Shown: positions 1 through 64,000 of the stretch, in pieces
Layout: each line of letters begins with the position of its first letter
How positions within the stretch are numbered: position 1 is the stretch's first letter
Assembly (NCBI RefSeq): GCF_947503415.1
Contig: NZ_CANNDS010000005.1
Coordinates: forward strand, 62,001-126,000
Direction: 5' to 3'
Length of the DNA stretch: 64,000 nucleotides
DNA from: an uncultured Tateyamaria sp.
GTDB taxonomy: Bacteria > Pseudomonadota > Alphaproteobacteria > Rhodobacterales > Rhodobacteraceae
Program-made: the position numbers and the translations under genes
The notes under the pieces: model-generated
Told to the model about the DNA's origin: nothing
What the model saw: only the letters and a program-made list of their open reading frames with translations
Databases searched by the model: none

Positions 1-540
1 GTCAGGGGCATAGGGATTGGTCAAAGCGATGAATTCGGTCTTCAGACCCAGCGCCCGATCCATGCCGATGCCTTCGCCCACGGCGATCAGGGCCTTGGCG
101 TGGCGACTGTAGCGTTCCTTGAACGGTGGCTCTGGAAATCCATTGGCTGCGTGACGCGCCTCGATATCCTCAAAATCCTTGTGATCGGCGAATTTCTGAA
201 ACTTTTGCCATTCCTTGTACGTCAACAAGGACGATGTCGTTTCATGCACAACCACAACAAGCCCCCCCACCGGTGCGGGCACATCGAGGGCCGGATTATC
301 ACCCATGCGCGCTTCGACCGGGCGGATCGTGTCGCCAACCACCACGTCGAACCGTTCGATCCGACGTTCGAAATAGGCGAGGTTCACGCCTTCGAAATCC
401 TCACCGTTTTTCAGCCGTGCCACAATTTTCCCCGACGCGGGCACTTGATAGGCTTCCGGTTCGATCCAGAACTCATGGGCGGTTGCGCTTGTCGCTAAGA
501 TGACGCACCAAAGCACTGTTAAATAACGGATGAGATACAT
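1..540 (-). CDS. DUF4198-family periplasmic protein (partial, 3' end outside window)
   Basis: The reading frame stays open from position 540 to the window edge, giving 180 residues of an incomplete protein. It begins MYLIRYLTVLWCVILATSATA, a clear Sec signal peptide, followed by HEFWIEPEAY, the typical opening of DUF4198 proteins. These are secreted proteins often found beside metal uptake genes. The start is the only in-frame ATG and has AAAGG about 8 nt upstream. It is divergent from the HupE-like gene, and the two 5' ends nearly touch. A role in metal (Ni/Co) handling is inferred from family and neighbour only. The C-terminal part cannot be judged. Confidence 0.7.
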   Translation of the reverse strand, partial: MYLIRYLTVLWCVILATSATAHEFWIEPEAYQVPASGKIVARLKNGEDFEGVNLAYFERRIERFDVVVGDTIRPVEARMGDNPALDVPAPVGGLVVVVHETTSSLLTYKEWQKFQKFADHKDFEDIEARHAANGFPEPPFKERYSRHAKALIAVGEGIGMDRALGLKTEFIALTNPYAPD

Positions 541-559
541 GAACGTTGCCTTTGTTCGG

Positions 560-1732
560 ATGCCTCTGAAGCTGCGCTTTTGGGCCGTGTTGTCAACTCT
601 TTGCTGGGCTGCATGGGCCAGCGTGGCGTCCGCGCATGAAGTTGTGCCGACGATTGCCGATCTGACAGTGGCAGACGGTGCGGTAGAATTTGCGGTTCGC
701 GTGAATGTCGAAGCGCAACTGTCGGGCATTGATCTCGACGAGATTGCGGATACGGACAACGCGGATAACGCAGCCGATTATGACGTGCTGCGTGCACTGT
801 CCGGCGCAGAGGTTGCGGACCGTGTTCCGACATTAACCGCCAATTGGAACGCCTTGCCGCTTGTGCTTGCGGATGGTGTTCCGGTGGTTGTGACTCTGGA
901 CGATGTGAACGTGCCGGATGTTCCGAATGACGAATTGGCCCGGATCTCGGACCTGGTTCTAAGCGGATCTGTCCCCGCAGGCACACGTGCGGTTCAGGTC
1001 GCCTGGCCGGACGGAGCGGGCGATCTGGTCCTACGGCAGCAGGGGGTCGAGGAGCCCTTTACCGGTTTGATCAGCGGTGGCAGCAACAGCGGCCCCATTG
1101 CAGTGTCGGGCGGGGATGAGGCGTCTGGGTGGCAGACCTTTGGCGCGTATGTGCCCGTGGGCTTTGATCATATCCTGCCCAAGGGTCTGGATCACATCCT
1201 GTTTGTGCTGGGGCTGTTTTTTCTGTCGACAAAGATCGGCCCGCTTTTGTGGCAGGTCACAGCCTTTACGCTGGCCCATACCGTGACCTTGGCGGTTGGC
1301 GCGTTGGGGCTGGTTGTCATCCCGGGCAGCATTGTAGAGCCGTTGATTGCGGCGTCCATCGTCTATGTCGCGGTCGAGAATATCTTTGCCCGTGGGTTGA
1401 ACCGTTGGCGGCCTGCCATCGTGTTTGGGTTCGGATTGCTGCACGGGCTTGGCTTTGCGTCTGTGCTGGGTGATTTTGGTCTGCCCGAGGGGCAGTTCAT
1501 TCCTGCGCTCATCGGCTTTAATGTCGGCGTGGAGCTGGGTCAGCTGACGGTTATTGCGCTTGCTGCGATTGCCCTGTGGCTGGGCGTGCGTGCGGCCCGT
1601 ATGGCGGACCTTGAGGGGCAGGAGGAAACGATCACCGATTACAACGTGATGTTCCGCGCCTGGTCGATGACCGGGTCGCTTATCATTGCGGTGATCGCGA
1701 TCTATTGGGTGATTGAGCGGACGTTGCTTTAG
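560..1732 (+). CDS. HupE/UreJ-family membrane protein with signal peptide
   Basis: The product is 390 residues. A signal peptide (MPLKLRFWAVLSTLCWAAWASVASA) is followed by about 160 extracytoplasmic residues and then a block of about six membrane segments. Family motifs are visible in order: HILPKGLDHILFVLGLFF, FTLAHTVTLAVG, FGLLHGLGFASVLG and FNVGVELGQ. HupE/UreJ proteins are His-rich membrane proteins linked to nickel or cobalt transport; metal and direction are not shown here. In-frame ATGs also exist at 530 and 539. I chose 560 because it gives a proper signal peptide and does not overlap the divergent gene. The 3' end overlaps the convergent thiE-like gene by 4 nt. Confidence 0.75.
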   Translation: MPLKLRFWAVLSTLCWAAWASVASAHEVVPTIADLTVADGAVEFAVRVNVEAQLSGIDLDEIADTDNADNAADYDVLRALSGAEVADRVPTLTANWNALPLVLADGVPVVVTLDDVNVPDVPNDELARISDLVLSGSVPAGTRAVQVAWPDGAGDLVLRQQGVEEPFTGLISGGSNSGPIAVSGGDEASGWQTFGAYVPVGFDHILPKGLDHILFVLGLFFLSTKIGPLLWQVTAFTLAHTVTLAVGALGLVVIPGSIVEPLIAASIVYVAVENIFARGLNRWRPAIVFGFGLLHGLGFASVLGDFGLPEGQFIPALIGFNVGVELGQLTVIALAAIALWLGVRAARMADLEGQEETITDYNVMFRAWSMTGSLIIAVIAIYWVIERTLL

Positions 1733-2343
1733 TCCAGCGGTATCATGAGGCGGGCAAGGGCGGCGGCAGGGTCTTCGTCGCCCCAGATTTCTTCGCCGAT
1801 CCCGAAGAAATCGGTGATGGGGGCGAGGCGTTTGACTGCGTCCTGGGTCAGCCCGCCTTCGGCCACCACGGGCACTTCGATCATCTCGGACCACCATGCA
1901 AAGAGGTCGTCTTCGGCTGTGGTTTCGTCGCCCAGCCCGGTGATTGGACCGAAGGCCACGTAGTCCGCGCCCGCTTCGCCCGCGCTCATGCCGTCATGGC
2001 GCGAGATGCCGCAGAAGCTGCCCACGATGGCGTCCGGCCCCAGTGCCTTGCGCGCGTCGCGTACGGATTTCGCTGCATCAGACAGGTGTACGCCGTCCAG
2101 ACCCAACCGCTCGGCCAACCCGGCATGATCGTTCACTACGATGGCAACGTCCCGCGCGTGCGCCACTTCGCGGCAAGCATCGGCGGCGCGTGAAATGCGG
2201 TCTTCGTCCCGTGTCGCGAGTGCCAGTCGGATGCACGCCACATCATGGGCGTCGAGCACGGAGGCCAGCTGATCGGGGAACACCGACAGCTCGAACACGG
2301 GCGGGGTCAGAAGGTAAAGCTGCGGCTGCTCGGGGGCACTCAT
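1729..2343 (-). CDS. thiE: thiamine phosphate synthase family protein (ThiE-like)
   Basis: The 204-residue protein is a TIM-barrel of the ThiE/TenI family. ThiE joins HMP-diphosphate to thiazole phosphate to make thiamine phosphate in the cytosol. Supporting motifs are VVNDHAGLAERLGLDGVHL (the VND..LA..L.adGVHLG motif), VGSFCGISRHDG at the place of the usual GxSxH loop, DYVAFGPI, and a C-terminal GIGEEIWG. The phosphate-binding loop is less canonical than in E. coli ThiE, so a TenI-like or degenerate paralogue is possible. No other thi gene and no TPP riboswitch are evident nearby. The stop overlaps the HupE-like stop tail to tail. Confidence 0.7.
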   Translation of the reverse strand: MSAPEQPQLYLLTPPVFELSVFPDQLASVLDAHDVACIRLALATRDEDRISRAADACREVAHARDVAIVVNDHAGLAERLGLDGVHLSDAAKSVRDARKALGPDAIVGSFCGISRHDGMSAGEAGADYVAFGPITGLGDETTAEDDLFAWWSEMIEVPVVAEGGLTQDAVKRLAPITDFFGIGEEIWGDEDPAAALARLMIPLD

Positions 2344-2405
2344 TGGCGTCGTCCTTTTGGTCTTGGGGACGCTCTAGCCGGAAAAGGCTGTGCTTGGAAA
2401 GATTT

Positions 2406-2440
2406 ATGCCTCCGGCGGAAGTTTATTTTGCAAAGTGAAG
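2406..2440 (+). repeat. tail-only relative of the dispersed intergenic repeat
   Basis: This intergenic stretch has a short GC block (GCCTCCGGCGGA) followed by AGTTTATTTTGCAAAGTGAAG. The second part closely resembles the A/T-rich tail of the repeat copy after the agmatinase gene (AGTTTATCTGGCAAGATGAAG on the minus strand). It lacks the long G/C hairpin of the full copies. It lies between the thiE-like start and trmJ. Confidence 0.4.
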
Positions 2441-2480
2441 GGGATTGTCGGGCGGGACGCGGCGGGGTAGACGGCCCGCC

Positions 2481-3209
2481 ATGACACCGACATTTGTGCT
2501 GACGCGCCCACAGATGGGCGAGAATATCGGGGCGGCGGCCCGGGCGATGCTGAACTTTGGCGTGGACCGGATGCGCATTGTGGACCCGCGCGATGGATGG
2601 CCGAATCCGGCGGCTGTGGCCATGGCCAGCGGGGCGGGTCGTGTGCTGGATGCTGCCACCGTGCACGGCGATGTGGCAGGGGCCGTTGCAGATTGCACCT
2701 TTGTCTATGCCACCACGGCGCGGATGCGGGACATGACCAAGGAGGTGTTAAGCCCTGAGGCGGCCATGCGGGACGCGGCCGCGCGTATTGCCGAGGGGCA
2801 GCATGTGGCCGTGATGTTTGGACCCGAGCGGGCCGGGCTTGAGAATGAGGATCTGGCGCAGGCCAATGCGTTGATCACCGTGCCGGTGAACCCGGAATTT
2901 CCATCGTTGAACCTTGCACAATGTGTGCTGCTCGTCGGCTATGAGTGGGTCCGAGCCAGTGCCGAGATTGAGCACCGGGTTGTTGAGATGGCCGGTACCG
3001 ACTGGGCCGATGTGAATGAGATTGATCATCTGGCGCGGCATTTCGAGGAGCGGCTGGACGACGCCGGGTTCTTTTTCCCCGAGCACAAGGGCCCCAGCAT
3101 GAAGATGAACCTGCGCAATCTGTGGAGCCGGATGCCTCTGACCCGCGCGGATGTGCAGACCTTGCACGGCATGCTGCGTCAGATGGTCCGTTGGGCGAAC
3201 CGTGGCTGA
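2481..3209 (+). CDS. trmJ: SPOUT-class RNA methyltransferase, TrmJ-like
   Basis: The 242-residue protein has the SPOUT (SpoU/TrmH) knotted methyltransferase fold: an N-terminal RPQMGENIGAAARAMLNFG motif, FGPERAGLENEDLAQ in the middle, and the knot motif VPVNPEFPSLNLAQCVLLVGYE. TrmJ 2'-O-methylates the ribose of nucleotide 32 in several tRNAs using SAM. The C-terminal region (EHKGPSMKMNLRNLWSRMPLTRADVQTLHGM) matches TrmJ-type dimerisation tails. I placed the start at ATG 2481 (MTPTFVLTRPQ), where homology begins; upstream codons in the frame look unconserved. The exact target RNA is inferred from family. Confidence 0.82.
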   Translation: MTPTFVLTRPQMGENIGAAARAMLNFGVDRMRIVDPRDGWPNPAAVAMASGAGRVLDAATVHGDVAGAVADCTFVYATTARMRDMTKEVLSPEAAMRDAAARIAEGQHVAVMFGPERAGLENEDLAQANALITVPVNPEFPSLNLAQCVLLVGYEWVRASAEIEHRVVEMAGTDWADVNEIDHLARHFEERLDDAGFFFPEHKGPSMKMNLRNLWSRMPLTRADVQTLHGMLRQMVRWANRG

Positions 3210-3268
3210 CGCTGGACCTTCGCAGGGGCCGGGCCTAGGTTGCGCGGTGACGCAAGAACGGAGCCGAA

Positions 3269-4414
3269 ATGGCCAAGAACCGTAGTATTTTCGAAGAGGT
3301 CGGCACCACCGAAAAACAGGTGGTGGAAACCGGTGTGATCGACAAGGGCCGGGGTGGCGCGCGCGGTGCAATCCGCGTGTGGCTTATGATGCTGTTTGCT
3401 CTTGTCGTCGTGATGATTGCCGTGGGCGGGTTGACCCGGTTGACAGATAGCGGCTTGTCCATCACCGAGTGGCGCCCCTTTACCGGAGCGATCCCGCCGT
3501 TGACCCAAGCCGATTGGGAGGCGGAGTTTGCCCTCTACCAACAGATTGACGAGTTCCGCATTCAGAACCAGTGGATGACCCTGGCCGACTTCAAGGTGAT
3601 TTATTGGTGGGAATGGGGGCACCGGCAGTTGGGCCGGGTGATTGGCCTCATCTGGGTCATCGGGTTCTTCTGGTTCCTGTTGCGTCGGCAAATCCCGACG
3701 GGGTGGACGCCACGCCTGTTGGGTCTTGGAGCGCTGGGTGGCCTGCAAGGTGCCATCGGCTGGTGGATGGTGTCGAGCGGTGTGACGCAGGGCCAAGGGG
3801 TGCTGGATGTGGCCAGCTACCGGCTTGCCACGCATCTGGGGCTGGCCTTTGTCATTCTGGGCTTTATCGCGTGGTATATGTACTTGCTCGGGCGGTCTGA
3901 GCGGGACTTGATGCAGGCGCGGCGCGGCAAGGAAGCGAAGCTGTTTTCCATGTCCACGGGGCTGATGCATTTTGCATTTCTCCAAATCCTGATTGGTGCG
4001 TTGGTGGCTGGGATTGATGCTGGGCGCAGCTACACCGATTGGCCCTTGATGGGCGGGCAAGTGTTTCCTGCGTCCGCTTTCACATTCGAGCCGTGGTGGC
4101 GGAACTTTTTTGAAAGCCCCGGACTGGTGCAGTTCATCCACCGCGTGTCTGGGTATCTGCTGTTTGCCTTTGCCGTTGTGGTCTGGCTGCGGGGGCGCAA
4201 GTCGGCGCATGACAAGACGCGCTTTGCCTTCAGTGCGATGTTTGCGGCCATGAGCCTGCAAATCGTGCTGGGCATTGTTACGGTGCTGTATGGCGCGCCA
4301 TGGCAGGTCGCCATTCTGCACCAATTCCTGGCCGTGGTGCTGTGGGCGCTGATCCTGCGCGCGCGTTTCCTTGCTGCTTATCCCATTGCCACATCCATCC
4401 GAGGGACTTCTTGA
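3269..4414 (+). CDS. ctaA: heme A synthase (CtaA)
   Basis: The 381-residue integral membrane protein has about eight hydrophobic segments. Hallmark motifs are VGGLTRLTDSGLSITEWRPFTGAIPPL near the first helix, WWEWGHRQLGRVIG, HLGLAF, and FIHRVSGYLLF, which supply heme-ligand His residues. It converts heme O to heme A for aa3-type cytochrome oxidases. Its length fits the alphaproteobacterial COX15/CtaA class. The stop and the next start overlap by 1 nt (TGATG), so the peptidase gene downstream is probably co-translated. The partner ctaB is not in the window. Confidence 0.93.
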   Translation: MAKNRSIFEEVGTTEKQVVETGVIDKGRGGARGAIRVWLMMLFALVVVMIAVGGLTRLTDSGLSITEWRPFTGAIPPLTQADWEAEFALYQQIDEFRIQNQWMTLADFKVIYWWEWGHRQLGRVIGLIWVIGFFWFLLRRQIPTGWTPRLLGLGALGGLQGAIGWWMVSSGVTQGQGVLDVASYRLATHLGLAFVILGFIAWYMYLLGRSERDLMQARRGKEAKLFSMSTGLMHFAFLQILIGALVAGIDAGRSYTDWPLMGGQVFPASAFTFEPWWRNFFESPGLVQFIHRVSGYLLFAFAVVVWLRGRKSAHDKTRFAFSAMFAAMSLQIVLGIVTVLYGAPWQVAILHQFLAVVLWALILRARFLAAYPIATSIRGTS

Positions 4415-5889
4415 TGACTGCATTCGACGACCTGTTAGCCTATGATCACACCACGCAGGCCCTGGGCCAGGTGGCGGGGCGTTTGGGATGGGATCAGGAA
4501 ACCATGATGCCACGCGGCGCTGCGGCCCAGCGGGGCGAAGAGATGGCGGCCATGGAAAGCGTGCTGCATGCGCGGCGGACCGCACCTCAGGTGGGCGAGT
4601 GGTTGGCCTCCATTGACGCTGATGCGTTGGATGCGGTGGGCGCGGCCAAGCTGCGTGAGATCAGGCGCAGCTATGAGCGGGCGTCCAAGGTGCCTGCCGA
4701 TCTGGCGGCGACCATTGCACGTGTCACATCAACGGCGCAGGGCAAATGGGCGGAGGCGCGGCAAGCCGATGATTATGCCGCCTTTGCCCCGGTTCTGGCT
4801 GAGGTCATCGGGTTGAAACGTGAAGAGGGTGCGGCGCTTGCGAGTGGCGGCGATATCTATGATGCCATGTTGGAGGATTACGAACCGGGCACAACCGGCG
4901 CGGACCTAGAGGCGATGTTTGGCGCGTTGCGGCCCGGACTGACAGAGTTGCGGGCGGCCATCCTTGAGAAACCCGCACCCAAGGGCGTAACGGGGCAGTT
5001 TGACGAAGCGGCGCAGTTGGAGCTGAGCACGGTGTTGGCGAAAGCCTTTGGCTATGATCTGGGCCATGGTCGGATCGACAAGGCGGTGCATCCGTTTTCC
5101 TCCGGTTCAGGCAATGATGTGCGGATCACGACCCGAACCAATCCGGACGATCCGTTCAACTGCTTCTACTCGACCATCCACGAGGTCGGGCACGCCTGCT
5201 ATGAGCAGAACATCGACGATGCCTTTCTGCTCAGCCCGCTGGGCCGTGGAGTGTCGATGGGTGTGCACGAAAGCCAGAGCCGGATCTATGAGAACCAGTT
5301 GGGGCGCAGCCGTGCCTTTACCGGCTGGCTCTATGGGCAGATGCGCGATGCGTTTGGGGACTTTGGAATTGGGGATGAGGACGCGTTCTATGCCGCCGTC
5401 AACCGCGTCTCGAACGGGTATATCCGGACGGAGGCGGACGAAGTCCAGTACAACCTGCATGTCCTTCTGCGCTTTGATCTGGAGCGTGCGTTGATGGCAG
5501 GTGACCTGCATGTAAGCGATCTGGAAGCGGCGTGGAATGATCGGTTCGAAGTTGATTTCGGATACGCGGTCGACAAGCCGTCCAATGGCGTTCTGCAAGA
5601 TGTGCATTGGTCCGTGGGCCTGTTTGGCTATTTCCCGACCTATTCGCTGGGCAACGTCTATGCCGGGTGCCTGAATGAGGCGCTGCGGGCGGCGGTGCCT
5701 GATCTGGATGCGCAATTGGCGCAGGGCGAGACCGGCCAAGCCACAGGCTGGTTGCGGGACAATTTGCAGCAACACGGCAGCCTCTATGCCCCGCGCGAGG
5801 TGATCGAGCTGGCGAGTGGCCAAACGCCCGGACCGTCACCCTTGCTGGCCTATCTTCAGGACAAGTTTACCCACATCTACGATCTGTAG
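4414..5889 (+). CDS. M32 family metallocarboxypeptidase (Taq carboxypeptidase type)
   Basis: The 491-residue cytosolic protein contains the zinc motif HEVGH at residues 256-260. This is followed by GVSMGVHESQSRIYENQLGRS, the conserved M32 block carrying the third ligand, and by NLHVLLRFDLERALMAGDL near the C-terminal side. M32 enzymes remove C-terminal amino acids with broad specificity. The start at ATG 4414 overlaps the ctaA stop and has GAGGGA about 8 nt upstream; a longer frame upstream would lie inside ctaA. No signal peptide is seen. Confidence 0.92.
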   Translation: MTAFDDLLAYDHTTQALGQVAGRLGWDQETMMPRGAAAQRGEEMAAMESVLHARRTAPQVGEWLASIDADALDAVGAAKLREIRRSYERASKVPADLAATIARVTSTAQGKWAEARQADDYAAFAPVLAEVIGLKREEGAALASGGDIYDAMLEDYEPGTTGADLEAMFGALRPGLTELRAAILEKPAPKGVTGQFDEAAQLELSTVLAKAFGYDLGHGRIDKAVHPFSSGSGNDVRITTRTNPDDPFNCFYSTIHEVGHACYEQNIDDAFLLSPLGRGVSMGVHESQSRIYENQLGRSRAFTGWLYGQMRDAFGDFGIGDEDAFYAAVNRVSNGYIRTEADEVQYNLHVLLRFDLERALMAGDLHVSDLEAAWNDRFEVDFGYAVDKPSNGVLQDVHWSVGLFGYFPTYSLGNVYAGCLNEALRAAVPDLDAQLAQGETGQATGWLRDNLQQHGSLYAPREVIELASGQTPGPSPLLAYLQDKFTHIYDL

Positions 5890-5983
5890 AACAACGCGGC
5901 GCCACAAGATCGCCCAAGTGAGGACCAAGCGCAGGCGCAATCCATAACGAAACTACCTTCGATAGTATTGAAAGGTGGGTGCG

Positions 5984-7609
5984 ATGCGCGCAATTCTGGT
6001 ATTGGTTTTGATGGTCTTCGGCTCCGTAGCATATGCAGAGCCAAATCTGGACCGGCAGCTTTTCAACAAGGTTCAGGACGGTGATTTCATCGCCGTTCAA
6101 GCATTTGTCGAAGATGCACAACAGCGCTTTGAAGCAGGTGAACTAAGCGCGGATGACATGCGCGACTTGTTTATCGTGCTGTCGGGCAGCCATCCAAAGA
6201 CCACCGCGTTCGTCAAGGCTTGGTTGAACCAGGACACGGGCAATCATTACGCCCGGATCGCCCGGGCCTGGAGCCTTTGGAATAGCGCGATCGCCATGTC
6301 GTCAAGCCGGAACGGATGGGCCTATGAGGCTGCACACGCGATGCGGGGCGAAGCAACACGACATGCCCGTTTTGCTTATGCCGCCGCGCCGGACCTGATC
6401 CCGGCCTCTGATGCCGCGACTATCATGTATTACTTCAACAAGGATGTCGGTGATCCGGTTTCTGCGTTGAACTATGTCATGGACAGCCATCCGAACTGGG
6501 GCACTCTCCAGCGGGCATTCGATTTCGTCGGGCGTTACGGGATGGAGGCGATTGAAGCCTTTTGCCACGAATACGCAGCCCGCATCTCTGATGAAGGGGA
6601 GACGGTGTGTCTGATGTATGGGCAGGCAATCCATGGCGAGGTCCGGAACATCGATCTTGGTGATTGGGAGGGTTACAACCCGGACAATCCGGAGATGGTG
6701 ACTTACCGGTTGCTGAACCTGATCAACAACTTCGGATACGACACTGTCACCGAACCCCAGCTTACCTGGATGGAAAATGCATTCCTGACAACGGACCCGG
6801 ATTTGCATGACTTGGCAAATCTGGACCAATGGGCAGGCACGTTCGAGAACCGCTTTGGCATGTTCCTCAAGCGGAGAAACACGGTGAACAAGCTGCGGCA
6901 TGCCCATCTTGACCGTGCGCTGACGTTCCTTGAAATGGATCCGCTGAACCTGCGCCTTATGGATATGGTCGAAGCTGTGCAGTTCGAACTGCCGTGGATC
7001 ACAGTTTTCAATGATGATGGCAGCGCGATCACGCGGCGTGTGGCGACCGGTGAGACACCGGCGGAAGAGGCCGCGCGGCTTGAAGCTCAAGCCGAGCAGG
7101 CCCGCGCGTTCTCCATCCGCAGGCTTTATGCTGCACCGTTTTCCGACAGCTTTTGGCACAAATATGCCAATGTGCATATTGGCGCGGATGTCCCGCGGTA
7201 TTTCGAGTTCGAAGACGCCCAGATCAATTCAATTGTCTTTGCGGACGATCCGGTTCTGAGGCTTGATCTGTACCTGCTGTTCAAGACACGCCAATTGCAG
7301 GTTTATCACGACGCGCAAAAGGAAGGCGCGCGGCCAGAGGTGATCCGGGCAGCGGCAAGCGTCGATCCGGCTATGGATATTCTTTGCCCGTTTGTCCGAG
7401 CCGAAAGATTACGCACGCACATCTGCACGCAGGAGGCCGAGCGCTTTCCGCGTTGTGCCGAATACGTGCCCTTGATGGAGGAGAGCTATGCCATCGTCGT
7501 CGACATGGCGAAGGCGGCACCGCAGTGCGATGCTGTGCGTGATGTCGAGATCGACGCGCTTTGGTATACGCCGATCCCGCTGGAGGAGGTGTTGCCGCCG
7601 CTGGACTGA
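5984..7609 (+). CDS. secreted protein of unknown function, possibly DUF4034-like
   Basis: The 541-residue protein starts with a signal peptide (MRAILVLVLMVFGSVAYAEP). ATG 5984 has AAAGGTGGG just upstream and was preferred to an in-frame GTG at 5975. The rest is mostly helical. The segment HYARIARAWSLWNSAIAMSS followed by AMRGEATRHARFAYAAAPDLIPA recalls DUF4034-type tetratricopeptide-like proteins, but this match is from memory of pattern and weak. Several Cys in the C-terminal third (CPFVRAERLRTHICTQEAERFPRC) may form disulfides in the periplasm. It stands alone, and its stop faces the gyrA stop 3 nt away. Confidence 0.6.
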   Translation: MRAILVLVLMVFGSVAYAEPNLDRQLFNKVQDGDFIAVQAFVEDAQQRFEAGELSADDMRDLFIVLSGSHPKTTAFVKAWLNQDTGNHYARIARAWSLWNSAIAMSSSRNGWAYEAAHAMRGEATRHARFAYAAAPDLIPASDAATIMYYFNKDVGDPVSALNYVMDSHPNWGTLQRAFDFVGRYGMEAIEAFCHEYAARISDEGETVCLMYGQAIHGEVRNIDLGDWEGYNPDNPEMVTYRLLNLINNFGYDTVTEPQLTWMENAFLTTDPDLHDLANLDQWAGTFENRFGMFLKRRNTVNKLRHAHLDRALTFLEMDPLNLRLMDMVEAVQFELPWITVFNDDGSAITRRVATGETPAEEAARLEAQAEQARAFSIRRLYAAPFSDSFWHKYANVHIGADVPRYFEFEDAQINSIVFADDPVLRLDLYLLFKTRQLQVYHDAQKEGARPEVIRAAASVDPAMDILCPFVRAERLRTHICTQEAERFPRCAEYVPLMEESYAIVVDMAKAAPQCDAVRDVEIDALWYTPIPLEEVLPPLD

Positions 7610-7612
7610 GCG

Positions 7613-10357
7613 TCAGCCCTCGGTGTCGCCGTCGTCCTCGTCACCCTGATCTGCGATCCATGCGACGCTGACAACTTCTTCGTTCTTGCCGGTGTTGAAG
7701 ACTTTGACGCCCCCCGCACTGCGCGAGCGGAAGCTGATCCCGTCCACAGGCACACGGATCGACTGGCCCTTGGATGTTGCGAGCATGATCTGATCGTCCA
7801 GTTCGACCGGGAAGGAAGCGACGATCTGGCCGCCGCGCATGGCCTTGTCCATTGCCGTGACACCAAGCCCGCCACGTCCACGGATTGGGTAGTCGTGGCT
7901 GCTGCTGAGCTTGCCCGCACCCTGCGCTGTGATGGTCAGGATCAGGTTCTCGGCGGCTGACATTTCTACGTAACGGTCGTTGGAGAAGTTGGGATCGGCG
8001 GGCGCTTCATCCTCGTCCGTTTCTGCATCATCGGCGATACCGGCCATGGCGCGGCGCATTTTAAGGTATGCGGTGCGCTCTTCACTGGTCGCATCGAAGT
8101 GGCGGATTATGGACATGGACACAACCCTGTCCGAACCGCTGAGCTTGATGCCACGGACACCGACAGATGCGCGGCTGTTGAACACGCGCACATCCGTGGC
8201 CGGGAAGCGGATCGCGCGGCCCGAATTGGTGACCAGCATCACGTCGTCATCGTTGGACGCGATACGGGCATTGATCATGGTTGTGTTGGCGTGCTCATCC
8301 TCGAACTTCATCGCGATCTTGCCGTTGCGCATGACGTTGGTGAAGTCCGACAGCTTGTTGCGGCGCACAGTGCCAGCAGAAGTGGCGAAGACCACTTGGA
8401 GGTCGTCCCATTCCTTTTCATCCCGATCCACAGGCATGATGGCAGCGATGCTTACCCCTTGTGGGATCGGCAGGATATTAATGATGGCCTTGCCCTTGGA
8501 CGTACGGCCACCCTGCGGCAAACGCCATGTCTTGAGCTTGTAGACCATGCCGTCCGTGGTGAAGAACAGCAGTTGCGTGTGCGTGTTGGCGACGAAGAGT
8601 GTGGTGATCACGTCCTCTTCTTTCGTCTGCATGCCCGACACACCTTTGCCGCCACGTTTCTGGCTGCGGAAGTCGGCGAGCGGGGTGCGCTTGATGTAGC
8701 CGCCCGAAGTGACGGTCACGACCATGTCCTCGCGCTCGATCAGGTCTTCGTCTTCCATATCGCCGGACCAGTCGACGATCTCGGTGCGGCGCGGCACGGC
8801 AAAGAGGTCTTTGACCTCGGTCAATTCGTCCGAGATGATGCCCATGATCCGTTCGCGGGAACCGAGGATTTCCAAGTATTCCTTGATCCTTGCGGCAAGT
8901 TCTTCAAGTTCGTCCGTGACTTCCTTGACCCCGATCTGGGTGAGGCGTTGCAAGCGTAGATCAAGGATCGCGCGGGCCTGTATCTCGGTCAGGTTGTAGG
9001 TGCCGTCGTCGTGCATTTTCGACAGCGGATCGTCGATCAGACGCAGGTAGCTTTCGATCGAGGCAGCGGGCCAGCGCCTTTCCATCAGCTTCTGGCGTGC
9101 TTCTGCACCGTCGGCGGAGGAGCGGATGGTCGCGACGACTTCGTCCACATTTGAAACAGCGACGGCAAGGCCACACAAGATGTGTGATCGATCGCGGGCT
9201 TTGCGCAGATCGAAGGCAGTGCGGCGGATGACCACTTCTTCGCGGAAATCGAGGAAGGAGGTGAGGAATCGGCGCAGGGTAAGCTGTTCGGGGCGACCAC
9301 CGTTCAGGGCCAACATGTTGCAGCCAAAGGAGGTCTGCATCGGCGTGAATCTAAACAACTGATTCAAAACGACTTCTGCCGTTGCGTCCCGTTTCAGTTC
9401 GACCACGACACGCACACCGTTGCGATCAGATTCGTCTTGGACGTGGCTGATCCCTTCGATCCGTTTTTCACGCGCCGCCTCGGCGATGCGTTCGATCATG
9501 GTGGCCTTGTTCACCTGATAGGGAATCTCATCAATAACAATGGCGTAGCGATCTTTCCTGATTTCCTCGACGCGGGTTTTCGATCGCACGATGACGCTGC
9601 CGCGCCCTTCAAGATAGGCTTTGCGCGCACCGGAGCGACCAAGCATGATACCGCCCGTGGGGAAATCGGGGCCGGGCACATATTCGATCAGCGCTTCGGA
9701 CGACAGGTCTGGGTCTTCGATCAACGCGAGGCAAGCGTCGACTACCTCGCCCAGGTTGTGGGGCGGGATGTTGGTGGCCATGCCGACGGCGATGCCGCCT
9801 GCGCCGTTGACCAGCATATTGGGGAAACGCGCTGGCAGGACGGTCGGTTCGCGGTCTTTGCCGTCGTAATTGTCTTGAAAATCAACGGTATCCTTGTCGA
9901 TATCGGCAAGGATATAGGCCGCTGGTTTGTCCATCCGCACTTCGGTGTACCGCATGGCGGCGGGGTTGTCGCCGTCCATGGAGCCGAAGTTCCCTTGGCC
10001 GTCCAGCAGCGGCAAGGACATGGAAAAATCCTGTGCCATACGCACGAGGGCGTCGTAGATCGCGCTGTCGCCGTGGGGATGGTATTTACCCATCACATCG
10101 CCTACGGGACGGGCAGATTTGCGGTAGGATTTGTCGTGTGTGTTGTTGGTTTCGTGCATCGCGTAAAGGATGCGGCGGTGCACCGGTTTCAGGCCGTCAC
10201 GCAGATCGGGGATGGCGCGGGAGACGATGACCGACATGGCGTAGTCCAGATAGGACGTGCGCATCTCTTGTTCGATGGATACCGACGGGCCGTCATAAGC
10301 GGGCCGTTCCGGTGTCATTTCATCATCATTTTCAGGGGGTTGTGGCGTGTCGTTCAC
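7613..10357 (-). CDS. gyrA: DNA gyrase subunit A
   Basis: The 914-residue protein is the DNA-cleaving subunit of gyrase, which introduces negative supercoils using ATP hydrolysed by GyrB. The catalytic tyrosine lies in [10 protein letters not shown] (Tyr137, equivalent to E. coli Tyr122). The quinolone-resistance region [19 protein letters not shown] keeps Ser98 and Asp102 (E. coli Ser83 and Asp87), so no classical resistance substitution is seen. The GyrA box appears as [12 protein letters not shown] before the C-terminal beta-pinwheel. An acidic insert ([16 protein letters not shown]) in the pinwheel lengthens it relative to E. coli (875 residues). Confidence 0.97.
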
Positions 10358-10548
10358 GTGGGTCTGCCCGTTCTGTCGCGTGCTCTATATGTTGGGGATC
10401 ACTCTATCAGAAAGCGCAGATAAGGTGCAATGCCCGCGACCTGTCCGTTGTTAGCAGTCGTAGGCGCAGGCTGCTAGAACACTGTTTTCATTGATTATTA
10501 ATTCATGTCGGTCTTGAATAGAGTGCAGAGCAGAGAAAAGAGGTCAAA

Positions 10549-10818
10549 ATGGCGGAGACTGAGACCGAATTGATGTTGAAGGGATATGGGCTGACAACGG
10601 CGGAGATGTACTACCGCATGCCCGACTACACACATGTGCTGAACACCTTCGTCTGGCAGGACTACGATATCGCGCCGGGCCACCCGCGGCTGTTCAAATT
10701 CATCGACTTCTGGAAGGCCGAGATCGAAGGGATGCTACACTCGGTTCAGTTCACCCATCGCAAGATGATTGCGCCCGGCGAATGGCGGAATGTGACCGGG
10801 GAATTCACGCTGCACTGA
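10549..10818 (+). CDS. usg: Usg family protein
   Basis: This 89-residue soluble protein matches the small alphaproteobacterial Usg family: LKGYGLTTAEMYYRMPDYTHVLNTFVWQDYDIAPGHPRLFKFIDFWKAEIEG. The name comes from its position upstream of trp genes in some species; its biochemical role is not established. AGAGG lies about 8 nt before the ATG. The preceding 190-nt gap to gyrA contains a short inverted repeat (TAGCAG ... CTGCTA) and presumably both promoters. The radical SAM gene ends 3 nt downstream on the other strand. Confidence 0.85.
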   Translation: MAETETELMLKGYGLTTAEMYYRMPDYTHVLNTFVWQDYDIAPGHPRLFKFIDFWKAEIEGMLHSVQFTHRKMIAPGEWRNVTGEFTLH

Positions 10819-10821
10819 CCC

Positions 10822-11763
10822 TTAGGCCGAGCAGGACGCCCCCCCCAGCACACAGAACTTTGCGCAGTGGGGATGGTTCAGCGACACGTCGGCCTCTGCC
10901 TGTTCGAGTGTCGTGCCCATCTCGAATTGCGGGTCATAGGGCAGGAGGGTGCAGGCAAGCACCGCAGGTGTCTGGGCACCTTTTCGTTTGACCACCATCC
11001 GAGAAGAGGAACACATCACCGCCTCAGGATGCTTGTTCAGGATGCCCCAACAGGATGTGGTGATCTCGGGCACTTCGACATTCTCGTCCATCTCGGGGAA
11101 CAGGACCGTCATGCCCGGGTTGGCGGCGTCAATGTCCCATCCGTGTTTTGCATAAAGTGCAGCGTAGCCATCACGCGCCTCGGCCTCGCTTTCAGCCATT
11201 TCGATCCGGCCCGCGACAGCAAGTCGGGCGCCAATGGAGGACAGCCAGTCAATACCGCGCAAGGTCTTGGCGAAGGTGCCCACACCGCGTTCAGTGTCGT
11301 GCACAGCTGCCGCGTGGTGATCCAGCGAGATGCGGAAGGTGAGCTTGTCGCCATAGGTTTTGACCAGCAGGATGATCGCCGCCTTGATCTGGGGGCGTAT
11401 CATGGGGGCCATGGCGTTCGTCAGAATCAACACGTCATAGCCGCGCACAAGTGACCGTTCGACCATGTCGAGGAAGGCGGGGTTCATGAACGGCTCCCCC
11501 CCTGTGAACGCAATTTCACGCACGTTCCATTCGCGTGTTTCGAGCTGGTCGAGATAGTCGGACACTTCGTCCGCGCTCATATATTCCAGCGCGTCGTTGG
11601 TGGGCGAGCTTTCGATATAGCAGTTGGCGCAGGCAATATTGCAGAGCGTGCCGGTGTTGAACCACAGGGTTTCGGGGTTGCTCAGCGACACTTTTGCGCG
11701 CGCCTCGCCCGTGGCGGTGACATCGGGGTCCTGAAACTTGCCCAGATTTGCCAGGTCTTTCAT
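10822..11763 (-). CDS. radical SAM protein with extra C-terminal cysteines
   Basis: The 313-residue protein has the radical SAM cluster motif CNIACANC (Cys41, Cys45, Cys48), the AFTGGEPFMNP SAM-binding motif, and six further Cys at 238, 251, 271, 300, 304 and 311. The last three (CAKFCVLGGASC) suggest a second, auxiliary Fe-S cluster, as in SPASM/twitch enzymes. I placed the start at ATG 11763 (MKDLANLGKF); the longer frame upstream runs into the zwf 5' region and looks non-coding. No peptide substrate gene was recognised nearby, so the reaction is unknown. Confidence 0.8.
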   Translation of the reverse strand: MKDLANLGKFQDPDVTATGEARAKVSLSNPETLWFNTGTLCNIACANCYIESSPTNDALEYMSADEVSDYLDQLETREWNVREIAFTGGEPFMNPAFLDMVERSLVRGYDVLILTNAMAPMIRPQIKAAIILLVKTYGDKLTFRISLDHHAAAVHDTERGVGTFAKTLRGIDWLSSIGARLAVAGRIEMAESEAEARDGYAALYAKHGWDIDAANPGMTVLFPEMDENVEVPEITTSCWGILNKHPEAVMCSSSRMVVKRKGAQTPAVLACTLLPYDPQFEMGTTLEQAEADVSLNHPHCAKFCVLGGASCSA

Positions 11764-11971
11764 TGCGTGTGGTCCGTTCTGCTCTTGATGTCCGACCGTA
11801 GAGGTAAGCTGCGACGCCGCCAGGGAAAAGCAGACTGTGCCCCTTTGACAGCTTTGTGATAGAAATATGCGTGCGTGTGATGCAGGTGCAGCATCGGGCG
11901 TTGAGTATCGGTTTGAATCTGCTAGTGGTAGCGCAAACATTTCTATCTGCATGCAAGAGGGAGCCCTTGCC

Positions 11972-13423
11972 ATGGTTTCGCGCGTTATCCCGGTCGACCC
12001 GTTTGATCTGGTTATCTTTGGAGGCACAGGTGATCTGGCCCGTCGCAAGATCTTGCCGGGGCTGTTCCGTCGCTTTTGTGCCGGGCAGATGCCAAAGGAC
12101 GCGCGTGTCATTGGGGCCGCACGTGGTGACATGGACAGTGCCGCGTATCGTGAGTTCGTCGCAGAGGCCGTAGCCGAGTTTGGCGGTGGCCGCGCCTGCG
12201 AAGACGGCACACTGGCCGGTTTTCTGGAACGGATGGAATTTGTCACCATTGACGCGCGTGGCGAGAAGGGCTGGCGGGAGCTGGCGGAGCTGATGCGTCC
12301 TGATGTGGTGCGTGCGTATTACTTCTCGGTGGCGCCGGGCCTTTTTGGCGATCTGGCGGAGCGGTTGAACCAGCATGGGCTGACGGACGAACAGAGCCGG
12401 ATTGTCGTTGAGAAACCGTTTGGCCGCGATCTGGCTTCGGCCAAGGAGCTGAACCGGGATCTGGCGGCCTTCTTTGATGAGGGTCAGATTTACCGGATCG
12501 ATCATTATCTGGGCAAGGAAACGGTGCAGAACCTGATGGCCGTCCGTTTTGGCAACATGCTGTTCGAGCCGCTTTGGAATTCGCAATATGTCGACCACAT
12601 CCAGATCACGGTGGCCGAGACCGTGGGCGTCGGAGGTCGGGGCGAGTATTACGACAAGTCCGGGGCCATGCGTGACATGGTGCAGAACCACTTGATGCAG
12701 TTGCTGTGTCTGATTGCGATGGAGCCGCCGTCGAAATTCGACCCCGATGCGGTCCGCGACGAAAAGCTGAAAGTGATCCGGGCACTGGATGAGGTGGAGC
12801 CGCATCACATTGTGCGTGGTCAGTATGATGCGGATGATGATGATCCAAGCTACCGCGATGCGGTCGGGGATTCCCGGTCGCGCACCGAAAGCTACATCGC
12901 CATGAAGGTTGGTATTTCCAATTGGCGATGGGCGGGCACGCCGTTTTATCTGCGCACCGGCAAGAAGCTGAAAGCGCGGTCGAGCGAGATCACCGTCGTG
13001 TTCAAGGAACTCAACCACTCGATCTTTGGCGAGACGAGCGATCATCGCAATGAGCTGTCGATCCGTCTGCAACCCAACGAGGGCATCACCTTGGGCGTGA
13101 CCATCAAGGAGCCCGGGCCCGGCGGTATGCGGCTGATGAATGTACCGTTGGATATGTCCTTTGCCGATGCGTTGGGAGAGGACGGATCGGACCAGACGGA
13201 TGCGTATGAGCGTCTGATCATGGACGTCATTCGCGGCAACCAGACCTTGTTCATGCGCGGTGATGAGGTCGAGGCCGCATGGGCCTGGACCGATCCGATC
13301 ATCCATGGCTGGGATGCGCGCGGTGACGTGCCCAAGGTTTACGATGCGGGCAGCGAGGGGCCGGTGGATGCCGTGCAGCTTTTGGCCCGTGACACCCGTG
13401 TGTGGAGGAAGGTGGCGCCATGA
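11972..13423 (+). CDS. zwf: glucose-6-phosphate 1-dehydrogenase
   Basis: The 483-residue enzyme oxidises glucose 6-phosphate to 6-phosphogluconolactone with NAD(P)+. This is the entry to the Entner-Doudoroff and oxidative pentose phosphate routes. The nucleotide-binding motif FGGTGDLARRKILPGL is at the N-terminus, and the substrate/catalytic motif RIDHYLGKETVQN is intact. I chose ATG 11972, with AGAGGGAG about 12 nt upstream; an ATG at 11951 would add seven residues. The stop overlaps the pgl start (ATGA), and pgi follows, so the three genes form a coupled operon. Confidence 0.96.
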   Translation: MVSRVIPVDPFDLVIFGGTGDLARRKILPGLFRRFCAGQMPKDARVIGAARGDMDSAAYREFVAEAVAEFGGGRACEDGTLAGFLERMEFVTIDARGEKGWRELAELMRPDVVRAYYFSVAPGLFGDLAERLNQHGLTDEQSRIVVEKPFGRDLASAKELNRDLAAFFDEGQIYRIDHYLGKETVQNLMAVRFGNMLFEPLWNSQYVDHIQITVAETVGVGGRGEYYDKSGAMRDMVQNHLMQLLCLIAMEPPSKFDPDAVRDEKLKVIRALDEVEPHHIVRGQYDADDDDPSYRDAVGDSRSRTESYIAMKVGISNWRWAGTPFYLRTGKKLKARSSEITVVFKELNHSIFGETSDHRNELSIRLQPNEGITLGVTIKEPGPGGMRLMNVPLDMSFADALGEDGSDQTDAYERLIMDVIRGNQTLFMRGDEVEAAWAWTDPIIHGWDARGDVPKVYDAGSEGPVDAVQLLARDTRVWRKVAP

Positions 13424-14088
13424 ATATCGTCGAATATCCTGACCGCGATCTGCTGGCGATGGGGCTGGCCGATGCGTTGGCGAGCGAGTTGAAGAACTGC
13501 TTGTTGGTCCATCCTTTTGCATCCTTTGTGGTGCCGGGCGGGACAACGCCGGGGCCGATTTTTGACAGTTTGTGTGCGGCTGATCTGGAGTGGGACCGGG
13601 TCAACGTGATGCTCAGTGATGAGCGCTGGGTGCCGGAAGATCACGAACGGTCCAATGCAAAGTTGCTGAAGGAGCGTTTGTTTCAGAGCCGGGCGGCGGC
13701 GGCGAAGTTCGTGCCGTTCTATGTTGAAGGGCAGACACCTGCCGAAGCGGCGCCGGGGTTGTCCGAGCGGTTGGCGGATCAGATGCCGATATCGTTGCTT
13801 TTGCTGGGGATGGGGGCGGATATGCACACGGCGTCGCTGTTTCCGGGTGCAGTTGGATTGGCGGATATGCTGGCCGATGATGCGCCTTTGGTTGTGCCGG
13901 TTTCGGTTGAGGGGCAGGAGCCGCGGATTTCGTTTTCTGGTCCAGCGTTGGCTGGGGCGATGGCGAAGCATCTTGTGATTTATGGGGCTGAGAAGCGCGC
14001 CGCTTTGGAGCGGGCCGATCGGCTTGATCCGGTGCAGGCACCGATCAGGGCAGTTATGGGCGGTTTGACCGTGCATTGGGCGGAGTGA
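13420..14088 (+). CDS. pgl: 6-phosphogluconolactonase
   Basis: The 222-residue protein belongs to the DevB/SOL type of lactonases, which hydrolyse 6-phosphogluconolactone to 6-phosphogluconate. Motifs are [39 protein letters not shown] and [17 protein letters not shown], all standard for the family. The ATG overlaps the zwf stop by 4 nt and has GGAGGAAGG just upstream, so it is translationally coupled. It acts directly on the Zwf product, in the cytosol. Confidence 0.95.
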
Positions 14089-14093
14089 AAGAC

Positions 14094-15668
14094 ATGTGGG
14101 ATGCGTTGAAGGCCAAGGCGGGCGAAGTATCGGACCGCTCCATTCTGGATTTGTTTGAGGACCCACGTGCGGATGCGTTTGCGGTGCAGACGCAGTACAT
14201 GCGGTTTGATTATTCGAAGACCAATATTGACGCCGCCACCCGCGATCTGTTGCTGGCGCTGGCCGATGACGCCGGTGTTGCGGCGCGGCGGGATGCGATG
14301 TTTTCCGGTGAGAAGATCAATGAGACCGAGGGGCGGGCCGTGCTGCACACCGCCTTGCGCAATCTGGATGGTGGGCCGGTTGAGGTCGATGGCGAAGACG
14401 TCATGCCCGGTGTGCTGGACACGCTGGACCGGATGTCTGCCTATGCCGAAGAGGTGCGCGGCAGTGCCATCACCGATGTTGTGAATATCGGGATCGGAGG
14501 GTCGGACCTGGGGCCTGCGATGGCGGTGCAGGCGTTGTCGCCCTATCATGACGGGCCGCGGTGCCACTTTGTGTCCAATGTCGATGGGGCGCATATTGCG
14601 GATACGTTGCGGGGGCTGGATGCCAAGACGACGCTGGTCATTGTCGCCTCAAAGACCTTTACCACCATTGAAACCATGACCAACGCGCGCACGGCGCGGG
14701 CATGGATGGTGGACCATGGCGGTGATCCGACCGCCCAGTTCGCAGCCCTGTCCACGAGCCTTGAAAAGACGTCTGACTTTGGCATTCCGGCCGAGCGCGT
14801 GTTTGGGTTCGAGGATTGGGTTGGCGGGCGCTATTCCATGTGGGGGCCGATCGGGCTGTCGTTGATGATGGCCGTTGGTCCCGACGGCTTCCGCGCGTTT
14901 TTGCGCGGTGGGCAGGATATGGATACGCATTTCCGGGTCGCTGAGGGTGTGGAGAACATGCCGCTGATGCTTGCGTTGGTGGGCATCTGGCACCGGCAGG
15001 TGTTGGGCCATGCAACGCGCGCCGTGCTGCCTTATGATCAGCGCTTGGGGCAGTTGCCCGCCTATTTCCAGCAGTTGGAGATGGAATCGAACGGGAAGTC
15101 CGTGACGATGGATGGCGGTGCGGTGCCTGTGGAAAGTGGGCCCATTGTGTGGGGCGCGCCGGGCACCAACGGGCAGCATGCGTTTTACCAATTGATCCAT
15201 CAGGGCACGTCTGTGATCCCGTGTGAGTTCATGGTGGCCTGCGAAGGGCATGAGCCGGAGTTGCGACATCACCATGATTTGCTTGTCGCCAATTGCTTGG
15301 CGCAATCGGAGGCATTGATGCGGGGCCGGTCGCTGGAAGAGGCGCGCGGCAAGATTGCCGACAAGTTTGAGGGCGACGAGTTGGAACGTCAGGCGGCGCA
15401 TCGTGTCTTTGCCGGGAACCGTCCGTCGACGACCTTGATCTATCCAAAGCTCGATCCATTCACGCTGGGCCAGATCGTAGCGCTCTATGAGCATCGGGTG
15501 TTTGTGGAAGGTGTGATCCTGGGCATCAATTCCTATGACCAGTGGGGTGTGGAATTGGGCAAGGAACTGGCCACAGCGCTGCAGCCGATTGTCGAGGGCA
15601 CGGCACCCAGCGATGGCAAGGATGGATCGACACAGGCGTTGGTGTCGTATTTGCACGCGCACCGCTAG
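14094..15668 (+). CDS. pgi: glucose-6-phosphate isomerase
   Basis: The 524-residue enzyme interconverts glucose 6-phosphate and fructose 6-phosphate. Family signatures are [20 protein letters not shown] (sugar-phosphate binding), [18 protein letters not shown], and GSnGQHAF-like [15 protein letters not shown] near the catalytic region, with [12 protein letters not shown] at the C-terminus. I chose ATG 14094, which has GGAG 8 nt upstream; a GTG at 14085 overlapping the pgl stop is the alternative. It is the last gene of the zwf-pgl-pgi operon and is followed by a repeat hairpin. Confidence 0.95.
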
Positions 15669-15717
15669 GGCTGCTGCCAATCGGAGCGCCTGACGGCGCA
15701 TTTGATACATTTTGTGA

Positions 15718-15771
15718 TGAGGGGCTGTCTGCCCCTCAAGCTCCCCGATGGTATTTCCGGTCAGAAGAAAC
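15718..15771 (+). repeat. dispersed intergenic repeat, copy A (downstream of pgi)
   Basis: An 8-bp stem (TGAGGGGC / GCCCCTCA, loop of 5) is followed by CTCCCCG and the tail GGTATTTCCGGTCAGAAGAAAC. The tail differs at one position from the same stretch before the iscS-like gene (GGTATTTCTGGTCAGAAGAAAC). It lies 49 nt after the pgi stop and may act as its transcription terminator. Confidence 0.65.
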
Positions 15772-15845
15772 CGGTGAGCGTTCTGCTGTTTTCCAACGTG
15801 GGGCAACCTGTACGTGAGCGGTTGTTCGCCTATTCGATGTCCTTG

Positions 15846-15863
15846 GGTCAGGAATGCCTGACC
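15846..15863. promoter_or_regulatory. inverted repeat upstream of the heme peroxidase gene
   Basis: GGTCAGG-aatg-CCTGACC forms a perfect 7-bp inverted repeat about 90 nt before the peroxidase ATG. It could be an operator or a small hairpin. No regulator was assigned. The rest of the 284-nt gap holds repeat copy A and a weaker palindrome (CTGTT ... AACAG) near 15920. Confidence 0.35.
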
Positions 15864-15952
15864 TGATAATTTTCCCGTTGCGCAATAAAGTTACCGGGAG
15901 CGCGTCGTATTCTTGCGCTCTGTTTTATTAGAACAGCATTGGAGGCCAGATT

Positions 15953-17437
15953 ATGGCTGGAACACAACACGGGCTGACGCGGCTCGATCAACTTTTCAAG
16001 ACATGTATCCAAGGCAACGGCCCGGCGCGGCCCTTTGCACAGACCCTTGGGCGATTTCTGCCTGCCAACCCCGTTCACATCAAGAACATCACCCATGCGG
16101 ATGTGATTGACGCGCTGGATGAGCTGTCGCAATCAATGGGCGCGACCGAAAACGAGGATGGGCATGCCGATGCCGGGATGACCTTTCTGGGGCAATTCGT
16201 CGATCACGATATCACGCTCGATGCGACCTCGGCTCTGGGGACCCGGATTGATCCGTCGACCATCCCAAACGTGCGCACGCCCAGCCTTGATCTGGATTGT
16301 GTGTATGGCGCGGGACCCGAAGCCACGCCGCACCTTTATGGCGAGGGAGACGCGGAGCAGTTTCTGGTCTTTGGTCGCAAGGACAATCCGCGCGATCTGG
16401 CCCGAACCTGCGCTGGCAAGGCCCTGATCGGTGATCCGCGCAATGACGAGAACATCATTGTGGCGCAGGTGCAGGCGATTTTCATCCAGTTGCACAACAT
16501 TCTGATGAGCAAGCGTGTCGCCGACGGTGACGAAGCCAAGGACATCCAGTCCTGTGCGCATGAGGGACTGCCCAAACATGTGTGGCACGATCATGTCAGC
16601 CCCAAGCTGACCAATTTCGAGGAAGTGCGCCGCTTTATCCGGCTGCACTATCAATGGATTGTCTGGTGCGAATTGCTGCCCGCCTTTGTGCAGCAGGAAT
16701 GTCTGGACTGGGCGCTGGAAAACCATGCCTTTGGCTGGGACGCACCGGTTATGCCGGTCGAATTCACCGGGGCCGGGTACCGCTTTGGTCACGCCACGAC
16801 GCAGTTCGAATATGCGCTGACCGAAGGCGCAGATCCCAAGGGTCTGTTTGCCACGCTGGGCTTTGGCCGTCGTCCGGTCGAGGGGAACCTCGATTATGCA
16901 ATGTTCTTTGGCATGAACGGCGATGTGTCGTCACAAAAAGCGCGTCCCGTTGGGCCGAAAATGGGCATGCCGCTATTGAACCTGCCCTTTGTGCATGCGC
17001 CAATCGCGTTGGGTGATATCGAGGAAACGCTGACGCTGGATCAGTCGCGCAACCTTGCCCTGCGCAACATGGTGCGTGATCGCTATACCTATCAACTGGC
17101 AAGTGGACAGCAGCTGGCGGCGCATCTGGGCACGCATCCCATTGACCCGCCTGCCATCCTAAAGGCCAAAGGGTTCGCCAAGACACCGCTGTGGTTTTAC
17201 TGCCTGCAAGAGGCTGAAGAGAAGGGCGACGGCAAGCTGACCGGGGCCGGGGGCCGTCTGGTGGCCACCGTCTTCGCCAACCTGCTCAAGCGTGATCCGA
17301 CGACCTTCCTGCACATTCCGCACTTCAAGCCGTGGCATGGGTTCAAAGGCCAGCCCAGCGTTCTGGCCGGTCTGATTGCATATGTGGAAGCGAACCGTGA
17401 CCACATCGAACATGCAGAGGCGCTTCAGTGCGGCTAA
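15953..17437 (+). CDS. animal-type heme peroxidase family protein
   Basis: The 494-residue protein carries motifs of the peroxidase-cyclooxygenase (animal heme peroxidase) superfamily. These are FLGQFVDHDITLD (distal His, with the neighbouring Asp that can link heme), GDPRNDENIIVAQVQAIFIQLHN, and GYRFGHATTQ, which supplies the probable proximal His. No signal peptide is visible, so it should be cytosolic or exported by a leaderless route. GGAGG lies about 8 nt before the ATG. It is transcribed alone and followed by a strong terminator. The substrate (halide, phenol or other) cannot be read from sequence. Confidence 0.85.
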   Translation: MAGTQHGLTRLDQLFKTCIQGNGPARPFAQTLGRFLPANPVHIKNITHADVIDALDELSQSMGATENEDGHADAGMTFLGQFVDHDITLDATSALGTRIDPSTIPNVRTPSLDLDCVYGAGPEATPHLYGEGDAEQFLVFGRKDNPRDLARTCAGKALIGDPRNDENIIVAQVQAIFIQLHNILMSKRVADGDEAKDIQSCAHEGLPKHVWHDHVSPKLTNFEEVRRFIRLHYQWIVWCELLPAFVQQECLDWALENHAFGWDAPVMPVEFTGAGYRFGHATTQFEYALTEGADPKGLFATLGFGRRPVEGNLDYAMFFGMNGDVSSQKARPVGPKMGMPLLNLPFVHAPIALGDIEETLTLDQSRNLALRNMVRDRYTYQLASGQQLAAHLGTHPIDPPAILKAKGFAKTPLWFYCLQEAEEKGDGKLTGAGGRLVATVFANLLKRDPTTFLHIPHFKPWHGFKGQPSVLAGLIAYVEANRDHIEHAEALQCG

Positions 17438-17459
17438 GCTATACTGCATGATCGGGGAG

Positions 17460-17487
17460 GGGGCTGACCGCAGGGTCGGCCCCTTTT
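17460..17487 (+). terminator. rho-independent terminator after the heme peroxidase gene
   Basis: A 10-bp stem GGGGCTGACC / GGTCGGCCCC (one G-U pair) with loop GCAG is followed directly by TTTT. It starts 23 nt after the peroxidase stop codon. Confidence 0.8.
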
Positions 17488-17627
17488 CTTTGCGTCATGT
17501 GTGTGACGCCGTGCTTGCAAGGGCGCGCGCTGCTTGGCAGGGTTGGCATCAAGGGAGGAACGCGCGCTGGCTGGCACAGGCGGCGCGGGCAAGGCGTTGC
17601 TCTGAAAGTGAAATACGGGAGGCGCCG

Positions 17628-19247
17628 ATGCTTGGCCAAATGATGAACTACCCCCTGACCATTTCGTCACTGGTCGATCACGCAGCACGCTATCATGGCG
17701 AGACCGTGATTACCTCTGTCAACACTGGCGACGGGGTTGAAGAGACAAGCTGGGGGCAGGTGGGGGCGAATGCCCACCGTCTGGGGGAAGCACTGTTGAA
17801 GCTGAGGCTGGAGCCACAGGCGCGCTGTGCCACCATCGCGTGGAACAACCGGCGGCATCTGGAGATTTACTTTGGTGTGTCGGGGGCTGGCCTGGTCTGC
17901 CACACCATCAATCCGCGCCTGTTTCCCGAACAACTTGTCTACATCATCAACCATGCCGACGATCGGGTCCTGTTCATTGACCGCACATTTGTGCCGTTGG
18001 TGAAGGCGATCCGCGACAAGATCCCCGGGGTGGAACATATCGTGCTGATGGAGGGCCGGGATGAGGACGCCGCTGCCGAGATTGAAGGGCTGCAATTCTT
18101 CGACGAATTGATCGCAACCGGGTCGCCGGAATTTGAGTGGCCCGAGTTCGACGAGAATACGGCGTCGTCGTTATGCTATACCTCCGGCACGACCGGCAAC
18201 CCCAAAGGGGTACTGTATTCGCACCGCACGACCGTGCTGCATGCACTGGCATCGAACACGCCTGATTGCATCGGCTTTTCGGCGCGGGATGTCGTTTTGC
18301 CTGTGGTGCCTATGTTCCATGTCAACGCATGGGGAACGCCCTATGCCTGTGCGCAGGTCGGCGCACGGATGGTGTTGCCGGGTCCGGGGCTGGACGGCCC
18401 GTCGCTGGTCAAGCTGATCGACGATTGCAAGGTGTCCATCGCACTCGGGGTGCCCACAATCTGGCTGGGTCTGCTGGGCGAGGCCGAGAAATCCGGAACG
18501 CAACTCGCATCGCTCAAGCGGACGGTTGTGGGTGGGTCGGCCTGCCCGCCGTCGATGATTGCCGCCTTCCGCGAGAAATACGGCGTCGAATTTATCCATG
18601 CGTGGGGCATGACCGAGATGTCGCCGTTGGGCTCCACCAACCAGCCGCTGGCGAAACATGCGGATCTGCCAACGGACGCCCAACACAAGCTGCGGGAAAA
18701 CCAGGGGCGGCCGCCCTGGGGTGTGGAATTGGAGATCATGGATGAGGACGGCACCCCGCTGCCCCATGATGGAGTGGCGCAGGGGGCGTTGATGGTGCGG
18801 GGGCACTGGATACTGGACAGCTATTTCCAGAAGTCCGTGGACGAAACGCTGACCAATGGCTGGTTTGACACGGGCGATGTGGCGACCATGGACCCCGATG
18901 GGTACCTGTCGATCAAGGATCGGTCCAAGGACATCATCAAGTCCGGCGGTGAGTGGATTTCGTCCGTCGATCTGGAAAACATTGCGATTGCCCATCCGAT
19001 GCTGGCGGATGCCGCTGTGATCGGCGCCCGGCACGAGAAATGGGACGAGCGGCCGGTTCTGGTGGCGGTTGCCGCTGAAGGGCATGACCCAAGCGAGGAA
19101 GAAGTGCTTTCGGTGTTCGAGGGCAAGATCGCCAAGTGGCAGGTGCCGGACAAGGTGGTGTTCACGGATGTGTTGCCGCGCAACGCAACGGGCAAAGTGC
19201 TCAAACGCAACCTGCGGGATCAGTTCGGAGACGTGCTAACCGGCTGA
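17628..19247 (+). CDS. acyl-CoA synthetase, DmdB-like (3-methylthiopropionyl-CoA ligase candidate)
   Basis: The 539-residue ANL-family ligase adenylates a carboxylic acid and transfers it to CoA. Motifs are the AMP-binding loop YTSGTTGNPKGV, WGMTEMSPLG, WFDTGDVATMD, KDRSKDIIKSGGEWIS, and the C-terminal catalytic Lys in NATGKVLKRNLR. The N-terminus MLGQMMNYPLTISSLVDHAAR and the length closely recall DmdB of Ruegeria, which activates 3-methylthiopropionate from DMSP. This is recalled, not computed; a medium/long-chain fatty acid ligase is the alternative. GGGAGG lies before ATG 17628. Other dmd genes are not in the window. Its 3' end overlaps the kinase gene by 28 nt. Confidence 0.85.
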   Translation: MLGQMMNYPLTISSLVDHAARYHGETVITSVNTGDGVEETSWGQVGANAHRLGEALLKLRLEPQARCATIAWNNRRHLEIYFGVSGAGLVCHTINPRLFPEQLVYIINHADDRVLFIDRTFVPLVKAIRDKIPGVEHIVLMEGRDEDAAAEIEGLQFFDELIATGSPEFEWPEFDENTASSLCYTSGTTGNPKGVLYSHRTTVLHALASNTPDCIGFSARDVVLPVVPMFHVNAWGTPYACAQVGARMVLPGPGLDGPSLVKLIDDCKVSIALGVPTIWLGLLGEAEKSGTQLASLKRTVVGGSACPPSMIAAFREKYGVEFIHAWGMTEMSPLGSTNQPLAKHADLPTDAQHKLRENQGRPPWGVELEIMDEDGTPLPHDGVAQGALMVRGHWILDSYFQKSVDETLTNGWFDTGDVATMDPDGYLSIKDRSKDIIKSGGEWISSVDLENIAIAHPMLADAAVIGARHEKWDERPVLVAVAAEGHDPSEEEVLSVFEGKIAKWQVPDKVVFTDVLPRNATGKVLKRNLRDQFGDVLTG

Positions 19248-20617
19248 GGCCGCGCTTGCGTCACGGGGACATCTGCGTTTTTCTCGGACAAGGGAAGGTA
19301 CATCCGGATGGTTGTACCTTTCCCAATCCGGCTGTTGATGTCGATCTCTCCGCCTGACTGAACCGCAAATCCGCACACCATCGGCAAGCCCAGCCCGCTG
19401 CCTTGACCCACGGGCTTGGTCGTGAAAAACGGGTCGCGGATGTTGGGCATGATATCTTCGGGGATGCCTTCGCCCGTGTCAGCGACTTCGAACGCAATAT
19501 AATTGGCGGCTTCTGTCAGTTTCAGCCCTTCAGGCGCGCGGACCGGGTCCATAACCCTCACCGTGAGTTTGCCACCTTTGGGCATCGCGTCGCGGGCGTT
19601 GATCACCAGATTGAGCAGGGCAGATTGCAGAAGCGACTCGTCGGTGAAAATGCGGCTTTGGCTGTCTTTGATTTGGATGTTCAGCAGGATATTGGCCGGC
19701 AACACCCGGCGCGCCATGTCGTTCAGTGACCGTAAGACATCGGCAGGGCTGACATGGCGTGGCCAAAGCTCGGCCTTGCGCCCGTATGAGGTCAACTGAC
19801 GGGTCAATTGCGCGCCACGATGCGATGCAGTCAGGGCGGCGCTGAGAAAGTCCTTGCGATCCGGCGCGTCTGGATAGGCTTCAAGAAGTTCAAGATTGCC
19901 CTGTATCACGCTGAGAATATTGTTAAAATCATGCGCCACGCCACTAGTCAACGTGCCAAGCGCCTCGACCTTTTGGGATTGCAGGAACTGCTCTCGGGTT
20001 TCTTTCAGTTCACGGTTGGACCGGTGGGCTTCGAACAGGCAAACGCCGAAATAAATGGTCAGGCACAGGCTGAGGATCGAGGCCGCCCAGAACGCTGCCC
20101 CACCGTAAGGTGCGGTGAAGAAGTCGAACGCGATCCATTGAATGGCAGCTGTGACCGGGATTAAATAGGCGGCGCCCAGAACCCAATTGCGTGCCCTCAG
20201 CAGGAAGATGTTCAGAACTGCGCCGGTAAACAGGATGATGGTCCCGAACTTCCAAACCGGATCGCCCATCGACCAGATGTAAGCGGGCAGGACGGCGTAG
20301 ACGGTTGCCTGCGCAAAACTGACAAGCCAAAGCAACACAAAGGCCTGAACCTCGCGCCCTTCAATGGGCATGTGCAACACGGATTTTTCTGACAGAACAA
20401 CGACGTAGTAACCAACGAACCAGTATGGCAAGACATCGAGGCCGAGGTACCACCAGCCACAAAAGCATGCAACCATAACGAGAATCAGGCGGATCAGGAA
20501 TTCGTTGCTCAGGACACGTTCTGTGCGCTTCACCTCTTCAAAGATGGTCTTGATCCGTGCGGCGTGATCCAAGTTCGATCTATTCAATAGTGATTGGAGA
20601 AAACCGGGACGACTCAC
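19220..20617 (-). CDS. membrane sensor histidine kinase
   Basis: The 465-residue protein has about six membrane segments in its first 200 residues, with no obvious periplasmic sensor domain. The kinase core follows: QSQKVEALGTLTSGVAHDFNNILSVIQGNLELL carries the phosphorylated His, NLVINARDAMP the N box, VADTGEGIP the G1 box, and GQGSGLGLPMVCGFAVQSGG the G2 box. The HDFNN dimerisation type is shared with CckA later in this window. No response regulator is adjacent, so it is an orphan kinase with unknown signal. The gene is convergent with the CoA ligase. Confidence 0.88.
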   Translation of the reverse strand: MSRPGFLQSLLNRSNLDHAARIKTIFEEVKRTERVLSNEFLIRLILVMVACFCGWWYLGLDVLPYWFVGYYVVVLSEKSVLHMPIEGREVQAFVLLWLVSFAQATVYAVLPAYIWSMGDPVWKFGTIILFTGAVLNIFLLRARNWVLGAAYLIPVTAAIQWIAFDFFTAPYGGAAFWAASILSLCLTIYFGVCLFEAHRSNRELKETREQFLQSQKVEALGTLTSGVAHDFNNILSVIQGNLELLEAYPDAPDRKDFLSAALTASHRGAQLTRQLTSYGRKAELWPRHVSPADVLRSLNDMARRVLPANILLNIQIKDSQSRIFTDESLLQSALLNLVINARDAMPKGGKLTVRVMDPVRAPEGLKLTEAANYIAFEVADTGEGIPEDIMPNIRDPFFTTKPVGQGSGLGLPMVCGFAVQSGGEIDINSRIGKGTTIRMYLPLSEKNADVPVTQARPQPVSTSPN

Positions 20618-20744
20618 ACATCAACTGCGAAACGCGTTTCGCACAGGTCATGGTAGAGTGAACTTGGGTATCTGTCACGGATTCGTGTCAGCAAAATGCG
20701 GACGGCCGGATTGGCCATCCGCATTCTCGTGCTTTGTCAGTGGT

Positions 20745-20981
20745 TTACTTATTCAGAACAGCGAAAATCTCGTCTTTGAGCTGCATCCGCCGGCGTCGCA
20801 TGGACGTCATGTGTTCGTCCGACACCGGTTCAACATCCGTTTCGGCACGGTGCACATCCCGGTTGATGTCGTGATAGGCGGTGACCATCCGGTCGAAATG
20901 GGCATCCTTCTGTTTGAGTTCTGCAATTCTGGCTGCGTGTTCTGGAAAATCATCAGCCAGTTCGTGCGGGGTATTCGACAT
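20745..20981 (-). CDS. YdcH/DUF465 family small protein
   Basis: The 78-residue charged helical protein matches the DUF465 (YdcH) family: an N-terminal helix with FPEHAARIAELKQKDAHFDRMVTAYHDINRDVHRAE, a short loop, and a second helix MRRRRMQLKDEIFAVLNK. These form coiled-coil hairpins; their function is unknown although they are common in proteobacteria. It starts 11 nt downstream of the ppk2 stop on the same strand, so the two are probably co-transcribed. Confidence 0.85.
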   Translation of the reverse strand: MSNTPHELADDFPEHAARIAELKQKDAHFDRMVTAYHDINRDVHRAETDVEPVSDEHMTSMRRRRMQLKDEIFAVLNK

Positions 20982-20992
20982 ATGGTTCGTCC

Positions 20993-21904
20993 TTAGCTTT
21001 TGCGGGTTTTGGGATGCAGTGACCGGGCAAGGATATGCTCGGACTGGTGCAGGACCGTATCTGCGTGAAACACAAGATTGGGGTCTGGCTCACCAACGAC
21101 GCTCATGTTCTTGTCCGGGTAATCGAGCGATGCAAGATAGTGGCGCATGCAATTCAGGCGTGCGCGCTTCTTGTCATTGGAGCGTACCACCGTCCACGGG
21201 GCGTCTGCCGTGTTCGTGTAGAAAAACATGGCTTCCTTGGCTTCGGTGTACTCGTCCCACTTGTTCAGACTGGCGCGGTCGATAGGCGAAAGCTTCCATT
21301 GCTTGAGCGGATCGGTCTTGCGTGCCTCAAAGCGGGCTTTCTGTTCTTCGCGCGTAACGGAGAACCAGTATTTGAACAGTCGGATGCCAGATCGGGTGAG
21401 CATCCGTTCGAATTCGGGCGTTTGCCGCATGAATTCGAGGTATTCGCCCGGGGCACAGAAATCCATGACCCGTTCGACGCCCGCGCGGTTGTACCATGAT
21501 CGGTCATAGAGCACGATTTCGCCTGCAGTGGGCAGGTGCTTGATATAACGCTGAAAAAACCACTGTCCGCGTTCTTCCTCGTTCGGTTTGTTGAGCGCCA
21601 CGACGCGAGCTGCGCGTGGGTTGAGGTGTTCGGTAAACCGCTTGATCGTCCCGCCCTTGCCTGCGGCATCGCGCCCTTCGAACAACAGCACGTGCTTCTG
21701 GCCGGTGTCCTGCACCCAATGCTGGACTTTCAGCAATTCCACCTGGAGTGCGGCCTTCTGCTCTTCGTATTCTTTGCGGTGCAGCTTGTCGGCATAAGGG
21801 AAGCTGATCGTCTCGAACTCTGTGACATTGGACGCGGCGGCAGGTTTGGGTTCAGGCGCGCTGGCGGGTTTGGCGTCAGGTTTGAGTGTTGGCTGCTTAT
21901 TCAT
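20993..21904 (-). CDS. ppk2: polyphosphate kinase 2
   Basis: The 303-residue protein is a PPK2-family enzyme, which transfers phosphate between polyphosphate and nucleotides. It has Walker A FEGRDAAGKGG (residues 76-86), the lid/Walker B motif LYDRSWYNRAGVERVM, and the C-terminal core WKLSPIDRASLNKWDEYTEAKEAMF. The first 25 residues are Ala/Pro/Lys-rich and probably disordered. I chose ATG 21904, preceded by AGGAG; the longer frame has no support. PhoX lies upstream on the same strand after a 118-nt gap, a phosphorus-related neighbourhood. Which nucleotide it prefers cannot be told. Confidence 0.93.
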   Translation of the reverse strand: MNKQPTLKPDAKPASAPEPKPAAASNVTEFETISFPYADKLHRKEYEEQKAALQVELLKVQHWVQDTGQKHVLLFEGRDAAGKGGTIKRFTEHLNPRAARVVALNKPNEEERGQWFFQRYIKHLPTAGEIVLYDRSWYNRAGVERVMDFCAPGEYLEFMRQTPEFERMLTRSGIRLFKYWFSVTREEQKARFEARKTDPLKQWKLSPIDRASLNKWDEYTEAKEAMFFYTNTADAPWTVVRSNDKKRARLNCMRHYLASLDYPDKNMSVVGEPDPNLVFHADTVLHQSEHILARSLHPKTRKS

Positions 21905-22022
21905 CTGCGGTCTCCTGTTGCTTGGCGTGGAGTCTTGCAGATGTAGTCTGAGCCTGCCTTGACTTGGGTCAAAACAGGTGGGGGCAGGCACGGGTGAGCC
22001 GCGCCTGCCACGGTTGTTTGGC

Positions 22023-23924
22023 TTAGCCGACCAGCGCGCCGTCGGAGCGTTTGACCGTCACGATGGACGACCGTGGCAGCGAGCCATCGCCATCGGGGAA
22101 CGGTGCGCCGGGGTGCTGGATACCTACGAACATCGTGCGCCGGTCTGATGACCAGGTCAGCCCCGTCACCTCGCACCCGTTGGGGCCTGTCAGGAAGCGG
22201 CGAATTTCGCCTGTCACCGGATCGCCCGCAAGCATCTGGTTGTTGCCCATGCCTGCAAACTCGCCTTCGTTGTCGTCATCTCCGTCCGTTTGGATCCAGA
22301 GGATGCCCGTGCTGTCGAACATCATGCCGTCGGGCGCGTTGAACATGTTGCCCTCGTTGACGTTGGCCGACCCGCCATAGGGCGTGTCGCCGTGCACAAC
22401 CGGGTTGCCCGCCATGACGTACAGATCCCAGTCAAATGTGTTGGACGCGTGATTGTCCCCGTGGGGACGCCAGCGCACGATCTGACCAAAGTTGTTTTCG
22501 TCGCGTGGGTTTGGTCCGTTGGCCGACGTGTCATCACCCCCGGCATTGGGTTTCACGCCCCGGTTCTTGTTGTTGGTCAGGCAGCAATAGCCTTCGACCG
22601 CGCGCGGGTTCACGGCGACCCATTCGGGCCTGTCCATGGTGGTCGCCCCGACCTTGGATGCGGCCATGCGGCTGAACATGGCGATCTCGGCTTCGGTCAT
22701 ATCCGTCGCAGCGGGTGTCAGGGCCACCCATTCGCCAGACATGTCGATGTTGAACTTCGCCACATAAAGCTGACCCACGCTGAGCAAGGTCGAGGTGTCA
22801 CCGCCGGGCACGTATTTGTCGCGGCTGAGCCATTTGTACATGAACTCGCCCCGTTCATCGTCGCCCATGTAGATGGCGACGCGGCCATCGGGGGCCAGCG
22901 CATAGGCGGCGTTTTCGTGCTTGAACCGACCCAGTGCGGTGTGCTTGACCGGAGTGCTGTCGGGGTCCGCCGGGTCGATTTCCACGATGTAGCCGACGCG
23001 GTGTGGCTCGTTCGGGTTTTGGCTCACGTCAAACCGGGCGTCCCACTTGTGATAGTCGTAACCCCAGCCGTCTTCGCCGATGCCATAGCGGGTGTAGCCC
23101 GCGGCCAGCACCTCGTCGTCAGGCAGCCCATTGGTGGCGCCGAAGTAGCCGTTGAAGTTCTCCTCGCACGTCAGGTAAGTGCCCCACGGCGTGCGGCCCG
23201 CGCCGCAGTTGTTCATGGTGCCCAGCGACGCCGTGCCCGTCGGGTCCGCGTCCGTCTTCATCAAGTCATGCCCGGCGGCGGGGCCGTCGATGGCCATGGC
23301 CGTGTTGTGGTGGATGCGGCGGTTGTAGGGGCTGTCGACGACGACCTCCCAGCCGTCCGCGCCTTCGGTCACTTCCATCACCGTGACGCCCTGCAATTGC
23401 TGCAGCAGCACCACGTCCTCGGCAGAGGCTGGCGTGCCTTCCTCGTTGTTGGGCAGGTTGACCTTGCGGTTGGCGTATTCGCTGTTCACCGCGATCAGCT
23501 CAGTCCCGCCGCCGATATTGAACAGCTCCATCCCGTCGGTGTTTTCGCCAAACACGCGGTCAGAGCCGGCGGAGGGAACGCCGTTGGCTGGATCAAAGGC
23601 GGGTGCATCGGAAAAGAGCGGATCGCCCCAGCGCACCATGACTTTCCATTCGTAGCCGTCGGGCACATGCACGGTGCCGTCTGTCTGGATCGGGAGTTGT
23701 TCAAAGGCGAAGCGGTCGGATTGCCCGGCCATTGCCGTGGTGCCTTTGAGCATCGAAGTGCCCATGACAGCAGCGCCGGATCCGAAGGCCACAACGCCCC
23801 CCATGAATCCGCGGCGTGAAATGGCGGCTTCGACTACGCGGTCAAAGTCGTGTTCCTCGGGACGTGGAAAATTCAATTCGTCCCAATCGTCCGGGGACAT
23901 GTCGGCTCGGTCAATATCTTTCAT
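22023..23924 (-). CDS. phoX: PhoX-type alkaline phosphatase (Tat-exported)
   Basis: The 633-residue protein has a twin-arginine signal (SRRGFMGG, Arg37-Arg38) after a long n-region and then a hydrophobic stretch, so it should be exported folded. The body belongs to the PhoX/DUF839 family of calcium- and iron-dependent phosphatases: NNCGAGRTPWGTYLTCEENFNGYFG, GRFKHENAAYA, YMGDDERGEFMYKW, and NPNEPHRVGYIVEIDP. PhoX enzymes release phosphate from monoesters and are common in marine bacteria. I saw no convincing Pho box in the 167-nt upstream gap, so phosphate control is assumed only from family. Confidence 0.9.
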   Translation of the reverse strand: MKDIDRADMSPDDWDELNFPRPEEHDFDRVVEAAISRRGFMGGVVAFGSGAAVMGTSMLKGTTAMAGQSDRFAFEQLPIQTDGTVHVPDGYEWKVMVRWGDPLFSDAPAFDPANGVPSAGSDRVFGENTDGMELFNIGGGTELIAVNSEYANRKVNLPNNEEGTPASAEDVVLLQQLQGVTVMEVTEGADGWEVVVDSPYNRRIHHNTAMAIDGPAAGHDLMKTDADPTGTASLGTMNNCGAGRTPWGTYLTCEENFNGYFGATNGLPDDEVLAAGYTRYGIGEDGWGYDYHKWDARFDVSQNPNEPHRVGYIVEIDPADPDSTPVKHTALGRFKHENAAYALAPDGRVAIYMGDDERGEFMYKWLSRDKYVPGGDTSTLLSVGQLYVAKFNIDMSGEWVALTPAATDMTEAEIAMFSRMAASKVGATTMDRPEWVAVNPRAVEGYCCLTNNKNRGVKPNAGGDDTSANGPNPRDENNFGQIVRWRPHGDNHASNTFDWDLYVMAGNPVVHGDTPYGGSANVNEGNMFNAPDGMMFDSTGILWIQTDGDDDNEGEFAGMGNNQMLAGDPVTGEIRRFLTGPNGCEVTGLTWSSDRRTMFVGIQHPGAPFPDGDGSLPRSSIVTVKRSDGALVG

Positions 23925-24091
23925 TCCTGGCTCCCTGATGTTTGTTGTGTACGCAAGGATTTGCGTCGAGGATGAGGTAATCTCTCATCGCAAAACATTT
24001 GTGACACGCCGCACCTGTATCGGCGATTTTATTCTCGCATGGCGGGAGGTTTCGGCGGCGTTTTGCCGTCGCTAGGGGTGTTGGGACGCGG

Positions 24092-25735
24092 TCAGTCGGG
24101 CAGATAGTTCTGTCGCGCGGGGCCGCGGTATTTGACCGTTAGGCGCGCGTCGACCTCCGTTCCGTCCTTGAGATGGATCAGAATGCCCTTGCCATTTGAT
24201 GCGCCGCGCATGGCCTTGATCTGATCCTCTGACCTTGTGGTGCGTTGCGACATGCGCAGGCCCCAGGCGTGCAGATGCTCCAGCAGGCGGTCTTCGATGT
24301 CGCGATGCGCGTCCGTCTTGGCCAGATCGTCGAGTTCGTCCGGATCCGTGTGGAGATCGAACAGCATGTTGCGCATGTTCGAGGCGGCGCAATGCATCAG
24401 TTTGTAGCGCCCGTCAAAGACCATGAAGAGGCGGCAGTCGCGCGGTTCAAGCCCCAGCTTCACCGCGACGGGCTGGGCCGAGAAATCGTATTCGGAGATC
24501 ACATAGTCCCGCCATTCAGGTGTCTCGCCCCGCAGCCACGGCAGCAGGCTGCGCCCCTCGACAATATGGTCTGGGATCGTGCCACCTGCCGCTTCGATGA
24601 AAGTGGCGGCAAGGTCGATGGATTCCACCAGTGCGTCACAGGTGATGCCACGCGTGTTGTTTGCGGGTTCGCGCGGGTCATAGACAATCATCGGGACTTT
24701 GACAGACGGGTCGTGAAACAGGTTCTTTTCGCCCAGCCAGTGGTCGCCCAGATAGTCGCCATGGTCTGAGGTCAGCACGATCATGGTACTGTCCATCTGA
24801 CCGGCAGCTTCAAGATGATCCAGCAAGCGCCCCAACTGGTCGTCGCACTGTTTGATCAGGCCCATATAGGCGGGGATGACCTTGGCACGCACCTCTTCGT
24901 CTTGGAATGCTTTGCCCACGGGGCCGTTCATGAAAGTGGCGAAGACGGGGTGCGCGTCTTGTTGTTCTTCGTCGGCGCGGGTGGCCGTTGGGACGTGTTC
25001 CGGACCATACATCGACGCGTATGGGGCGGGCACGATGTAGGGCCAGTGCGGTTTGATATAGCTCAGATGCGCGCACCAAGGCGCTGTCGCCTGGTCGATG
25101 AAGCGGATCGCCTCGGACGTGAGCCATGGCGTTTCGCTGTCTTCCTCGCGGATGTTGGCGGGCAGGTTGGTGTTGTCAAAGAACCAGCCTGAGGCCATCT
25201 GGCCGTCCTTGATCCCTGCATTGGCGTAGTCCGCCCACGGGTTCGTGCCATCGTAGCCTTGAGACTTGAGGTATTCATTGTAAGGGCTTCGTCTTTCGTC
25301 ATAAAACCCGTCCGGACCTTCGGCCCAAAGGCCGTCATCGCGCACCCACGGGTCGAACCCGCATTCCGAGGTGCGCACGCCGATCACGCTGTCGGCTTCA
25401 AGGCCCAGCCGTTCCATCCCCTCGGCATCGACCGTCATATGCGTCTTGCCGATCAGGTGACAGGACATGCCGATCTTGCGCAGGTGATCGCCCAGTGTCT
25501 GTTCGCCCACCTTCAATGGAAAGCCGTTCCAATGCGCCCCGTGCGAGGACGCGTACCGCCCGGTGTAATAGCACATGCGCGACCCGCCGCAGATCGGCGA
25601 TTGCACGTAAGCGTTGGTGAAACGCACACCCATGGCCGCGACCCGGTCGAAATTGGGCGTGTGCAGATGCGGGTGTCCGGCACAGCTGAGGTAGTCGAAC
25701 CGCAGCTGGTCATACATCACAAACAGAATGTTCAA
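24092..25735 (-). CDS. sulfatase / phosphonate monoester hydrolase family enzyme
   Basis: The 547-residue cytosolic protein has the alkaline-phosphatase fold of type I sulfatases. The N-terminal metal site is MYDQLRFDYL; the nucleophile loop SPICGGSRMCYYTGRYASSHG contains Cys49, the expected formylglycine precursor; the second metal site is LTSDHGDYLGDHWLGEKN. The DQ metal motif and the ending resemble choline sulfatases and phosphonate monoester hydrolases. The modification motif reads C-G-G-S-R, not the usual C-x-P/A-x-R. It is 6 nt downstream of nrtS on the same strand. Substrate not assigned. Confidence 0.82.
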   Translation of the reverse strand: MNILFVMYDQLRFDYLSCAGHPHLHTPNFDRVAAMGVRFTNAYVQSPICGGSRMCYYTGRYASSHGAHWNGFPLKVGEQTLGDHLRKIGMSCHLIGKTHMTVDAEGMERLGLEADSVIGVRTSECGFDPWVRDDGLWAEGPDGFYDERRSPYNEYLKSQGYDGTNPWADYANAGIKDGQMASGWFFDNTNLPANIREEDSETPWLTSEAIRFIDQATAPWCAHLSYIKPHWPYIVPAPYASMYGPEHVPTATRADEEQQDAHPVFATFMNGPVGKAFQDEEVRAKVIPAYMGLIKQCDDQLGRLLDHLEAAGQMDSTMIVLTSDHGDYLGDHWLGEKNLFHDPSVKVPMIVYDPREPANNTRGITCDALVESIDLAATFIEAAGGTIPDHIVEGRSLLPWLRGETPEWRDYVISEYDFSAQPVAVKLGLEPRDCRLFMVFDGRYKLMHCAASNMRNMLFDLHTDPDELDDLAKTDAHRDIEDRLLEHLHAWGLRMSQRTTRSEDQIKAMRGASNGKGILIHLKDGTEVDARLTVKYRGPARQNYLPD

Positions 25736-25741
25736 AGTTGG

Positions 25742-25984
25742 TCAGTCCCCGAGGCTTTGCAGCCGTTCGCGCACGGCCATGACCGAAGAGTAGGTGGAGA
25801 CGGAGTAGGGCACAAGGAAGGTGAGCGCGCATTTGGCCCAGGCCACGGCGTCCATCTGTCCGCTTGTGATCCGGTCACCGTGGTTGATCATGGCGATGAT
25901 GATCCCGACGATGAATGCGATTTTCGCCGCCCGTTTGACTACGGTGCGGTCTGTCGCGATCTGCCAGCTGGTTTGATAGGCCAT
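25742..25984 (-). CDS. nrtS: NrtS-like small membrane protein (nitrate/nitrite transport family)
   Basis: The 80-residue protein has two hydrophobic helices: VVKRAAKIAFIVGIIIAMINHGDRI and WAKCALTFLVPYSVSTYSSVMAV. The pattern GxxxxxxNHGDRI followed by the LVPYxVSTYSSV helix is characteristic of the NrtS family, reported to take part in nitrate/nitrite transport in cyanobacteria. I placed the start at ATG 25984, which has a strong GGAGGAG before it; an earlier in-frame start at 26032 lacks this. The sulfatase gene follows after 6 nt, suggesting one transcript. Confidence 0.75.
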   Translation of the reverse strand: MAYQTSWQIATDRTVVKRAAKIAFIVGIIIAMINHGDRITSGQMDAVAWAKCALTFLVPYSVSTYSSVMAVRERLQSLGD

Positions 25985-26073
25985 GGCGGCTCCTCCTGCG
26001 CACAGAATTGGACCATTCAGTACCAAATGCAATGGGCGGGCGCATTAACCACGAAACTGTGATTGGTGGAAGT

Positions 26074-26147
26074 TGGAGCGGGTAACGAGAATCGAACTCG
26101 TAACTAAAGCTTGGGAAGCTGCCGTGATACCTTTTCACCATACCCGC
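26074..26147 (-). tRNA. tRNA-Gly(CCC)
   Basis: On the minus strand a 74-nt cloverleaf folds with acceptor stem GCGGGTA/TACCCGC, D arm GTGA ... TCAC, anticodon loop TTCCCAA (anticodon CCC), T arm ACGAG-TTCGATT-CTCGT, discriminator T and an encoded CCA end. Three anticodon-stem pairs are Watson-Crick, one is G-T and position 28-42 is C-T. The anticodon CCC reads GGG glycine codons. Confidence 0.9.
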
Positions 26148-26183
26148 GCTCAAGGTTTGAGATAGGCAAGCGGGGCGGCGGGG

Positions 26184-27023
26184 TCAAGCGGGTTTGCGGG
26201 CGGAATAGATGTGGATGCAGGCCGGGATGCGCAGGCCTGCGCCTGTGTCGAACGGAGCGATGGCGTCTGCAACGGCAGTTTGAACTTGAGATGCGGCTTG
26301 CGCGTCCGCCTCGTGGTGTTTGACGGCGGCTTCGGCGGGTCCAATCTCCATCATCAGCGCTGCAGTGTGAGCGATGTCGCCCGGCGGAGTGAGGTCAATC
26401 TGGACCGTTTCGACCTGTGCCGTGTCGATGCCAGCGTCTGCCATCATAGACAGAGTGCGCGCGTCATCTTCGAAGGCAAAGGGGCCGGGCAGGGTGCGGT
26501 CCGTTTTGGGCATCGGACCAAGTACGCTCGCAGCCGCCTTGGCCGGTGCCATGAAATAGGGGTTCTGCGGCGCAGGCCCCCATGCGGCGAAGGTCATCGT
26601 GCCGCCCGATTTGAGGGCCGCGTTCAGGTTTGCCATCGCACCCACGGTGTCTTCGAAGAACATGACCCCGAAGCGCGAAATCATGGCGTCGAATGGCGCA
26701 TCGAAACTGTGCGTTTGTGCGTCCGCGGTCAGCAGCGACACGTTCGCAGCCCCCGCCACCCGTTCAGCGGCAAGGTCGAGCATGGTATGCGAGATGTCGA
26801 GGCCGGTCACATGGCCTGTGTCCCCAACCATATTGAGTGCGGCCCCCACGCTGACGCCTGTACCACAGCCAATGTCCAGCACGCGGTCGCCGGTTTTGAG
26901 CGGGGCATGGTCCATGACCAAATCCAGCACGGGACCAAGCAGCGCGTCCATTGCCTCTTGCTGCCGCACCCATTTGGGACCCGCGGCGTCGGTCCAGAAC
27001 TGTTCCTGATCTGTGTTGGTCAT
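26184..27023 (-). CDS. class I SAM-dependent methyltransferase
   Basis: The 279-residue protein has a Rossmann methyltransferase core: motif I RVLDIGCGTGVSVGAAL, motif II VTGLDISHTMLDLAAERV, LLTADAQTHSF, and a post-core region FDAMISRFGVMFFEDTVGAMANLNAALKSGGTMTFAAW. This is the UbiE/COQ5-like type 11 group acting on small molecules; the substrate is unknown. Its start overlaps the stop of the upstream ASKHA corrinoid-activase gene by 4 nt (ATGA), so the two are translationally coupled. That pairing hints at a role near methyl or cobalamin metabolism, but this is inference. Confidence 0.85.
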   Translation of the reverse strand: MTNTDQEQFWTDAAGPKWVRQQEAMDALLGPVLDLVMDHAPLKTGDRVLDIGCGTGVSVGAALNMVGDTGHVTGLDISHTMLDLAAERVAGAANVSLLTADAQTHSFDAPFDAMISRFGVMFFEDTVGAMANLNAALKSGGTMTFAAWGPAPQNPYFMAPAKAAASVLGPMPKTDRTLPGPFAFEDDARTLSMMADAGIDTAQVETVQIDLTPPGDIAHTAALMMEIGPAEAAVKHHEADAQAASQVQTAVADAIAPFDTGAGLRIPACIHIYSARKPA

Positions 27024-29056
27024 GCGCGCCTCCGGCGTCTGCGGCCGCCTTCGCTGTCGCCGCCTGTGTTGAAACTGACGTCTGGCAGGGTCACCAGATC
27101 GTTCAGAATAGGGAACGGATCAACCGAGTTGGGGATGGCCGAAGCGTTTACGAAATGCTCCTGAAATCGCGGCTCGATGGCGGTTTCGACCTTGTGGATG
27201 CGGCGCACGGTCTCTTCGATCTCGCCCCGCGCATCGCGGTTCAGCAGGGCGATGCGCGCGCCGGTGCCCGCGGCATTGCCTGCCGAGGTCACCTTGTCCA
27301 GCGGCGCGTCGGGGATCATGCCCAGCACCATGGCGTGTTTGGAGGAGATGTGCGCGCCGAACGCGCCTGCCAGCACCACGCGGTCCACGGTATCGACGCC
27401 AAACTTGTCCATCAGCAGGCGCGCGCCGGAATAAAGGGCCGCCTTGGCCATCTGGATCGCCCGGATGTCCGGGTTGGTGATGGTGATGCGCGGCCCGCCC
27501 GTGGCGCTGCCATCGTGCAGAAGGTAGGCTTGGGTGCGCCCGTCGGGCACGCATCGGTCGGTGCCTGTCTGTGCCGCACTGCCAATAAGGCCAGAGGCGT
27601 CCAGCACGCCCGCAAGGCGCATCTCGGCAATCGCCTCGATGATGCCAGACCCGCAAATGCCCGTGATCCCGGTGCCTGCGGCAGCCTCGGCAAACCCATC
27701 CTCGTCGGACCACATGTCTACGCCGATGATGCGGAAGCGGGGTTCCTTGGTTGTCGGGTCAATCTCGATCCGTTCGATGGCGCCGGGGGCGGCGCGTTGA
27801 CCCGCCGTGATCTGTGCGCCTTCAAAGGCGGGTCCGGTGGGCGAGGAACAGGCCAATACCTTGTCCTTGTTGCCCAGCAGGATTTCAGCGTTGGTGCCCA
27901 CATCGACCACCAGAACAAGGTCTTCGGACTTGTCGGGCGCTTCGGACAACGCCACAGCGGCCGCGTCCGCGCCCACATGGCCGGCGATGCAGGGCAACAG
28001 GTAGATGCGGGCGGAGGGGTGAATGTTCAGGTCAAGATCATCGGCGCGCATCCGCAGCGCGTTTGAAGTGGCCAGCGCAAAGGGTGCCTGGCCCAATTCG
28101 AACGGGTCGATGCCCAGCAGGAGGTGGTGCATGACCGGGTTGCAGACAAACACCGCATCCACGATCAGCCCCTTGTCGATGGCCGCCTCGGTTGCGATCT
28201 GGGTGAACAGGGCGTTCATCCCCTCGCGCACGGCTTGCGTCATCTCGCCCGCGCCGCCCGCGTTCATCATGCCGTAGCTGACGCGGCTCATCAGATCTTC
28301 GCCAAAGCGGATCTGGGGGTTCATGATGCCGGACGAGGCGACGACCTCTCCGCTGGTCAAATCGCACAGATGCGCGGCAATGGTGGTCGAGCCCAGATCA
28401 ACGGCAAGGCCGTAGACCGCGCCTTCGTAATAGCCGGGCCAGATATGCATGATGCGCGGCGCGTTTTCATCGTCGCCAAGATGGATGGCCACAGTCACCT
28501 TCCACGCGCCCTTGCGCAGAACGGGTTGCAGGGCTTGCAGGATGTGCAGGTCGGCGTGGATGTTGGTGATGCCCCAATCGGTCTCGATCGCGGCAACAAG
28601 CCGCTCCAGATCACCTGAGGGGTCGTGCATGTCCGGCTCTTCCACTTCAACATAATAGAGCTTGGTCGAGGGGTTCATGACGATGTCGCGCGCCTCGGCC
28701 CGCTTGCGCACAACCTGCTTGTGAACCTGGCTTTCGGGCGGCACGTCGATGACCACATCGCCCTGCACGGTGGCCTGACAACCAAGACGGCGGCCGGGGG
28801 TCAGACCACGCTTGGATTTGTAGCGCTCTTCGACCTTGTTCCAGTCCGACAAGGCGTCATCCTCGACCGTGACACCATGCTTGGGAAACTCGCCATAGCT
28901 GGGCGTGATCTGGCATTTCGAACAAATGCCGCGCCCCCCACAAACGCTGTCCAGATCCACGCCCAACTGGCGCGCCGCCGTCAGAATGGGCGTGCCAACG
29001 GCGAAATGGCCGCGCTTGCCGGAGGGAGTGAAAACGACGAGTGGATCGGTGCTCAT
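27020..29056 (-). CDS. ferredoxin-ASKHA (DUF4445) corrinoid reductive activase
   Basis: The 678-residue protein joins an N-terminal 2Fe-2S ferredoxin domain (VCGGRGICSKC, with a later Cys in RRLGCQA) to a C-terminal ASKHA ATPase domain of the DUF4445/RamA type (GLAVDLGSTTIAAHLCDL, LVVDVGTNAEILLGN, GICGSGIIEAIAEM, VVLAGAFGAHI). Such proteins reduce Co(II) corrinoids back to active Co(I) at the expense of ATP. I chose ATG 29056, preceded by GAGGCG. No corrinoid protein or cobalamin methyltransferase is in the window. A client such as a split MetH lacking its own reactivation domain is possible. Confidence 0.88.
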   Translation of the reverse strand: MSTDPLVVFTPSGKRGHFAVGTPILTAARQLGVDLDSVCGGRGICSKCQITPSYGEFPKHGVTVEDDALSDWNKVEERYKSKRGLTPGRRLGCQATVQGDVVIDVPPESQVHKQVVRKRAEARDIVMNPSTKLYYVEVEEPDMHDPSGDLERLVAAIETDWGITNIHADLHILQALQPVLRKGAWKVTVAIHLGDDENAPRIMHIWPGYYEGAVYGLAVDLGSTTIAAHLCDLTSGEVVASSGIMNPQIRFGEDLMSRVSYGMMNAGGAGEMTQAVREGMNALFTQIATEAAIDKGLIVDAVFVCNPVMHHLLLGIDPFELGQAPFALATSNALRMRADDLDLNIHPSARIYLLPCIAGHVGADAAAVALSEAPDKSEDLVLVVDVGTNAEILLGNKDKVLACSSPTGPAFEGAQITAGQRAAPGAIERIEIDPTTKEPRFRIIGVDMWSDEDGFAEAAAGTGITGICGSGIIEAIAEMRLAGVLDASGLIGSAAQTGTDRCVPDGRTQAYLLHDGSATGGPRITITNPDIRAIQMAKAALYSGARLLMDKFGVDTVDRVVLAGAFGAHISSKHAMVLGMIPDAPLDKVTSAGNAAGTGARIALLNRDARGEIEETVRRIHKVETAIEPRFQEHFVNASAIPNSVDPFPILNDLVTLPDVSFNTGGDSEGGRRRRRRA

Positions 29057-29162
29057 GTACGCCTCGAAAGTCATGGTTGCCCACACAATAGTCAGCACGG
29101 GGACGGGGGAAAGGTGTCAAACGACATGGGGTGTCACACACACGTCAGTTTTGCCCTCTTCA

Positions 29163-29212
29163 TCTTGCCAGATAAACTTCGGGGGGCCCGCAGGGCGGGG
29201 GCTGGCCCCCTC
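29163..29212 (-). repeat. dispersed intergenic repeat, copy B (downstream of agmatinase gene)
   Basis: Read on the minus strand, GGGGGCCAGCCCCC is followed by a GC-rich spacer, CCCCCCG and AGTTTATCTGGCAAGATG. The hairpin lies 6 nt after the agmatinase-like stop and could terminate its transcript. This copy has extra G/C bases between hairpin and tail compared with the other copies. Confidence 0.6.
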
Positions 29213-29216
29213 TGAC

Positions 29217-30173
29217 TTATCCGCTGGCGCGGGCGTGAAAGATAAAACCCAACAGGTTCATCAAAACTTGCGCGGCCAGAATGGCGGTCGATCCGGTGGG
29301 GTCATAATCCGGGGCCACCTCGACCAGATCAATGCCTACGATCTCGTGGCGCTGTGCGGCGGCCTGCAACATCTCAAGCACGTCATAATACAGAAATCCG
29401 CCATGGCTGGGCGTGCCTGTGCCGGGCGCGATGGAGGGGCAAAACGCATCAATGTCGATGGTGATATAGAGCCGCGCGCCTGCCGGAATGCGGTCAATTA
29501 CGCCACGTGGTCCCAGATCGCGCGCCTGCCGGACAGACAGGATATCGGACCCCATGGCCCGGGCGTCTTCATAGCCTTCCTTGGCGGTGGAACTGACATT
29601 GCGAATGCCCACCTGGGTGAGGCCCGTGACATAGTCGCATTCCGCCGCGCGCCGCATCGGATTGCCATGCCCGTGCCGCACGCCATGCCGTTCGTCGACA
29701 AAATCAAGATGCGCGTCGATTTGCAGGATGTGGATGTCGCCCTGACCGTTAAAGGCCCGGATGCAGGGAATGTTGACCGAATGATCGCCGCCGATGGTGA
29801 CGGGCAGGGCGCCTGCGTCCAAGGCTGCCCGCACGCCGGTCTCGATGTTGGCGTGTGACCTTTCTGTGTCGGTATGAATGATGTCTGCGTCGCCCATGTC
29901 CACGATCCGCACGGTTTCGGGCAGGTAAGTGGCGTCGTCTTCGTGATCGTAGGCCCCGGCATGGCCGAAGCTGAACAGGGTCGACGCCTCACGAACGGCC
30001 CGTGGCCCAAACCGCGCGCCTGATCGCCACTGCGTGCCTGCATCAAAGGGTGCACCAAGGATGGCGACATCGGCGTCCAGAGCCGCCCAATCCTCGATAT
30101 ATGGCCGTTTGCCGAACGTCGAAATGCCGACAAACGGCAGGTTCAGGCGACCTGTGTCGTAGCTGTTGGTCAT
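29217..30173 (-). CDS. speB: agmatinase-family ureohydrolase
   Basis: The 318-residue enzyme belongs to the arginase/agmatinase family, which cleaves urea from guanidino compounds using two Mn ions. Metal-binding motifs are intact: GGDHSVNIP, LQIDAHLDFVDE and TIDIDAFCPSIAPGTGTPSHGG. The hydrolysis of agmatine to putrescine is the default call; guanidinobutyrate or another guanidino acid is a real alternative in marine bacteria and cannot be excluded. ATG 30173 has AGGAG about 9 nt upstream. It is followed by repeat copy B. Confidence 0.88.
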   Translation of the reverse strand: MTNSYDTGRLNLPFVGISTFGKRPYIEDWAALDADVAILGAPFDAGTQWRSGARFGPRAVREASTLFSFGHAGAYDHEDDATYLPETVRIVDMGDADIIHTDTERSHANIETGVRAALDAGALPVTIGGDHSVNIPCIRAFNGQGDIHILQIDAHLDFVDERHGVRHGHGNPMRRAAECDYVTGLTQVGIRNVSSTAKEGYEDARAMGSDILSVRQARDLGPRGVIDRIPAGARLYITIDIDAFCPSIAPGTGTPSHGGFLYYDVLEMLQAAAQRHEIVGIDLVEVAPDYDPTGSTAILAAQVLMNLLGFIFHARASG

Positions 30174-30322
30174 CGATGCTCTCCTCTGCACGGCAACCCG
30201 TCGTTTCTGGCCGACACGAGAACGGAAGAAAAGCATTTACATACGCCTCAGTCAGCGTAACCTGTAGTTGTATTTTGTATTGATCCTTGTTTTACCACCA
30301 CTCACTTTGAACGGAGACTTCG

Positions 30323-31768
30323 ATGAAAAAATCACTTTTCACCGCGTTGTTGCCCTTGGCCGCCGCATTTTCCCAGCCCACGATGGCACAGGAATTTGGC
30401 GTTGAGATGCCAGTCAATCCAACGCCCGACACAGTTTTTCCCACGTCCGAGACCGAGATCAACAGCTGGATTTTTGGCACTTATGACAATGCCAAGATTT
30501 ACGAACATGGCTGGTCCGTCTGGGCGGGATTGACGACCCCCACTGACGTCACGGCGCTGGGGATCGAAAACGCGTTGATTTACCAGACATGGCTTGCACC
30601 ATTGGCAATTTACGACCTGACCATCGGCAATGAGGCGGCTCCGATCCTGGGTCTGCGCCAGCCTTTGCAGCATGCCAAAGGCGGCAAGGGCGCTGATCTG
30701 AGCAGTGACGCCACTGCCAATGATGCAGGTATCAAGGTGGATTACAGCGTGGCCGAAGTGGTCGCCTATTCCCCGACCTCCGCCCAGCACGCGCTCAGCA
30801 ACAAGCTGTTGCTGACGCAGACATTGCAAACCTATTTGGAGCAAGGGTACAGCGATATCCCGGCTTTCCCGCCCAGCACCGTTAACATCAAGCCCGTTTA
30901 CAAGTTGATCTCGGCAAGCGATCTGACGGAAGTGGGCGGGCGCAACCTGTATGCTATGCCTGCATGGCCGGGCACGCCCGACACGTCCAACTGGACGTCG
31001 GACCAATTGGCCAAGGGGTATCCCAATACGCTTTGGGGCCAGTGTACCTATATCGATATGGCCCTCGATGCTTCGACGACCGCAACGGGTGTCGATCCCG
31101 GGTGTGACAGCCCGGATGATAGCAATATCTTCAGCGTCTCGGATTTCATCAGCATTCCGGTGACCGACGCAGACATCGCCTATTTCAAGGCTGATTTTGA
31201 ACAGGCCGGAGACACGGCGGCGGTCGACAAGATTGCCGTCGGCGACACGCTGATCCTTGTGGGCATGCATGTCGGAACCCGCGAAACACAGCGGTGGACG
31301 TGGCAGACATTCTGGTGGGCGGCAGACCCTGATGCGCCCAACAGCCCCTCAAGTGTAGATCACGCCGCCGCGCGCCCGGACAGCCTGACCGCACAGGCCG
31401 CGCACTACGCCATGGCCACGGCCTATTCCATGCTGATCCCGGCCCAACCTATCGACAACGGCAACAATGTGGGTCAGCTCTTGCCTGCCTATAATCCGCA
31501 TCTCGAAGCGACCTTTGGCACTGGCACCTTTACAGGCGGCACGGGCCCGGTGGTCACCCCGGACGGGACCGTGACCACGAACTTGGGCGTGCAAAGCAAT
31601 TGCATGACATGCCACGGTCTGGCGGGCGTCGGGAACCCGAATTCGGCCTATGCCTCGAACATGTATGTGGCCCGCAACGCGCCCGGATTTGATGGTGGTC
31701 TCAAGGTTGATTTCAGCTGGTCCATCGCAGATGAAGCAAAGCCTGCACCTGTTGCTTTTGCGGACTGA
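30323..31768 (+). CDS. secreted protein with one c-type heme motif, function unknown
   Basis: The 481-residue protein begins with a signal peptide (MKKSLFTALLPLAAAFSQPTMAQ) and has GGAGA before the ATG. A single CxxCH motif (CMTCH) sits near residue 430, followed by GLAGVGNPNSAYASNMY. Most of the chain is an acidic, Trp- and Pro-containing domain I do not recognise. A covalently bound heme in the periplasm is likely from the motif; electron transfer or a sensor role is open. It stands alone between divergent speB and guaB, and a hairpin lies after its stop. Confidence 0.7.
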   Translation: MKKSLFTALLPLAAAFSQPTMAQEFGVEMPVNPTPDTVFPTSETEINSWIFGTYDNAKIYEHGWSVWAGLTTPTDVTALGIENALIYQTWLAPLAIYDLTIGNEAAPILGLRQPLQHAKGGKGADLSSDATANDAGIKVDYSVAEVVAYSPTSAQHALSNKLLLTQTLQTYLEQGYSDIPAFPPSTVNIKPVYKLISASDLTEVGGRNLYAMPAWPGTPDTSNWTSDQLAKGYPNTLWGQCTYIDMALDASTTATGVDPGCDSPDDSNIFSVSDFISIPVTDADIAYFKADFEQAGDTAAVDKIAVGDTLILVGMHVGTRETQRWTWQTFWWAADPDAPNSPSSVDHAAARPDSLTAQAAHYAMATAYSMLIPAQPIDNGNNVGQLLPAYNPHLEATFGTGTFTGGTGPVVTPDGTVTTNLGVQSNCMTCHGLAGVGNPNSAYASNMYVARNAPGFDGGLKVDFSWSIADEAKPAPVAFAD

Positions 31769-31773
31769 ATTGA

Positions 31774-33312
<1,539 letters not shown>

Positions 33313-33345
33313 GACATCAATGCGTTACACGGTTAAGGTGATGTT

Positions 33346-34506
33346 GTGACGCCCGGTGCACGTGTCGCGGCAGCCATAGACGTTCTGGACGCGATCGTAG
33401 CCGGACAGCCTGCCGCACAGGCGCTGACGAGATGGGCGCGCAACAGCCGTTTTGCCGGGTCCAAGGACAGGGCCGCGGTCCGTGATCATGTATATGATGT
33501 TTTGCGCCATTGGCGCAGCGATGCGGCGCGTGGAGGTGGTTTCTCTGGACGGGCGCGCATGATCGGCCGGATGCGCGGGCTCGGCGTTGATCCGGCGGGT
33601 CTTTTTCACGGGGAAGGGCATGCGCCTGCGCCGTTGTCCAAGGACGAACAACAGGCCGGCGAAGCGCCCATTGAAAGGGGCGTTGCGTGGGACTTGCCCG
33701 ACTGGTTGCTGCCTCTTTTCGAAGAAAGCCTTGGCACCGAAGCAGAAAGCACCGCGCAGGCGTTGACAGAACGCGCCCCTGTCACCCTGCGCGTGAACCT
33801 TGCGAAGACGAACGTTGCGGACGCGCAAGCCCGATTGGTTGAGGATGGCATCATGACCGTCGCAAACCCGCGCGCGTCTACGGCTTTGACCCTGACGGAA
33901 GGGGCGCGGCGTCTTCGGAATTCTGCATCCTATACGGAAGGCTTTGTTGAAATTCAGGATGCGTCTAGTCAGAGCGCGGTCTTGAAGTTCGGGTCCTCGG
34001 GACGTGCATTGGATCTATGCGCTGGCGGGGGCGGCAAGGCGTTGGCAATGGCCGCATTGGGGTGGTCTGTCACGGCAAGCGACATTGATGCCGCGCGTAT
34101 GAAAGACCTGCCACACCGTGCCGCGCGAGGAGGCCATGACATCTCCATCCACGCGCAGGAAGATTTGGCGAACTTGCCGAAGTTTGACCTCGTGTTTGTC
34201 GATGCGCCGTGTTCGGGTGCTGGAACGTGGCGCCGAACGCCGGATGCAAAATGGGCGCTGACACCTGATCGTCTGGACGCTCTTGTCGCAACACAGCGAG
34301 AGGTTTTGACCAACGCGGCCACGCTCGTGGCGCCGGGGGGCACGCTGGTTTACGCGACCTGTTCCGTTTTGAAACTGGAAAATGATGCACAGACGCAATG
34401 GCTTATCAGTCAAACTTCATCTTTTGTACTTCAGGAGCAGAGGCACTGGTCGGTCAACGCATGGGGCGATGGTTTCTACGCAGCACACTTGACGCGGGAA
34501 GTTTGA
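33346..34506 (+). CDS. RsmB/NOP2-family RNA cytosine-C5 methyltransferase
   Basis: The 386-residue protein has an N-terminal helical NusB-like region and a C-terminal methyltransferase domain. Visible motifs are LDLCAGGGGKALAMAALG (SAM binding), VFVDAPCSGAGTWRRTPDAKW (motif IV, Pro-Cys) and LVYATCSVLKLEND (motif VI, catalytic Cys). It methylates C5 of cytosine in rRNA or tRNA; RsmB acts on 16S C967 in E. coli, but the target here is unproven. The start is a GTG with AAGGTG upstream. It sits between guaB and cckA. Confidence 0.88.
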   Translation: MTPGARVAAAIDVLDAIVAGQPAAQALTRWARNSRFAGSKDRAAVRDHVYDVLRHWRSDAARGGGFSGRARMIGRMRGLGVDPAGLFHGEGHAPAPLSKDEQQAGEAPIERGVAWDLPDWLLPLFEESLGTEAESTAQALTERAPVTLRVNLAKTNVADAQARLVEDGIMTVANPRASTALTLTEGARRLRNSASYTEGFVEIQDASSQSAVLKFGSSGRALDLCAGGGGKALAMAALGWSVTASDIDAARMKDLPHRAARGGHDISIHAQEDLANLPKFDLVFVDAPCSGAGTWRRTPDAKWALTPDRLDALVATQREVLTNAATLVAPGGTLVYATCSVLKLENDAQTQWLISQTSSFVLQEQRHWSVNAWGDGFYAAHLTREV

Positions 34507-34592
34507 TCCGGCTTTACTCAACCAGAGGTTTATTTTGCTGCGATGCTTTGCCCACACGGGCCGCATCTGAACTGCGCACAAACGGGCACTGA

Positions 34593-34608
34593 TTAAGGTG
34601 CAATTAAC
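34593..34608 (+). promoter_or_regulatory. CtrA-binding site upstream of cckA
   Basis: TTAA-GGTGCAA-TTAAC is an exact match to the alphaproteobacterial CtrA consensus TTAA-N7-TTAAC. It ends 38 nt before the cckA ATG. CckA is the kinase that feeds phosphate to CtrA, so this would form a feedback loop. Confidence 0.65.
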
Positions 34609-34646
34609 CGTTTTGCTCGCAGAAAAGGCACAACGAATCGACATGG

Positions 34647-36962
34647 ATGAGGTGCCTGGTGTCCGAAAGCGCGCGATCGCTGCTCAGTTTGACCCGCCCC
34701 GAAAGGGATGGATCGCATCGTGCGGTCAGCCTGTTGGGGGCAGCGGTGCTGCTTGGTGTGATGGGCGCATTGGCGCCAGAACGGTTGATCCAGCTTGGTT
34801 TGCTGGCTGCGGCACTCGCCTTGACAGGGCTTGGGTTCGCGGTGGCGTTTTTCGCGCGCAAGTCGCGGTCGCAGCGCGACAGCACCATGTCGACGATCTC
34901 GGCCTTTATTGAAAAAGATGCTTCTCCCAGTTTCGTCTGCACGGCGGACGGTGAAGTGCTGCGAGCCAACGCCGCAGCGCGCCAAGCCTACGCCACACGG
35001 CGCGGCGAGACATTGGCTGGCACATTGCGCAATACATTCGCGAACCCGGGCGGCATCCTGTTTCGCTTGAAGAACCAGGCCGAAATTGATGGCGCAGCAC
35101 GCGAAGACATCGTCACGCGCAAAGGGCATATGCGTTTGGCCGTTCACGAAATGGAAGACGACACGCTGCTTTGGCGGCTTGAATCTGCGCCGGACACGGG
35201 GCAGGGGCGCGGTGCGGATGGCCCGGGCCTGCCCATGCTGATGGTCGGCCGGACCGGCGCGATCCTCTATATGAATGAAAGCGCGCGCAAACTTGTGGGT
35301 TCGCGTGCCAAAACGCTTGAATCGGTCTTTGATCAAGTTCCGTTGAAAATTGGAGCTGTCACTCCGTTGACCACCAGTCAGGGGCCGGTTGAAGTGCTTG
35401 TGACCAAGGTCGATGCGGGCGCGGGGCGCCGCGCGTTCTATCTGCTGCCTCCTCCTGAGGAGATGGAAAAAGGTGGTGCGTGGGCCTCTTTGGAAGATTT
35501 GCCTGTGCCCCTCGTGCGCTTTTCGCCCGATGGCGAAGTGCGCAGCTTTAATCGCAGTGCATCTGATCTGATCGGCGCAGCACTGAAAAAAGGCGAAAAC
35601 ATCTCGGATCTGATGGCGGGTTTGGGCCGTCCCATTGCCGACTGGTTGGAAGAAACCGTGTCGGGGCGGGCCGTGCAGCAATCGGAATTCCTCAGGCTGT
35701 CACGCTCTGACAAGGAGATGTTCGTACAGGTTGTCTTGAACCGTATGCATGACGACGGCGAAGTGTCCATCGTTGGGGTTTTGGCCGACGCAACCGAATT
35801 GAAAACGCTGGAGGCGCAGTTTGTTCAAAGCCAGAAAATGCAGGCTATCGGGCAATTGGCGGGTGGCGTTGCGCATGACTTCAACAACCTTCTGACGGCC
35901 ATTTCCGGACACTGCGATCTTCTGTTGCTGCGTCATGACCAGGGCGATCCAGACTATAGCGACTTGGTACAGATCAATCAGAATGCCAACCGTGCTGCGG
36001 CGCTTGTCGGCCAATTGCTGGCGTTCTCCCGGAAACAGACATTGCGCCCGGAAGAGTTGGATCTCCGGGACACGATGTCGGATCTGACCCATCTGCTGAA
36101 TCGCCTCGTCGGCGAAAAAGTCACGCTGACATTGTCTCATGACCCGGTGCTGAAGCCTATTCGCGCAGACAAACGGCAGCTCGAACAAGTGTTGATGAAC
36201 CTTGTGGTGAATGCCCGTGATGCAATGCCCGACGGCGGAGAGATCCAAATCGAAACGGAGTGCATGACCCTCGCCGAACCGCTGGAGCGCGACCGGGTCA
36301 GTGTGCCTGCCGGAGATTACGTGTGTTTGCGGGTTGTGGACCGCGGTGTCGGCATTTCCCCGGACAAGCTGCAAAAGGTGTTTGAGCCGTTCTATACGAC
36401 AAAGAAAACCGGCGAAGGCACAGGCTTGGGGCTCTCTACCGCCTACGGCATTGTGAAACAGACGGGCGGGTTCATTTTTGTCGACAGTACTCTCGGGCAG
36501 GGTACATGCTTTTCAATAATGTTCCCGGTACTTGAGGTAACAACACCCAAAGCGGTCGCACCAAAGGTCGCCAAGCCGATGGCGGAGCCAAAACATGGTG
36601 ATGGCGTCATCCTGCTGGTCGAAGATGAAGCGCCGGTGCGTGCCTTTGCAAGCCGGGCATTGCGCCTGCGCGGCTACACTGTGTTGGAGGCCGATTCCGC
36701 CGAAGCCGCGCTGAAGACACTGGAAGATGCGACCTTGAACGTTGATCTGTTTGTGACGGACGTCGTGATGCCAGGGAAAGACGGACCGTCATGGGTGCGC
36801 GAAGCGCTGCAAGAGCGTCCCGATGTGCGCGTCGTCTTCGTGTCGGGCTATGCCGAGGATCGCCTGAGCGATCAGCAACGGGAAATTCCCAACTCGGTGT
36901 TTCTGCCGAAACCGTTTTCACTCAACGATCTTGCCGAAACGGTACATCAGCAACTGCATTGA
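34647..36962 (+). CDS. cckA: hybrid sensor histidine kinase CckA
   Basis: The 771-residue protein has two N-terminal membrane helices, PAS-like regions (SPSFVCTADGEVLRAN and VPLVRFSPDGEVRSFN), an HDFNN-type kinase core with phosphorylated His410 in AGGVAHDFNNLLTAI, ATP-binding boxes NLVVNARDAMP and GEGTGLGLSTAYGIVKQTGG, and a C-terminal receiver with Asp705 in FVTDVVMPGKDG. This layout is that of CckA, which phosphorylates ChpT and thereby CtrA. In Rhodobacterales that pathway controls motility and gene transfer agents rather than viability. ATG 34647 is the likely start; GTG 34659 is possible. Confidence 0.93.
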   Translation: MRCLVSESARSLLSLTRPERDGSHRAVSLLGAAVLLGVMGALAPERLIQLGLLAAALALTGLGFAVAFFARKSRSQRDSTMSTISAFIEKDASPSFVCTADGEVLRANAAARQAYATRRGETLAGTLRNTFANPGGILFRLKNQAEIDGAAREDIVTRKGHMRLAVHEMEDDTLLWRLESAPDTGQGRGADGPGLPMLMVGRTGAILYMNESARKLVGSRAKTLESVFDQVPLKIGAVTPLTTSQGPVEVLVTKVDAGAGRRAFYLLPPPEEMEKGGAWASLEDLPVPLVRFSPDGEVRSFNRSASDLIGAALKKGENISDLMAGLGRPIADWLEETVSGRAVQQSEFLRLSRSDKEMFVQVVLNRMHDDGEVSIVGVLADATELKTLEAQFVQSQKMQAIGQLAGGVAHDFNNLLTAISGHCDLLLLRHDQGDPDYSDLVQINQNANRAAALVGQLLAFSRKQTLRPEELDLRDTMSDLTHLLNRLVGEKVTLTLSHDPVLKPIRADKRQLEQVLMNLVVNARDAMPDGGEIQIETECMTLAEPLERDRVSVPAGDYVCLRVVDRGVGISPDKLQKVFEPFYTTKKTGEGTGLGLSTAYGIVKQTGGFIFVDSTLGQGTCFSIMFPVLEVTTPKAVAPKVAKPMAEPKHGDGVILLVEDEAPVRAFASRALRLRGYTVLEADSAEAALKTLEDATLNVDLFVTDVVMPGKDGPSWVREALQERPDVRVVFVSGYAEDRLSDQQREIPNSVFLPKPFSLNDLAETVHQQLH

Positions 36963-37562
36963 TCAAGCAGTTGGAATGCTGTCATAGAGCGCGAATTCTT
37001 CGGCACATTTTCGACGAAAGCGCATTTCGGTGTCGTCCGACAATTCAAGCTTGCGCGCGGGTGACACATTCTCGCGGCCAAGCTCAAACGTCACTTCAAG
37101 CCGGTTTGTCAGAAACTGTTGTAGCCTAGGCTGGTCTTCATAACGAAAAAGATGTGTGACACCTGTCCCGTTTTGCTGCCGCTCCAGAAATTTGTACTGA
37201 CTGCCGACATCTGCGTAGGAGGGTTTTTTTCCTTTCATGTACGCAAGGACAAATTCATCGAAGCTGATGTCGTGGGTCGCGTTCGGACGGCCTTTCATGA
37301 AGGGACGCTGGCGATACCGCCACCAACTGCCCAGCCAGCTTATTGGCTCACGCATGACGGCCATCACGTCCAGTTCGACGTCGCAAACATTGAAGTACAT
37401 CGGGCGGATGAAGCGATTGTAGCGATAGACCGGCGCATGCTTCAGAGCAGGGGGTTCTGACAAAACCAGATCAGCATGCGGTGCCAATGCAGTCTCATAT
37501 GCAGACGTCCCCGTTTTAGGCACCGACAAGAATGCCAGTTTCGCCCTGTAAAACACCAACAT
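36963..37562 (-). CDS. sulfotransferase-like protein
   Basis: The 199-residue protein has the features of PAPS-dependent sulfotransferases: the 5'-phosphosulfate loop FLSVPKTGTSAYETAL near the N-terminus and a 3'-phosphate motif VMREPISWLGSWWRYR in the middle. A C-terminal part HLFRYEDQPRLQQFL follows. It is short for the family, so it may bind a reduced acceptor set. The substrate is unknown. It is convergent with cckA, sharing only the junction at the stops, and divergent from recA. Confidence 0.72.
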   Translation of the reverse strand: MLVFYRAKLAFLSVPKTGTSAYETALAPHADLVLSEPPALKHAPVYRYNRFIRPMYFNVCDVELDVMAVMREPISWLGSWWRYRQRPFMKGRPNATHDISFDEFVLAYMKGKKPSYADVGSQYKFLERQQNGTGVTHLFRYEDQPRLQQFLTNRLEVTFELGRENVSPARKLELSDDTEMRFRRKCAEEFALYDSIPTA

Positions 37563-37604
37563 GAGCTGCCCCGATCTACTTTTCTGCGCCTGTGCCCTGA
37601 TGCG

Positions 37605-37620
37605 TAAACTACTCCTTAAC
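37605..37620 (+). promoter_or_regulatory. CtrA-like site (imperfect) between sulfotransferase gene and recA
   Basis: TAAA-CTACTCC-TTAAC matches TTAA-N7-TTAAC at 8 of 9 fixed bases. It lies in the divergent region, 43 nt from the sulfotransferase start and 140 nt before recA. An imperfect match of this kind can occur by chance. Confidence 0.3.
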
Positions 37621-37654
37621 CCCTCGCGACAAAAGGTGGGTGTGTAGAAATTTA

Positions 37655-37683
37655 TTGAAATGTTCCCGATTTGATCTCATAAG
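37655..37683 (+). promoter_or_regulatory. predicted recA promoter
   Basis: TTGAAA (37655-37660) and CATAAG (37678-37683) are spaced by 17 nt and resemble sigma-70 -35 and -10 boxes. The LexA box starts on the next base, which fits an SOS-repressed promoter. Confidence 0.5.
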
Positions 37684-37698
37684 GAACGCAAGGGGAAC
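37684..37698 (+). promoter_or_regulatory. LexA (SOS) box upstream of recA
   Basis: GAAC-GCAAGGG-GAAC is an exact match to the alphaproteobacterial LexA direct repeat (GTTC-N7-GTTC, read on the other strand). It overlaps the expected transcription start and ends 62 nt before the recA ATG, as expected for a repressor site. Confidence 0.85.
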
Positions 37699-37760
37699 AT
37701 CGACGCAGTGGCGGCAGCGATTGCCGCCCCCCGGCGGGTATGACACAAAGGACCAAACCA

Positions 37761-38840
37761 ATGGCAACGGCAGACCTTTTGACCATGACAGACAAGAAAT
37801 CGGCAGACAAACAAAAGGCGCTGGACAGCGCCCTGGCTCAGATCGAACGGCAGTTCGGCAAAGGGTCCATCATGAAGCTTGGCGACGAGGGCGCCATCCA
37901 GGATATCAAGGCCAGCTCTACGGGCAGCCTTGGTCTGGACATTGCTTTGGGCATAGGCGGCTTGCCCATGGGGCGGATCGTGGAAATCTATGGCCCTGAA
38001 TCGTCAGGCAAAACAACGCTGACCCTGCATTGCGTGGCTGAACAGCAAAAGGCGGGCGGCGTCTGTGCGTTTGTGGATGCAGAGCATGCGCTTGACCCAC
38101 AATACGCCAAGAAGCTGGGCGTGAACCTTGACGAGCTGCTGATTTCGCAGCCCGATACGGGTGAACAAGCGCTGGAAATCACCGATACGCTGGTTCGCTC
38201 CGGTGCGGTAAACATGGTCATTGTCGATTCGGTTGCGGCCCTGACGCCCAAGTCCGAACTTGAAGGCGACATGGGCGATTCAAGCGTCGGCGTTCAGGCC
38301 CGGCTGATGAGCCAGGCTATGCGCAAACTGACCGGGTCCATCAGTCGTTCGAACTGCATGGTGATCTTCATCAACCAGATCAGGATGAAAATCGGCGTCA
38401 TGTTCGGTTCGCCCGAGACAACAACAGGCGGCAATGCGTTGAAGTTTTACTCCTCCGTTCGTCTGGATATCCGCCGCATCGGCGCATTGAAGGACCGCGA
38501 CGAAGTGGTTGGCAACGCAACCCGCGTCAAGGTCGTGAAAAACAAGGTGGCGCCGCCCTTCAAGCAGGTGGAATTCGACATCATGTACGGCGAAGGCATC
38601 TCGAAAATGGGTGAACTTCTGGACCTTGGGGTCAAGGCGGGTGTGGTCGAAAAGTCCGGTTCTTGGTTCAGCTACGGCGACGAACGGATCGGGCAGGGGC
38701 GTGAAAATGCCAAGACCTTCCTGAAGGAAAACAACCGCATCGCTTACGATATCGAGGATAAGATCCGTGCCGCGCACGGGTTGGACTTCGACATGCCCGA
38801 AGGCGAAAAGGTCGAGGACGACGATATCCTCGAGGCGTGA
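37761..38840 (+). CDS. recA: recombinase A
   Basis: The 359-residue ATPase forms filaments on single-stranded DNA, promotes strand exchange and stimulates LexA self-cleavage. Walker A is GPESSGKTT (residues 78-86); [19 protein letters not shown] is Walker B with the following segment; the L2 loop region [26 protein letters not shown] is intact; the C-terminus is acidic. I chose ATG 37761 (MATADLLTM), preceded by AAAGGA; an ORF extension upstream to 37740 is non-coding. Expression is probably SOS-controlled through the box 62 nt upstream. Confidence 0.97.
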
Positions 38841-39006
38841 ACCGTCGGGCACCGGGGATTGGGCCCAAAACATCCCTGACGGACCAGACATGGTGCGGAC
38901 ATATCCGGGACAGGGTGTCACGAGGGTGGCGCCCTGTTTCGTTTGTGGACACCGCCGCGGTGCAGCGCTATGTCAGTGCGACCAATCAGACGCCCGGAAA
39001 ACGCAC

Positions 39007-41694
39007 ATGCCCTCGCTCAATGATATCCGCTCGACCTTCTTGAATTACTTTGAAAAACAAGGGCATGCGGTGGTGCCATCCAGCCCGCTTGTGCCGCGCA
39101 ACGACCCCACGCTGATGTTCGTGAACTCCGGCATGGTGCAGTTCAAGAACCTGTTCACCGGTTTGGAAAAACGCGATTACACCCGCGCGACCTCGTCTCA
39201 GAAATGCGTCCGGGCGGGCGGCAAGCATAATGACCTAGATAACGTGGGATATACGGCGCGCCACCATACGTTTTTCGAGATGTTGGGCAACTTCAGCTTT
39301 GGCGATTACTTCAAGCACGAAGCGATCCCTTTCGCTTGGAACCTGATCACGGGCGAGTTCGGCATTCCGAAGGACCGGCTTTACGTTACCGTGTACCACA
39401 CCGACGACGAGGCGTTTGAGATCTGGAAAAAGGTCGGCGTGCCCGAAGACCGGATTATTCGCATCGCGACCTCTGACAATTTCTGGCAGATGGGCCCAAC
39501 GGGTCCCTGTGGTCCGTGCACCGAGATTTTCTATGATCACGGCGATCACATCTGGGGTGGACCTCCCGGATCGCCTGAGGAAGATGGTGACCGCTTTATC
39601 GAAATCTGGAACATCGTTTTCATGCAGAACGAGCAGTTCGAAGACGGCTCGATGGTCGATCTGGACATGCAGTCCATCGACACCGGCATGGGTCTTGAAC
39701 GCATCGGCGCGCTCTTGCAAGGCAGCCACGACAACTACGACACCGACCTGTTCAAATCGCTGATCGAAGCGTCAGCGGATACGACAGGCGTTGACCCCTA
39801 TGGCGATCAAAACGTCCATCACCGGGTGATCGCGGATCACCTGCGCTCGACCTCATTCATGATCGCCGACGGTGTGATGCCATCGAATGACGGGCGCGGT
39901 TACGTGCTGCGCCGCATCATGCGGCGTGCAATGCGCCATGCACACCTTCTTGGTGCAAAGGATCCGGTGATGTACCGCCTCGTACCGTCGCTGGTACAGC
40001 AGATGGGCGCCGCTTATCCTGAGTTGGGGCAAGCGCAAGCGCTGATCACTGAGACGCTAGAGGCCGAGGAAACGCGATTCAAACAGACGCTCGATCGTGG
40101 TTTGAAACTGCTGGATGAAGAAGTGTCCGGGCTGGCTGATGGTGCCGATCTACCGGGCGATGCAGCCTTCAAACTCTACGATACCTACGGCTTTCCACTG
40201 GACCTGACGCAGGACGCCTTGCGTGAACAAGGCCACGGTGTGGACACCGATGGGTTCGACGCAGCCATGGCCGAACAAAAGGCCAAGGCACGGGCCGCAT
40301 GGTCCGGGTCGGGCGAGGCGGCGGACGAGACCGTTTGGTTCGACTTGGCAGACCGTCATCCGGCCACTGACTTCCTTGGCTACGACACCGAAAAAGCCGA
40401 AGGCGTTGTGCTGGCCATCGTCGGCGAAGGTGCCGAAACTCAATCTTTGGAAGTCGAAGGAGCCGGAGCTTGGGTCGTCTTTAACCAAACCCCGTTTTAT
40501 GCAGAGGCAGGCGGGCAGATCGCAGACCATGGATATGTGCGTATCGTTGAAGGCAGTGGCGAAGATCACGAGACACGTTTTTCAGGCTTTGTGAGCGACG
40601 TGCAAAAGCGCGCTGGCGGCCTGTATGCGCATTATCTCAGGGTTGATACGGGTAAGCTGTCCGTAGGAGATCCCGTTCGGATGGAAGTGGATCATACCCG
40701 TCGGAGCGAGATCCGCGCCAACCATTCGGCCACGCACCTGCTGCACGAAGCACTTCGCAATGCGCTCGGGGACCATGTGTCTCAGCGCGGGTCCGTCAAC
40801 GACAACAAACGGCTGCGGTTCGACTTCAGCCATGGCAAGGCTATGAGTCCAGAGCAGTTGCGCGCGGTCGAGGCAGAAGTAAACGCCTATGTCCGCCAGA
40901 ATTCTCCCGTCGAGACACGGATCATGACGCCGGACGATGCCCGCGCCTTGGGCGCGCAAGCGCTGTTCGGTGAAAAATACGGTGACGAGGTGCGTGTTGT
41001 CTCCATGGGCCGTCAGTATGGCTCCGGCAAGGGCACAAGCGGAGACACCTATTCGTTGGAACTGTGCGGCGGAACACATGTGCGCCAGACCGGTGACATC
41101 GGGGCGTTTGTAACGCTGGGCGACAGCGCCTCAAGCGCTGGTGTGCGCCGGATCGAAGCGCTGACCGGGCAGGCGGCGATGGAGTACTTGCGCGGTCAGG
41201 ACCACCTGTTGGCCGAGACCGCGACCGAGTTGAAAGCGCAGGCGCAGGACGTACCCACACGCGTCAAGGCGCTGATGGAAGAACGCAAGGCACTGGCGGC
41301 TGAAGTGGCCCAGCTGCGCCGCGATCTGGCCATGGCGGGCGGCGGTCAGGCCGCGCCTGAAGCGGAAGACGTAAATGGAACGCCCTTCCTCGCGCAAGTG
41401 CTCAGCGGTGTACCGGGCAAGGATCTGCCCGCCCTTATCGACGAGCACAAATCCCGCATGGAAACCGGTGCAATTCTTCTGATTGCCGATTCCGACGGTA
41501 AAGTCGCCGTGGCAGCGGGCGTCACGCAAGACAGGACTAATAGCGTCAGCGCTGTCGACTTGGTCAAAGCGGCCGTGGTCCAATTGGGCGGCAAGGGCGG
41601 CGGCGGTCGCCCGGATATGGCCCAAGGCGGGGCCAAGGATGCAAGCAACGCGGATGCTGCCATCGCGGCGGCCAAAGCGGTCATGGGAGGATAA
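39007..41694 (+). CDS. alaS: alanyl-tRNA synthetase
   Basis: The 895-residue class II synthetase charges tRNA-Ala. The catalytic domain begins [18 protein letters not shown] with motif 1-3 regions ([62 protein letters not shown]). The editing domain has the zinc/His motif [13 protein letters not shown] and the [13 protein letters not shown] Cys/His pair. A C-Ala domain ends in a Gly-rich [16 protein letters not shown] placed the start at ATG 39007, where homology begins; the upstream frame runs through the recA-alaS spacer. The small DUF1330 gene follows 1 nt later. Confidence 0.96.
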
Positions 41695-41695
41695 G

Positions 41696-41983
41696 ATGCC
41701 AGCACTCTGGATTGCGCACGTCACAGTCACGGACGAAGAAGCGTACAAGAAATATGCAGCGGGCGCTACGGTCGCCATTGCAGATCACGGCGGCGAATTC
41801 ATCGCGCGCGGCGGCCGCTATGTACAGCTTGAAGGCAAGGACCGCCCCCGGAATGTCGTTGCAAAGTTCCCCGACGTGGAAACAGCCGAACGTTGCTATC
41901 ATTCAGACGCATATCAGGCCGCACTCGAACACGCCCGTGGCGCGTCAGAGCGTGAACTCCTGATCGTCGAAACCACCGAATAA
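41696..41983 (+). CDS. DUF1330 domain protein
   Basis: The 95-residue protein is of the DUF1330 dimeric alpha-beta barrel type: MPALWIAHVTVTDEEAYKKY at the N-terminus, GGEFIARGGRYVQLEG and FPDVETAERCYHSDAYQAAL in the middle. The family resembles small monooxygenase folds but has no assigned general reaction. GGGAGG is placed for ATG 41696, and the gene starts one base after the alaS stop, so the two should be co-transcribed. Confidence 0.88.
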   Translation: MPALWIAHVTVTDEEAYKKYAAGATVAIADHGGEFIARGGRYVQLEGKDRPRNVVAKFPDVETAERCYHSDAYQAALEHARGASERELLIVETTE

Positions 41984-41991
41984 GCCTTCTT

Positions 41992-42032
41992 TCGGCCAAA
42001 AATATCCCGGGGGTCTGGGGGCTGGCCCCCAG
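41992..42032 (-). repeat. dispersed intergenic repeat, copy C (downstream of typA)
   Basis: On the minus strand the hairpin CTGGGGGCCAGCCCCCAG is followed by ACCCCCGGGATATTTTTGGCC. It lies 9 nt after the typA stop and is oriented as a typA terminator. It also sits just after the stop of the convergent DUF1330 gene. Confidence 0.65.
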
Positions 42033-42041
42033 TCCAACCCT

Positions 42042-43859
42042 TTAAGACGCGCGCGCCATCCGCTTGCGTTCATGCGGGTCCAAATACCGCTTGCGCAAAC
42101 GCACGGCGTTTGGCGTCACCTCAACCAATTCATCGTCGTCGATATAGGCAATGGCCTCTTCCAGCGACATGGTGATGGGCGTGGTCAACCGCACCGCCTC
42201 GTCCGTGCCAGAGGCCCGTACGTTGGTCAGTTTCTTGCCCTTCAGGGGGTTCACTTCCAGATCATTCTCACGGCTGTGCTCGCCAATGATCATGCCAGTA
42301 TAAACATCAGCTTGCGCGCCAATGAACATGCGGCCCCGCTCTTCGAGATTCCACAGGGCAAAGGCCACGGATTGTCCGTTCTCCATCGAAATCAGAACAC
42401 CCGCGCGACGGCCCGGGATTGAACCCTTATGCGGCGCCCATTCATGAAACACGCGGTTCAGCACGCCTGTGCCACGCGTGTCGGTCAGAAACTCACCGTG
42501 ATAACCGATCAATCCGCGCGACGGCACATGGGCCACGATGCGTGTCTTGCCCGCACCGGCGGGTTTCATTTCCACCAGGTTGCCTTTGCGCACGCCGGTC
42601 AGCTTTTCGATGACCGCGCCCGAGTATTCGTCATCCACGTCGATGGTGGCTTCCTCGATAGGCTCGTGCCGGACGCCGTCAATTTCCTGGAACAGCACCT
42701 GCGGACGCGAAATGCTCAACTCGAACCCCTCGCGGCGCATGTTCTCGATCAGAACGCCCATCTGCAATTCACCACGGCCCGCCACTTCGAACGCGTCACC
42801 GCCGGGGGTGTCTGTGATCTTGATGGCGACGTTGGATTCGGCTTCTTTCATCAGCCGGTCACGGATCACGCGGCTCTGCACTTTCTTGCCGTCACGTCCG
42901 GCAAGCGGCGAGTCGTTGATGCCGAACGTCACTGTGATGGTGGGCGGGTCGATGGGTTGGGCGGGCAGCGCCTCGGTGACCGATGGGGCCACGATGCTGT
43001 CGGCCACGGTGGCCTTGGACATGCCCGCAAGGGTCACGATGTCACCCGCTTCGGCCAGGTCGATGGGCTGTTGGCCCAGACCGCGGAAGGCGAGGATCTT
43101 GGTGCAGCGGAAGTTTTCGATCAAAGACCCGTCGCGGCTGAGCGCCTTGACGGTTTCACCTGCTTTGAGGGTGCCTGATTCAACACGGCCCGTCAGGATA
43201 CGCCCGATGAACGGGTCTGACCCCAGCGTGGTCGCCAACATGCGGAACGGTTCGTCCCGGGCCGCCACCTGCGCAGGGGCAGGCACATGCTCCACGATCA
43301 GATCAAACAGTGCCGACAGATCCTTGCGCGGGCCATCAAGCTCCATGTCCGCCCAGCCGGAGCGACCGGAGGCATACATCGCAGGGAAATCAAGCTGATC
43401 ATCATCCGCGCCCAAGTTGGCAAATAGATCAAAGCACTCGTCCAGTGCCCGATCCGGCTCTGCATCGGGCTTGTCGACCTTGTTCAGCACAACGATAGGA
43501 CGCAGTCCCAGCGCCAACGCCTTCGAGGTCACGAATTTCGTCTGCGGCATCGGCCCTTCGGCGGCATCGACCAGCAGCACAACACCGTCGACCATGGACA
43601 GGATGCGCTCCACCTCACCACCGAAATCGGCGTGGCCGGGTGTGTCCACGATGTTCACGCGCACGCCGTTCCATTCAACGCTTGTCGCCTTGGCAAGAAT
43701 GGTGATCCCGCGCTCGCGCTCCAGATCGTTGCTGTCCATGGCGCGCTCAGTCGTCGCCTGATTTTCGCGGTAGGTGCCCGATTGCTTCAGCAATTCATCC
43801 ACCAGCGTGGTTTTGCCGTGGTCGACGTGGGCGATAATGGCGATGTTGCGCAGATCCAT
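42042..43859 (-). CDS. typA: translational GTPase TypA/BipA
   Basis: The 605-residue GTPase binds the ribosome and supports 50S assembly and stress growth. G1 is [15 protein letters not shown], the G2 region [13 protein letters not shown]3 [16 protein letters not shown] and G4 NKVDKPDA. Domains III-V follow, including the BipA-specific stretch [29 protein letters not shown] placed the start at ATG 43859 (MDLRNIAII), because upstream residues in the same frame are not conserved. It is followed by repeat copy C. The SMR transporter gene lies upstream. Confidence 0.96.
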
Positions 43860-43919
43860 GAAACGGGCCTCAATGATTGTTGCCCGGCCCATATAGCGCC
43901 GCAGTGCAGAAAGGAACCC

Positions 43920-44255
43920 CTAGTGTGTGGCCGTCTTCGAGAAGAGCTGGATCACCAAAATACCCGCAATGATCATGCCCAGCCCCAAAACCGCAGGCAG
44001 GTCCAGCCGCTGGCCAAAGACGGCAAAGCCAATCAGGGCAATCAATATGATCCCAAGCCCCGACCACATGGCATAAGCGATGCCAACGGGGATGTATTTC
44101 AGCGCAATGCCCAGAAAGAAGAACGCAAACCCATAGGCGATCACGACAACCACAGTGGGCCAGAACCGTGAAAACTGATCACTGGCCTGCAGGGCCGTCG
44201 TGCCAACGGTTTCCGCCGCGACCGCGACGATCAGATAGATATAGTGCAAAGGCAT
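43920..44255 (-). CDS. SMR-family multidrug/compound exporter (EmrE-like)
   Basis: The 111-residue protein has four hydrophobic helices with the essential Glu in the first (YIYLIVAVAAETVGTTAL) and the motif GIAYAMWSGLGIILIALIGFAVFGQRLD, both diagnostic of EmrE-type small multidrug resistance proteins. These work as antiparallel dimers that exchange protons for cationic drugs, or for guanidinium in some members. The substrate cannot be told from sequence. It sits 12 nt after the Lrp-type regulator on the same strand. Confidence 0.9.
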   Translation of the reverse strand: MPLHYIYLIVAVAAETVGTTALQASDQFSRFWPTVVVVIAYGFAFFFLGIALKYIPVGIAYAMWSGLGIILIALIGFAVFGQRLDLPAVLGLGMIIAGILVIQLFSKTATH

Positions 44256-44267
44256 GAGCGCTCACTT

Positions 44268-44726
44268 TCAAAGGGGCAGGGCGGTACTGTCCTTGATCTC
44301 TTCCATGACAAAACTGGCAGATACATCGGCAATCGGCACCTGCGCAATCAACTGCTGATATAGCGCGTCATAGCCTGCCATATCAGCCACGCGCGCGCGG
44401 ATAAGGTAATCCAGATCGCCGGTCATACGGTAGACACTCAGAATGCCGGGGATCGTGCGCGTCGCACGGCTGAACTTGGCCTGCCAATCCGGATCATGGC
44501 TGTGCGTGCGGATTTGCATGAACACCATCAGGCCCAGCCCGACCGCGCCCGGATCAATCAACGCCACGCGCCCTTTAATGACGCCCGCCTCTTCCAGCGC
44601 CCGCACCCGCCGCCAACAGGCATTGCGCGACAGCGCTACACGCTCTCCCAACTGATCCAGAGAGATGGACGCATCCTGTTGCAGTTCGCGCAGTATCTTG
44701 GCGTCGAGGGTGTCAATTGTCTCCAT
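44268..44726 (-). CDS. Lrp/AsnC family transcriptional regulator
   Basis: The 152-residue protein has an N-terminal winged-helix (LDAKILRELQQDASISLDQLGERVALSRNACWRRVRALEEAGVI) and a C-terminal RAM ligand-binding domain (LSVYRMTGDLDYLIRARVADMAGYDALYQQL). The recognition-helix segment LSRNACWRRVRALE is typical. Lrp proteins sense amino acids and act as octamers. It probably regulates the SMR exporter 12 nt downstream or the divergent 68-residue gene. The effector is unknown. Confidence 0.9.
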   Translation of the reverse strand: METIDTLDAKILRELQQDASISLDQLGERVALSRNACWRRVRALEEAGVIKGRVALIDPGAVGLGLMVFMQIRTHSHDPDWQAKFSRATRTIPGILSVYRMTGDLDYLIRARVADMAGYDALYQQLIAQVPIADVSASFVMEEIKDSTALPL

Positions 44727-44841
44727 ATCGCTCGGATACGTGGGATTTCATCTTCTCACAAGCCGGTTGGCGGGCTGAAACAAAGATATGTTCCCACGCC
44801 GCACCTCCTACATTCCTTTCAACTCAAACGGAGGATAACCC

Positions 44842-45048
44842 ATGTTGACCCGGCTTTTCCTGACCCATCCCCGCAGCGTGGATGAAAGCTATGGCGAACA
44901 CGCTCTGTTCGCTGGCCGCTTTGCCTTTCGCCTCTTCGCCGCCGCAGGCGCTGCCTCTGTCCACGCCATCATCCCGGCCCTGTTTGAAAAGACAGCCGGC
45001 AACATGATCACCGCGATGCATGACGACATGCGCAACCGGGGGCGCTGA
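44842..45048 (+). CDS. small DUF6356-type protein
   Basis: The 68-residue protein has the pattern MLTRLFLTHPRSVDESYGEHALFAGRFAFRLFAAAGAASVHAIIPALFEKTAG, which matches a family of small inner-membrane-like proteins of unknown role (DUF6356, named from memory). One hydrophobic helix is centred on AGAASVHAIIPALF. GGAGG precedes the ATG. It ends 3 nt before the amidotransferase start, so the two are probably co-transcribed, and it is divergent from the Lrp regulator. Confidence 0.7.
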   Translation: MLTRLFLTHPRSVDESYGEHALFAGRFAFRLFAAAGAASVHAIIPALFEKTAGNMITAMHDDMRNRGR

Positions 45049-45051
45049 GCC

Positions 45052-45843
45052 ATGTGTCGTTGGAGCGCATATCTCGGTGATCCCATATTCATGGCAGATG
45101 TCATCACCAGCCCGTGCCACTCACTGATCGAACAAGCCAGTGCCGCATCGCAAAGCATCACGTCGATCAATGCCGACGGGTTTGGTGTCGCGTGGTATGA
45201 TCAACGCCCCGAACCGGGCCTTTTCCGCGACGTGTTCCCGGCGTGGTCTGACGCGAACCTTGCGTCCCTCACCGATCAGGTGCGCGCGCCCTTGTTCATG
45301 GCCCATGTCCGCGCTTCGACTGAAACTGCGACCAGCCGCAACAACTGCCACCCGTTCGCCAGCGGCAATTGGAGCTTTATGCACAACGGTCAGATCGGTG
45401 ATTTCGGTCAGTTCCGCAAATCCGCCGACATGTGTATTGCCGACGCACTTTACCCCGAACGCAAAGGGGCCACAGACAGCGAAGCGCTTTTCCTTGTCGC
45501 CCTCAGCATGGGCCTTGCCGACAACCCGCGGCGCGGTCTTGAACGGGCAACCGCCATGATTGTCGAAGCAGGCGAGGCACAGGGCTTTGACCCGCTTGTG
45601 CGCATGACCGTCGCCATGACCGACGGCAAGCGCCTAATCGCGGTGCGTTATGCCTCGGACAATCAGGCCCCATCGCTCTATTACCGCTGGGATGACAGGA
45701 CAAACGGCTGGTCCGTGGTCAGCGAACCCTACGATCAGGACGCCGAATGGCACGAGGTGCCCCAAGGCAGCTTTGTCACCTTCGAGGGGCGCAATCGAAC
45801 CATTCTGCCGTTCGCGCCGCGCGTGGCCGTGCTGGCCGCTTAA
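45052..45843 (+). CDS. class II glutamine amidotransferase (YafJ-like)
   Basis: The 263-residue protein starts MCRWSAYLG, so the N-terminal Cys (Cys2 after Met removal) is the Ntn glutaminase nucleophile. Conserved blocks are [30 protein letters not shown] and [16 protein letters not shown]. YafJ/EgtC-type proteins release ammonia or cleave gamma-glutamyl amides. No synthetase partner is seen. The stop overlaps the convergent icd stop by 3-4 nt. Confidence 0.9.
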
Positions 45844-47054
45844 CCGGCGAGGGCCTTGTTCAGGTTCTCGTCGATCTTCTCAAGGAAGCCCATGGTGGTC
45901 AGCCACCCTTGATCGGGGCCAACCAGTAGGGCCAAATCCTTGGTCATGTGGCCCGACTCCACGGTGTCCACGATCACTTTCTCCAGCGTCTCTGCAAAGC
46001 GCATCAGGGCCGCATTGTCGTCCAGCTTGGCCCGGTGCTTCAGACCGCCAGTCCACGCATAGATCGACGCGATGGAGTTGGTCGAGGTCTGTTCCCCCGC
46101 CTGATGCTGCCGGTAGTGGCGCGTGACAGTGCCGTGCGCCGCTTCGGCCTCAACGATCTTGCCATCGGGCGTCATCAACTGCGACGTCATCATACCCAGT
46201 GACCCGAAGCCTTGCGCCACCACGTCCGACTGCACATCGCCATCGTAGTTCTTGCAAGCCCAGACAAAGCCGCCGTTCCACTTGATGGCACAGGCGACCA
46301 TGTCGTCGATCAGGCGATGCTCATACCAGATGCCCGCCGCCTCGAACTGCTCCTTGAACTCGGCGTCATAGACCTCCTGAAAGACCTCCAGAAAACGTCC
46401 GTCATATTGCTTTAGGATCGTGTTCTTGGTGGATAGATAGACCGGCCAGCCAAGGCTCAGGCCATAGTTGAAAGACGCCCGCGCGAAGTCATAGATCGAC
46501 GGATCAATATTATACATCGACATGAAGACACCGGCGCTATCGGCCTTGTAGACCTCGTGCTCAATCTCGGTCCCGTCCTCACCAACGAATTTCATGGTCA
46601 GCGTGCCAGCGCCGGGAAACTTCATATCCGTGGCCTTGTACTGATCGCCAAAGGCATGGCGGCCCACCACGATGGGCTTGGTCCAACCGGGCACAAGGCG
46701 CGGCACGTTGCGGCAGATGATCGGCTGGCGGAAGATCACCCCGCCCAGGATATTTCGGATGGTGCCATTGGGGCTGCGCCACATCTTCTTCAGGCCGAAC
46801 TCCTCCACCCGCGCCTCATCCGGCGTGATGGTCGCGCATTTGACAGCCACGCCGACCTCTTTGGTCTTTTCGGCAGCGTCGATGGTGATCTGGTCTTCGG
46901 TCCGGTCGCGTTCCTCGATCCCCAGATCGTAGTAGAGCAGATCGATGTCGAGATAAGGTTCGATCAGCTTCTTCTTGATGAAGTCCCACATGATGCGGGT
47001 CATCTCATCCCCGTCCATTTCGACGATGGGGTTGTCTACCTTGATCTTGGTCAT
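45840..47054 (-). CDS. icd: isocitrate dehydrogenase (NADP+)
   Basis: The 404-residue enzyme decarboxylates isocitrate to 2-oxoglutarate in the TCA cycle. It is of the eukaryote-like type II class typical of alphaproteobacteria: [49 protein letters not shown] with substrate-binding Ser and Arg, [10 protein letters not shown], and [23 protein letters not shown] placed the start at ATG 47054 (MTKIKVDNP); the longer frame is unlikely. A partly palindromic site lies about 70 nt upstream. Confidence 0.96.
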
Positions 47055-47124
47055 GGGGAGGGTCCTTTGCACGCGCGAAAACTCTGCCCGTCGCTTAGCG
47101 TGTCACGCCGCGCTTGGGAAGTGT

Positions 47125-47140
47125 GTATGCAATTGTATAC
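47125..47140. promoter_or_regulatory. imperfect palindrome upstream of icd
   Basis: GTATGCAATTGTATAC is a 16-nt palindrome with one mismatched pair, inside the 99-nt gap between icd and the HD-protein gene. Its A/T-rich core could be an operator or overlap a promoter. No regulator was assigned. Confidence 0.25.
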
Positions 47141-47153
47141 CGAGAAATCGCCG

Positions 47154-47732
47154 TCAGGAGATGGAAGCGAAGAACGCGCTAATGCGTTTGCTGGCATACG
47201 TCCATAATCCGGGCGCTCCGCGTTCGATTTTCGTGCCAACACGGGCGGCGACCATATCTTCGGTCACATTGTAATCAGTCCAACTGCCCCCGCCGGAGGC
47301 GAGGTTCAGCATGGGCGGCTGAAACCGATCAAGCGCTTTGGCGAACTGAGCTGTGGGCGTCTCTGCCGCTTCGAACTCTTCCCAGATCGGGCGCAGGGAC
47401 GCGGCGATATCATCAGGCAAAAGACCGAAAATACGGTCCGCCGCCGCCTTTTCTTGCGCTGCCACGGAGGCTGCATCCACATCTTCAAAGATCGGATTGT
47501 CGCCGGCGTCAATCTCAACCAGATCGTGCAGGATCAGCATCTTGATGACGCGATTGATGTCTACGTCCGGACCCGCCTGATCCGCCAAAACCAGCGCATA
47601 AAGTGTCAGGTGCCACGAATGCTCTGCGCTGTTTTCGGCCCGCGATCCATCCGCCAGCGTGGTCGCGCGGATGATGGATTTCAGCTTGTCCGCCTCGTTC
47701 AGAAAGGCGATCTGCTGATCCAGTCGCGTCAC
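47154..47732 (-). CDS. HD-domain hydrolase (HDDC2/YfbR-like)
   Basis: The 192-residue protein has the HD metal motif set: ENSAEHSWHLTLYALVLAD supplies the first His, ILHDLVEIDAGD the His-Asp pair, and later Asp residues complete the site. The size and pattern match HDDC2/YfbR-type 5'-deoxynucleotidases that remove phosphate from nucleoside monophosphates. Substrate is inferred. It overlaps the upstream 79-residue gene by 4 nt. Confidence 0.85.
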   Translation of the reverse strand: MTRLDQQIAFLNEADKLKSIIRATTLADGSRAENSAEHSWHLTLYALVLADQAGPDVDINRVIKMLILHDLVEIDAGDNPIFEDVDAASVAAQEKAAADRIFGLLPDDIAASLRPIWEEFEAAETPTAQFAKALDRFQPPMLNLASGGGSWTDYNVTEDMVAARVGTKIERGAPGLWTYASKRISAFFASIS

Positions 47733-47968
47733 TCAGACGCCTGCTCTGCGCGATGCGACTTGATCTTTTGCGCCAAGAACCGGCGGCCCGCATCATTCGC
47801 CATCCGTGTGCGGATCGCCGTCAAAAATGCCTCTTCCAGCGTTTGCGACGACGCGCCCAGCACGTCACCCACTTCCATGAACAACCGGTCGTTGCCGACC
47901 TCGTTCTGCACGGCAAGGCATTCTTCGGCCAGCTTGTTGGCCATTTCAATGACGACGGGATCGGCCAT
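47729..47968 (-). CDS. small conserved-looking protein of unknown function
   Basis: The 79-residue soluble protein (MADPVVIEMANKLAEECLAV ... MEVGDVLGASSQTLEEAFLTAIRTRMANDAGRRFL) has no domain I recognise. It is predicted mostly helical, and its codon use fits its neighbours. The gene overlaps the HD gene by 4 nt and touches the alpha/beta hydrolase stop by 1 nt, so it is the middle member of a three-gene coupled set. Confidence 0.7.
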   Translation of the reverse strand: MADPVVIEMANKLAEECLAVQNEVGNDRLFMEVGDVLGASSQTLEEAFLTAIRTRMANDAGRRFLAQKIKSHRAEQASE

Positions 47969-48621
47969 CAGCGCGACGTCTCGGTCAGGCGACGCTTCAC
48001 ATAGTCGGTTGTGTGACCAATCAGCGTGTCCAGATGCGGCTCTTCAAAGAAATGGCCCGCACCTTCGACCTGCGTATGGGTGATGGTGATGCCCTTCTGG
48101 TCATGCAGCTTCGACACCAGCGATTCCGTATCCGCGGGCGGGGCCACGCGATCAGCGGTGCCGTTGATGATCAGACCCGATGACGGGCAGGGCGCCAGGA
48201 ACGAAAAATCGTACATGTTGGCGGGCGGCGAGACGGAAATAAACCCGGTGATCTCGGGCCGCCGCATCAGCAATTGCATTCCGATCCACGCGCCAAAGCT
48301 GAAACCCGCGACCCAGCAATGCTTGGAATTGTTGTTCATCGACTGCAGGTAATCGAGGGCGGAGGCCGCATCGGACAGCTCGCCAATCCCCTGATCGTAT
48401 TCACCCTGACTGCGCCCAACCCCACGAAAGTTGAACCGCAACACGGTGAAACCCATGTTGAAGAACGCATAGTGCAGCGCATGCACCACCTTGTGGTTCA
48501 TGGTGCCGCCAAACTGCGGATGCGGATGCAGCACGATCGCAATCGGCGCGTCACGTTCTTTCTGGGGGTGGTAGCGGCCCTCAAGGCGGCCTTCGGGTCC
48601 GGGAAAAATGACCTCGGGCAT
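47968..48621 (-). CDS. alpha/beta hydrolase
   Basis: The 217-residue protein has the alpha/beta hydrolase fold: oxyanion region IVLHPHPQFGGTMNH, FNFRGVGRSQGEYDQG, nucleophile elbow GFSFGAW with Ser, and the catalytic His in GAGHFFEE. The acid is likely Asp in IINGTADRVAPP. It resembles DUF1749/dienelactone-hydrolase-like cytosolic esterases of unknown substrate. It is the first gene of a three-gene coupled group and is divergent from iscR. Confidence 0.87.
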   Translation of the reverse strand: MPEVIFPGPEGRLEGRYHPQKERDAPIAIVLHPHPQFGGTMNHKVVHALHYAFFNMGFTVLRFNFRGVGRSQGEYDQGIGELSDAASALDYLQSMNNNSKHCWVAGFSFGAWIGMQLLMRRPEITGFISVSPPANMYDFSFLAPCPSSGLIINGTADRVAPPADTESLVSKLHDQKGITITHTQVEGAGHFFEEPHLDTLIGHTTDYVKRRLTETSR

Positions 48622-48663
48622 ATGCGTGTCTGTCCTCGCGCGTCTTTTTGCGGTTCCGATTTC

Positions 48664-48692
48664 TTGACGAAATTGATCGGATACCTTAGAAC
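48664..48692 (+). promoter_or_regulatory. predicted iscR/suf operon promoter
   Basis: TTGACG (48664-48669) and TAGAAC (48687-48692) are spaced by 17 nt and resemble sigma-70 boxes. The -10 box lies inside the ICE-like palindrome. Confidence 0.5.
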
Positions 48693-48700
48693 GGTTCTAA
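48686..48700. promoter_or_regulatory. Irr/ICE-type palindrome in the iscR promoter
   Basis: TTAGAA-CGG-TTCTAA is a perfect 6-3-6 palindrome matching the core of the iron control element (TTTAGAA-N3-TTCTAAA) bound by Irr in alphaproteobacteria. It overlaps the predicted -10 box, so binding should block the suf operon promoter. The regulator itself is not in the window. Confidence 0.65.
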
Positions 48701-48779
48701 CTTTTCCGACAGGTCATACATCCTGCAGTGGCACCGGATGTATGACCTTGTGTCGGTGACGTCAATTGGGGGCTTTGAC

Positions 48780-49241
48780 ATGAAACTGTCCACGAAGGGA
48801 CGCTATGCGATGGTGGCGCTGGCTGACATCGCGATGCAGCCCGGCGAACAGCTGGTCAGTCTTGGCGATATCGCGGGTCGCCAGGACATATCCTTGCCAT
48901 ATCTGGAGCAGTTGTTTGTCAAGCTGCGGCGGGCCGATCTGGTGACATCTGTGCGCGGTCCGGGGGGCGGGTACCGGCTGGCACGGTCGGCGTCGGATAT
49001 CCGCGTCTCGGACATTCTTGCGGCGGTCGATGAAACCGTGGATGCGATGCACAAGGGGGCAGGGGCCTCCGGTGCGGCCTCGGGGTCCAAAGCGCAATCG
49101 CTGACAAACCGGCTATGGGAGGGACTGAGCGCCCATGTCTATGTGTTCCTGCACCAGACCCGCCTGTCGGATGTGATCGGGAATGAACTGGCACCCTGTC
49201 CGGCGGTGCCCAACCTTTTTGCGGTTGTCGATGATGGCTGA
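48780..49241 (+). CDS. iscR: Rrf2-family regulator IscR (single-Cys Rhodobacterales type)
   Basis: The 153-residue protein has the Rrf2 winged-helix (KLSTKGRYAMVALADIA, ISLPYLEQLFVKLRRADLVTSVRGPGGGYRLAR). The three-Cys cluster site of E. coli IscR (Cys92, 98, 104) is missing: the segment DAMHKGAGASGAASGSKAQS has no Cys. The only Cys is Cys140 in NELAPCPAVP. Rhodobacter sphaeroides IscR is also reported with a single Cys ligand. It heads the suf operon and probably autoregulates it. ATG 48780 is where homology starts. Confidence 0.9.
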   Translation: MKLSTKGRYAMVALADIAMQPGEQLVSLGDIAGRQDISLPYLEQLFVKLRRADLVTSVRGPGGGYRLARSASDIRVSDILAAVDETVDAMHKGAGASGAASGSKAQSLTNRLWEGLSAHVYVFLHQTRLSDVIGNELAPCPAVPNLFAVVDDG

Positions 49242-49249
49242 TGTCGGAT

Positions 49250-49298
49250 GGGGGGCCAGCCCCCCAAGCCCCCCGTGGTATTTCTGGTCAGAAGAAAC
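49250..49298 (+). repeat. dispersed intergenic repeat, copy D (between iscR and iscS-like gene)
   Basis: GGGGGGCCAGCCCCCC is followed by AAGCCCCCCG and GGTATTTCTGGTCAGAAGAAAC, which runs straight into the iscS-like ATG. The hairpin starts 9 nt after the iscR stop. If it terminates transcription it would set IscR levels apart from the assembly proteins. Confidence 0.65.
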
Positions 49299-50378
49299 AT
49301 GAGCCGCGTCTATCTGGATCACAACGCCACGACACCTTTGCGACCGGAAGCACGCGAGGCGATGCTGCGTGCCATGGATGTGGTCGGCAACCCGTCATCC
49401 GTGCATGCCGAAGGGCGGGCGGCCAAGGCAATTGTCGAGAAGGCGCGCGCGCAGGTGGCGGCGCTTGTGGGAATCGACCGGAACGAAGTTGTGTTCACAT
49501 CCGGCGCAACCGAAGCGGCGGAGTTGGCCGTGGCCGGGCACAATCTGACATGTGCGCATGTCGAACATGATGCGGTTCGTGTTCATCAGAAATATGCGTT
49601 GCCCGTGGACCGCGACGGGGAGTTGCTGCCTTTCGATACGGTTGAGGGCAGCATGTTGGCGGTACAGGCTGCGAATTCGGAAACCGGCGTGTTGCAGAAC
49701 AACTTCCGTTGGGCGCAGGTTGCGTGGGCCAATGGCGCGCACGTGTTGGTGGATGCTGTTCAATTGGTTGGCAAATTCCGAACGTCCGTGGGCGATTTGG
49801 GGGCCGACTACCTGATGATCTCGGGACACAAGTTTGGCGGGCCAAAAGGGGTTGGCGCACTCTGCCTTAAACTTGGCGTGGATGTGCCGGCACAAATTCG
49901 GGGCGGCGGCCAGGAAATGGGTCGCCGATCCGGTACGGAAAATGTCATTGGCATCGCCGGATTTGGCGCTGCAGCTGAGGCTGCACAACGCGATGTCGAG
50001 GCCGGAAAATGGGACCGGATCGAGAAACTTAGAAATATTCTAGAAAACGCCCTTGCTGCCGCCAGCAAGACGACTATTTTTGTCGGGAAAGGGTCGTCAA
50101 GGCTCCCGAACACCTCCTGTTTCATCACGCCCGGCTGGAAGGGCGAGACGCAGGTGATGCAGATGGACCTGTCCGGTTTTGCCATTTCGGCGGGCTCTGC
50201 CTGCTCAAGTGGCAAGGTCAAGACCAGCCGGGTGCTGATGGCGATGGGGTATTCAGAGGCCGACGCGGCAAGTGCGGTGCGCGTGTCGCTGGGCCTCGAC
50301 ACAACAGAAGACGACGTTTTGCGCTTTGCCGAGGTTTGGGCGCAGAAGTTGAAGAAACACGAGGCGCGGGCGGCGTAA
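49299..50378 (+). CDS. cysteine desulfurase, NifS/IscS type
   Basis: The 359-residue PLP enzyme removes sulfur from cysteine for Fe-S cluster building. It opens [14 protein letters not shown], has the PLP Lys in [15 protein letters not shown] (Lys178) and the sulfur-accepting Cys302 in [13 protein letters not shown]. It is shorter than E. coli IscS (404 residues), nearer the NifS-like type. The start at ATG 49299 follows the repeat tail with no good ribosome site, so translation may be weak or coupled. It is distinct from the SufS enzyme encoded at the operon end. Confidence 0.9.
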
Positions 50379-50407
50379 TCCGTTCAGTTGCGAGAGGGAT
50401 GTCAGAC

Positions 50408-51922
50408 ATGGAAGACGTGATCGTCAAGGAAGGCGTGGATCAGGAAACGGTGGATGCCGTTGCCGAGGTCGGGGGTGCCTACAAATACGGTTGGTCAACC
50501 GACATCGAGATGGAATACGCCCCCAAGGGCCTGACCCCCGACATCGTCAAGCTGATCTCGGAAAAGAACGAAGAACCCGAATGGATGACCGAATGGCGTC
50601 TGCAAGCCTATGAGCGTTGGCTGCAGATGAAAGAGCCCGATTGGGCGATGGTCGATTACCCCGAGATCGACTTTCAGGACCAGTACTATTACGCCCGCCC
50701 GAAAAGCATGGAAGTGAAGCCCAAGTCGCTGGACGAGGTCGACCCGAAGCTGCTCGCCACATACGAAAAGCTGGGCATTCCTCTGAAGGAACAGATGATC
50801 CTCGCCGGTGTCGAAGGGGCCGAAGATATGCCCGCCGAAGGCCGCAAGGTCGCTGTGGACGCGGTGTTCGATTCCGTGTCCGTCGGCACCACATTCCAGG
50901 CCGAGCTGAAGAAGGCGGGCGTGATCTTCTGCTCAATCTCCGAGGCGATCAAGGAACATCCCGAGCTGGTCAAAAAGTACCTCGGATCGGTCGTACCGGT
51001 GCAGGACAATTTCTATGCCACGCTGAACTCTGCCGTCTTCTCGGATGGGTCGTTCGTCTATGTCCCGCCGGGCGTCCGCTGCCCGATGGAACTGTCCACG
51101 TATTTCCGTATCAACGCCGAAAACACCGGCCAGTTCGAACGCACGCTGATCATTGCGGACAAAGGCAGCTATGTGTCCTATCTCGAAGGGTGCACCGCCC
51201 CCCAGCGCGACATCAGCCAACTGCACGCGGCGGTCGTAGAAATCGTCATCATGGAAGATGCTGAGGTGAAGTATTCCACCGTTCAGAACTGGTATCCCGG
51301 TGACGAGAACGGCAAGGGCGGTATCTACAACTTCGTCACCAAGCGCGCCGATTGCCGGGGCGACCGGGCCAAAGTGATGTGGACGCAGGTCGAAACCGGC
51401 TCAGCCGTCACATGGAAATACCCATCCTGCATCCTGCGCGGCGATGACAGCCAGGGCGAGTTCTATTCCATCGCCATCGCCAACAACATGCAGCAGGCGG
51501 ATACGGGCACCAAAATGGTGCACCTGGGCAAGAACACCAAGTCGCGCATCGTCTCCAAAGGGATCAGCGCTGGCAAGGCCCAGAACACCTATCGCGGTCT
51601 GGTGTCCATGCATCCAAAGGCCAAGGATTCACGCAATTACACGCAATGCGACTCGCTCTTGATCGGTGACAAATGCGGTGCACACACGGTCCCGTATATC
51701 GAGGTCAAAAACAACTCCTCCCGCGTGGAACACGAGGCGACAACGTCCAAGGTGGACGACGACCAACTGTTCTACTGCCGCAGCCGTGGCATGGACGAGG
51801 AAGAGGCGGTCGCCCTCGTGGTCAACGGCTTCTGCAAGGACGTGCTGCAAGCGCTGCCCATGGAGTTCGCCATGGAAGCGCAGCAGCTTGTGGCCATTTC
51901 GCTCGAAGGATCGGTGGGCTAA
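50408..51922 (+). CDS. sufB: Fe-S cluster assembly scaffold subunit SufB
   Basis: The 504-residue protein is the SufB part of the SufBC2D scaffold on which Fe-S clusters form. Key blocks are [17 protein letters not shown] at the N-terminus, the cluster/persulfide region [39 protein letters not shown], and [26 protein letters not shown] 50408 has GAGAGG about 10 nt upstream; ATG 50399 is an in-frame alternative three residues longer, but its spacing is too short. It is followed after 3 nt by a 63-residue membrane gene. Confidence 0.96.
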
Positions 51923-51925
51923 GCG

Positions 51926-52117
51926 ATGTCCTCGGAAGGCAAACAGAAGTCGGCATTTGCCACGATGGCGCTGTCCGTTCTGGGTGGTGCTGCACTTGGC
52001 AGTGTGATCGGTGCGTTTGTGCTGCCGGGTTTCGCGGCGGCCTTGGCCATCGGCGGCGCAATGACAGGCGGAGCCATCGGTGCGGCCTTCTTCCTCTTTG
52101 CCGGAGCGGATGAATGA
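51926..52117 (+). CDS. small membrane protein inside suf operon
   Basis: The 63-residue protein has a short polar start and two Gly/Ala-rich hydrophobic stretches ([49 protein letters not shown]). I recognise no family. The gene begins 3 nt after sufB and its stop overlaps the next start (ATGA). It is likely translated because of the tight coupling. Confidence 0.65.
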
Positions 52118-52353
52118 CGGACACCGATCGCAAACCGATCAAGCGCCACTCGGTGTCCGACCTCGACGGCACCCAACAGGGCGGGCTGGCCTGCATCATC
52201 GCCGTCTTTGCGGGCATGATCGCAGCCGCCACACTGGCCCCCGGCGCGCTGACATCCTTCTGGGTTTGGTGCATCCTTTTGGCACTCTCCATATCCATCG
52301 GGCTGGGCGTCCAACGCCTCTTTGCCCGCGAAGAACAGGAGGGCACCGAATGA
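52114..52353 (+). CDS. small membrane protein inside suf operon
   Basis: The 79-residue protein has a polar N-terminal part ([19 protein letters not shown]) and two hydrophobic helices ([23 protein letters not shown] and [21 protein letters not shown]). No family recognised. It overlaps both neighbours by 4 nt and thus links sufB to the YbjQ-like gene. Confidence 0.65.
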
Positions 52354-52664
52354 TTATGACAACCACCTCCACCGTCGAAGGCTACAAAGTCACCGACTAC
52401 CGCGGCATCGTCGTGGGCGAGGCGATCATGGGGGCCAACGTCGTACGCGACTTCTTTGCGGGCATCACGGACATCATCGGGGGCCGCTCGGGCGCGTACG
52501 AATCCAAACTGCAAGACGCCCGCGACACGGCCATGGCGGAACTGGAACAACGGGCGGCAGCACAGGGCGCAAATGCTGTCATCGGGATCGACCTCGATTA
52601 CGAAGTGGTCGGCGATTCAATGTTGATGGTCAGTGTCTCGGGCACGGCTGTCATTTTGCAATAA
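52350..52664 (+). CDS. YbjQ/UPF0145 (heavy-metal-binding-like) protein
   Basis: The 104-residue protein matches the YbjQ family: [79 protein letters not shown]. It is a pentameric beta-alpha fold sometimes annotated heavy-metal-binding; the function is not established. ATG 52350 overlaps the upstream stop (ATGA). sufC follows after 32 nt. Confidence 0.85.
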
Positions 52665-52696
52665 CGCGCGGCGCGCGACATCAAGGACAAGAAAAA

Positions 52697-53452
52697 ATGC
52701 TGAACATCAAAGACTTGCACGTCCAACTTGAAGAAGAAGACAAGCAGATCCTGAAAGGCGTCGACCTCACGGTCGAGGCGGGCAAGGTGCACGCGATCAT
52801 GGGGCCAAACGGATCGGGCAAGTCCACACTCAGCTATGTCCTGTCGGGCCGCGACGGCTACGAAGTGACCAGCGGCGAAGCCACCCTTGATGGCGAGGAT
52901 CTGCTGGACATGGAACCCGAAGAGCGCGCTGCAGCGGGCCTTTTCCTGGCCTTCCAATACCCTGTCGAAATCCCTGGCGTCGGCAACATGACCTTCCTGC
53001 GCACCGCCGTGAACGCCCAACGCAAGGCGCGTGGCCAAGACGAGATGAGCGCTGCGGACTTCCTGAAAGTGATCCGGGCCAAGGCCAAGGATCTGAAAAT
53101 CGACGCCGACATGCTCAAGCGTCCGGTCAATGTTGGCTTCTCCGGTGGTGAGAAAAAGCGCAATGAAATCCTGCAGATGGCGATGCTGGAACCAAAAATG
53201 TGCATTCTGGACGAGACCGACTCAGGCCTCGACGTGGATGCCATGAAACTGGTCGCGGACGGTGTGAACGCGCTGCGCGACGCAGGGCGCGGCTTCCTTG
53301 TGATCACGCACTACCAACGCCTGCTGGACCACATCAAACCCGATGTCGTGCACATCATGGCAGACGGCAAGATCGTCAAAACCGGTGGCCCCGAGCTGGC
53401 GCTCGAAGTTGAAAACAACGGCTATGCCGACATTCTGGCAGAGGTGGCGTAA
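52697..53452 (+). CDS. sufC: Fe-S cluster assembly ATPase SufC
   Basis: The 251-residue ABC-type ATPase powers the SufBC2D scaffold. It has Walker A GPNGSGKST, the Q loop AFQYPVEIPGV, signature FSGGEKKRNEI, Walker B MCILDETDSGLD and H-loop ITHYQRLL. No membrane segments, as expected. AAGGA precedes the ATG. The stop overlaps the sufD start by 1 nt (TAATG). Confidence 0.97.
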   Translation: MLNIKDLHVQLEEEDKQILKGVDLTVEAGKVHAIMGPNGSGKSTLSYVLSGRDGYEVTSGEATLDGEDLLDMEPEERAAAGLFLAFQYPVEIPGVGNMTFLRTAVNAQRKARGQDEMSAADFLKVIRAKAKDLKIDADMLKRPVNVGFSGGEKKRNEILQMAMLEPKMCILDETDSGLDVDAMKLVADGVNALRDAGRGFLVITHYQRLLDHIKPDVVHIMADGKIVKTGGPELALEVENNGYADILAEVA

Positions 53453-54726
53453 TGGCCGAGCCTGCAACGCAATCCAACCCGACCGAAGACCGGCTCGCGA
53501 CCCTGACCATGCCGCAAAATGGCTGGGCTGACGCCGCGCGCAAGGCGGCCTTGGCCCGCGTCCGCGAAATGGGCCTGCCCGGTCGGCGCGATGAATATTG
53601 GAAGTTCACGCGCCCCGACAGCCTCACTCAGCCCGATGCACCTAAGGCCTCACTGTTCCACAATGACGAAGGGCCGCTGTTCGACGATATGGACCGGCTC
53701 AAGATCGTCTTTGTCGATGGTATTTTTGACGCCGAAAAATCCGATGACCTGACGATGTCCGGTGTGCGCATCGACCGTCTGGCGACAAGCGCAGACATTC
53801 ATTGGGCCGCCGATCTTTATGGTTCGCTCGAAGCCGATGGGCACTATGTGCAACGCCCTTTGGCCGCGCTTAACACGGCCTTTGCCACCGATGGCGTGCT
53901 GATCCATGTCACGGACAAGGCCGAAAAGCCGATCAATTTCATCTACTTGCACGAAAACGAAACCTCGGACGCAATTCTGCACCACGTGGTCAAAGTCGAT
54001 GCAGGCGCAGAGCTGACCCTGCTCGAAACCGGCCCTGCTGCGGCGCGGTTCAACAAGTCCATGGAAGTGGACGTGGCCGATGGGGCCACCTTCCACCATG
54101 TGCGTGCGCAGGGCCGCGATCACGAACGCCGCGCCATCACGCATATCTTCACGCGCCTCGGCACGGAATCGACGTTCAAATCCTTCACCCTCACCGTAAA
54201 TGGCCGTCTGACGCGCAATGAATGCGTGATCGACATCCAGGGCGACGATGCGGTGGCGCATGTTGCGGGGGCCTGTGTGGGCGACGGTGATTTCCACCAC
54301 GATGACACCGTGTTTGTGACCCATGATGCGCTGCGCTGCGAAAGCCGTCAGGTTTTCAAGAAGGTGCTGCGCAATGGCGCTGTCGGCGTGTTCCAGGGCA
54401 AGATTCTGGTCAAGCAGGGTGCCCAGAAAACAGACGGTTACCAGATCAGCCAATCGCTGCTGCTGGACGATGACAGCCAGTTCCTCGCCAAGCCCGAGCT
54501 TGAAATCTACGCCGACGATGTTGCCTGTTCCCACGGCTCGACCTCTGGCGCCATCGACGAAGAGGCGTTGTTCTATCTGCGCTCGCGCGGTGTCCCTGCG
54601 GGGATTGCAACGGACCTTCTGACACTCGCCTTCCTTGCCGAAGCGGTGGAAGAGATCGAGGACGAAGCCCTGCGCGACGCGCTGGTCGAGCGGCTCGAAG
54701 GCTGGTTGGAGCGTCACCGGGGCTGA
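53452..54726 (+). CDS. sufD: Fe-S cluster assembly scaffold subunit SufD
   Basis: The 424-residue protein is the SufB-like partner SufD of the SufBC2D scaffold. It keeps the N-terminal GRRDEYWKFTRPDSL and the C-terminal block KTDGYQISQSLLLDDDSQFLAKPELEIYADDVACSHGSTSGAIDEEALFYLRSRGVP, which carries the conserved His. It starts on the last base of sufC, so the two are coupled. The YIP1-like gene follows 1 nt after its stop. Confidence 0.95.
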   Translation: MAEPATQSNPTEDRLATLTMPQNGWADAARKAALARVREMGLPGRRDEYWKFTRPDSLTQPDAPKASLFHNDEGPLFDDMDRLKIVFVDGIFDAEKSDDLTMSGVRIDRLATSADIHWAADLYGSLEADGHYVQRPLAALNTAFATDGVLIHVTDKAEKPINFIYLHENETSDAILHHVVKVDAGAELTLLETGPAAARFNKSMEVDVADGATFHHVRAQGRDHERRAITHIFTRLGTESTFKSFTLTVNGRLTRNECVIDIQGDDAVAHVAGACVGDGDFHHDDTVFVTHDALRCESRQVFKKVLRNGAVGVFQGKILVKQGAQKTDGYQISQSLLLDDDSQFLAKPELEIYADDVACSHGSTSGAIDEEALFYLRSRGVPAGIATDLLTLAFLAEAVEEIEDEALRDALVERLEGWLERHRG

Positions 54727-54727
54727 C

Positions 54728-55210
54728 ATGGCCATCACACGGAACATTTCGGCCACCTACCGGGGTCCGGGGCGCGTCATTCGGCGGTTGCTTGAGCTTG
54801 GGCAGCGCGAAGACCGTGCGCTGGCCTACCTTATGGCGTCCTGTGCGTTGATCTTCATCGCGCAATTGCCGCGCTTGGCACGCGAGGCGCATCTGACGGG
54901 GCAGGATTTGAACATGCTCATGGGGGCCACGCTCATGGCGTGGATCTTCATTGCGCCTTTATTGCTCTATGTCATCGCTTTCGTGGTTCGCGGCATTGGC
55001 CGGGTGTTGGGCGGCAAAGGCACCGCCTACGGCGCCCGATTGGCCCTGTTCTGGGCGCTTTTGGCGTCGTCGCCGCTGATCCTGCTGCATGGTCTTGTCG
55101 CAGGTTTTGTGGGGCCGGGGATCGAGTTGCAAATCGTGGGAATGATCTGGTTTCTGGCGTTCATGTGGTTCTGGATCGGCGGGTCCATCGCACAGGAGAG
55201 GGCGGCGTGA
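54728..55210 (+). CDS. YIP1-like membrane protein 1 in suf operon
   Basis: The 160-residue protein has about four hydrophobic helices, for example LAYLMASCALIFIAQLPRL, LMGATLMAWIFIAPLLLYVIAFVVRGIGRVLGG, LALFWALLASSPLILLHGLVAGF and IVGMIWFLAFMWFWIGG. It resembles the Yip1-type domain of unknown function. It starts one base after the sufD stop, and its own stop overlaps the next start (GTGA), so it is operon-bound. A role in membrane delivery of clusters is only a guess. Confidence 0.7.
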   Translation: MAITRNISATYRGPGRVIRRLLELGQREDRALAYLMASCALIFIAQLPRLAREAHLTGQDLNMLMGATLMAWIFIAPLLLYVIAFVVRGIGRVLGGKGTAYGARLALFWALLASSPLILLHGLVAGFVGPGIELQIVGMIWFLAFMWFWIGGSIAQERAA

Positions 55211-55812
55211 GCGCGGCCATGGATCTCGCGATTGAGACGCTGCGTGACCCGCGCACCGCCGCCCAGCGGATTATGGCGTGGAACCTCGACCGGCAGACGC
55301 TTTATTCTGCATTGTTTGCCATCGCGGCCATCAACGCCTTGCTGGCCTCGGGGCCGATCGTTCTTTTTGACGGGACAGTCGATCCGGCCGCGCAAGCTGC
55401 CGTGCCCATGCTGGCCTTGTTGGAACGGCCCTTTGCCCTTTTCGCGATCATCGCCGGCGGTTTGCTGGTGACGGTGCACGGTCTGGTCTGGGCCGGGCGC
55501 GCGATTGGGGGGCAGGGGGAATTCACTGACATGTTGGCGCTGCTGACGTGGCTGCAGGCCTTGCGTGCCGCGGCACAGGCGCTGGTCCTGGTGCTGAGCC
55601 TGATCGCCCCTTCGGTGGCCGGGCTGGTTGCGTTGGTGGTGGCCGTGGTTGCGTTTTGGCTGCTCTTGCATTTCGTCAGTGCCGCATTGCGGTTTGACTC
55701 GCTCTTTCGGGCCTTTGGCCTGCTGATCGCCGTGCTGGCGGGACTGTTTATTGGAATGATGCTGATCGTGACGCTGACCGGCGTGACGGCAGGAGGACTT
55801 GGAAATGTATGA
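55207..55812 (+). CDS. YIP1-like membrane protein 2 in suf operon
   Basis: The 201-residue protein has about five hydrophobic helices after a polar start (AMDLAIETLRDPRTAAQRIMAWNLDRQTLYSALFAI). It appears related in layout to its upstream neighbour and to Yip1-type domains. GTG 55207 overlaps the upstream stop; ATG 55219 is the alternative start. The sufS start lies inside its 3' end. Function unknown. Confidence 0.7.
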   Translation: MSAAMDLAIETLRDPRTAAQRIMAWNLDRQTLYSALFAIAAINALLASGPIVLFDGTVDPAAQAAVPMLALLERPFALFAIIAGGLLVTVHGLVWAGRAIGGQGEFTDMLALLTWLQALRAAAQALVLVLSLIAPSVAGLVALVVAVVAFWLLLHFVSAALRFDSLFRAFGLLIAVLAGLFIGMMLIVTLTGVTAGGLGNV

Positions 55813-57025
55813 CGTCAACGCCATCCGCGGGGATTTCCCGATCTTGAGCCGCGAAGTGAACGGCAAGCCGCTTGTCTACCTCGACAGTGGCGCGTCGGCG
55901 CAAAAGCCGCAGGTCGTGATCGATGCGATCTCCAAGGCTTATGCCGAGGAATACGCGAACGTGCACCGGGGGCTACACTTCCTCTCCAATCTCGCGACGG
56001 ACAATTACGAAAGCGTCCGTGGCAAGCTGGCACGGTTCCTCAATGCCGCGTCGGAAGACGAGATCGTGATGAACTCGGGCACGACCGAAGGCATCAACAT
56101 GGTGGCCTATGGTTGGGCGATGCCCCGCATGGAGGCTGGCGACGAGATTGTCCTGTCCGTCATGGAACACCACGCAAACATCGTGCCCTGGCATTTCTTG
56201 CGCGAGCGGCAGGGCGTGGTTCTGAAGTGGGTCGATGTGGATGCGACCGGCGCGCTTGATCCGCAGAAGGTCATTGACGCGATCGGACCCAAGACCAAGC
56301 TTGTGGCTGTCACTCACATGTCCAACGTTCTGGGTACCAAGGTGGATGTGAAATCCATCTGCGACGGTGCGCATGCCAAAGGTGTTCCGGTGCTGGTGGA
56401 TGGGAGCCAAGCGGCGGTGCACATGCCGGTGGATGTGCAGGACTTGGGTGCTGATTTCTACGCGATCACCGGCCACAAACTCTACGGCCCGTCGGGCTCG
56501 GGCGCGATCTATTGCAAAACCGAACGGATGGCAGAGATGCGTCCCTTCATCGGTGGCGGCGACATGATCAAGGAAGTTTCGAAAGACGGGGTGATCTACA
56601 ATGATCCTCCGCACAAGTTCGAAGCCGGCACACCCGGCATCGTTCAGATGATCGGGCTGGGCGTGGCGCTGGACTATATGATGGGTCACGGGATGGATGC
56701 CATCGCCGCGCACGAGGACTCTTTGCGCGACTATACCGTGGAAAAACTGGGCGGGCTGAACTGGCTGCAGGTCCAGGGCACGACACCGGACAAGGGCGCG
56801 ATATTCTCGTTCACTTTGGACGGGGCAGGGCATGCCCACGACATTTCGACCATCCTCGACAAGAAGGGGGTCGCGGTGCGGGCAGGGCAACATTGCGTGG
56901 GGCCGTTGATGGAACACATGGGGCTGAACGCCACGTGCCGCGCGTCCTTCGGAATGTACAACACCAAGGACGAAGTGGACGTCTTGGTTGAGGCGCTAGA
57001 ACTGGCGCACGACCTGTTTGCCTGA
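55805..57025 (+). CDS. sufS: cysteine desulfurase SufS
   Basis: The 406-residue PLP enzyme is a type II (SufS/CsdA) cysteine desulfurase supplying sulfur to SufBCD. Motifs are YLDSGASAQKP, ANVHRGLHFLSNLATDNYE, the PLP Lys in DFYAITGHKLYGPSGSGAIY, and the sulfur-carrying Cys in VAVRAGQHCVGPLMEHMG. ATG 55805 has AGGAGG 9 nt upstream, better than a TTG at 55799. No sufE, sufA or DUF59 gene follows; the operon appears to end here in tandem palindromes. Confidence 0.96.
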   Translation: MYDVNAIRGDFPILSREVNGKPLVYLDSGASAQKPQVVIDAISKAYAEEYANVHRGLHFLSNLATDNYESVRGKLARFLNAASEDEIVMNSGTTEGINMVAYGWAMPRMEAGDEIVLSVMEHHANIVPWHFLRERQGVVLKWVDVDATGALDPQKVIDAIGPKTKLVAVTHMSNVLGTKVDVKSICDGAHAKGVPVLVDGSQAAVHMPVDVQDLGADFYAITGHKLYGPSGSGAIYCKTERMAEMRPFIGGGDMIKEVSKDGVIYNDPPHKFEAGTPGIVQMIGLGVALDYMMGHGMDAIAAHEDSLRDYTVEKLGGLNWLQVQGTTPDKGAIFSFTLDGAGHAHDISTILDKKGVAVRAGQHCVGPLMEHMGLNATCRASFGMYNTKDEVDVLVEALELAHDLFA

Positions 57026-57067
57026 CCTGTCCCCGCGGAGACAGGTGATTTGTCCCCGCGGGGACAA
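57025..57067 (+). terminator. tandem palindromes after sufS (probable terminators)
   Basis: ACCTGTC ... GACAGGT (7-bp stem, 57025-57046) is followed by the perfect 18-nt palindrome TTGTCCCCGCGGGGACAA (57050-57067). The two share the core TGTCCCCGCGG. They overlap the sufS stop and could terminate the operon, though no T-run follows. Confidence 0.55.
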
Positions 57068-57372
57068 GGTGTTCTTTGGGGTATCGGGATTTTAACAGAT
57101 CTCTGAAACCACTCCGATTTCAATGGATTACGCAACGCACGGTCGGTTTTGCCGAAATTAACCAGCCGCGCGCGATGCTGCTGCCCGAGAGCGGGCGGCG
57201 CTGGTTTTTCCTTTGCGACGGATAATTTGGGGGGCGGTTCCATGCCTCGTGTCTGCGTTGTCACACGGCCAGAGCGTCTGCGACCCCTTGCTTGGAAACC
57301 AAATGGCACGTGTCGTACCGGTGCTCGCTTGCCAAGCAAAAACCCAAGCACCATAGTCGTCGAGAGATGTGC
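57068..57372. other. intergenic region before the secreted hydrolase gene
   Basis: No convincing gene is seen here. A short frame from about 57242 (MPRVCVVTRPERLRP...) lacks support and runs into the hydrolase gene. It contains the 8-bp inverted repeat TTGCTTGG (57288-57295) / CCAAGCAA (57332-57339), 33 nt before the hydrolase start, which could be an operator. Promoter boxes were not clear. Confidence 0.5.
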
Positions 57373-58923
57373 ATGTTTTTTCAACGACATGGCCCATGGG
57401 CCATCGGTTTGTCTCTGATCTTGACCCTGTTTCTGGCCGCCAAGGCCTGGGCTGACGCGGACCGGCGGGCTATGCTGGAAATGCCGGATGGCGTGCGACT
57501 GGAGACGTTCATCTATTTGCCGGATCAACAGCCATCACCGGTTGTCTTGATGCGCACGCCGTACCGGTTTCCCGCGCAAAGCGAAGCCTATTACGATGCT
57601 TTTGCGGATGAATTGACCCGCCGTGGATACACATTCGTGATGCAGAACCTGCGAGGCCGATTTGGATCGGAGGGTGTTTTTGATCCGTTCGAAAATGCAG
57701 TCGAGGACGGGGCCGCGACCGTGCGGTGGATCATGGCTCAGCCATGGTCAAATGGACGGATCGGGACCATTGGCGGGTCGTATAACGGATACACCGCGCT
57801 GGCCGCTGCCGCTGGTGCGCCGGAGGTGCAAGCCGTCATTGCGGACGATCCGGCGCTTGATCTGTGGGCAGGGCGCCGTGGCGACGCGGTGGGGTTGTTG
57901 CCCGTCCTGTGGCTGTACTTGCTGGATCATGGGCGGTGGCCGGATGAGGCCGAAAAGGAGCGGGCGAACAATGTCCGGGACCCAAGCCAGATCGACAACA
58001 GCCTTTTGGGTCGTGATGATCCATATTGGGACACCTACATCGCGGGCCGCACAGGCACCTCAGACAAGAGCCTGCGCGCTGATATTGACCGGATTTGCGC
58101 ACCCGTTCTGGTGATCAAATCCAAGAGCGAGGGGTGGGAGGATCCTGTTGATCTGTGGAAAGCATTGCGCCAGTCCGGGTGTCCGGAGCATCGCGCAGAT
58201 CACCAACTGATCGTCAGCGCCGAAGATCATACCTTTCACCTCAATCAGTTTGGCAAGGTCGAAACGGATGTGACCGCGCGGATCATTGCGTGGCTGGATC
58301 ATTGGTTGCGGGACGGGGACCTGACCGACACTGCGCCGGTTCTGTACCGCCCTGACGACGCCGAGCCGTTTCGAACAGCGGATGATTGGCCGATCAGGGG
58401 TGCTGAGACATCGTTCTACCTTGGGCGTCGTTTCAGCCTGACGGGCAATGCACCTTTGTTGGCGGCACCCGATGCCGGCATGAAGGTCCACGCCTTGCAG
58501 ATCGATCCGGCAAAGATGTCGCCCTGCGGCGATTACCCAAGCCAGACCTATCTGACAGCGCCGTTGGAGCGGGACATCCTTGTCGCAGGACCCATGCGCC
58601 TCGATCTGTTTGCGCGGGCGACAACGCCCATAGCCGGGTTCAGCGCGCAGGTGTACGATTATGATCCAGACCGCGCGGAACCACTGGAATTTGTTACGTT
58701 CGGCGTGACCCACGCCGAGGGGTTGGATGCCAGTCTGCCGGCGCGCCTGACCCTCGATATGCACTCTGTCAGTCATCGGTTCAAAGCAGGCACACGCATC
58801 GCCTTGTCGATTGGCGGCACGGCCTGTGGCTATGCTGAGGTGGACCATCCGGACGCCACGTACGAGATTTTGCACGGCACAAATGCGCCGTCCCGGCTGA
58901 TTATGGAGGCGGTGGCGGAATGA
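57373..58923 (+). CDS. secreted CocE/NonD-family hydrolase (S15 type)
   Basis: The 516-residue protein has a signal peptide (MFFQRHGPWAIGLSLILTLFLAAKAWADA) and the CocE/NonD alpha/beta hydrolase layout: DGVRLETFIYLP, VVLMRTPYRFP, QNLRGRFGSEG, the Ser nucleophile in GTIGGSYNGYTALAAA, and a C-terminal jelly-roll (GPMRLDLFARATTPIAGFSAQVYDYDP). Family members are acyl or peptide hydrolases such as cocaine esterase and cephalosporin acylases. ATG 57373 is chosen; ATG 57367 is just before it. The stop overlaps the Sfp start (ATGA). In this setting it might process the NRPS product outside the cytoplasm. Confidence 0.85.
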   Translation: MFFQRHGPWAIGLSLILTLFLAAKAWADADRRAMLEMPDGVRLETFIYLPDQQPSPVVLMRTPYRFPAQSEAYYDAFADELTRRGYTFVMQNLRGRFGSEGVFDPFENAVEDGAATVRWIMAQPWSNGRIGTIGGSYNGYTALAAAAGAPEVQAVIADDPALDLWAGRRGDAVGLLPVLWLYLLDHGRWPDEAEKERANNVRDPSQIDNSLLGRDDPYWDTYIAGRTGTSDKSLRADIDRICAPVLVIKSKSEGWEDPVDLWKALRQSGCPEHRADHQLIVSAEDHTFHLNQFGKVETDVTARIIAWLDHWLRDGDLTDTAPVLYRPDDAEPFRTADDWPIRGAETSFYLGRRFSLTGNAPLLAAPDAGMKVHALQIDPAKMSPCGDYPSQTYLTAPLERDILVAGPMRLDLFARATTPIAGFSAQVYDYDPDRAEPLEFVTFGVTHAEGLDASLPARLTLDMHSVSHRFKAGTRIALSIGGTACGYAEVDHPDATYEILHGTNAPSRLIMEAVAE

Positions 58924-59672
58924 CCGGGGTGGGGGCTTACAACACGATGCCGCTGGCGTCGGTCACGTCTCCCCAATCGGGAGAGGTGCATGTCTGGCAG
59001 GTGTCCCTGTCCACGTTGCGCGCCTCGGGCGATGGGTGGACCGGACTGAGCCCGGAGGAACAGGCGCGGTATCGCCGGTTTCGCCGTGATGAAGATGCGC
59101 ATCGATTTGCGGCCCGGCGCACGGCATTGCGGCATATTCTGTCGGCCTATCTGCAGTGTGACCTGGCAGAGGTTGCATATGAGACCATGGATGCTGCGGG
59201 CAAGCCGGTTTTGGCGCAGCCCCATCAGGGAGAGGTTGTGTTCAATGCCTCATCCTCTGCCGACATCGCCTTGATTGCGGTGGCGCAAGAGGGAACGATA
59301 GGTGTGGACGTTGAATATGCGCGGCCCTTTGAGGATATGGGCCAGATCGCGCGGCAGTACTTCACGGTGGATGAGGTCGCCCGGTTGGAGGCGCGACCGC
59401 CATCGCAGCGCTGTGATGCGTTTTATCGTCTCTGGACCTCGAAGGAGGCGCTCTTGAAGGCTGAGGGCGCGGGTCTGCCCGGTGGGTTGGACCGGTTCGA
59501 GGTGTCGTCCGATCCATCGCGTCCGCCTGAGCTGCTGGACGACGCTGCAGGTCCCGCACGGTTTCATCTGTATGCGGCTGATCCGGGCAACGGGTATTTT
59601 GGCGCCGTTGCAACGGATAGGCCGGACCTTAGCGTCTTGCACTTTGCCTTTGATCCCGGCGATCTGCGGTGA
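58920..59672 (+). CDS. 4'-phosphopantetheinyl transferase (Sfp type)
   Basis: The 250-residue enzyme attaches the phosphopantetheine arm of CoA to carrier proteins. Motifs are RFAARRTALRHIL, the Mg-binding IGVDVEYARP, and WTSKEALLKAEGAGLPGG. The Sfp type acts on NRPS peptidyl carrier domains, fitting the NRPS encoded on the opposite strand. It starts inside the hydrolase stop, and its 3' end overlaps the thioesterase gene by 44 nt in convergent orientation. Confidence 0.92.
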   Translation: MTGVGAYNTMPLASVTSPQSGEVHVWQVSLSTLRASGDGWTGLSPEEQARYRRFRRDEDAHRFAARRTALRHILSAYLQCDLAEVAYETMDAAGKPVLAQPHQGEVVFNASSSADIALIAVAQEGTIGVDVEYARPFEDMGQIARQYFTVDEVARLEARPPSQRCDAFYRLWTSKEALLKAEGAGLPGGLDRFEVSSDPSRPPELLDDAAGPARFHLYAADPGNGYFGAVATDRPDLSVLHFAFDPGDLR

Positions 59673-60420
59673 GCATCTGAACGTCGCGGTGCACTTGATC
59701 CAGTAGGGCGCTCGCATGATCCCGCAGATAAAAATGCCCGCCATCGAACATGGTGCGGGATGTGGGAGCGCTGGTGCAGGTGGCCCATGCCTCCAACGCG
59801 TCTGGCGGGGTGTCGCGGTCATCTTCTCCGGCGTAAACACAAATGGGTATGTCCAGCGGCGGCTCGGCCCGACATGTGTAGGTTTCGACCAGTTTAAAAT
59901 CGGCGCGCAGCAGCGGCAGTAGCAGGTCCATTAGCTCAGCATTGGCAAACACGTCTTTGGGCGTGCCGTCCAATGCGCCGACGGCCTGTTTGAAGTCGGC
60001 GTCTTGCAGGCCGTGGATCGGCGGGCGTGTGTCGGGCAGATGCGGGCCGCCATAGCCTGACACCAGCAGGGCCTCTGGCTGGCGCAATCCGAGACGGCGC
60101 AGGGCGCGCGCAAGCTCGAAGCTGATGAGCGCGCCCATGGAATGGCCGAACAGCACAAATGGCCGGTCCAGATACCCTGCGATGCCCTTGGCGGTTTGTG
60201 TTGCCAGCTCTTGAACGGTGTCGATGGGCCGCTCCGACAGGCGCCGCTCGCGACCGGGCAGATGCACCGGCCAAACCTCCGCGGTTGTTCTGAGCGCTGA
60301 TGGCCAACCCCGGTAGATCGATGCCCCGGCGCCAGCGTAAGGCAGGCAGAACATCCGGCAGCCGGCGCTTGGGTCTGGCATCGGGCAGCTTGCCCAGGCG
60401 GGTTTTGCCGATGCGCGCAT
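59629..60420 (-). CDS. type II thioesterase
   Basis: The 263-residue alpha/beta hydrolase is an external thioesterase that edits stalled carrier proteins or releases products. It has MFCLPYAGAGASIYRGW, the Ser nucleophile in FGHSMGALISFELARAL, an Asp in VYAGEDDRDTP and the His in FDGGHFYLRDH. It is the last gene of the minus-strand NRPS operon, 5 nt after mbtH. A proofreading role is inferred from family. Confidence 0.9.
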   Translation of the reverse strand: MRASAKPAWASCPMPDPSAGCRMFCLPYAGAGASIYRGWPSALRTTAEVWPVHLPGRERRLSERPIDTVQELATQTAKGIAGYLDRPFVLFGHSMGALISFELARALRRLGLRQPEALLVSGYGGPHLPDTRPPIHGLQDADFKQAVGALDGTPKDVFANAELMDLLLPLLRADFKLVETYTCRAEPPLDIPICVYAGEDDRDTPPDALEAWATCTSAPTSRTMFDGGHFYLRDHASALLDQVHRDVQMLTADRRDQRQSARR

Positions 60421-60425
60421 GGGCG

Positions 60426-60644
60426 TCAGGTGGTCCCTTGCTGTTCCGCCTCTTCCATCGCGTTGCGCAAGGACAGCGGGCGCATATCAGTCCAGACTTC
60501 CTCTATGTAGTCCAGTGCGTCCTCCTTGGATTTGCCTTCGGTGACGGCTTTCCAACCAATTGGCAGCTCCCGGTCCACGGGCCAGATTGAATACTGCTCT
60601 TCGTGGTTGACCACGACGCTGTAGAGTGTGTCATCTTCGGCCAT
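60426..60644 (-). CDS. MbtH-like protein
   Basis: The 72-residue protein has the MbtH signature [19 protein letters not shown] and [23 protein letters not shown]. MbtH-like proteins bind NRPS adenylation domains and allow their folding or activity. AAGGAG lies 10 nt before the ATG. Its presence indicates that the upstream adenylation domain may be MbtH-dependent. Confidence 0.95.
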
Positions 60645-60659
60645 TACGCGCGTTCTCCT

Positions 60660-61535
60660 TTATGCATCGTCTACCCAATCCTCATCTTGCAACCTGCGGC
60701 GGCAGCGTAGGCACGCGCCGTCTGCCCTGTCCTCAAAGACCTCGATTTCAGCGTCCTTGGCGTTTTCACCCGCGTTCAGGTTGAACCGAAGCCCGTCGTC
60801 GTCTTCGATCCACCCCGCCTTGGTGAAGATGCGCAACATGCCATCGTCGCTGTCGGCCTCATCGGTGGTGGATGCGGCTCTGGTCTGGGCGGCACCGTCA
60901 CCATTCATGCCTTCGATGGCGAACTGAGCGGTGATGGTCGGCTCTTCTTCGGGTTTTGCGGCCATGCGTGCCGCGATGGTAGGTCGCTCAGAAACCTTCT
61001 TGACCTTGAATAGCGCCGGTTCCGGGTGCGCCCCATCCGGTTTGTCCGTCAGCTTTGCGTCCACCGAGGCTGCCATCTCGTGCAGATCCTGCGTCGGGTT
61101 TTCTTGCGAAATGCGGTGCAGGCTGTTGCCGCGCAGAAATGCGACCGTCCGGTCATCGGGTGTAACAAAGCCCACGTCGCCCACGCCTTCGGTTGTCGTT
61201 TGCAGATCAACGGGCACGTGGAATTCACCCAGAAAACTCCACAGCGCCTGTTCTGCTTCAGCAAAGCTGCCATATTCGAAACTGTCGACCAGCACCGGGT
61301 TTTCTTCGGGCGCCTTGCGCGGCGCGCGGTCTTCGGTCAGCCATGTTGTCTTGCGCATCCGACCACCGCTTGGCAGGTTGAGCGTCAGCGCGCGTTTGAT
61401 ATGGGCGCGGACAATTTCCTGACCCAGCATCCGATACCGCCGCACAAAGAAACCGCTTTGATGTCGGGCCTGAAACAGTCGTTCATCGATGCCGTATTTG
61501 CTGCGAAGTGCGTTGATCTGGGTTGGCAACAGCAT
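60660..61535 (-). CDS. unrecognised protein in the NRPS operon
   Basis: The 291-residue protein (MLLPTQINALRSKYGIDERLFQARHQ ...) has no domain I can name. The N-terminal third is basic with several Arg pairs (FFVRRYRMLGQEIVRAHIKRALTLNLPSGGRMRK). The middle is acidic, and the C-terminus carries one CxxC pair (GACLRCRRRLQDEDW). AAGGTGATC before ATG 61535 supports that start. It is 15 nt from mbtH and 20 nt from the transglutaminase-like gene, so it belongs to the NRPS operon. Role unknown. Confidence 0.75.
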   Translation of the reverse strand: MLLPTQINALRSKYGIDERLFQARHQSGFFVRRYRMLGQEIVRAHIKRALTLNLPSGGRMRKTTWLTEDRAPRKAPEENPVLVDSFEYGSFAEAEQALWSFLGEFHVPVDLQTTTEGVGDVGFVTPDDRTVAFLRGNSLHRISQENPTQDLHEMAASVDAKLTDKPDGAHPEPALFKVKKVSERPTIAARMAAKPEEEPTITAQFAIEGMNGDGAAQTRAASTTDEADSDDGMLRIFTKAGWIEDDDGLRFNLNAGENAKDAEIEVFEDRADGACLRCRRRLQDEDWVDDA

Positions 61536-61555
61536 GAGATCACCTTTTGGCGGGT

Positions 61556-62695
61556 TTAATAGACGAGGCGGCGGCGTCTTGTGGTTGGCTGCGCCTGACA
61601 AATGTACCTGGATTCGGGACTGACCAGGAAATCACGGTAACTGCTGGCGTAGGACCAGCCGAAATTGATGTCCGATGGCATGAAGGCCGAAAGGCCCACG
61701 GATGGCGGAGCCGGGAAAAACACCGCCACACACGCGTCATACACCTCGTCCAGATCGGAACAGGCACCTTCCCATGCGACCTCGTGATAGTTGAAGAACC
61801 CGGTGCCGCAGACCGGGCCAAAGAAGGGCGCGCCGATCGGGCGCATCAGGTTGCAGCGGAAGGGCACGATCTGATTGAACATCCGGGACTGCCAGAGATC
61901 CGCGCCGAGGACATTGGCAAAGGTCGACACGATCGTAGCACAGTCGGTGCAATTGACCCGGGGACCACGACCATATTCCCCTGCAAGCCGTTCAAGAAAC
62001 GCCGAGCAATCGAATTCGGGAAAGGAATAGTTCGTCGGATTTCCCCCTCGGCAATCGTAAGCAACCCGGCGTGGTCCGAGGTTGTAGACGGCTGCGGTAA
62101 TTGCGGTAGCCGCCGCGTCCGGTGTGTGCGTGAAGGCGGCCCATCGGCAGGCCCATTCCAGCACTTCGGCCCAAGGCAACTGCGTGTTGGCCGCGGTGAA
62201 CGGCGTCTGCACCCACGGCCGTGTTGGTTGGCGCAAGATCACGTAAATGCGGTGCCGCGTCGTTTCAAAATCGTTCCATGGTCCGGCAAAGCTTTCCTTG
62301 TATTGCCAGGTCCAGTTCACGTCGAATGCGCCCACGCCGGTTTGCACCAATGCCGGGGCTTGCAGCGTCAGTCGCAGGCCATTGCGTTTGCCGTTTGCGG
62401 CAAAGTTGACCGTCGCGGTTTCGGTCGGACCCAGAATGTTGAACTCCAACGGGTTGGTCGGAACCGCCCGTACAAAAACGCGCGTGTTGGAGGGGCCAAG
62501 CAGATCGATTGCAACGTCGATCCGGGCGCTTAGTGCGTCCGAGATGGCGTAGGCGGCAGGGAACACCTCCGGGTCGCCCTTTATCCATTCGGGGACACGG
62601 CCCGGGTCGCTGCCGTTCCGGCGAATGTTCAGTGCGCCCCGGCGGGAGGATGCAGGATCGTGGTTGAAGGTGATGCTTGCCAGTGTGACGGTCAT
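61556..62695 (-). CDS. transglutaminase-like protein coupled to NRPS
   Basis: The 379-residue protein has an N-terminal beta-rich region (about residues 1-155) and a C-terminal region with a transglutaminase-like triad: Cys249 in RGPRVNCTDCATIVSTFANVLGADLW, His304 in FFNYHEVAWEG and Asp320 in LDEVYDACV. The spacing C-x-D-x-A and His to Asp of 16 fits the transglutaminase core. No signal peptide. The start overlaps the NRPS stop (ATGA). Amide formation or chain release is possible, as for AdmF in andrimid synthesis. Homology is inferred by eye. Confidence 0.65.
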   Translation of the reverse strand: MTVTLASITFNHDPASSRRGALNIRRNGSDPGRVPEWIKGDPEVFPAAYAISDALSARIDVAIDLLGPSNTRVFVRAVPTNPLEFNILGPTETATVNFAANGKRNGLRLTLQAPALVQTGVGAFDVNWTWQYKESFAGPWNDFETTRHRIYVILRQPTRPWVQTPFTAANTQLPWAEVLEWACRWAAFTHTPDAAATAITAAVYNLGPRRVAYDCRGGNPTNYSFPEFDCSAFLERLAGEYGRGPRVNCTDCATIVSTFANVLGADLWQSRMFNQIVPFRCNLMRPIGAPFFGPVCGTGFFNYHEVAWEGACSDLDEVYDACVAVFFPAPPSVGLSAFMPSDINFGWSYASSYRDFLVSPESRYICQAQPTTRRRRLVY

Positions 62696-64000
62696 GCGCC
62701 TGTTGTCCGTTTGCGTTGGCGCGCAGTGCGCGAGATTGGTTTGATGCCGCCTTGTCGGGACGGTGTGGATGGAGCTTCGGTGGGATCTGGTGATTGAGCC
62801 TGCGCGTCTGTGGTGTCATCCGCGTCAATGATGCGGGCAAGGCCCTCCACTGTGGGGTTCTCGAAAACGGTGCGCAGGGCAAGGTCGACGCCAAGGTCGC
62901 GTTTGATCCGCGAGGCAAGCTGCGTCACCCGCAGTGAATGGCCACCGATGTCGAAGAAATTGTCCGTCCGTTCAAAGTCATCCCGTTCAAGAACGGCGGC
63001 CCAAATTTGCGCCAGTTTCTCCTCGGTAGAGCCTTTGGGTGTGTCCTGCGCTGCGGTTCTTGATGTGGGTTTGGCGGGTTTTGTGCGCGGCTCGGGAAGG
63101 GCTGCGCGGTCAATCTTGCCGTTTCGGTTGAGCGGCAGGGTGTCCAGGTGCACGATGGTCTCTGGCAGCGCGTAGGATGGCATGGTCTTGGCCAAGGCCG
63201 ATGTGAGTTTGTTGCTCAGGTCGTCCGGGGCATCGCTGGCAGGCACGACATAGGCGAGGATGCGTCGCGCTTCTCCCTCTCCCTTGCAGACGACCACGGC
63301 CTGAGCCACGGAAGGCTCCGCCAGCAGCAATGCCTCGATCTCGCTCAGCTCGATCCGGTAGCCGCGCAGTTTGATTTGCGTGTCGATCCGTTCAAGGAAT
63401 ACGATGCGCCCCTCGGCGTCCTGAAGTACCCGGTCGCCAGTGCGGTAGAGCCGCGCGCCGGGTGTGTCGGAGTAGGGATCAGGCAGAAACGACTGTGCTG
63501 TCAGTGCAGCCCGGCCCGCATAGCCGTGCGCCAGGCCGTCGCCACCAAGGTAGAGCTCTCCCGGTGCCCCCTGCGGGACCGGGCGCAGTTGCCTGTCCAA
63601 CACATATGCTGATGTGTGGCCGATGGCATGTCCGATGGGCGGTGCAATCTGGTCGGGTTCGATCGTGGTCAGGTGCTGCCACGTGGCAAAGGTCGTGCTT
63701 TCGGTCGGGCCGTAGACATGCAGCAACCGCTTTGGTCCGCGCCCATTCAGCACGGCACGGACGGCTTGCAGATCAGCGGCCTCACCGCCGAACATCAGCG
63801 TGTCGAGGCTTTGGAATGCGTCGGTACGTTCTGCCGCGATGCGATTGAACAAGGCCGTGGTCAGGAACATCGTGGTGATACGCTTGGCGTCCAATGCGAG
63901 GGCCAGTGCATCGGGTGACAGCACCGTGTCCCTGTCCAGCGCGACCGTCGTGCCGCCATTCAGTAAAGCGCCCCAGATTTCGAACGTGGCGGCGTCGAAG
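62692..64000 (-). CDS. non-ribosomal peptide synthetase (partial, 5' end outside window)
   Basis: About 435 C-terminal residues are visible. They comprise an adenylation domain from FDAATFEIWGALLNGG (beyond the first Met in this frame) through LMFGGEAAD, HVYGPTESTTFATW, GELYLGGDGLAHGY, YRTGDRV and NRNGKIDRAALP, then a carrier domain DNFFDIGGHSLRVTQLASR with the modified Ser. A Pro/Ser/Thr-rich tail of about 40 residues ends in GGIKPISRTARQRKRTTGA. No thioesterase or condensation domain follows. The gene continues past the window edge. The substrate is not predicted with confidence. Confidence 0.93.
   Translation of the reverse strand, partial: FDAATFEIWGALLNGGTTVALDRDTVLSPDALALALDAKRITTMFLTTALFNRIAAERTDAFQSLDTLMFGGEAADLQAVRAVLNGRGPKRLLHVYGPTESTTFATWQHLTTIEPDQIAPPIGHAIGHTSAYVLDRQLRPVPQGAPGELYLGGDGLAHGYAGRAALTAQSFLPDPYSDTPGARLYRTGDRVLQDAEGRIVFLERIDTQIKLRGYRIELSEIEALLLAEPSVAQAVVVCKGEGEARRILAYVVPASDAPDDLSNKLTSALAKTMPSYALPETIVHLDTLPLNRNGKIDRAALPEPRTKPAKPTSRTAAQDTPKGSTEEKLAQIWAAVLERDDFERTDNFFDIGGHSLRVTQLASRIKRDLGVDLALRTVFENPTVEGLARIIDADDTTDAQAQSPDPTEAPSTPSRQGGIKPISRTARQRKRTTGA

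Follow-up and report, generated by a model that had tools for sequence, protein, structure and literature searches.

A transglutaminase-like protein and its companion next to a thioesterase-less non-ribosomal peptide synthetase in an uncultured Tateyamaria sp.

The non-ribosomal peptide synthetase (NRPS) of an uncultured Tateyamaria sp. ends without a thioesterase (TE) domain. Genes for a transglutaminase-like protein (TG) and a second protein (partner) come next in the operon. The window, the whole stretch of 64,000 nucleotides analysed (contig NZ_CANNDS010000005.1, positions 62,001 to 126,000), holds one end of this cluster. The TG-partner pair is suggested to act on the peptide by acyl transfer, most likely in an amine-dependent release of the kind described for AdmF. 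This reading, drawn by analogy, is given a probability of about 0.4; only a little less probable is action on the side chain of a glutamine. Judged from the predicted domains, the product of the cluster appears to be a short N-methylated non-ribosomal peptide, apparently with glutamine.

Release from TE-less NRPSs is a recurrent question to which TG-type enzymes are a rare answer (andrimid class). The TG family described here is unrecognised by Pfam, has a regular companion and spans several phyla, and the TG-partner pair can be used as a search handle for more such clusters.

The synthetase and its operon

The genes at the window end of the cluster are listed in Table 1. All gene positions given in the first-pass annotation agreed with the Pfam and ORF placement. 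The last NRPS gene overlaps the TG gene by 4 nt, and the following spacings in the minus-strand operon are 20 nt (TG-partner), 15 nt (partner-MbtH) and 5 nt (MbtH-thioesterase).

Table 1. Genes of the cluster within the window
Feature	Position	Strand	Remarks
NrpsE, C-terminal 435 residues (A, AMP-binding_C, PCP)	62692-64000	-	A-domain code DAFFMGVTFK
TG, 379-aa transglutaminase-like protein	61556-62695	-	beta-sandwich at N-terminus and catalytic region; Cys249, His304, Asp320
Partner, 291 aa, ATG at 61535	60660-61535	-	usual downstream companion of TG family
MbtH-like protein	60426-60644	-	PF03621
Stand-alone thioesterase, type II by position	59629-60420	-	PF00975
4'-phosphopantetheinyl transferase, Sfp-like, convergent with operon	58920-59672	+	PF01648
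CocE/NonD-type (CocE/S15-type) alpha/beta hydrolase, signal-like N-terminus	57373-58923	+	PF02129 and PF08530

The A-PCP end of an NRPS, as it had been described, is found at the window edge, but the NRPS extends on to contig position 141740 and the minus-strand operon runs 18 kb past the window. In a Pfam scan the four NRPS proteins of the operon gave the domain orders C-A-MT-PCP, C-A-PCP, C-A-MT-PCP-E and C-A-PCP. The last of these, NrpsE (1081 aa, PCP at residues 973-1036), reaches contig position 127937, which is 65937 in window numbering. The same scan of all four subunits found no TE in any of them, in line with the earlier proposal of an NRPS without an integrated TE, and neither a reductase nor a terminal C domain was found in the NRPS proteins. 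The locus has the ordered C-A-PCP modules, the Sfp-type transferase and the MbtH protein that define an NRPS gene cluster. The genome contains five Condensation matches, every one in this cluster, and one of the five is an epimerisation domain by motif.

The four proteins would act in the order given, with predicted A-domain preferences for Gln, perhaps a beta-amino acid, a Val-like and an Ile-like residue. The beta-alanine code had no printed match in the literature searched, and PMC12283262 contained none of the A-domain codes sought. The open-licence full-text literature gave no product for this gene set, though a product described elsewhere is possible.

Sfp-type transferases, MbtH proteins and type II thioesterases have established roles in serving NRPSs. 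In this cluster the Sfp would prime the NRPS, the MbtH protein would help and the type II thioesterase would clear it. Certain NRPSs that lack a TE release their products by a reductase, a terminal C domain or partner enzymes. The present NRPS resembles them in that the last module ends in a PCP, and differs in having neither reductase nor terminal C domain, the candidates seen being TG and the type II thioesterase.

The transglutaminase-like protein and its family

The description of TG as transglutaminase-like is supported by the conserved motif and draws some support from its predicted fold and from a profile test against shuffled columns, both with mixed results. Neither the 379-aa TG nor the 291-aa partner reached any Pfam or NCBIfam family. 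There was no match of the window TG to PF01841 (Transglut_core) in Pfam, only one of 31 TG members gave a weak match to that model (E 0.063), and a PDB sequence search with TG gave no match. Alignment confirmed that the Cys-His-Asp triad is conserved in distant relatives. Cys249 and Asp251 are present in 31/31 aligned rows, and among the rows with letters at those columns His304 is found in 24/24 and Asp320 in 25/25; seven rows with gaps have, by eye, H...DA[TC] farther along. The triad occurs in the order typical of the transglutaminase-like superfamily, and its role would be catalytic.

The top Foldseek match of the TG model was transglutaminase 3 (E 3.6e-5), but with a TM of 0.30 and a core of low confidence. 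In the AlphaFold model nothing beyond the N-terminal sandwich and certain helices as far as about residue 263 is reliable, and most of the catalytic region falls below pLDDT 50. TG shares with the animal-type transglutaminases TG2 and TG3 a predicted beta-sandwich followed by a Cys-His-Asp core, and differs in the low TM, 12% identity, the low-confidence core and the missing PDB sequence match. When profiles were compared against a narrow set of Transglut_core proteins, nothing aligned. A second comparison, with a wider query and 24 Transglut_core loci out of 30 retrieved, placed Cys249 in register with the catalytic Cys; none of 300 column shuffles matched the score. The narrower query gave a score of 15.6, and the hhalign probabilities in three tries were 0.1, 8.3 and 0.5.

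The partner had been taken for an orphan protein. It is instead the regular companion of the TG family: in 31 of 38 loci, the window included, its gene lies downstream of TG in the same orientation. The Brocadia phylum contributes 29 of the 38 TG loci, and about a tenth of its sampled (planctomycete) genomes contain the pair. These numbers come from class, family and phylum searches in which the best 5-7 candidates were scored in many genomes, so that rare misses are possible; four weak matches were given no locus and are outside the 38. The TG alignment (31 rows) leaves out L033, L034, L037, L046, L054, L061 and L062, and the partner alignment (25 rows of 31) leaves out L009, L045, L046, L055, L056 and L063, because these loci are truncated, partial or weak. 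The AlphaFold model of the partner has a mean pLDDT of 52 and gave no significant Foldseek match, and its profile had weak PDB matches (best E 0.0052) to the C-terminal part, with antibody chains among them. None of these is taken as a fold assignment.

The pairs in the Brocadia phylum and elsewhere share with the window pair the two-gene order and identical residues, and again no Pfam name was found. They differ in that many have signal-like N-termini, while the TG of the window has none, and in that a Condensation match is absent from six of the eight TG-bearing genomes searched. In a crude scan of stop-to-stop frames many TG relatives have hydrophobic N-termini and extra N-terminal sequence; the scan is too noisy for a concordance count between TG and partner. 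The NRPS pair would have been recruited from this family, in which signal-like N-termini are frequent and an NRPS is lacking in six of the eight genomes searched. Radical SAM genes of the peptide-maturase type are found near the pair in Brocadia and Nitrospirota.

Related clusters and the role of the pair

Two further NRPS clusters with the pair were found. In an Amaricoccus MAG the cluster is colinear, with 57-63% identity from the peptidase to TG, and the TG match begins 14 nt past the end of the NrpsE match; the contig stops short of the hydrolase side. In a divergent actinobacterial MAG an NRPS that ends in a PCP, without TE, adjoins a convergent partner-TG pair. Because the pair adjoins a TE-less NRPS end in all three NRPS clusters, the association is considered real. 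No TG match was found in the plasmid collection.

The release reading draws on this association, on the lack of TE in the four subunits and on the coupling of the TG gene to the last NRPS gene. By analogy with AdmF, the TG cysteine would stand in for a TE: the peptide tethered to the last PCP would move onto it and then to an amine, and the partner would presumably bind TG, shaping or guarding the active site. Release or cross-linking of the peptide by the pair, as first proposed in the annotation, is putative and likewise drawn from AdmF. Against release, no family model recognises TG, the model of the catalytic region is weak, and a type II thioesterase or hydrolysis could free the chain.

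AdmF is a transglutaminase homologue that acts as condensation catalyst in andrimid biosynthesis according to the title of Fortin, Walsh and Magarvey 2007, cited in PMC5216899, and a "transglutaminase (TG)-like" gene of butuanimide biosynthesis appears in a figure legend of PMC13151354. AdmF, compared here by description, is likewise encoded with a modular synthase, and use of a beta-amino acid may be common to both systems. It differs in that the present NRPS is linear with four modules and TG follows the last subunit, and in that this TG has an N-terminal domain of its own and a companion and is missed by the Transglut_core model. TG with NRPS and AdmF, TG-like release with TE, and stand-alone TG with NRPS were absent from the open-licence full-text literature. 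Among the open-licence papers listed for TG-like proteins and nonribosomal peptide gene clusters none dealt, by title, with such a system, and among the matches listed for TG, planctomycetes and sedolisins none dealt, by title, with this pair; NRPS with kumamolisin gave one soil paper among the matches listed.

TG could also be a true transglutaminase that joins the Gln side-chain amide of the peptide to an amine, be it for ring closure, for dimer formation or for attachment to a small amine or to the lysine of a protein, or that deamidates the Gln, the chain being released by another route; about one chance in three is a fair estimate. All three NRPS clusters adjoining TG have a glutamine-type A domain, with the codes DAWQFGLIQK, DAWQFGLIEK and DAWQFGLIDK. 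The code is listed for Gln in Table 2 of PMC2866473 (tyroc003), and DAWQFGLINK is given as the L-Gln signature in PMC3992020. The last A domain is Ile-like in the window cluster and has a V-D type code in the actinobacterial cluster; the last residue thus varies while Gln is constant, which favours the side chain as target, and the six genomes without Condensation match make a PCP thioester unlikely as the usual substrate of the family. However, the clusters are related, with 45% identity between NrpsB and the Gln module of the actinobacterial MAG, and a shared ancestry may be all that lies behind the Gln; the actinobacterial Gln contig is tied to the TG contig by a 147-bp exact end overlap only, and release of the chain is left unaccounted for. 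The three clusters with their constant Gln-type module offer a way to test chain end against glutamine as the target of TG.

Rather improbable is that the peptide is freed by the type II thioesterase or hydrolyses spontaneously, and that TG and partner tailor it, protect the producer or do something else that does not concern the chain. A stand-alone TE is present in the operon, and in relatives the pair also occurs without an NRPS (six of the eight genomes searched), but type II thioesterases normally clear mis-primed carriers, and the pair is kept beside TE-less NRPS ends in three clusters, one of them distant and with opposite gene orientation. Least probable is an inactive or hydrolytic TG (peptidase or amidase) that trims the peptide alongside the secreted hydrolase and the peptidase of S53 type: superfamily peptidases also use a Cys-His-Asp triad and an S53-like gene lies near the operon start, but a TG that has no signal sequence and is coupled to the last NRPS gene suits a role in handling the chain equally well or better.

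A wider proposal, doubtful at present, is that a two-gene transglutaminase module for which Pfam has no name, and which is common in the Brocadia phylum, was taken into NRPS lines to act on the Gln or the thioester of the peptide. Such peptides would then be finished or cross-linked by a novel route, and in Brocadia and Nitrospirota ribosomal peptides may be substrates of the pair as well.

The inserted block

The whole block, from the hydrolase through the helical protein, is inserted between sufS and a 5'-nucleotidase gene and was found at this site in none of 12 congeners examined. The inserted cluster is about 25-26 kb in size. Two more genes at the far end of the operon, one for a peptidase of S53 type and one for a helical protein, both have homologues in Amaricoccus. 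The peptidase gene has the motifs E-x3-D, D and GTSA, which we take to be S53-like. The helical protein (201 aa) was considered as a phasin, with an E of 0.022 that falls below the cut-off, and this assignment is not claimed. The secreted hydrolase, which the annotation put forward as a candidate for trimming the peptide after export, belongs to the same inserted block, and its gene has a second ATG at 57367.

The NRPS operon and its modules

All genes named in the first-pass annotation were found, with the spacing it had described, and the NRPS operon runs on upstream past the window edge (see table); the window spans C5:62001-126000. The cluster is clearly of the NRPS kind, and the five Condensation matches in the whole genome (4.87 Mb) all lie inside it. 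The domain order is C-A-MT-PCP in NrpsB, C-A-PCP in NrpsC, C-A-MT-PCP followed by an extra domain named Condensation by Pfam in NrpsD, and C-A-PCP in NrpsE. Both MT inserts have the G-x-G-x-G SAM motif. The extra domain of NrpsD contains HHLVVDGVSW and EGHGRE and, because of these motifs and its position behind the GGDS carrier motif, is presumably an epimerisation domain. The C domain of NrpsE is of the SPMQxGMLFH kind, which we take to be DCL. The operon has no carrier ahead of the first C domain, so an acyl starter is possible for the first module. A Pfam scan of the four subunits found no TE or reductase domain.

Coordinates of the NRPS subunits and the genes upstream of them
Feature	Position	Strand	Length	Remarks
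NrpsE	C5:124692-127937	-	1081 aa	
NrpsD	C5:127940-133942	-	2000 aa	
NrpsC	C5:133957-137259	-	1100 aa	
NrpsB	C5:137256-141740	-	1494 aa	
S53-type peptidase	C5:141737-143674		645 aa	L007:7738-9675 (minus strand); Pro-kumamolisin and Peptidase_S8 matches
Helical protein	C5:143722-144327	-	201 aa	outside the window

The pocket codes are DAWQFGLIQK (NrpsB), VDWLFSLGDK (NrpsC), DALWLGGTFK (NrpsD) and DAFFMGVTFK (NrpsE), with the last K supplied by convention; the NGKxDR motif with the code lysine is found in all four proteins. We take the NrpsD code to be Val-like and the NrpsE code Ile-like. The NrpsC code, which may stand for a beta-amino acid, resembles a beta-alanine code that was not found in print. 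According to a review, beta-type domains are marked by other features (PMC11253843). DAWQFGLI stands for glutamine: Table 2 of PMC2866473 has DAWQFGLIDK for a domain whose Gln specificity is known, and the L-Gln signature in PMC3992020 is DAWQFGLINK.

Related clusters and the genomic site

A search of genome contigs with the 379-aa transglutaminase-like protein (TG) gave six loci. A contig of an Amaricoccus MAG carries, in colinear order, the peptidase, the four NRPS genes (NrpsB to NrpsE), TG and the first part of the 291-aa partner, with 57-63% identity from peptidase through TG; the partner, within which the contig stops, is 37% identical across 107 residues. The four pocket codes are the same save for one position. 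The third NRPS belongs to an actinobacterial MAG. One contig holds its C-A-MT-PCP module (code DAWQFGLIDK), and the end of this contig overlaps the next one by 147 identical bp. This second contig holds one module (code DAFWLGGTFK) and the final C-A-PCP module (code VDWWVTVDAK), which has a frame break and no TE; partner and TG come after the NRPS end in convergent orientation. All three NRPS clusters found with TG thus end without a TE and hold a Gln-type module, the third by way of the 147-bp overlap. They probably share descent and are not counted as three independent events.

The S53-type peptidase, 57% identical to its Amaricoccus counterpart, has a pro-domain, S53-like residues and a long helical-looking stretch between the pro-domain and the catalytic part. 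It is preceded in both genomes by a protein of some 200 aa that looks helical (L029:19323-19919 in Amaricoccus), homologous between the two, for which no Pfam match over cut-off was found.

The sufS gene left of the block occurs in 20/20 genomes of the genus, its own counted, and the 20 kb behind it were fetched for 12 of the 19 others. At E 1e-10 the hydrolase, Sfp, TE, MbtH, partner, TG, peptidase and helical genes were absent from this stretch in the 12 congeners, as was any match to the NrpsC A domain. The 5'-nucleotidase that follows the block lies 0.2-2.8 kb from sufS in seven of them, one has the genes that come after the 5'-nucleotidase, and four have no right flank within 20 kb. Because the block genes are absent there, the hydrolase and Sfp are taken either to have arrived together with the block or to have been added to it in this place.

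The transglutaminase-like protein, its partner and peptide release

The first-pass annotation had called TG transglutaminase-like, and a conserved Cys-His-Asp triad agrees with this. Of the 38 loci, 31 were aligned; all 31 rows have Cys249 and Asp251, and His304 (24/24) and Asp320 (25/25) are constant in the rows having letters there. The seven rows gapped at His304 come from a more divergent group, six of them missing the second Cys of NCxDC; judged by eye, they have an H and then DA[TC] further along, as in NHGWARVDGTIYDATVG, a pattern that looks closer to ordinary Transglut_core proteins. The three NRPS-linked TGs group together (support 0.945; 16 rows with complete catalytic regions). The model of TG places a beta-sandwich in the N-terminal part and starts a helix at Cys249, and its first Foldseek hits are transglutaminase 3 (E 3.6e-5, TM 0.30). 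Profile comparison with 24 Transglut_core proteins sets NCTDCA opposite VCQDHA, scoring 23.9, where two batches of 150 column shuffles peaked at 21.05 and 20.6, although the probability given by hhalign was 8.3; TG did not match PF01841. Because fold, profile and triad coincide, TG is likely, though not proven, to have a transglutaminase-type fold.

A first partner profile, with rows from six of the seven TG-bearing genomes (Amaricoccus not among them), gave one match in each of the seven. Iterated over the fetched loci, it detects the partner domain in 31/38, each time behind TG and in the orientation of TG; among the 29 Brocadia-phylum loci the number rose from 13 to 23. The iterated profile found no partner domain at L033, L036, L037, L049, L054, L061 and L062, where L037 and L049 have <400 nt of DNA remaining. 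The 291-aa protein, at first described as an orphan, is therefore a companion of TG, and its function would most simply concern TG.

No product assignment for this gene set was found in the literature searched (open-licence full text). The analysis establishes which parts are present and in what order, that the NRPS lacks a TE, that the TG residues are conserved, that TG and partner are paired, and that they occur in three NRPS clusters. Cys249 of TG would take the peptide as an acyl-enzyme and then pass the acyl group to an amine. The donor may be the PCP thioester, as for AdmF, which Fortin et al. (2007) call a "condensation catalyst" in their title; the lack of a TE and the coupling of the TG gene to the NRPS favour this. 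The Gln side chain as donor is favoured by the constancy of Gln and by relatives without an NRPS (6/8 TG-bearing genomes searched). By a small margin the PCP thioester appears the better candidate.

Distribution of TG

Counting matches at E <= 0.001 and including each time the genome searched from, TG occurs in 1/61 relatives and in 2/148 genomes of the Nitrospirae MAG's phylum. With the best 5-7 candidates scored in many of the genomes, the counts are 1/385 for the class, 1/295 for the family, 1/246 for the actinobacterial MAG's phylum and 29/294 for the Brocadia phylum (L035-L063), part of these last matches being weak. In the Brocadia phylum TG mostly lies in a frame 490-840 residues long that is followed by the partner gene, and beyond this the six loci listed showed no constant neighbour. 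One MAG has a second, more divergent TG copy with no partner behind (L033; contig C88 of G426).

In the Nitrospirae MAG, two consecutive genes directly before TG (L010:7966-9171) have a common FSGRxNP/FSGRPDP motif, the larger having no Pfam family. Upstream of the TG-partner pair, Brocadia (L012:2811-8991) and a Nitrospirota genome (L065:2635-6726) have radical SAM proteins of peptide-maturase type, with matches that stay under the NCBIfam cut-offs; this is perhaps a ribosomal-peptide setting. In L065 a C39-like peptidase accompanies the radical SAM genes.
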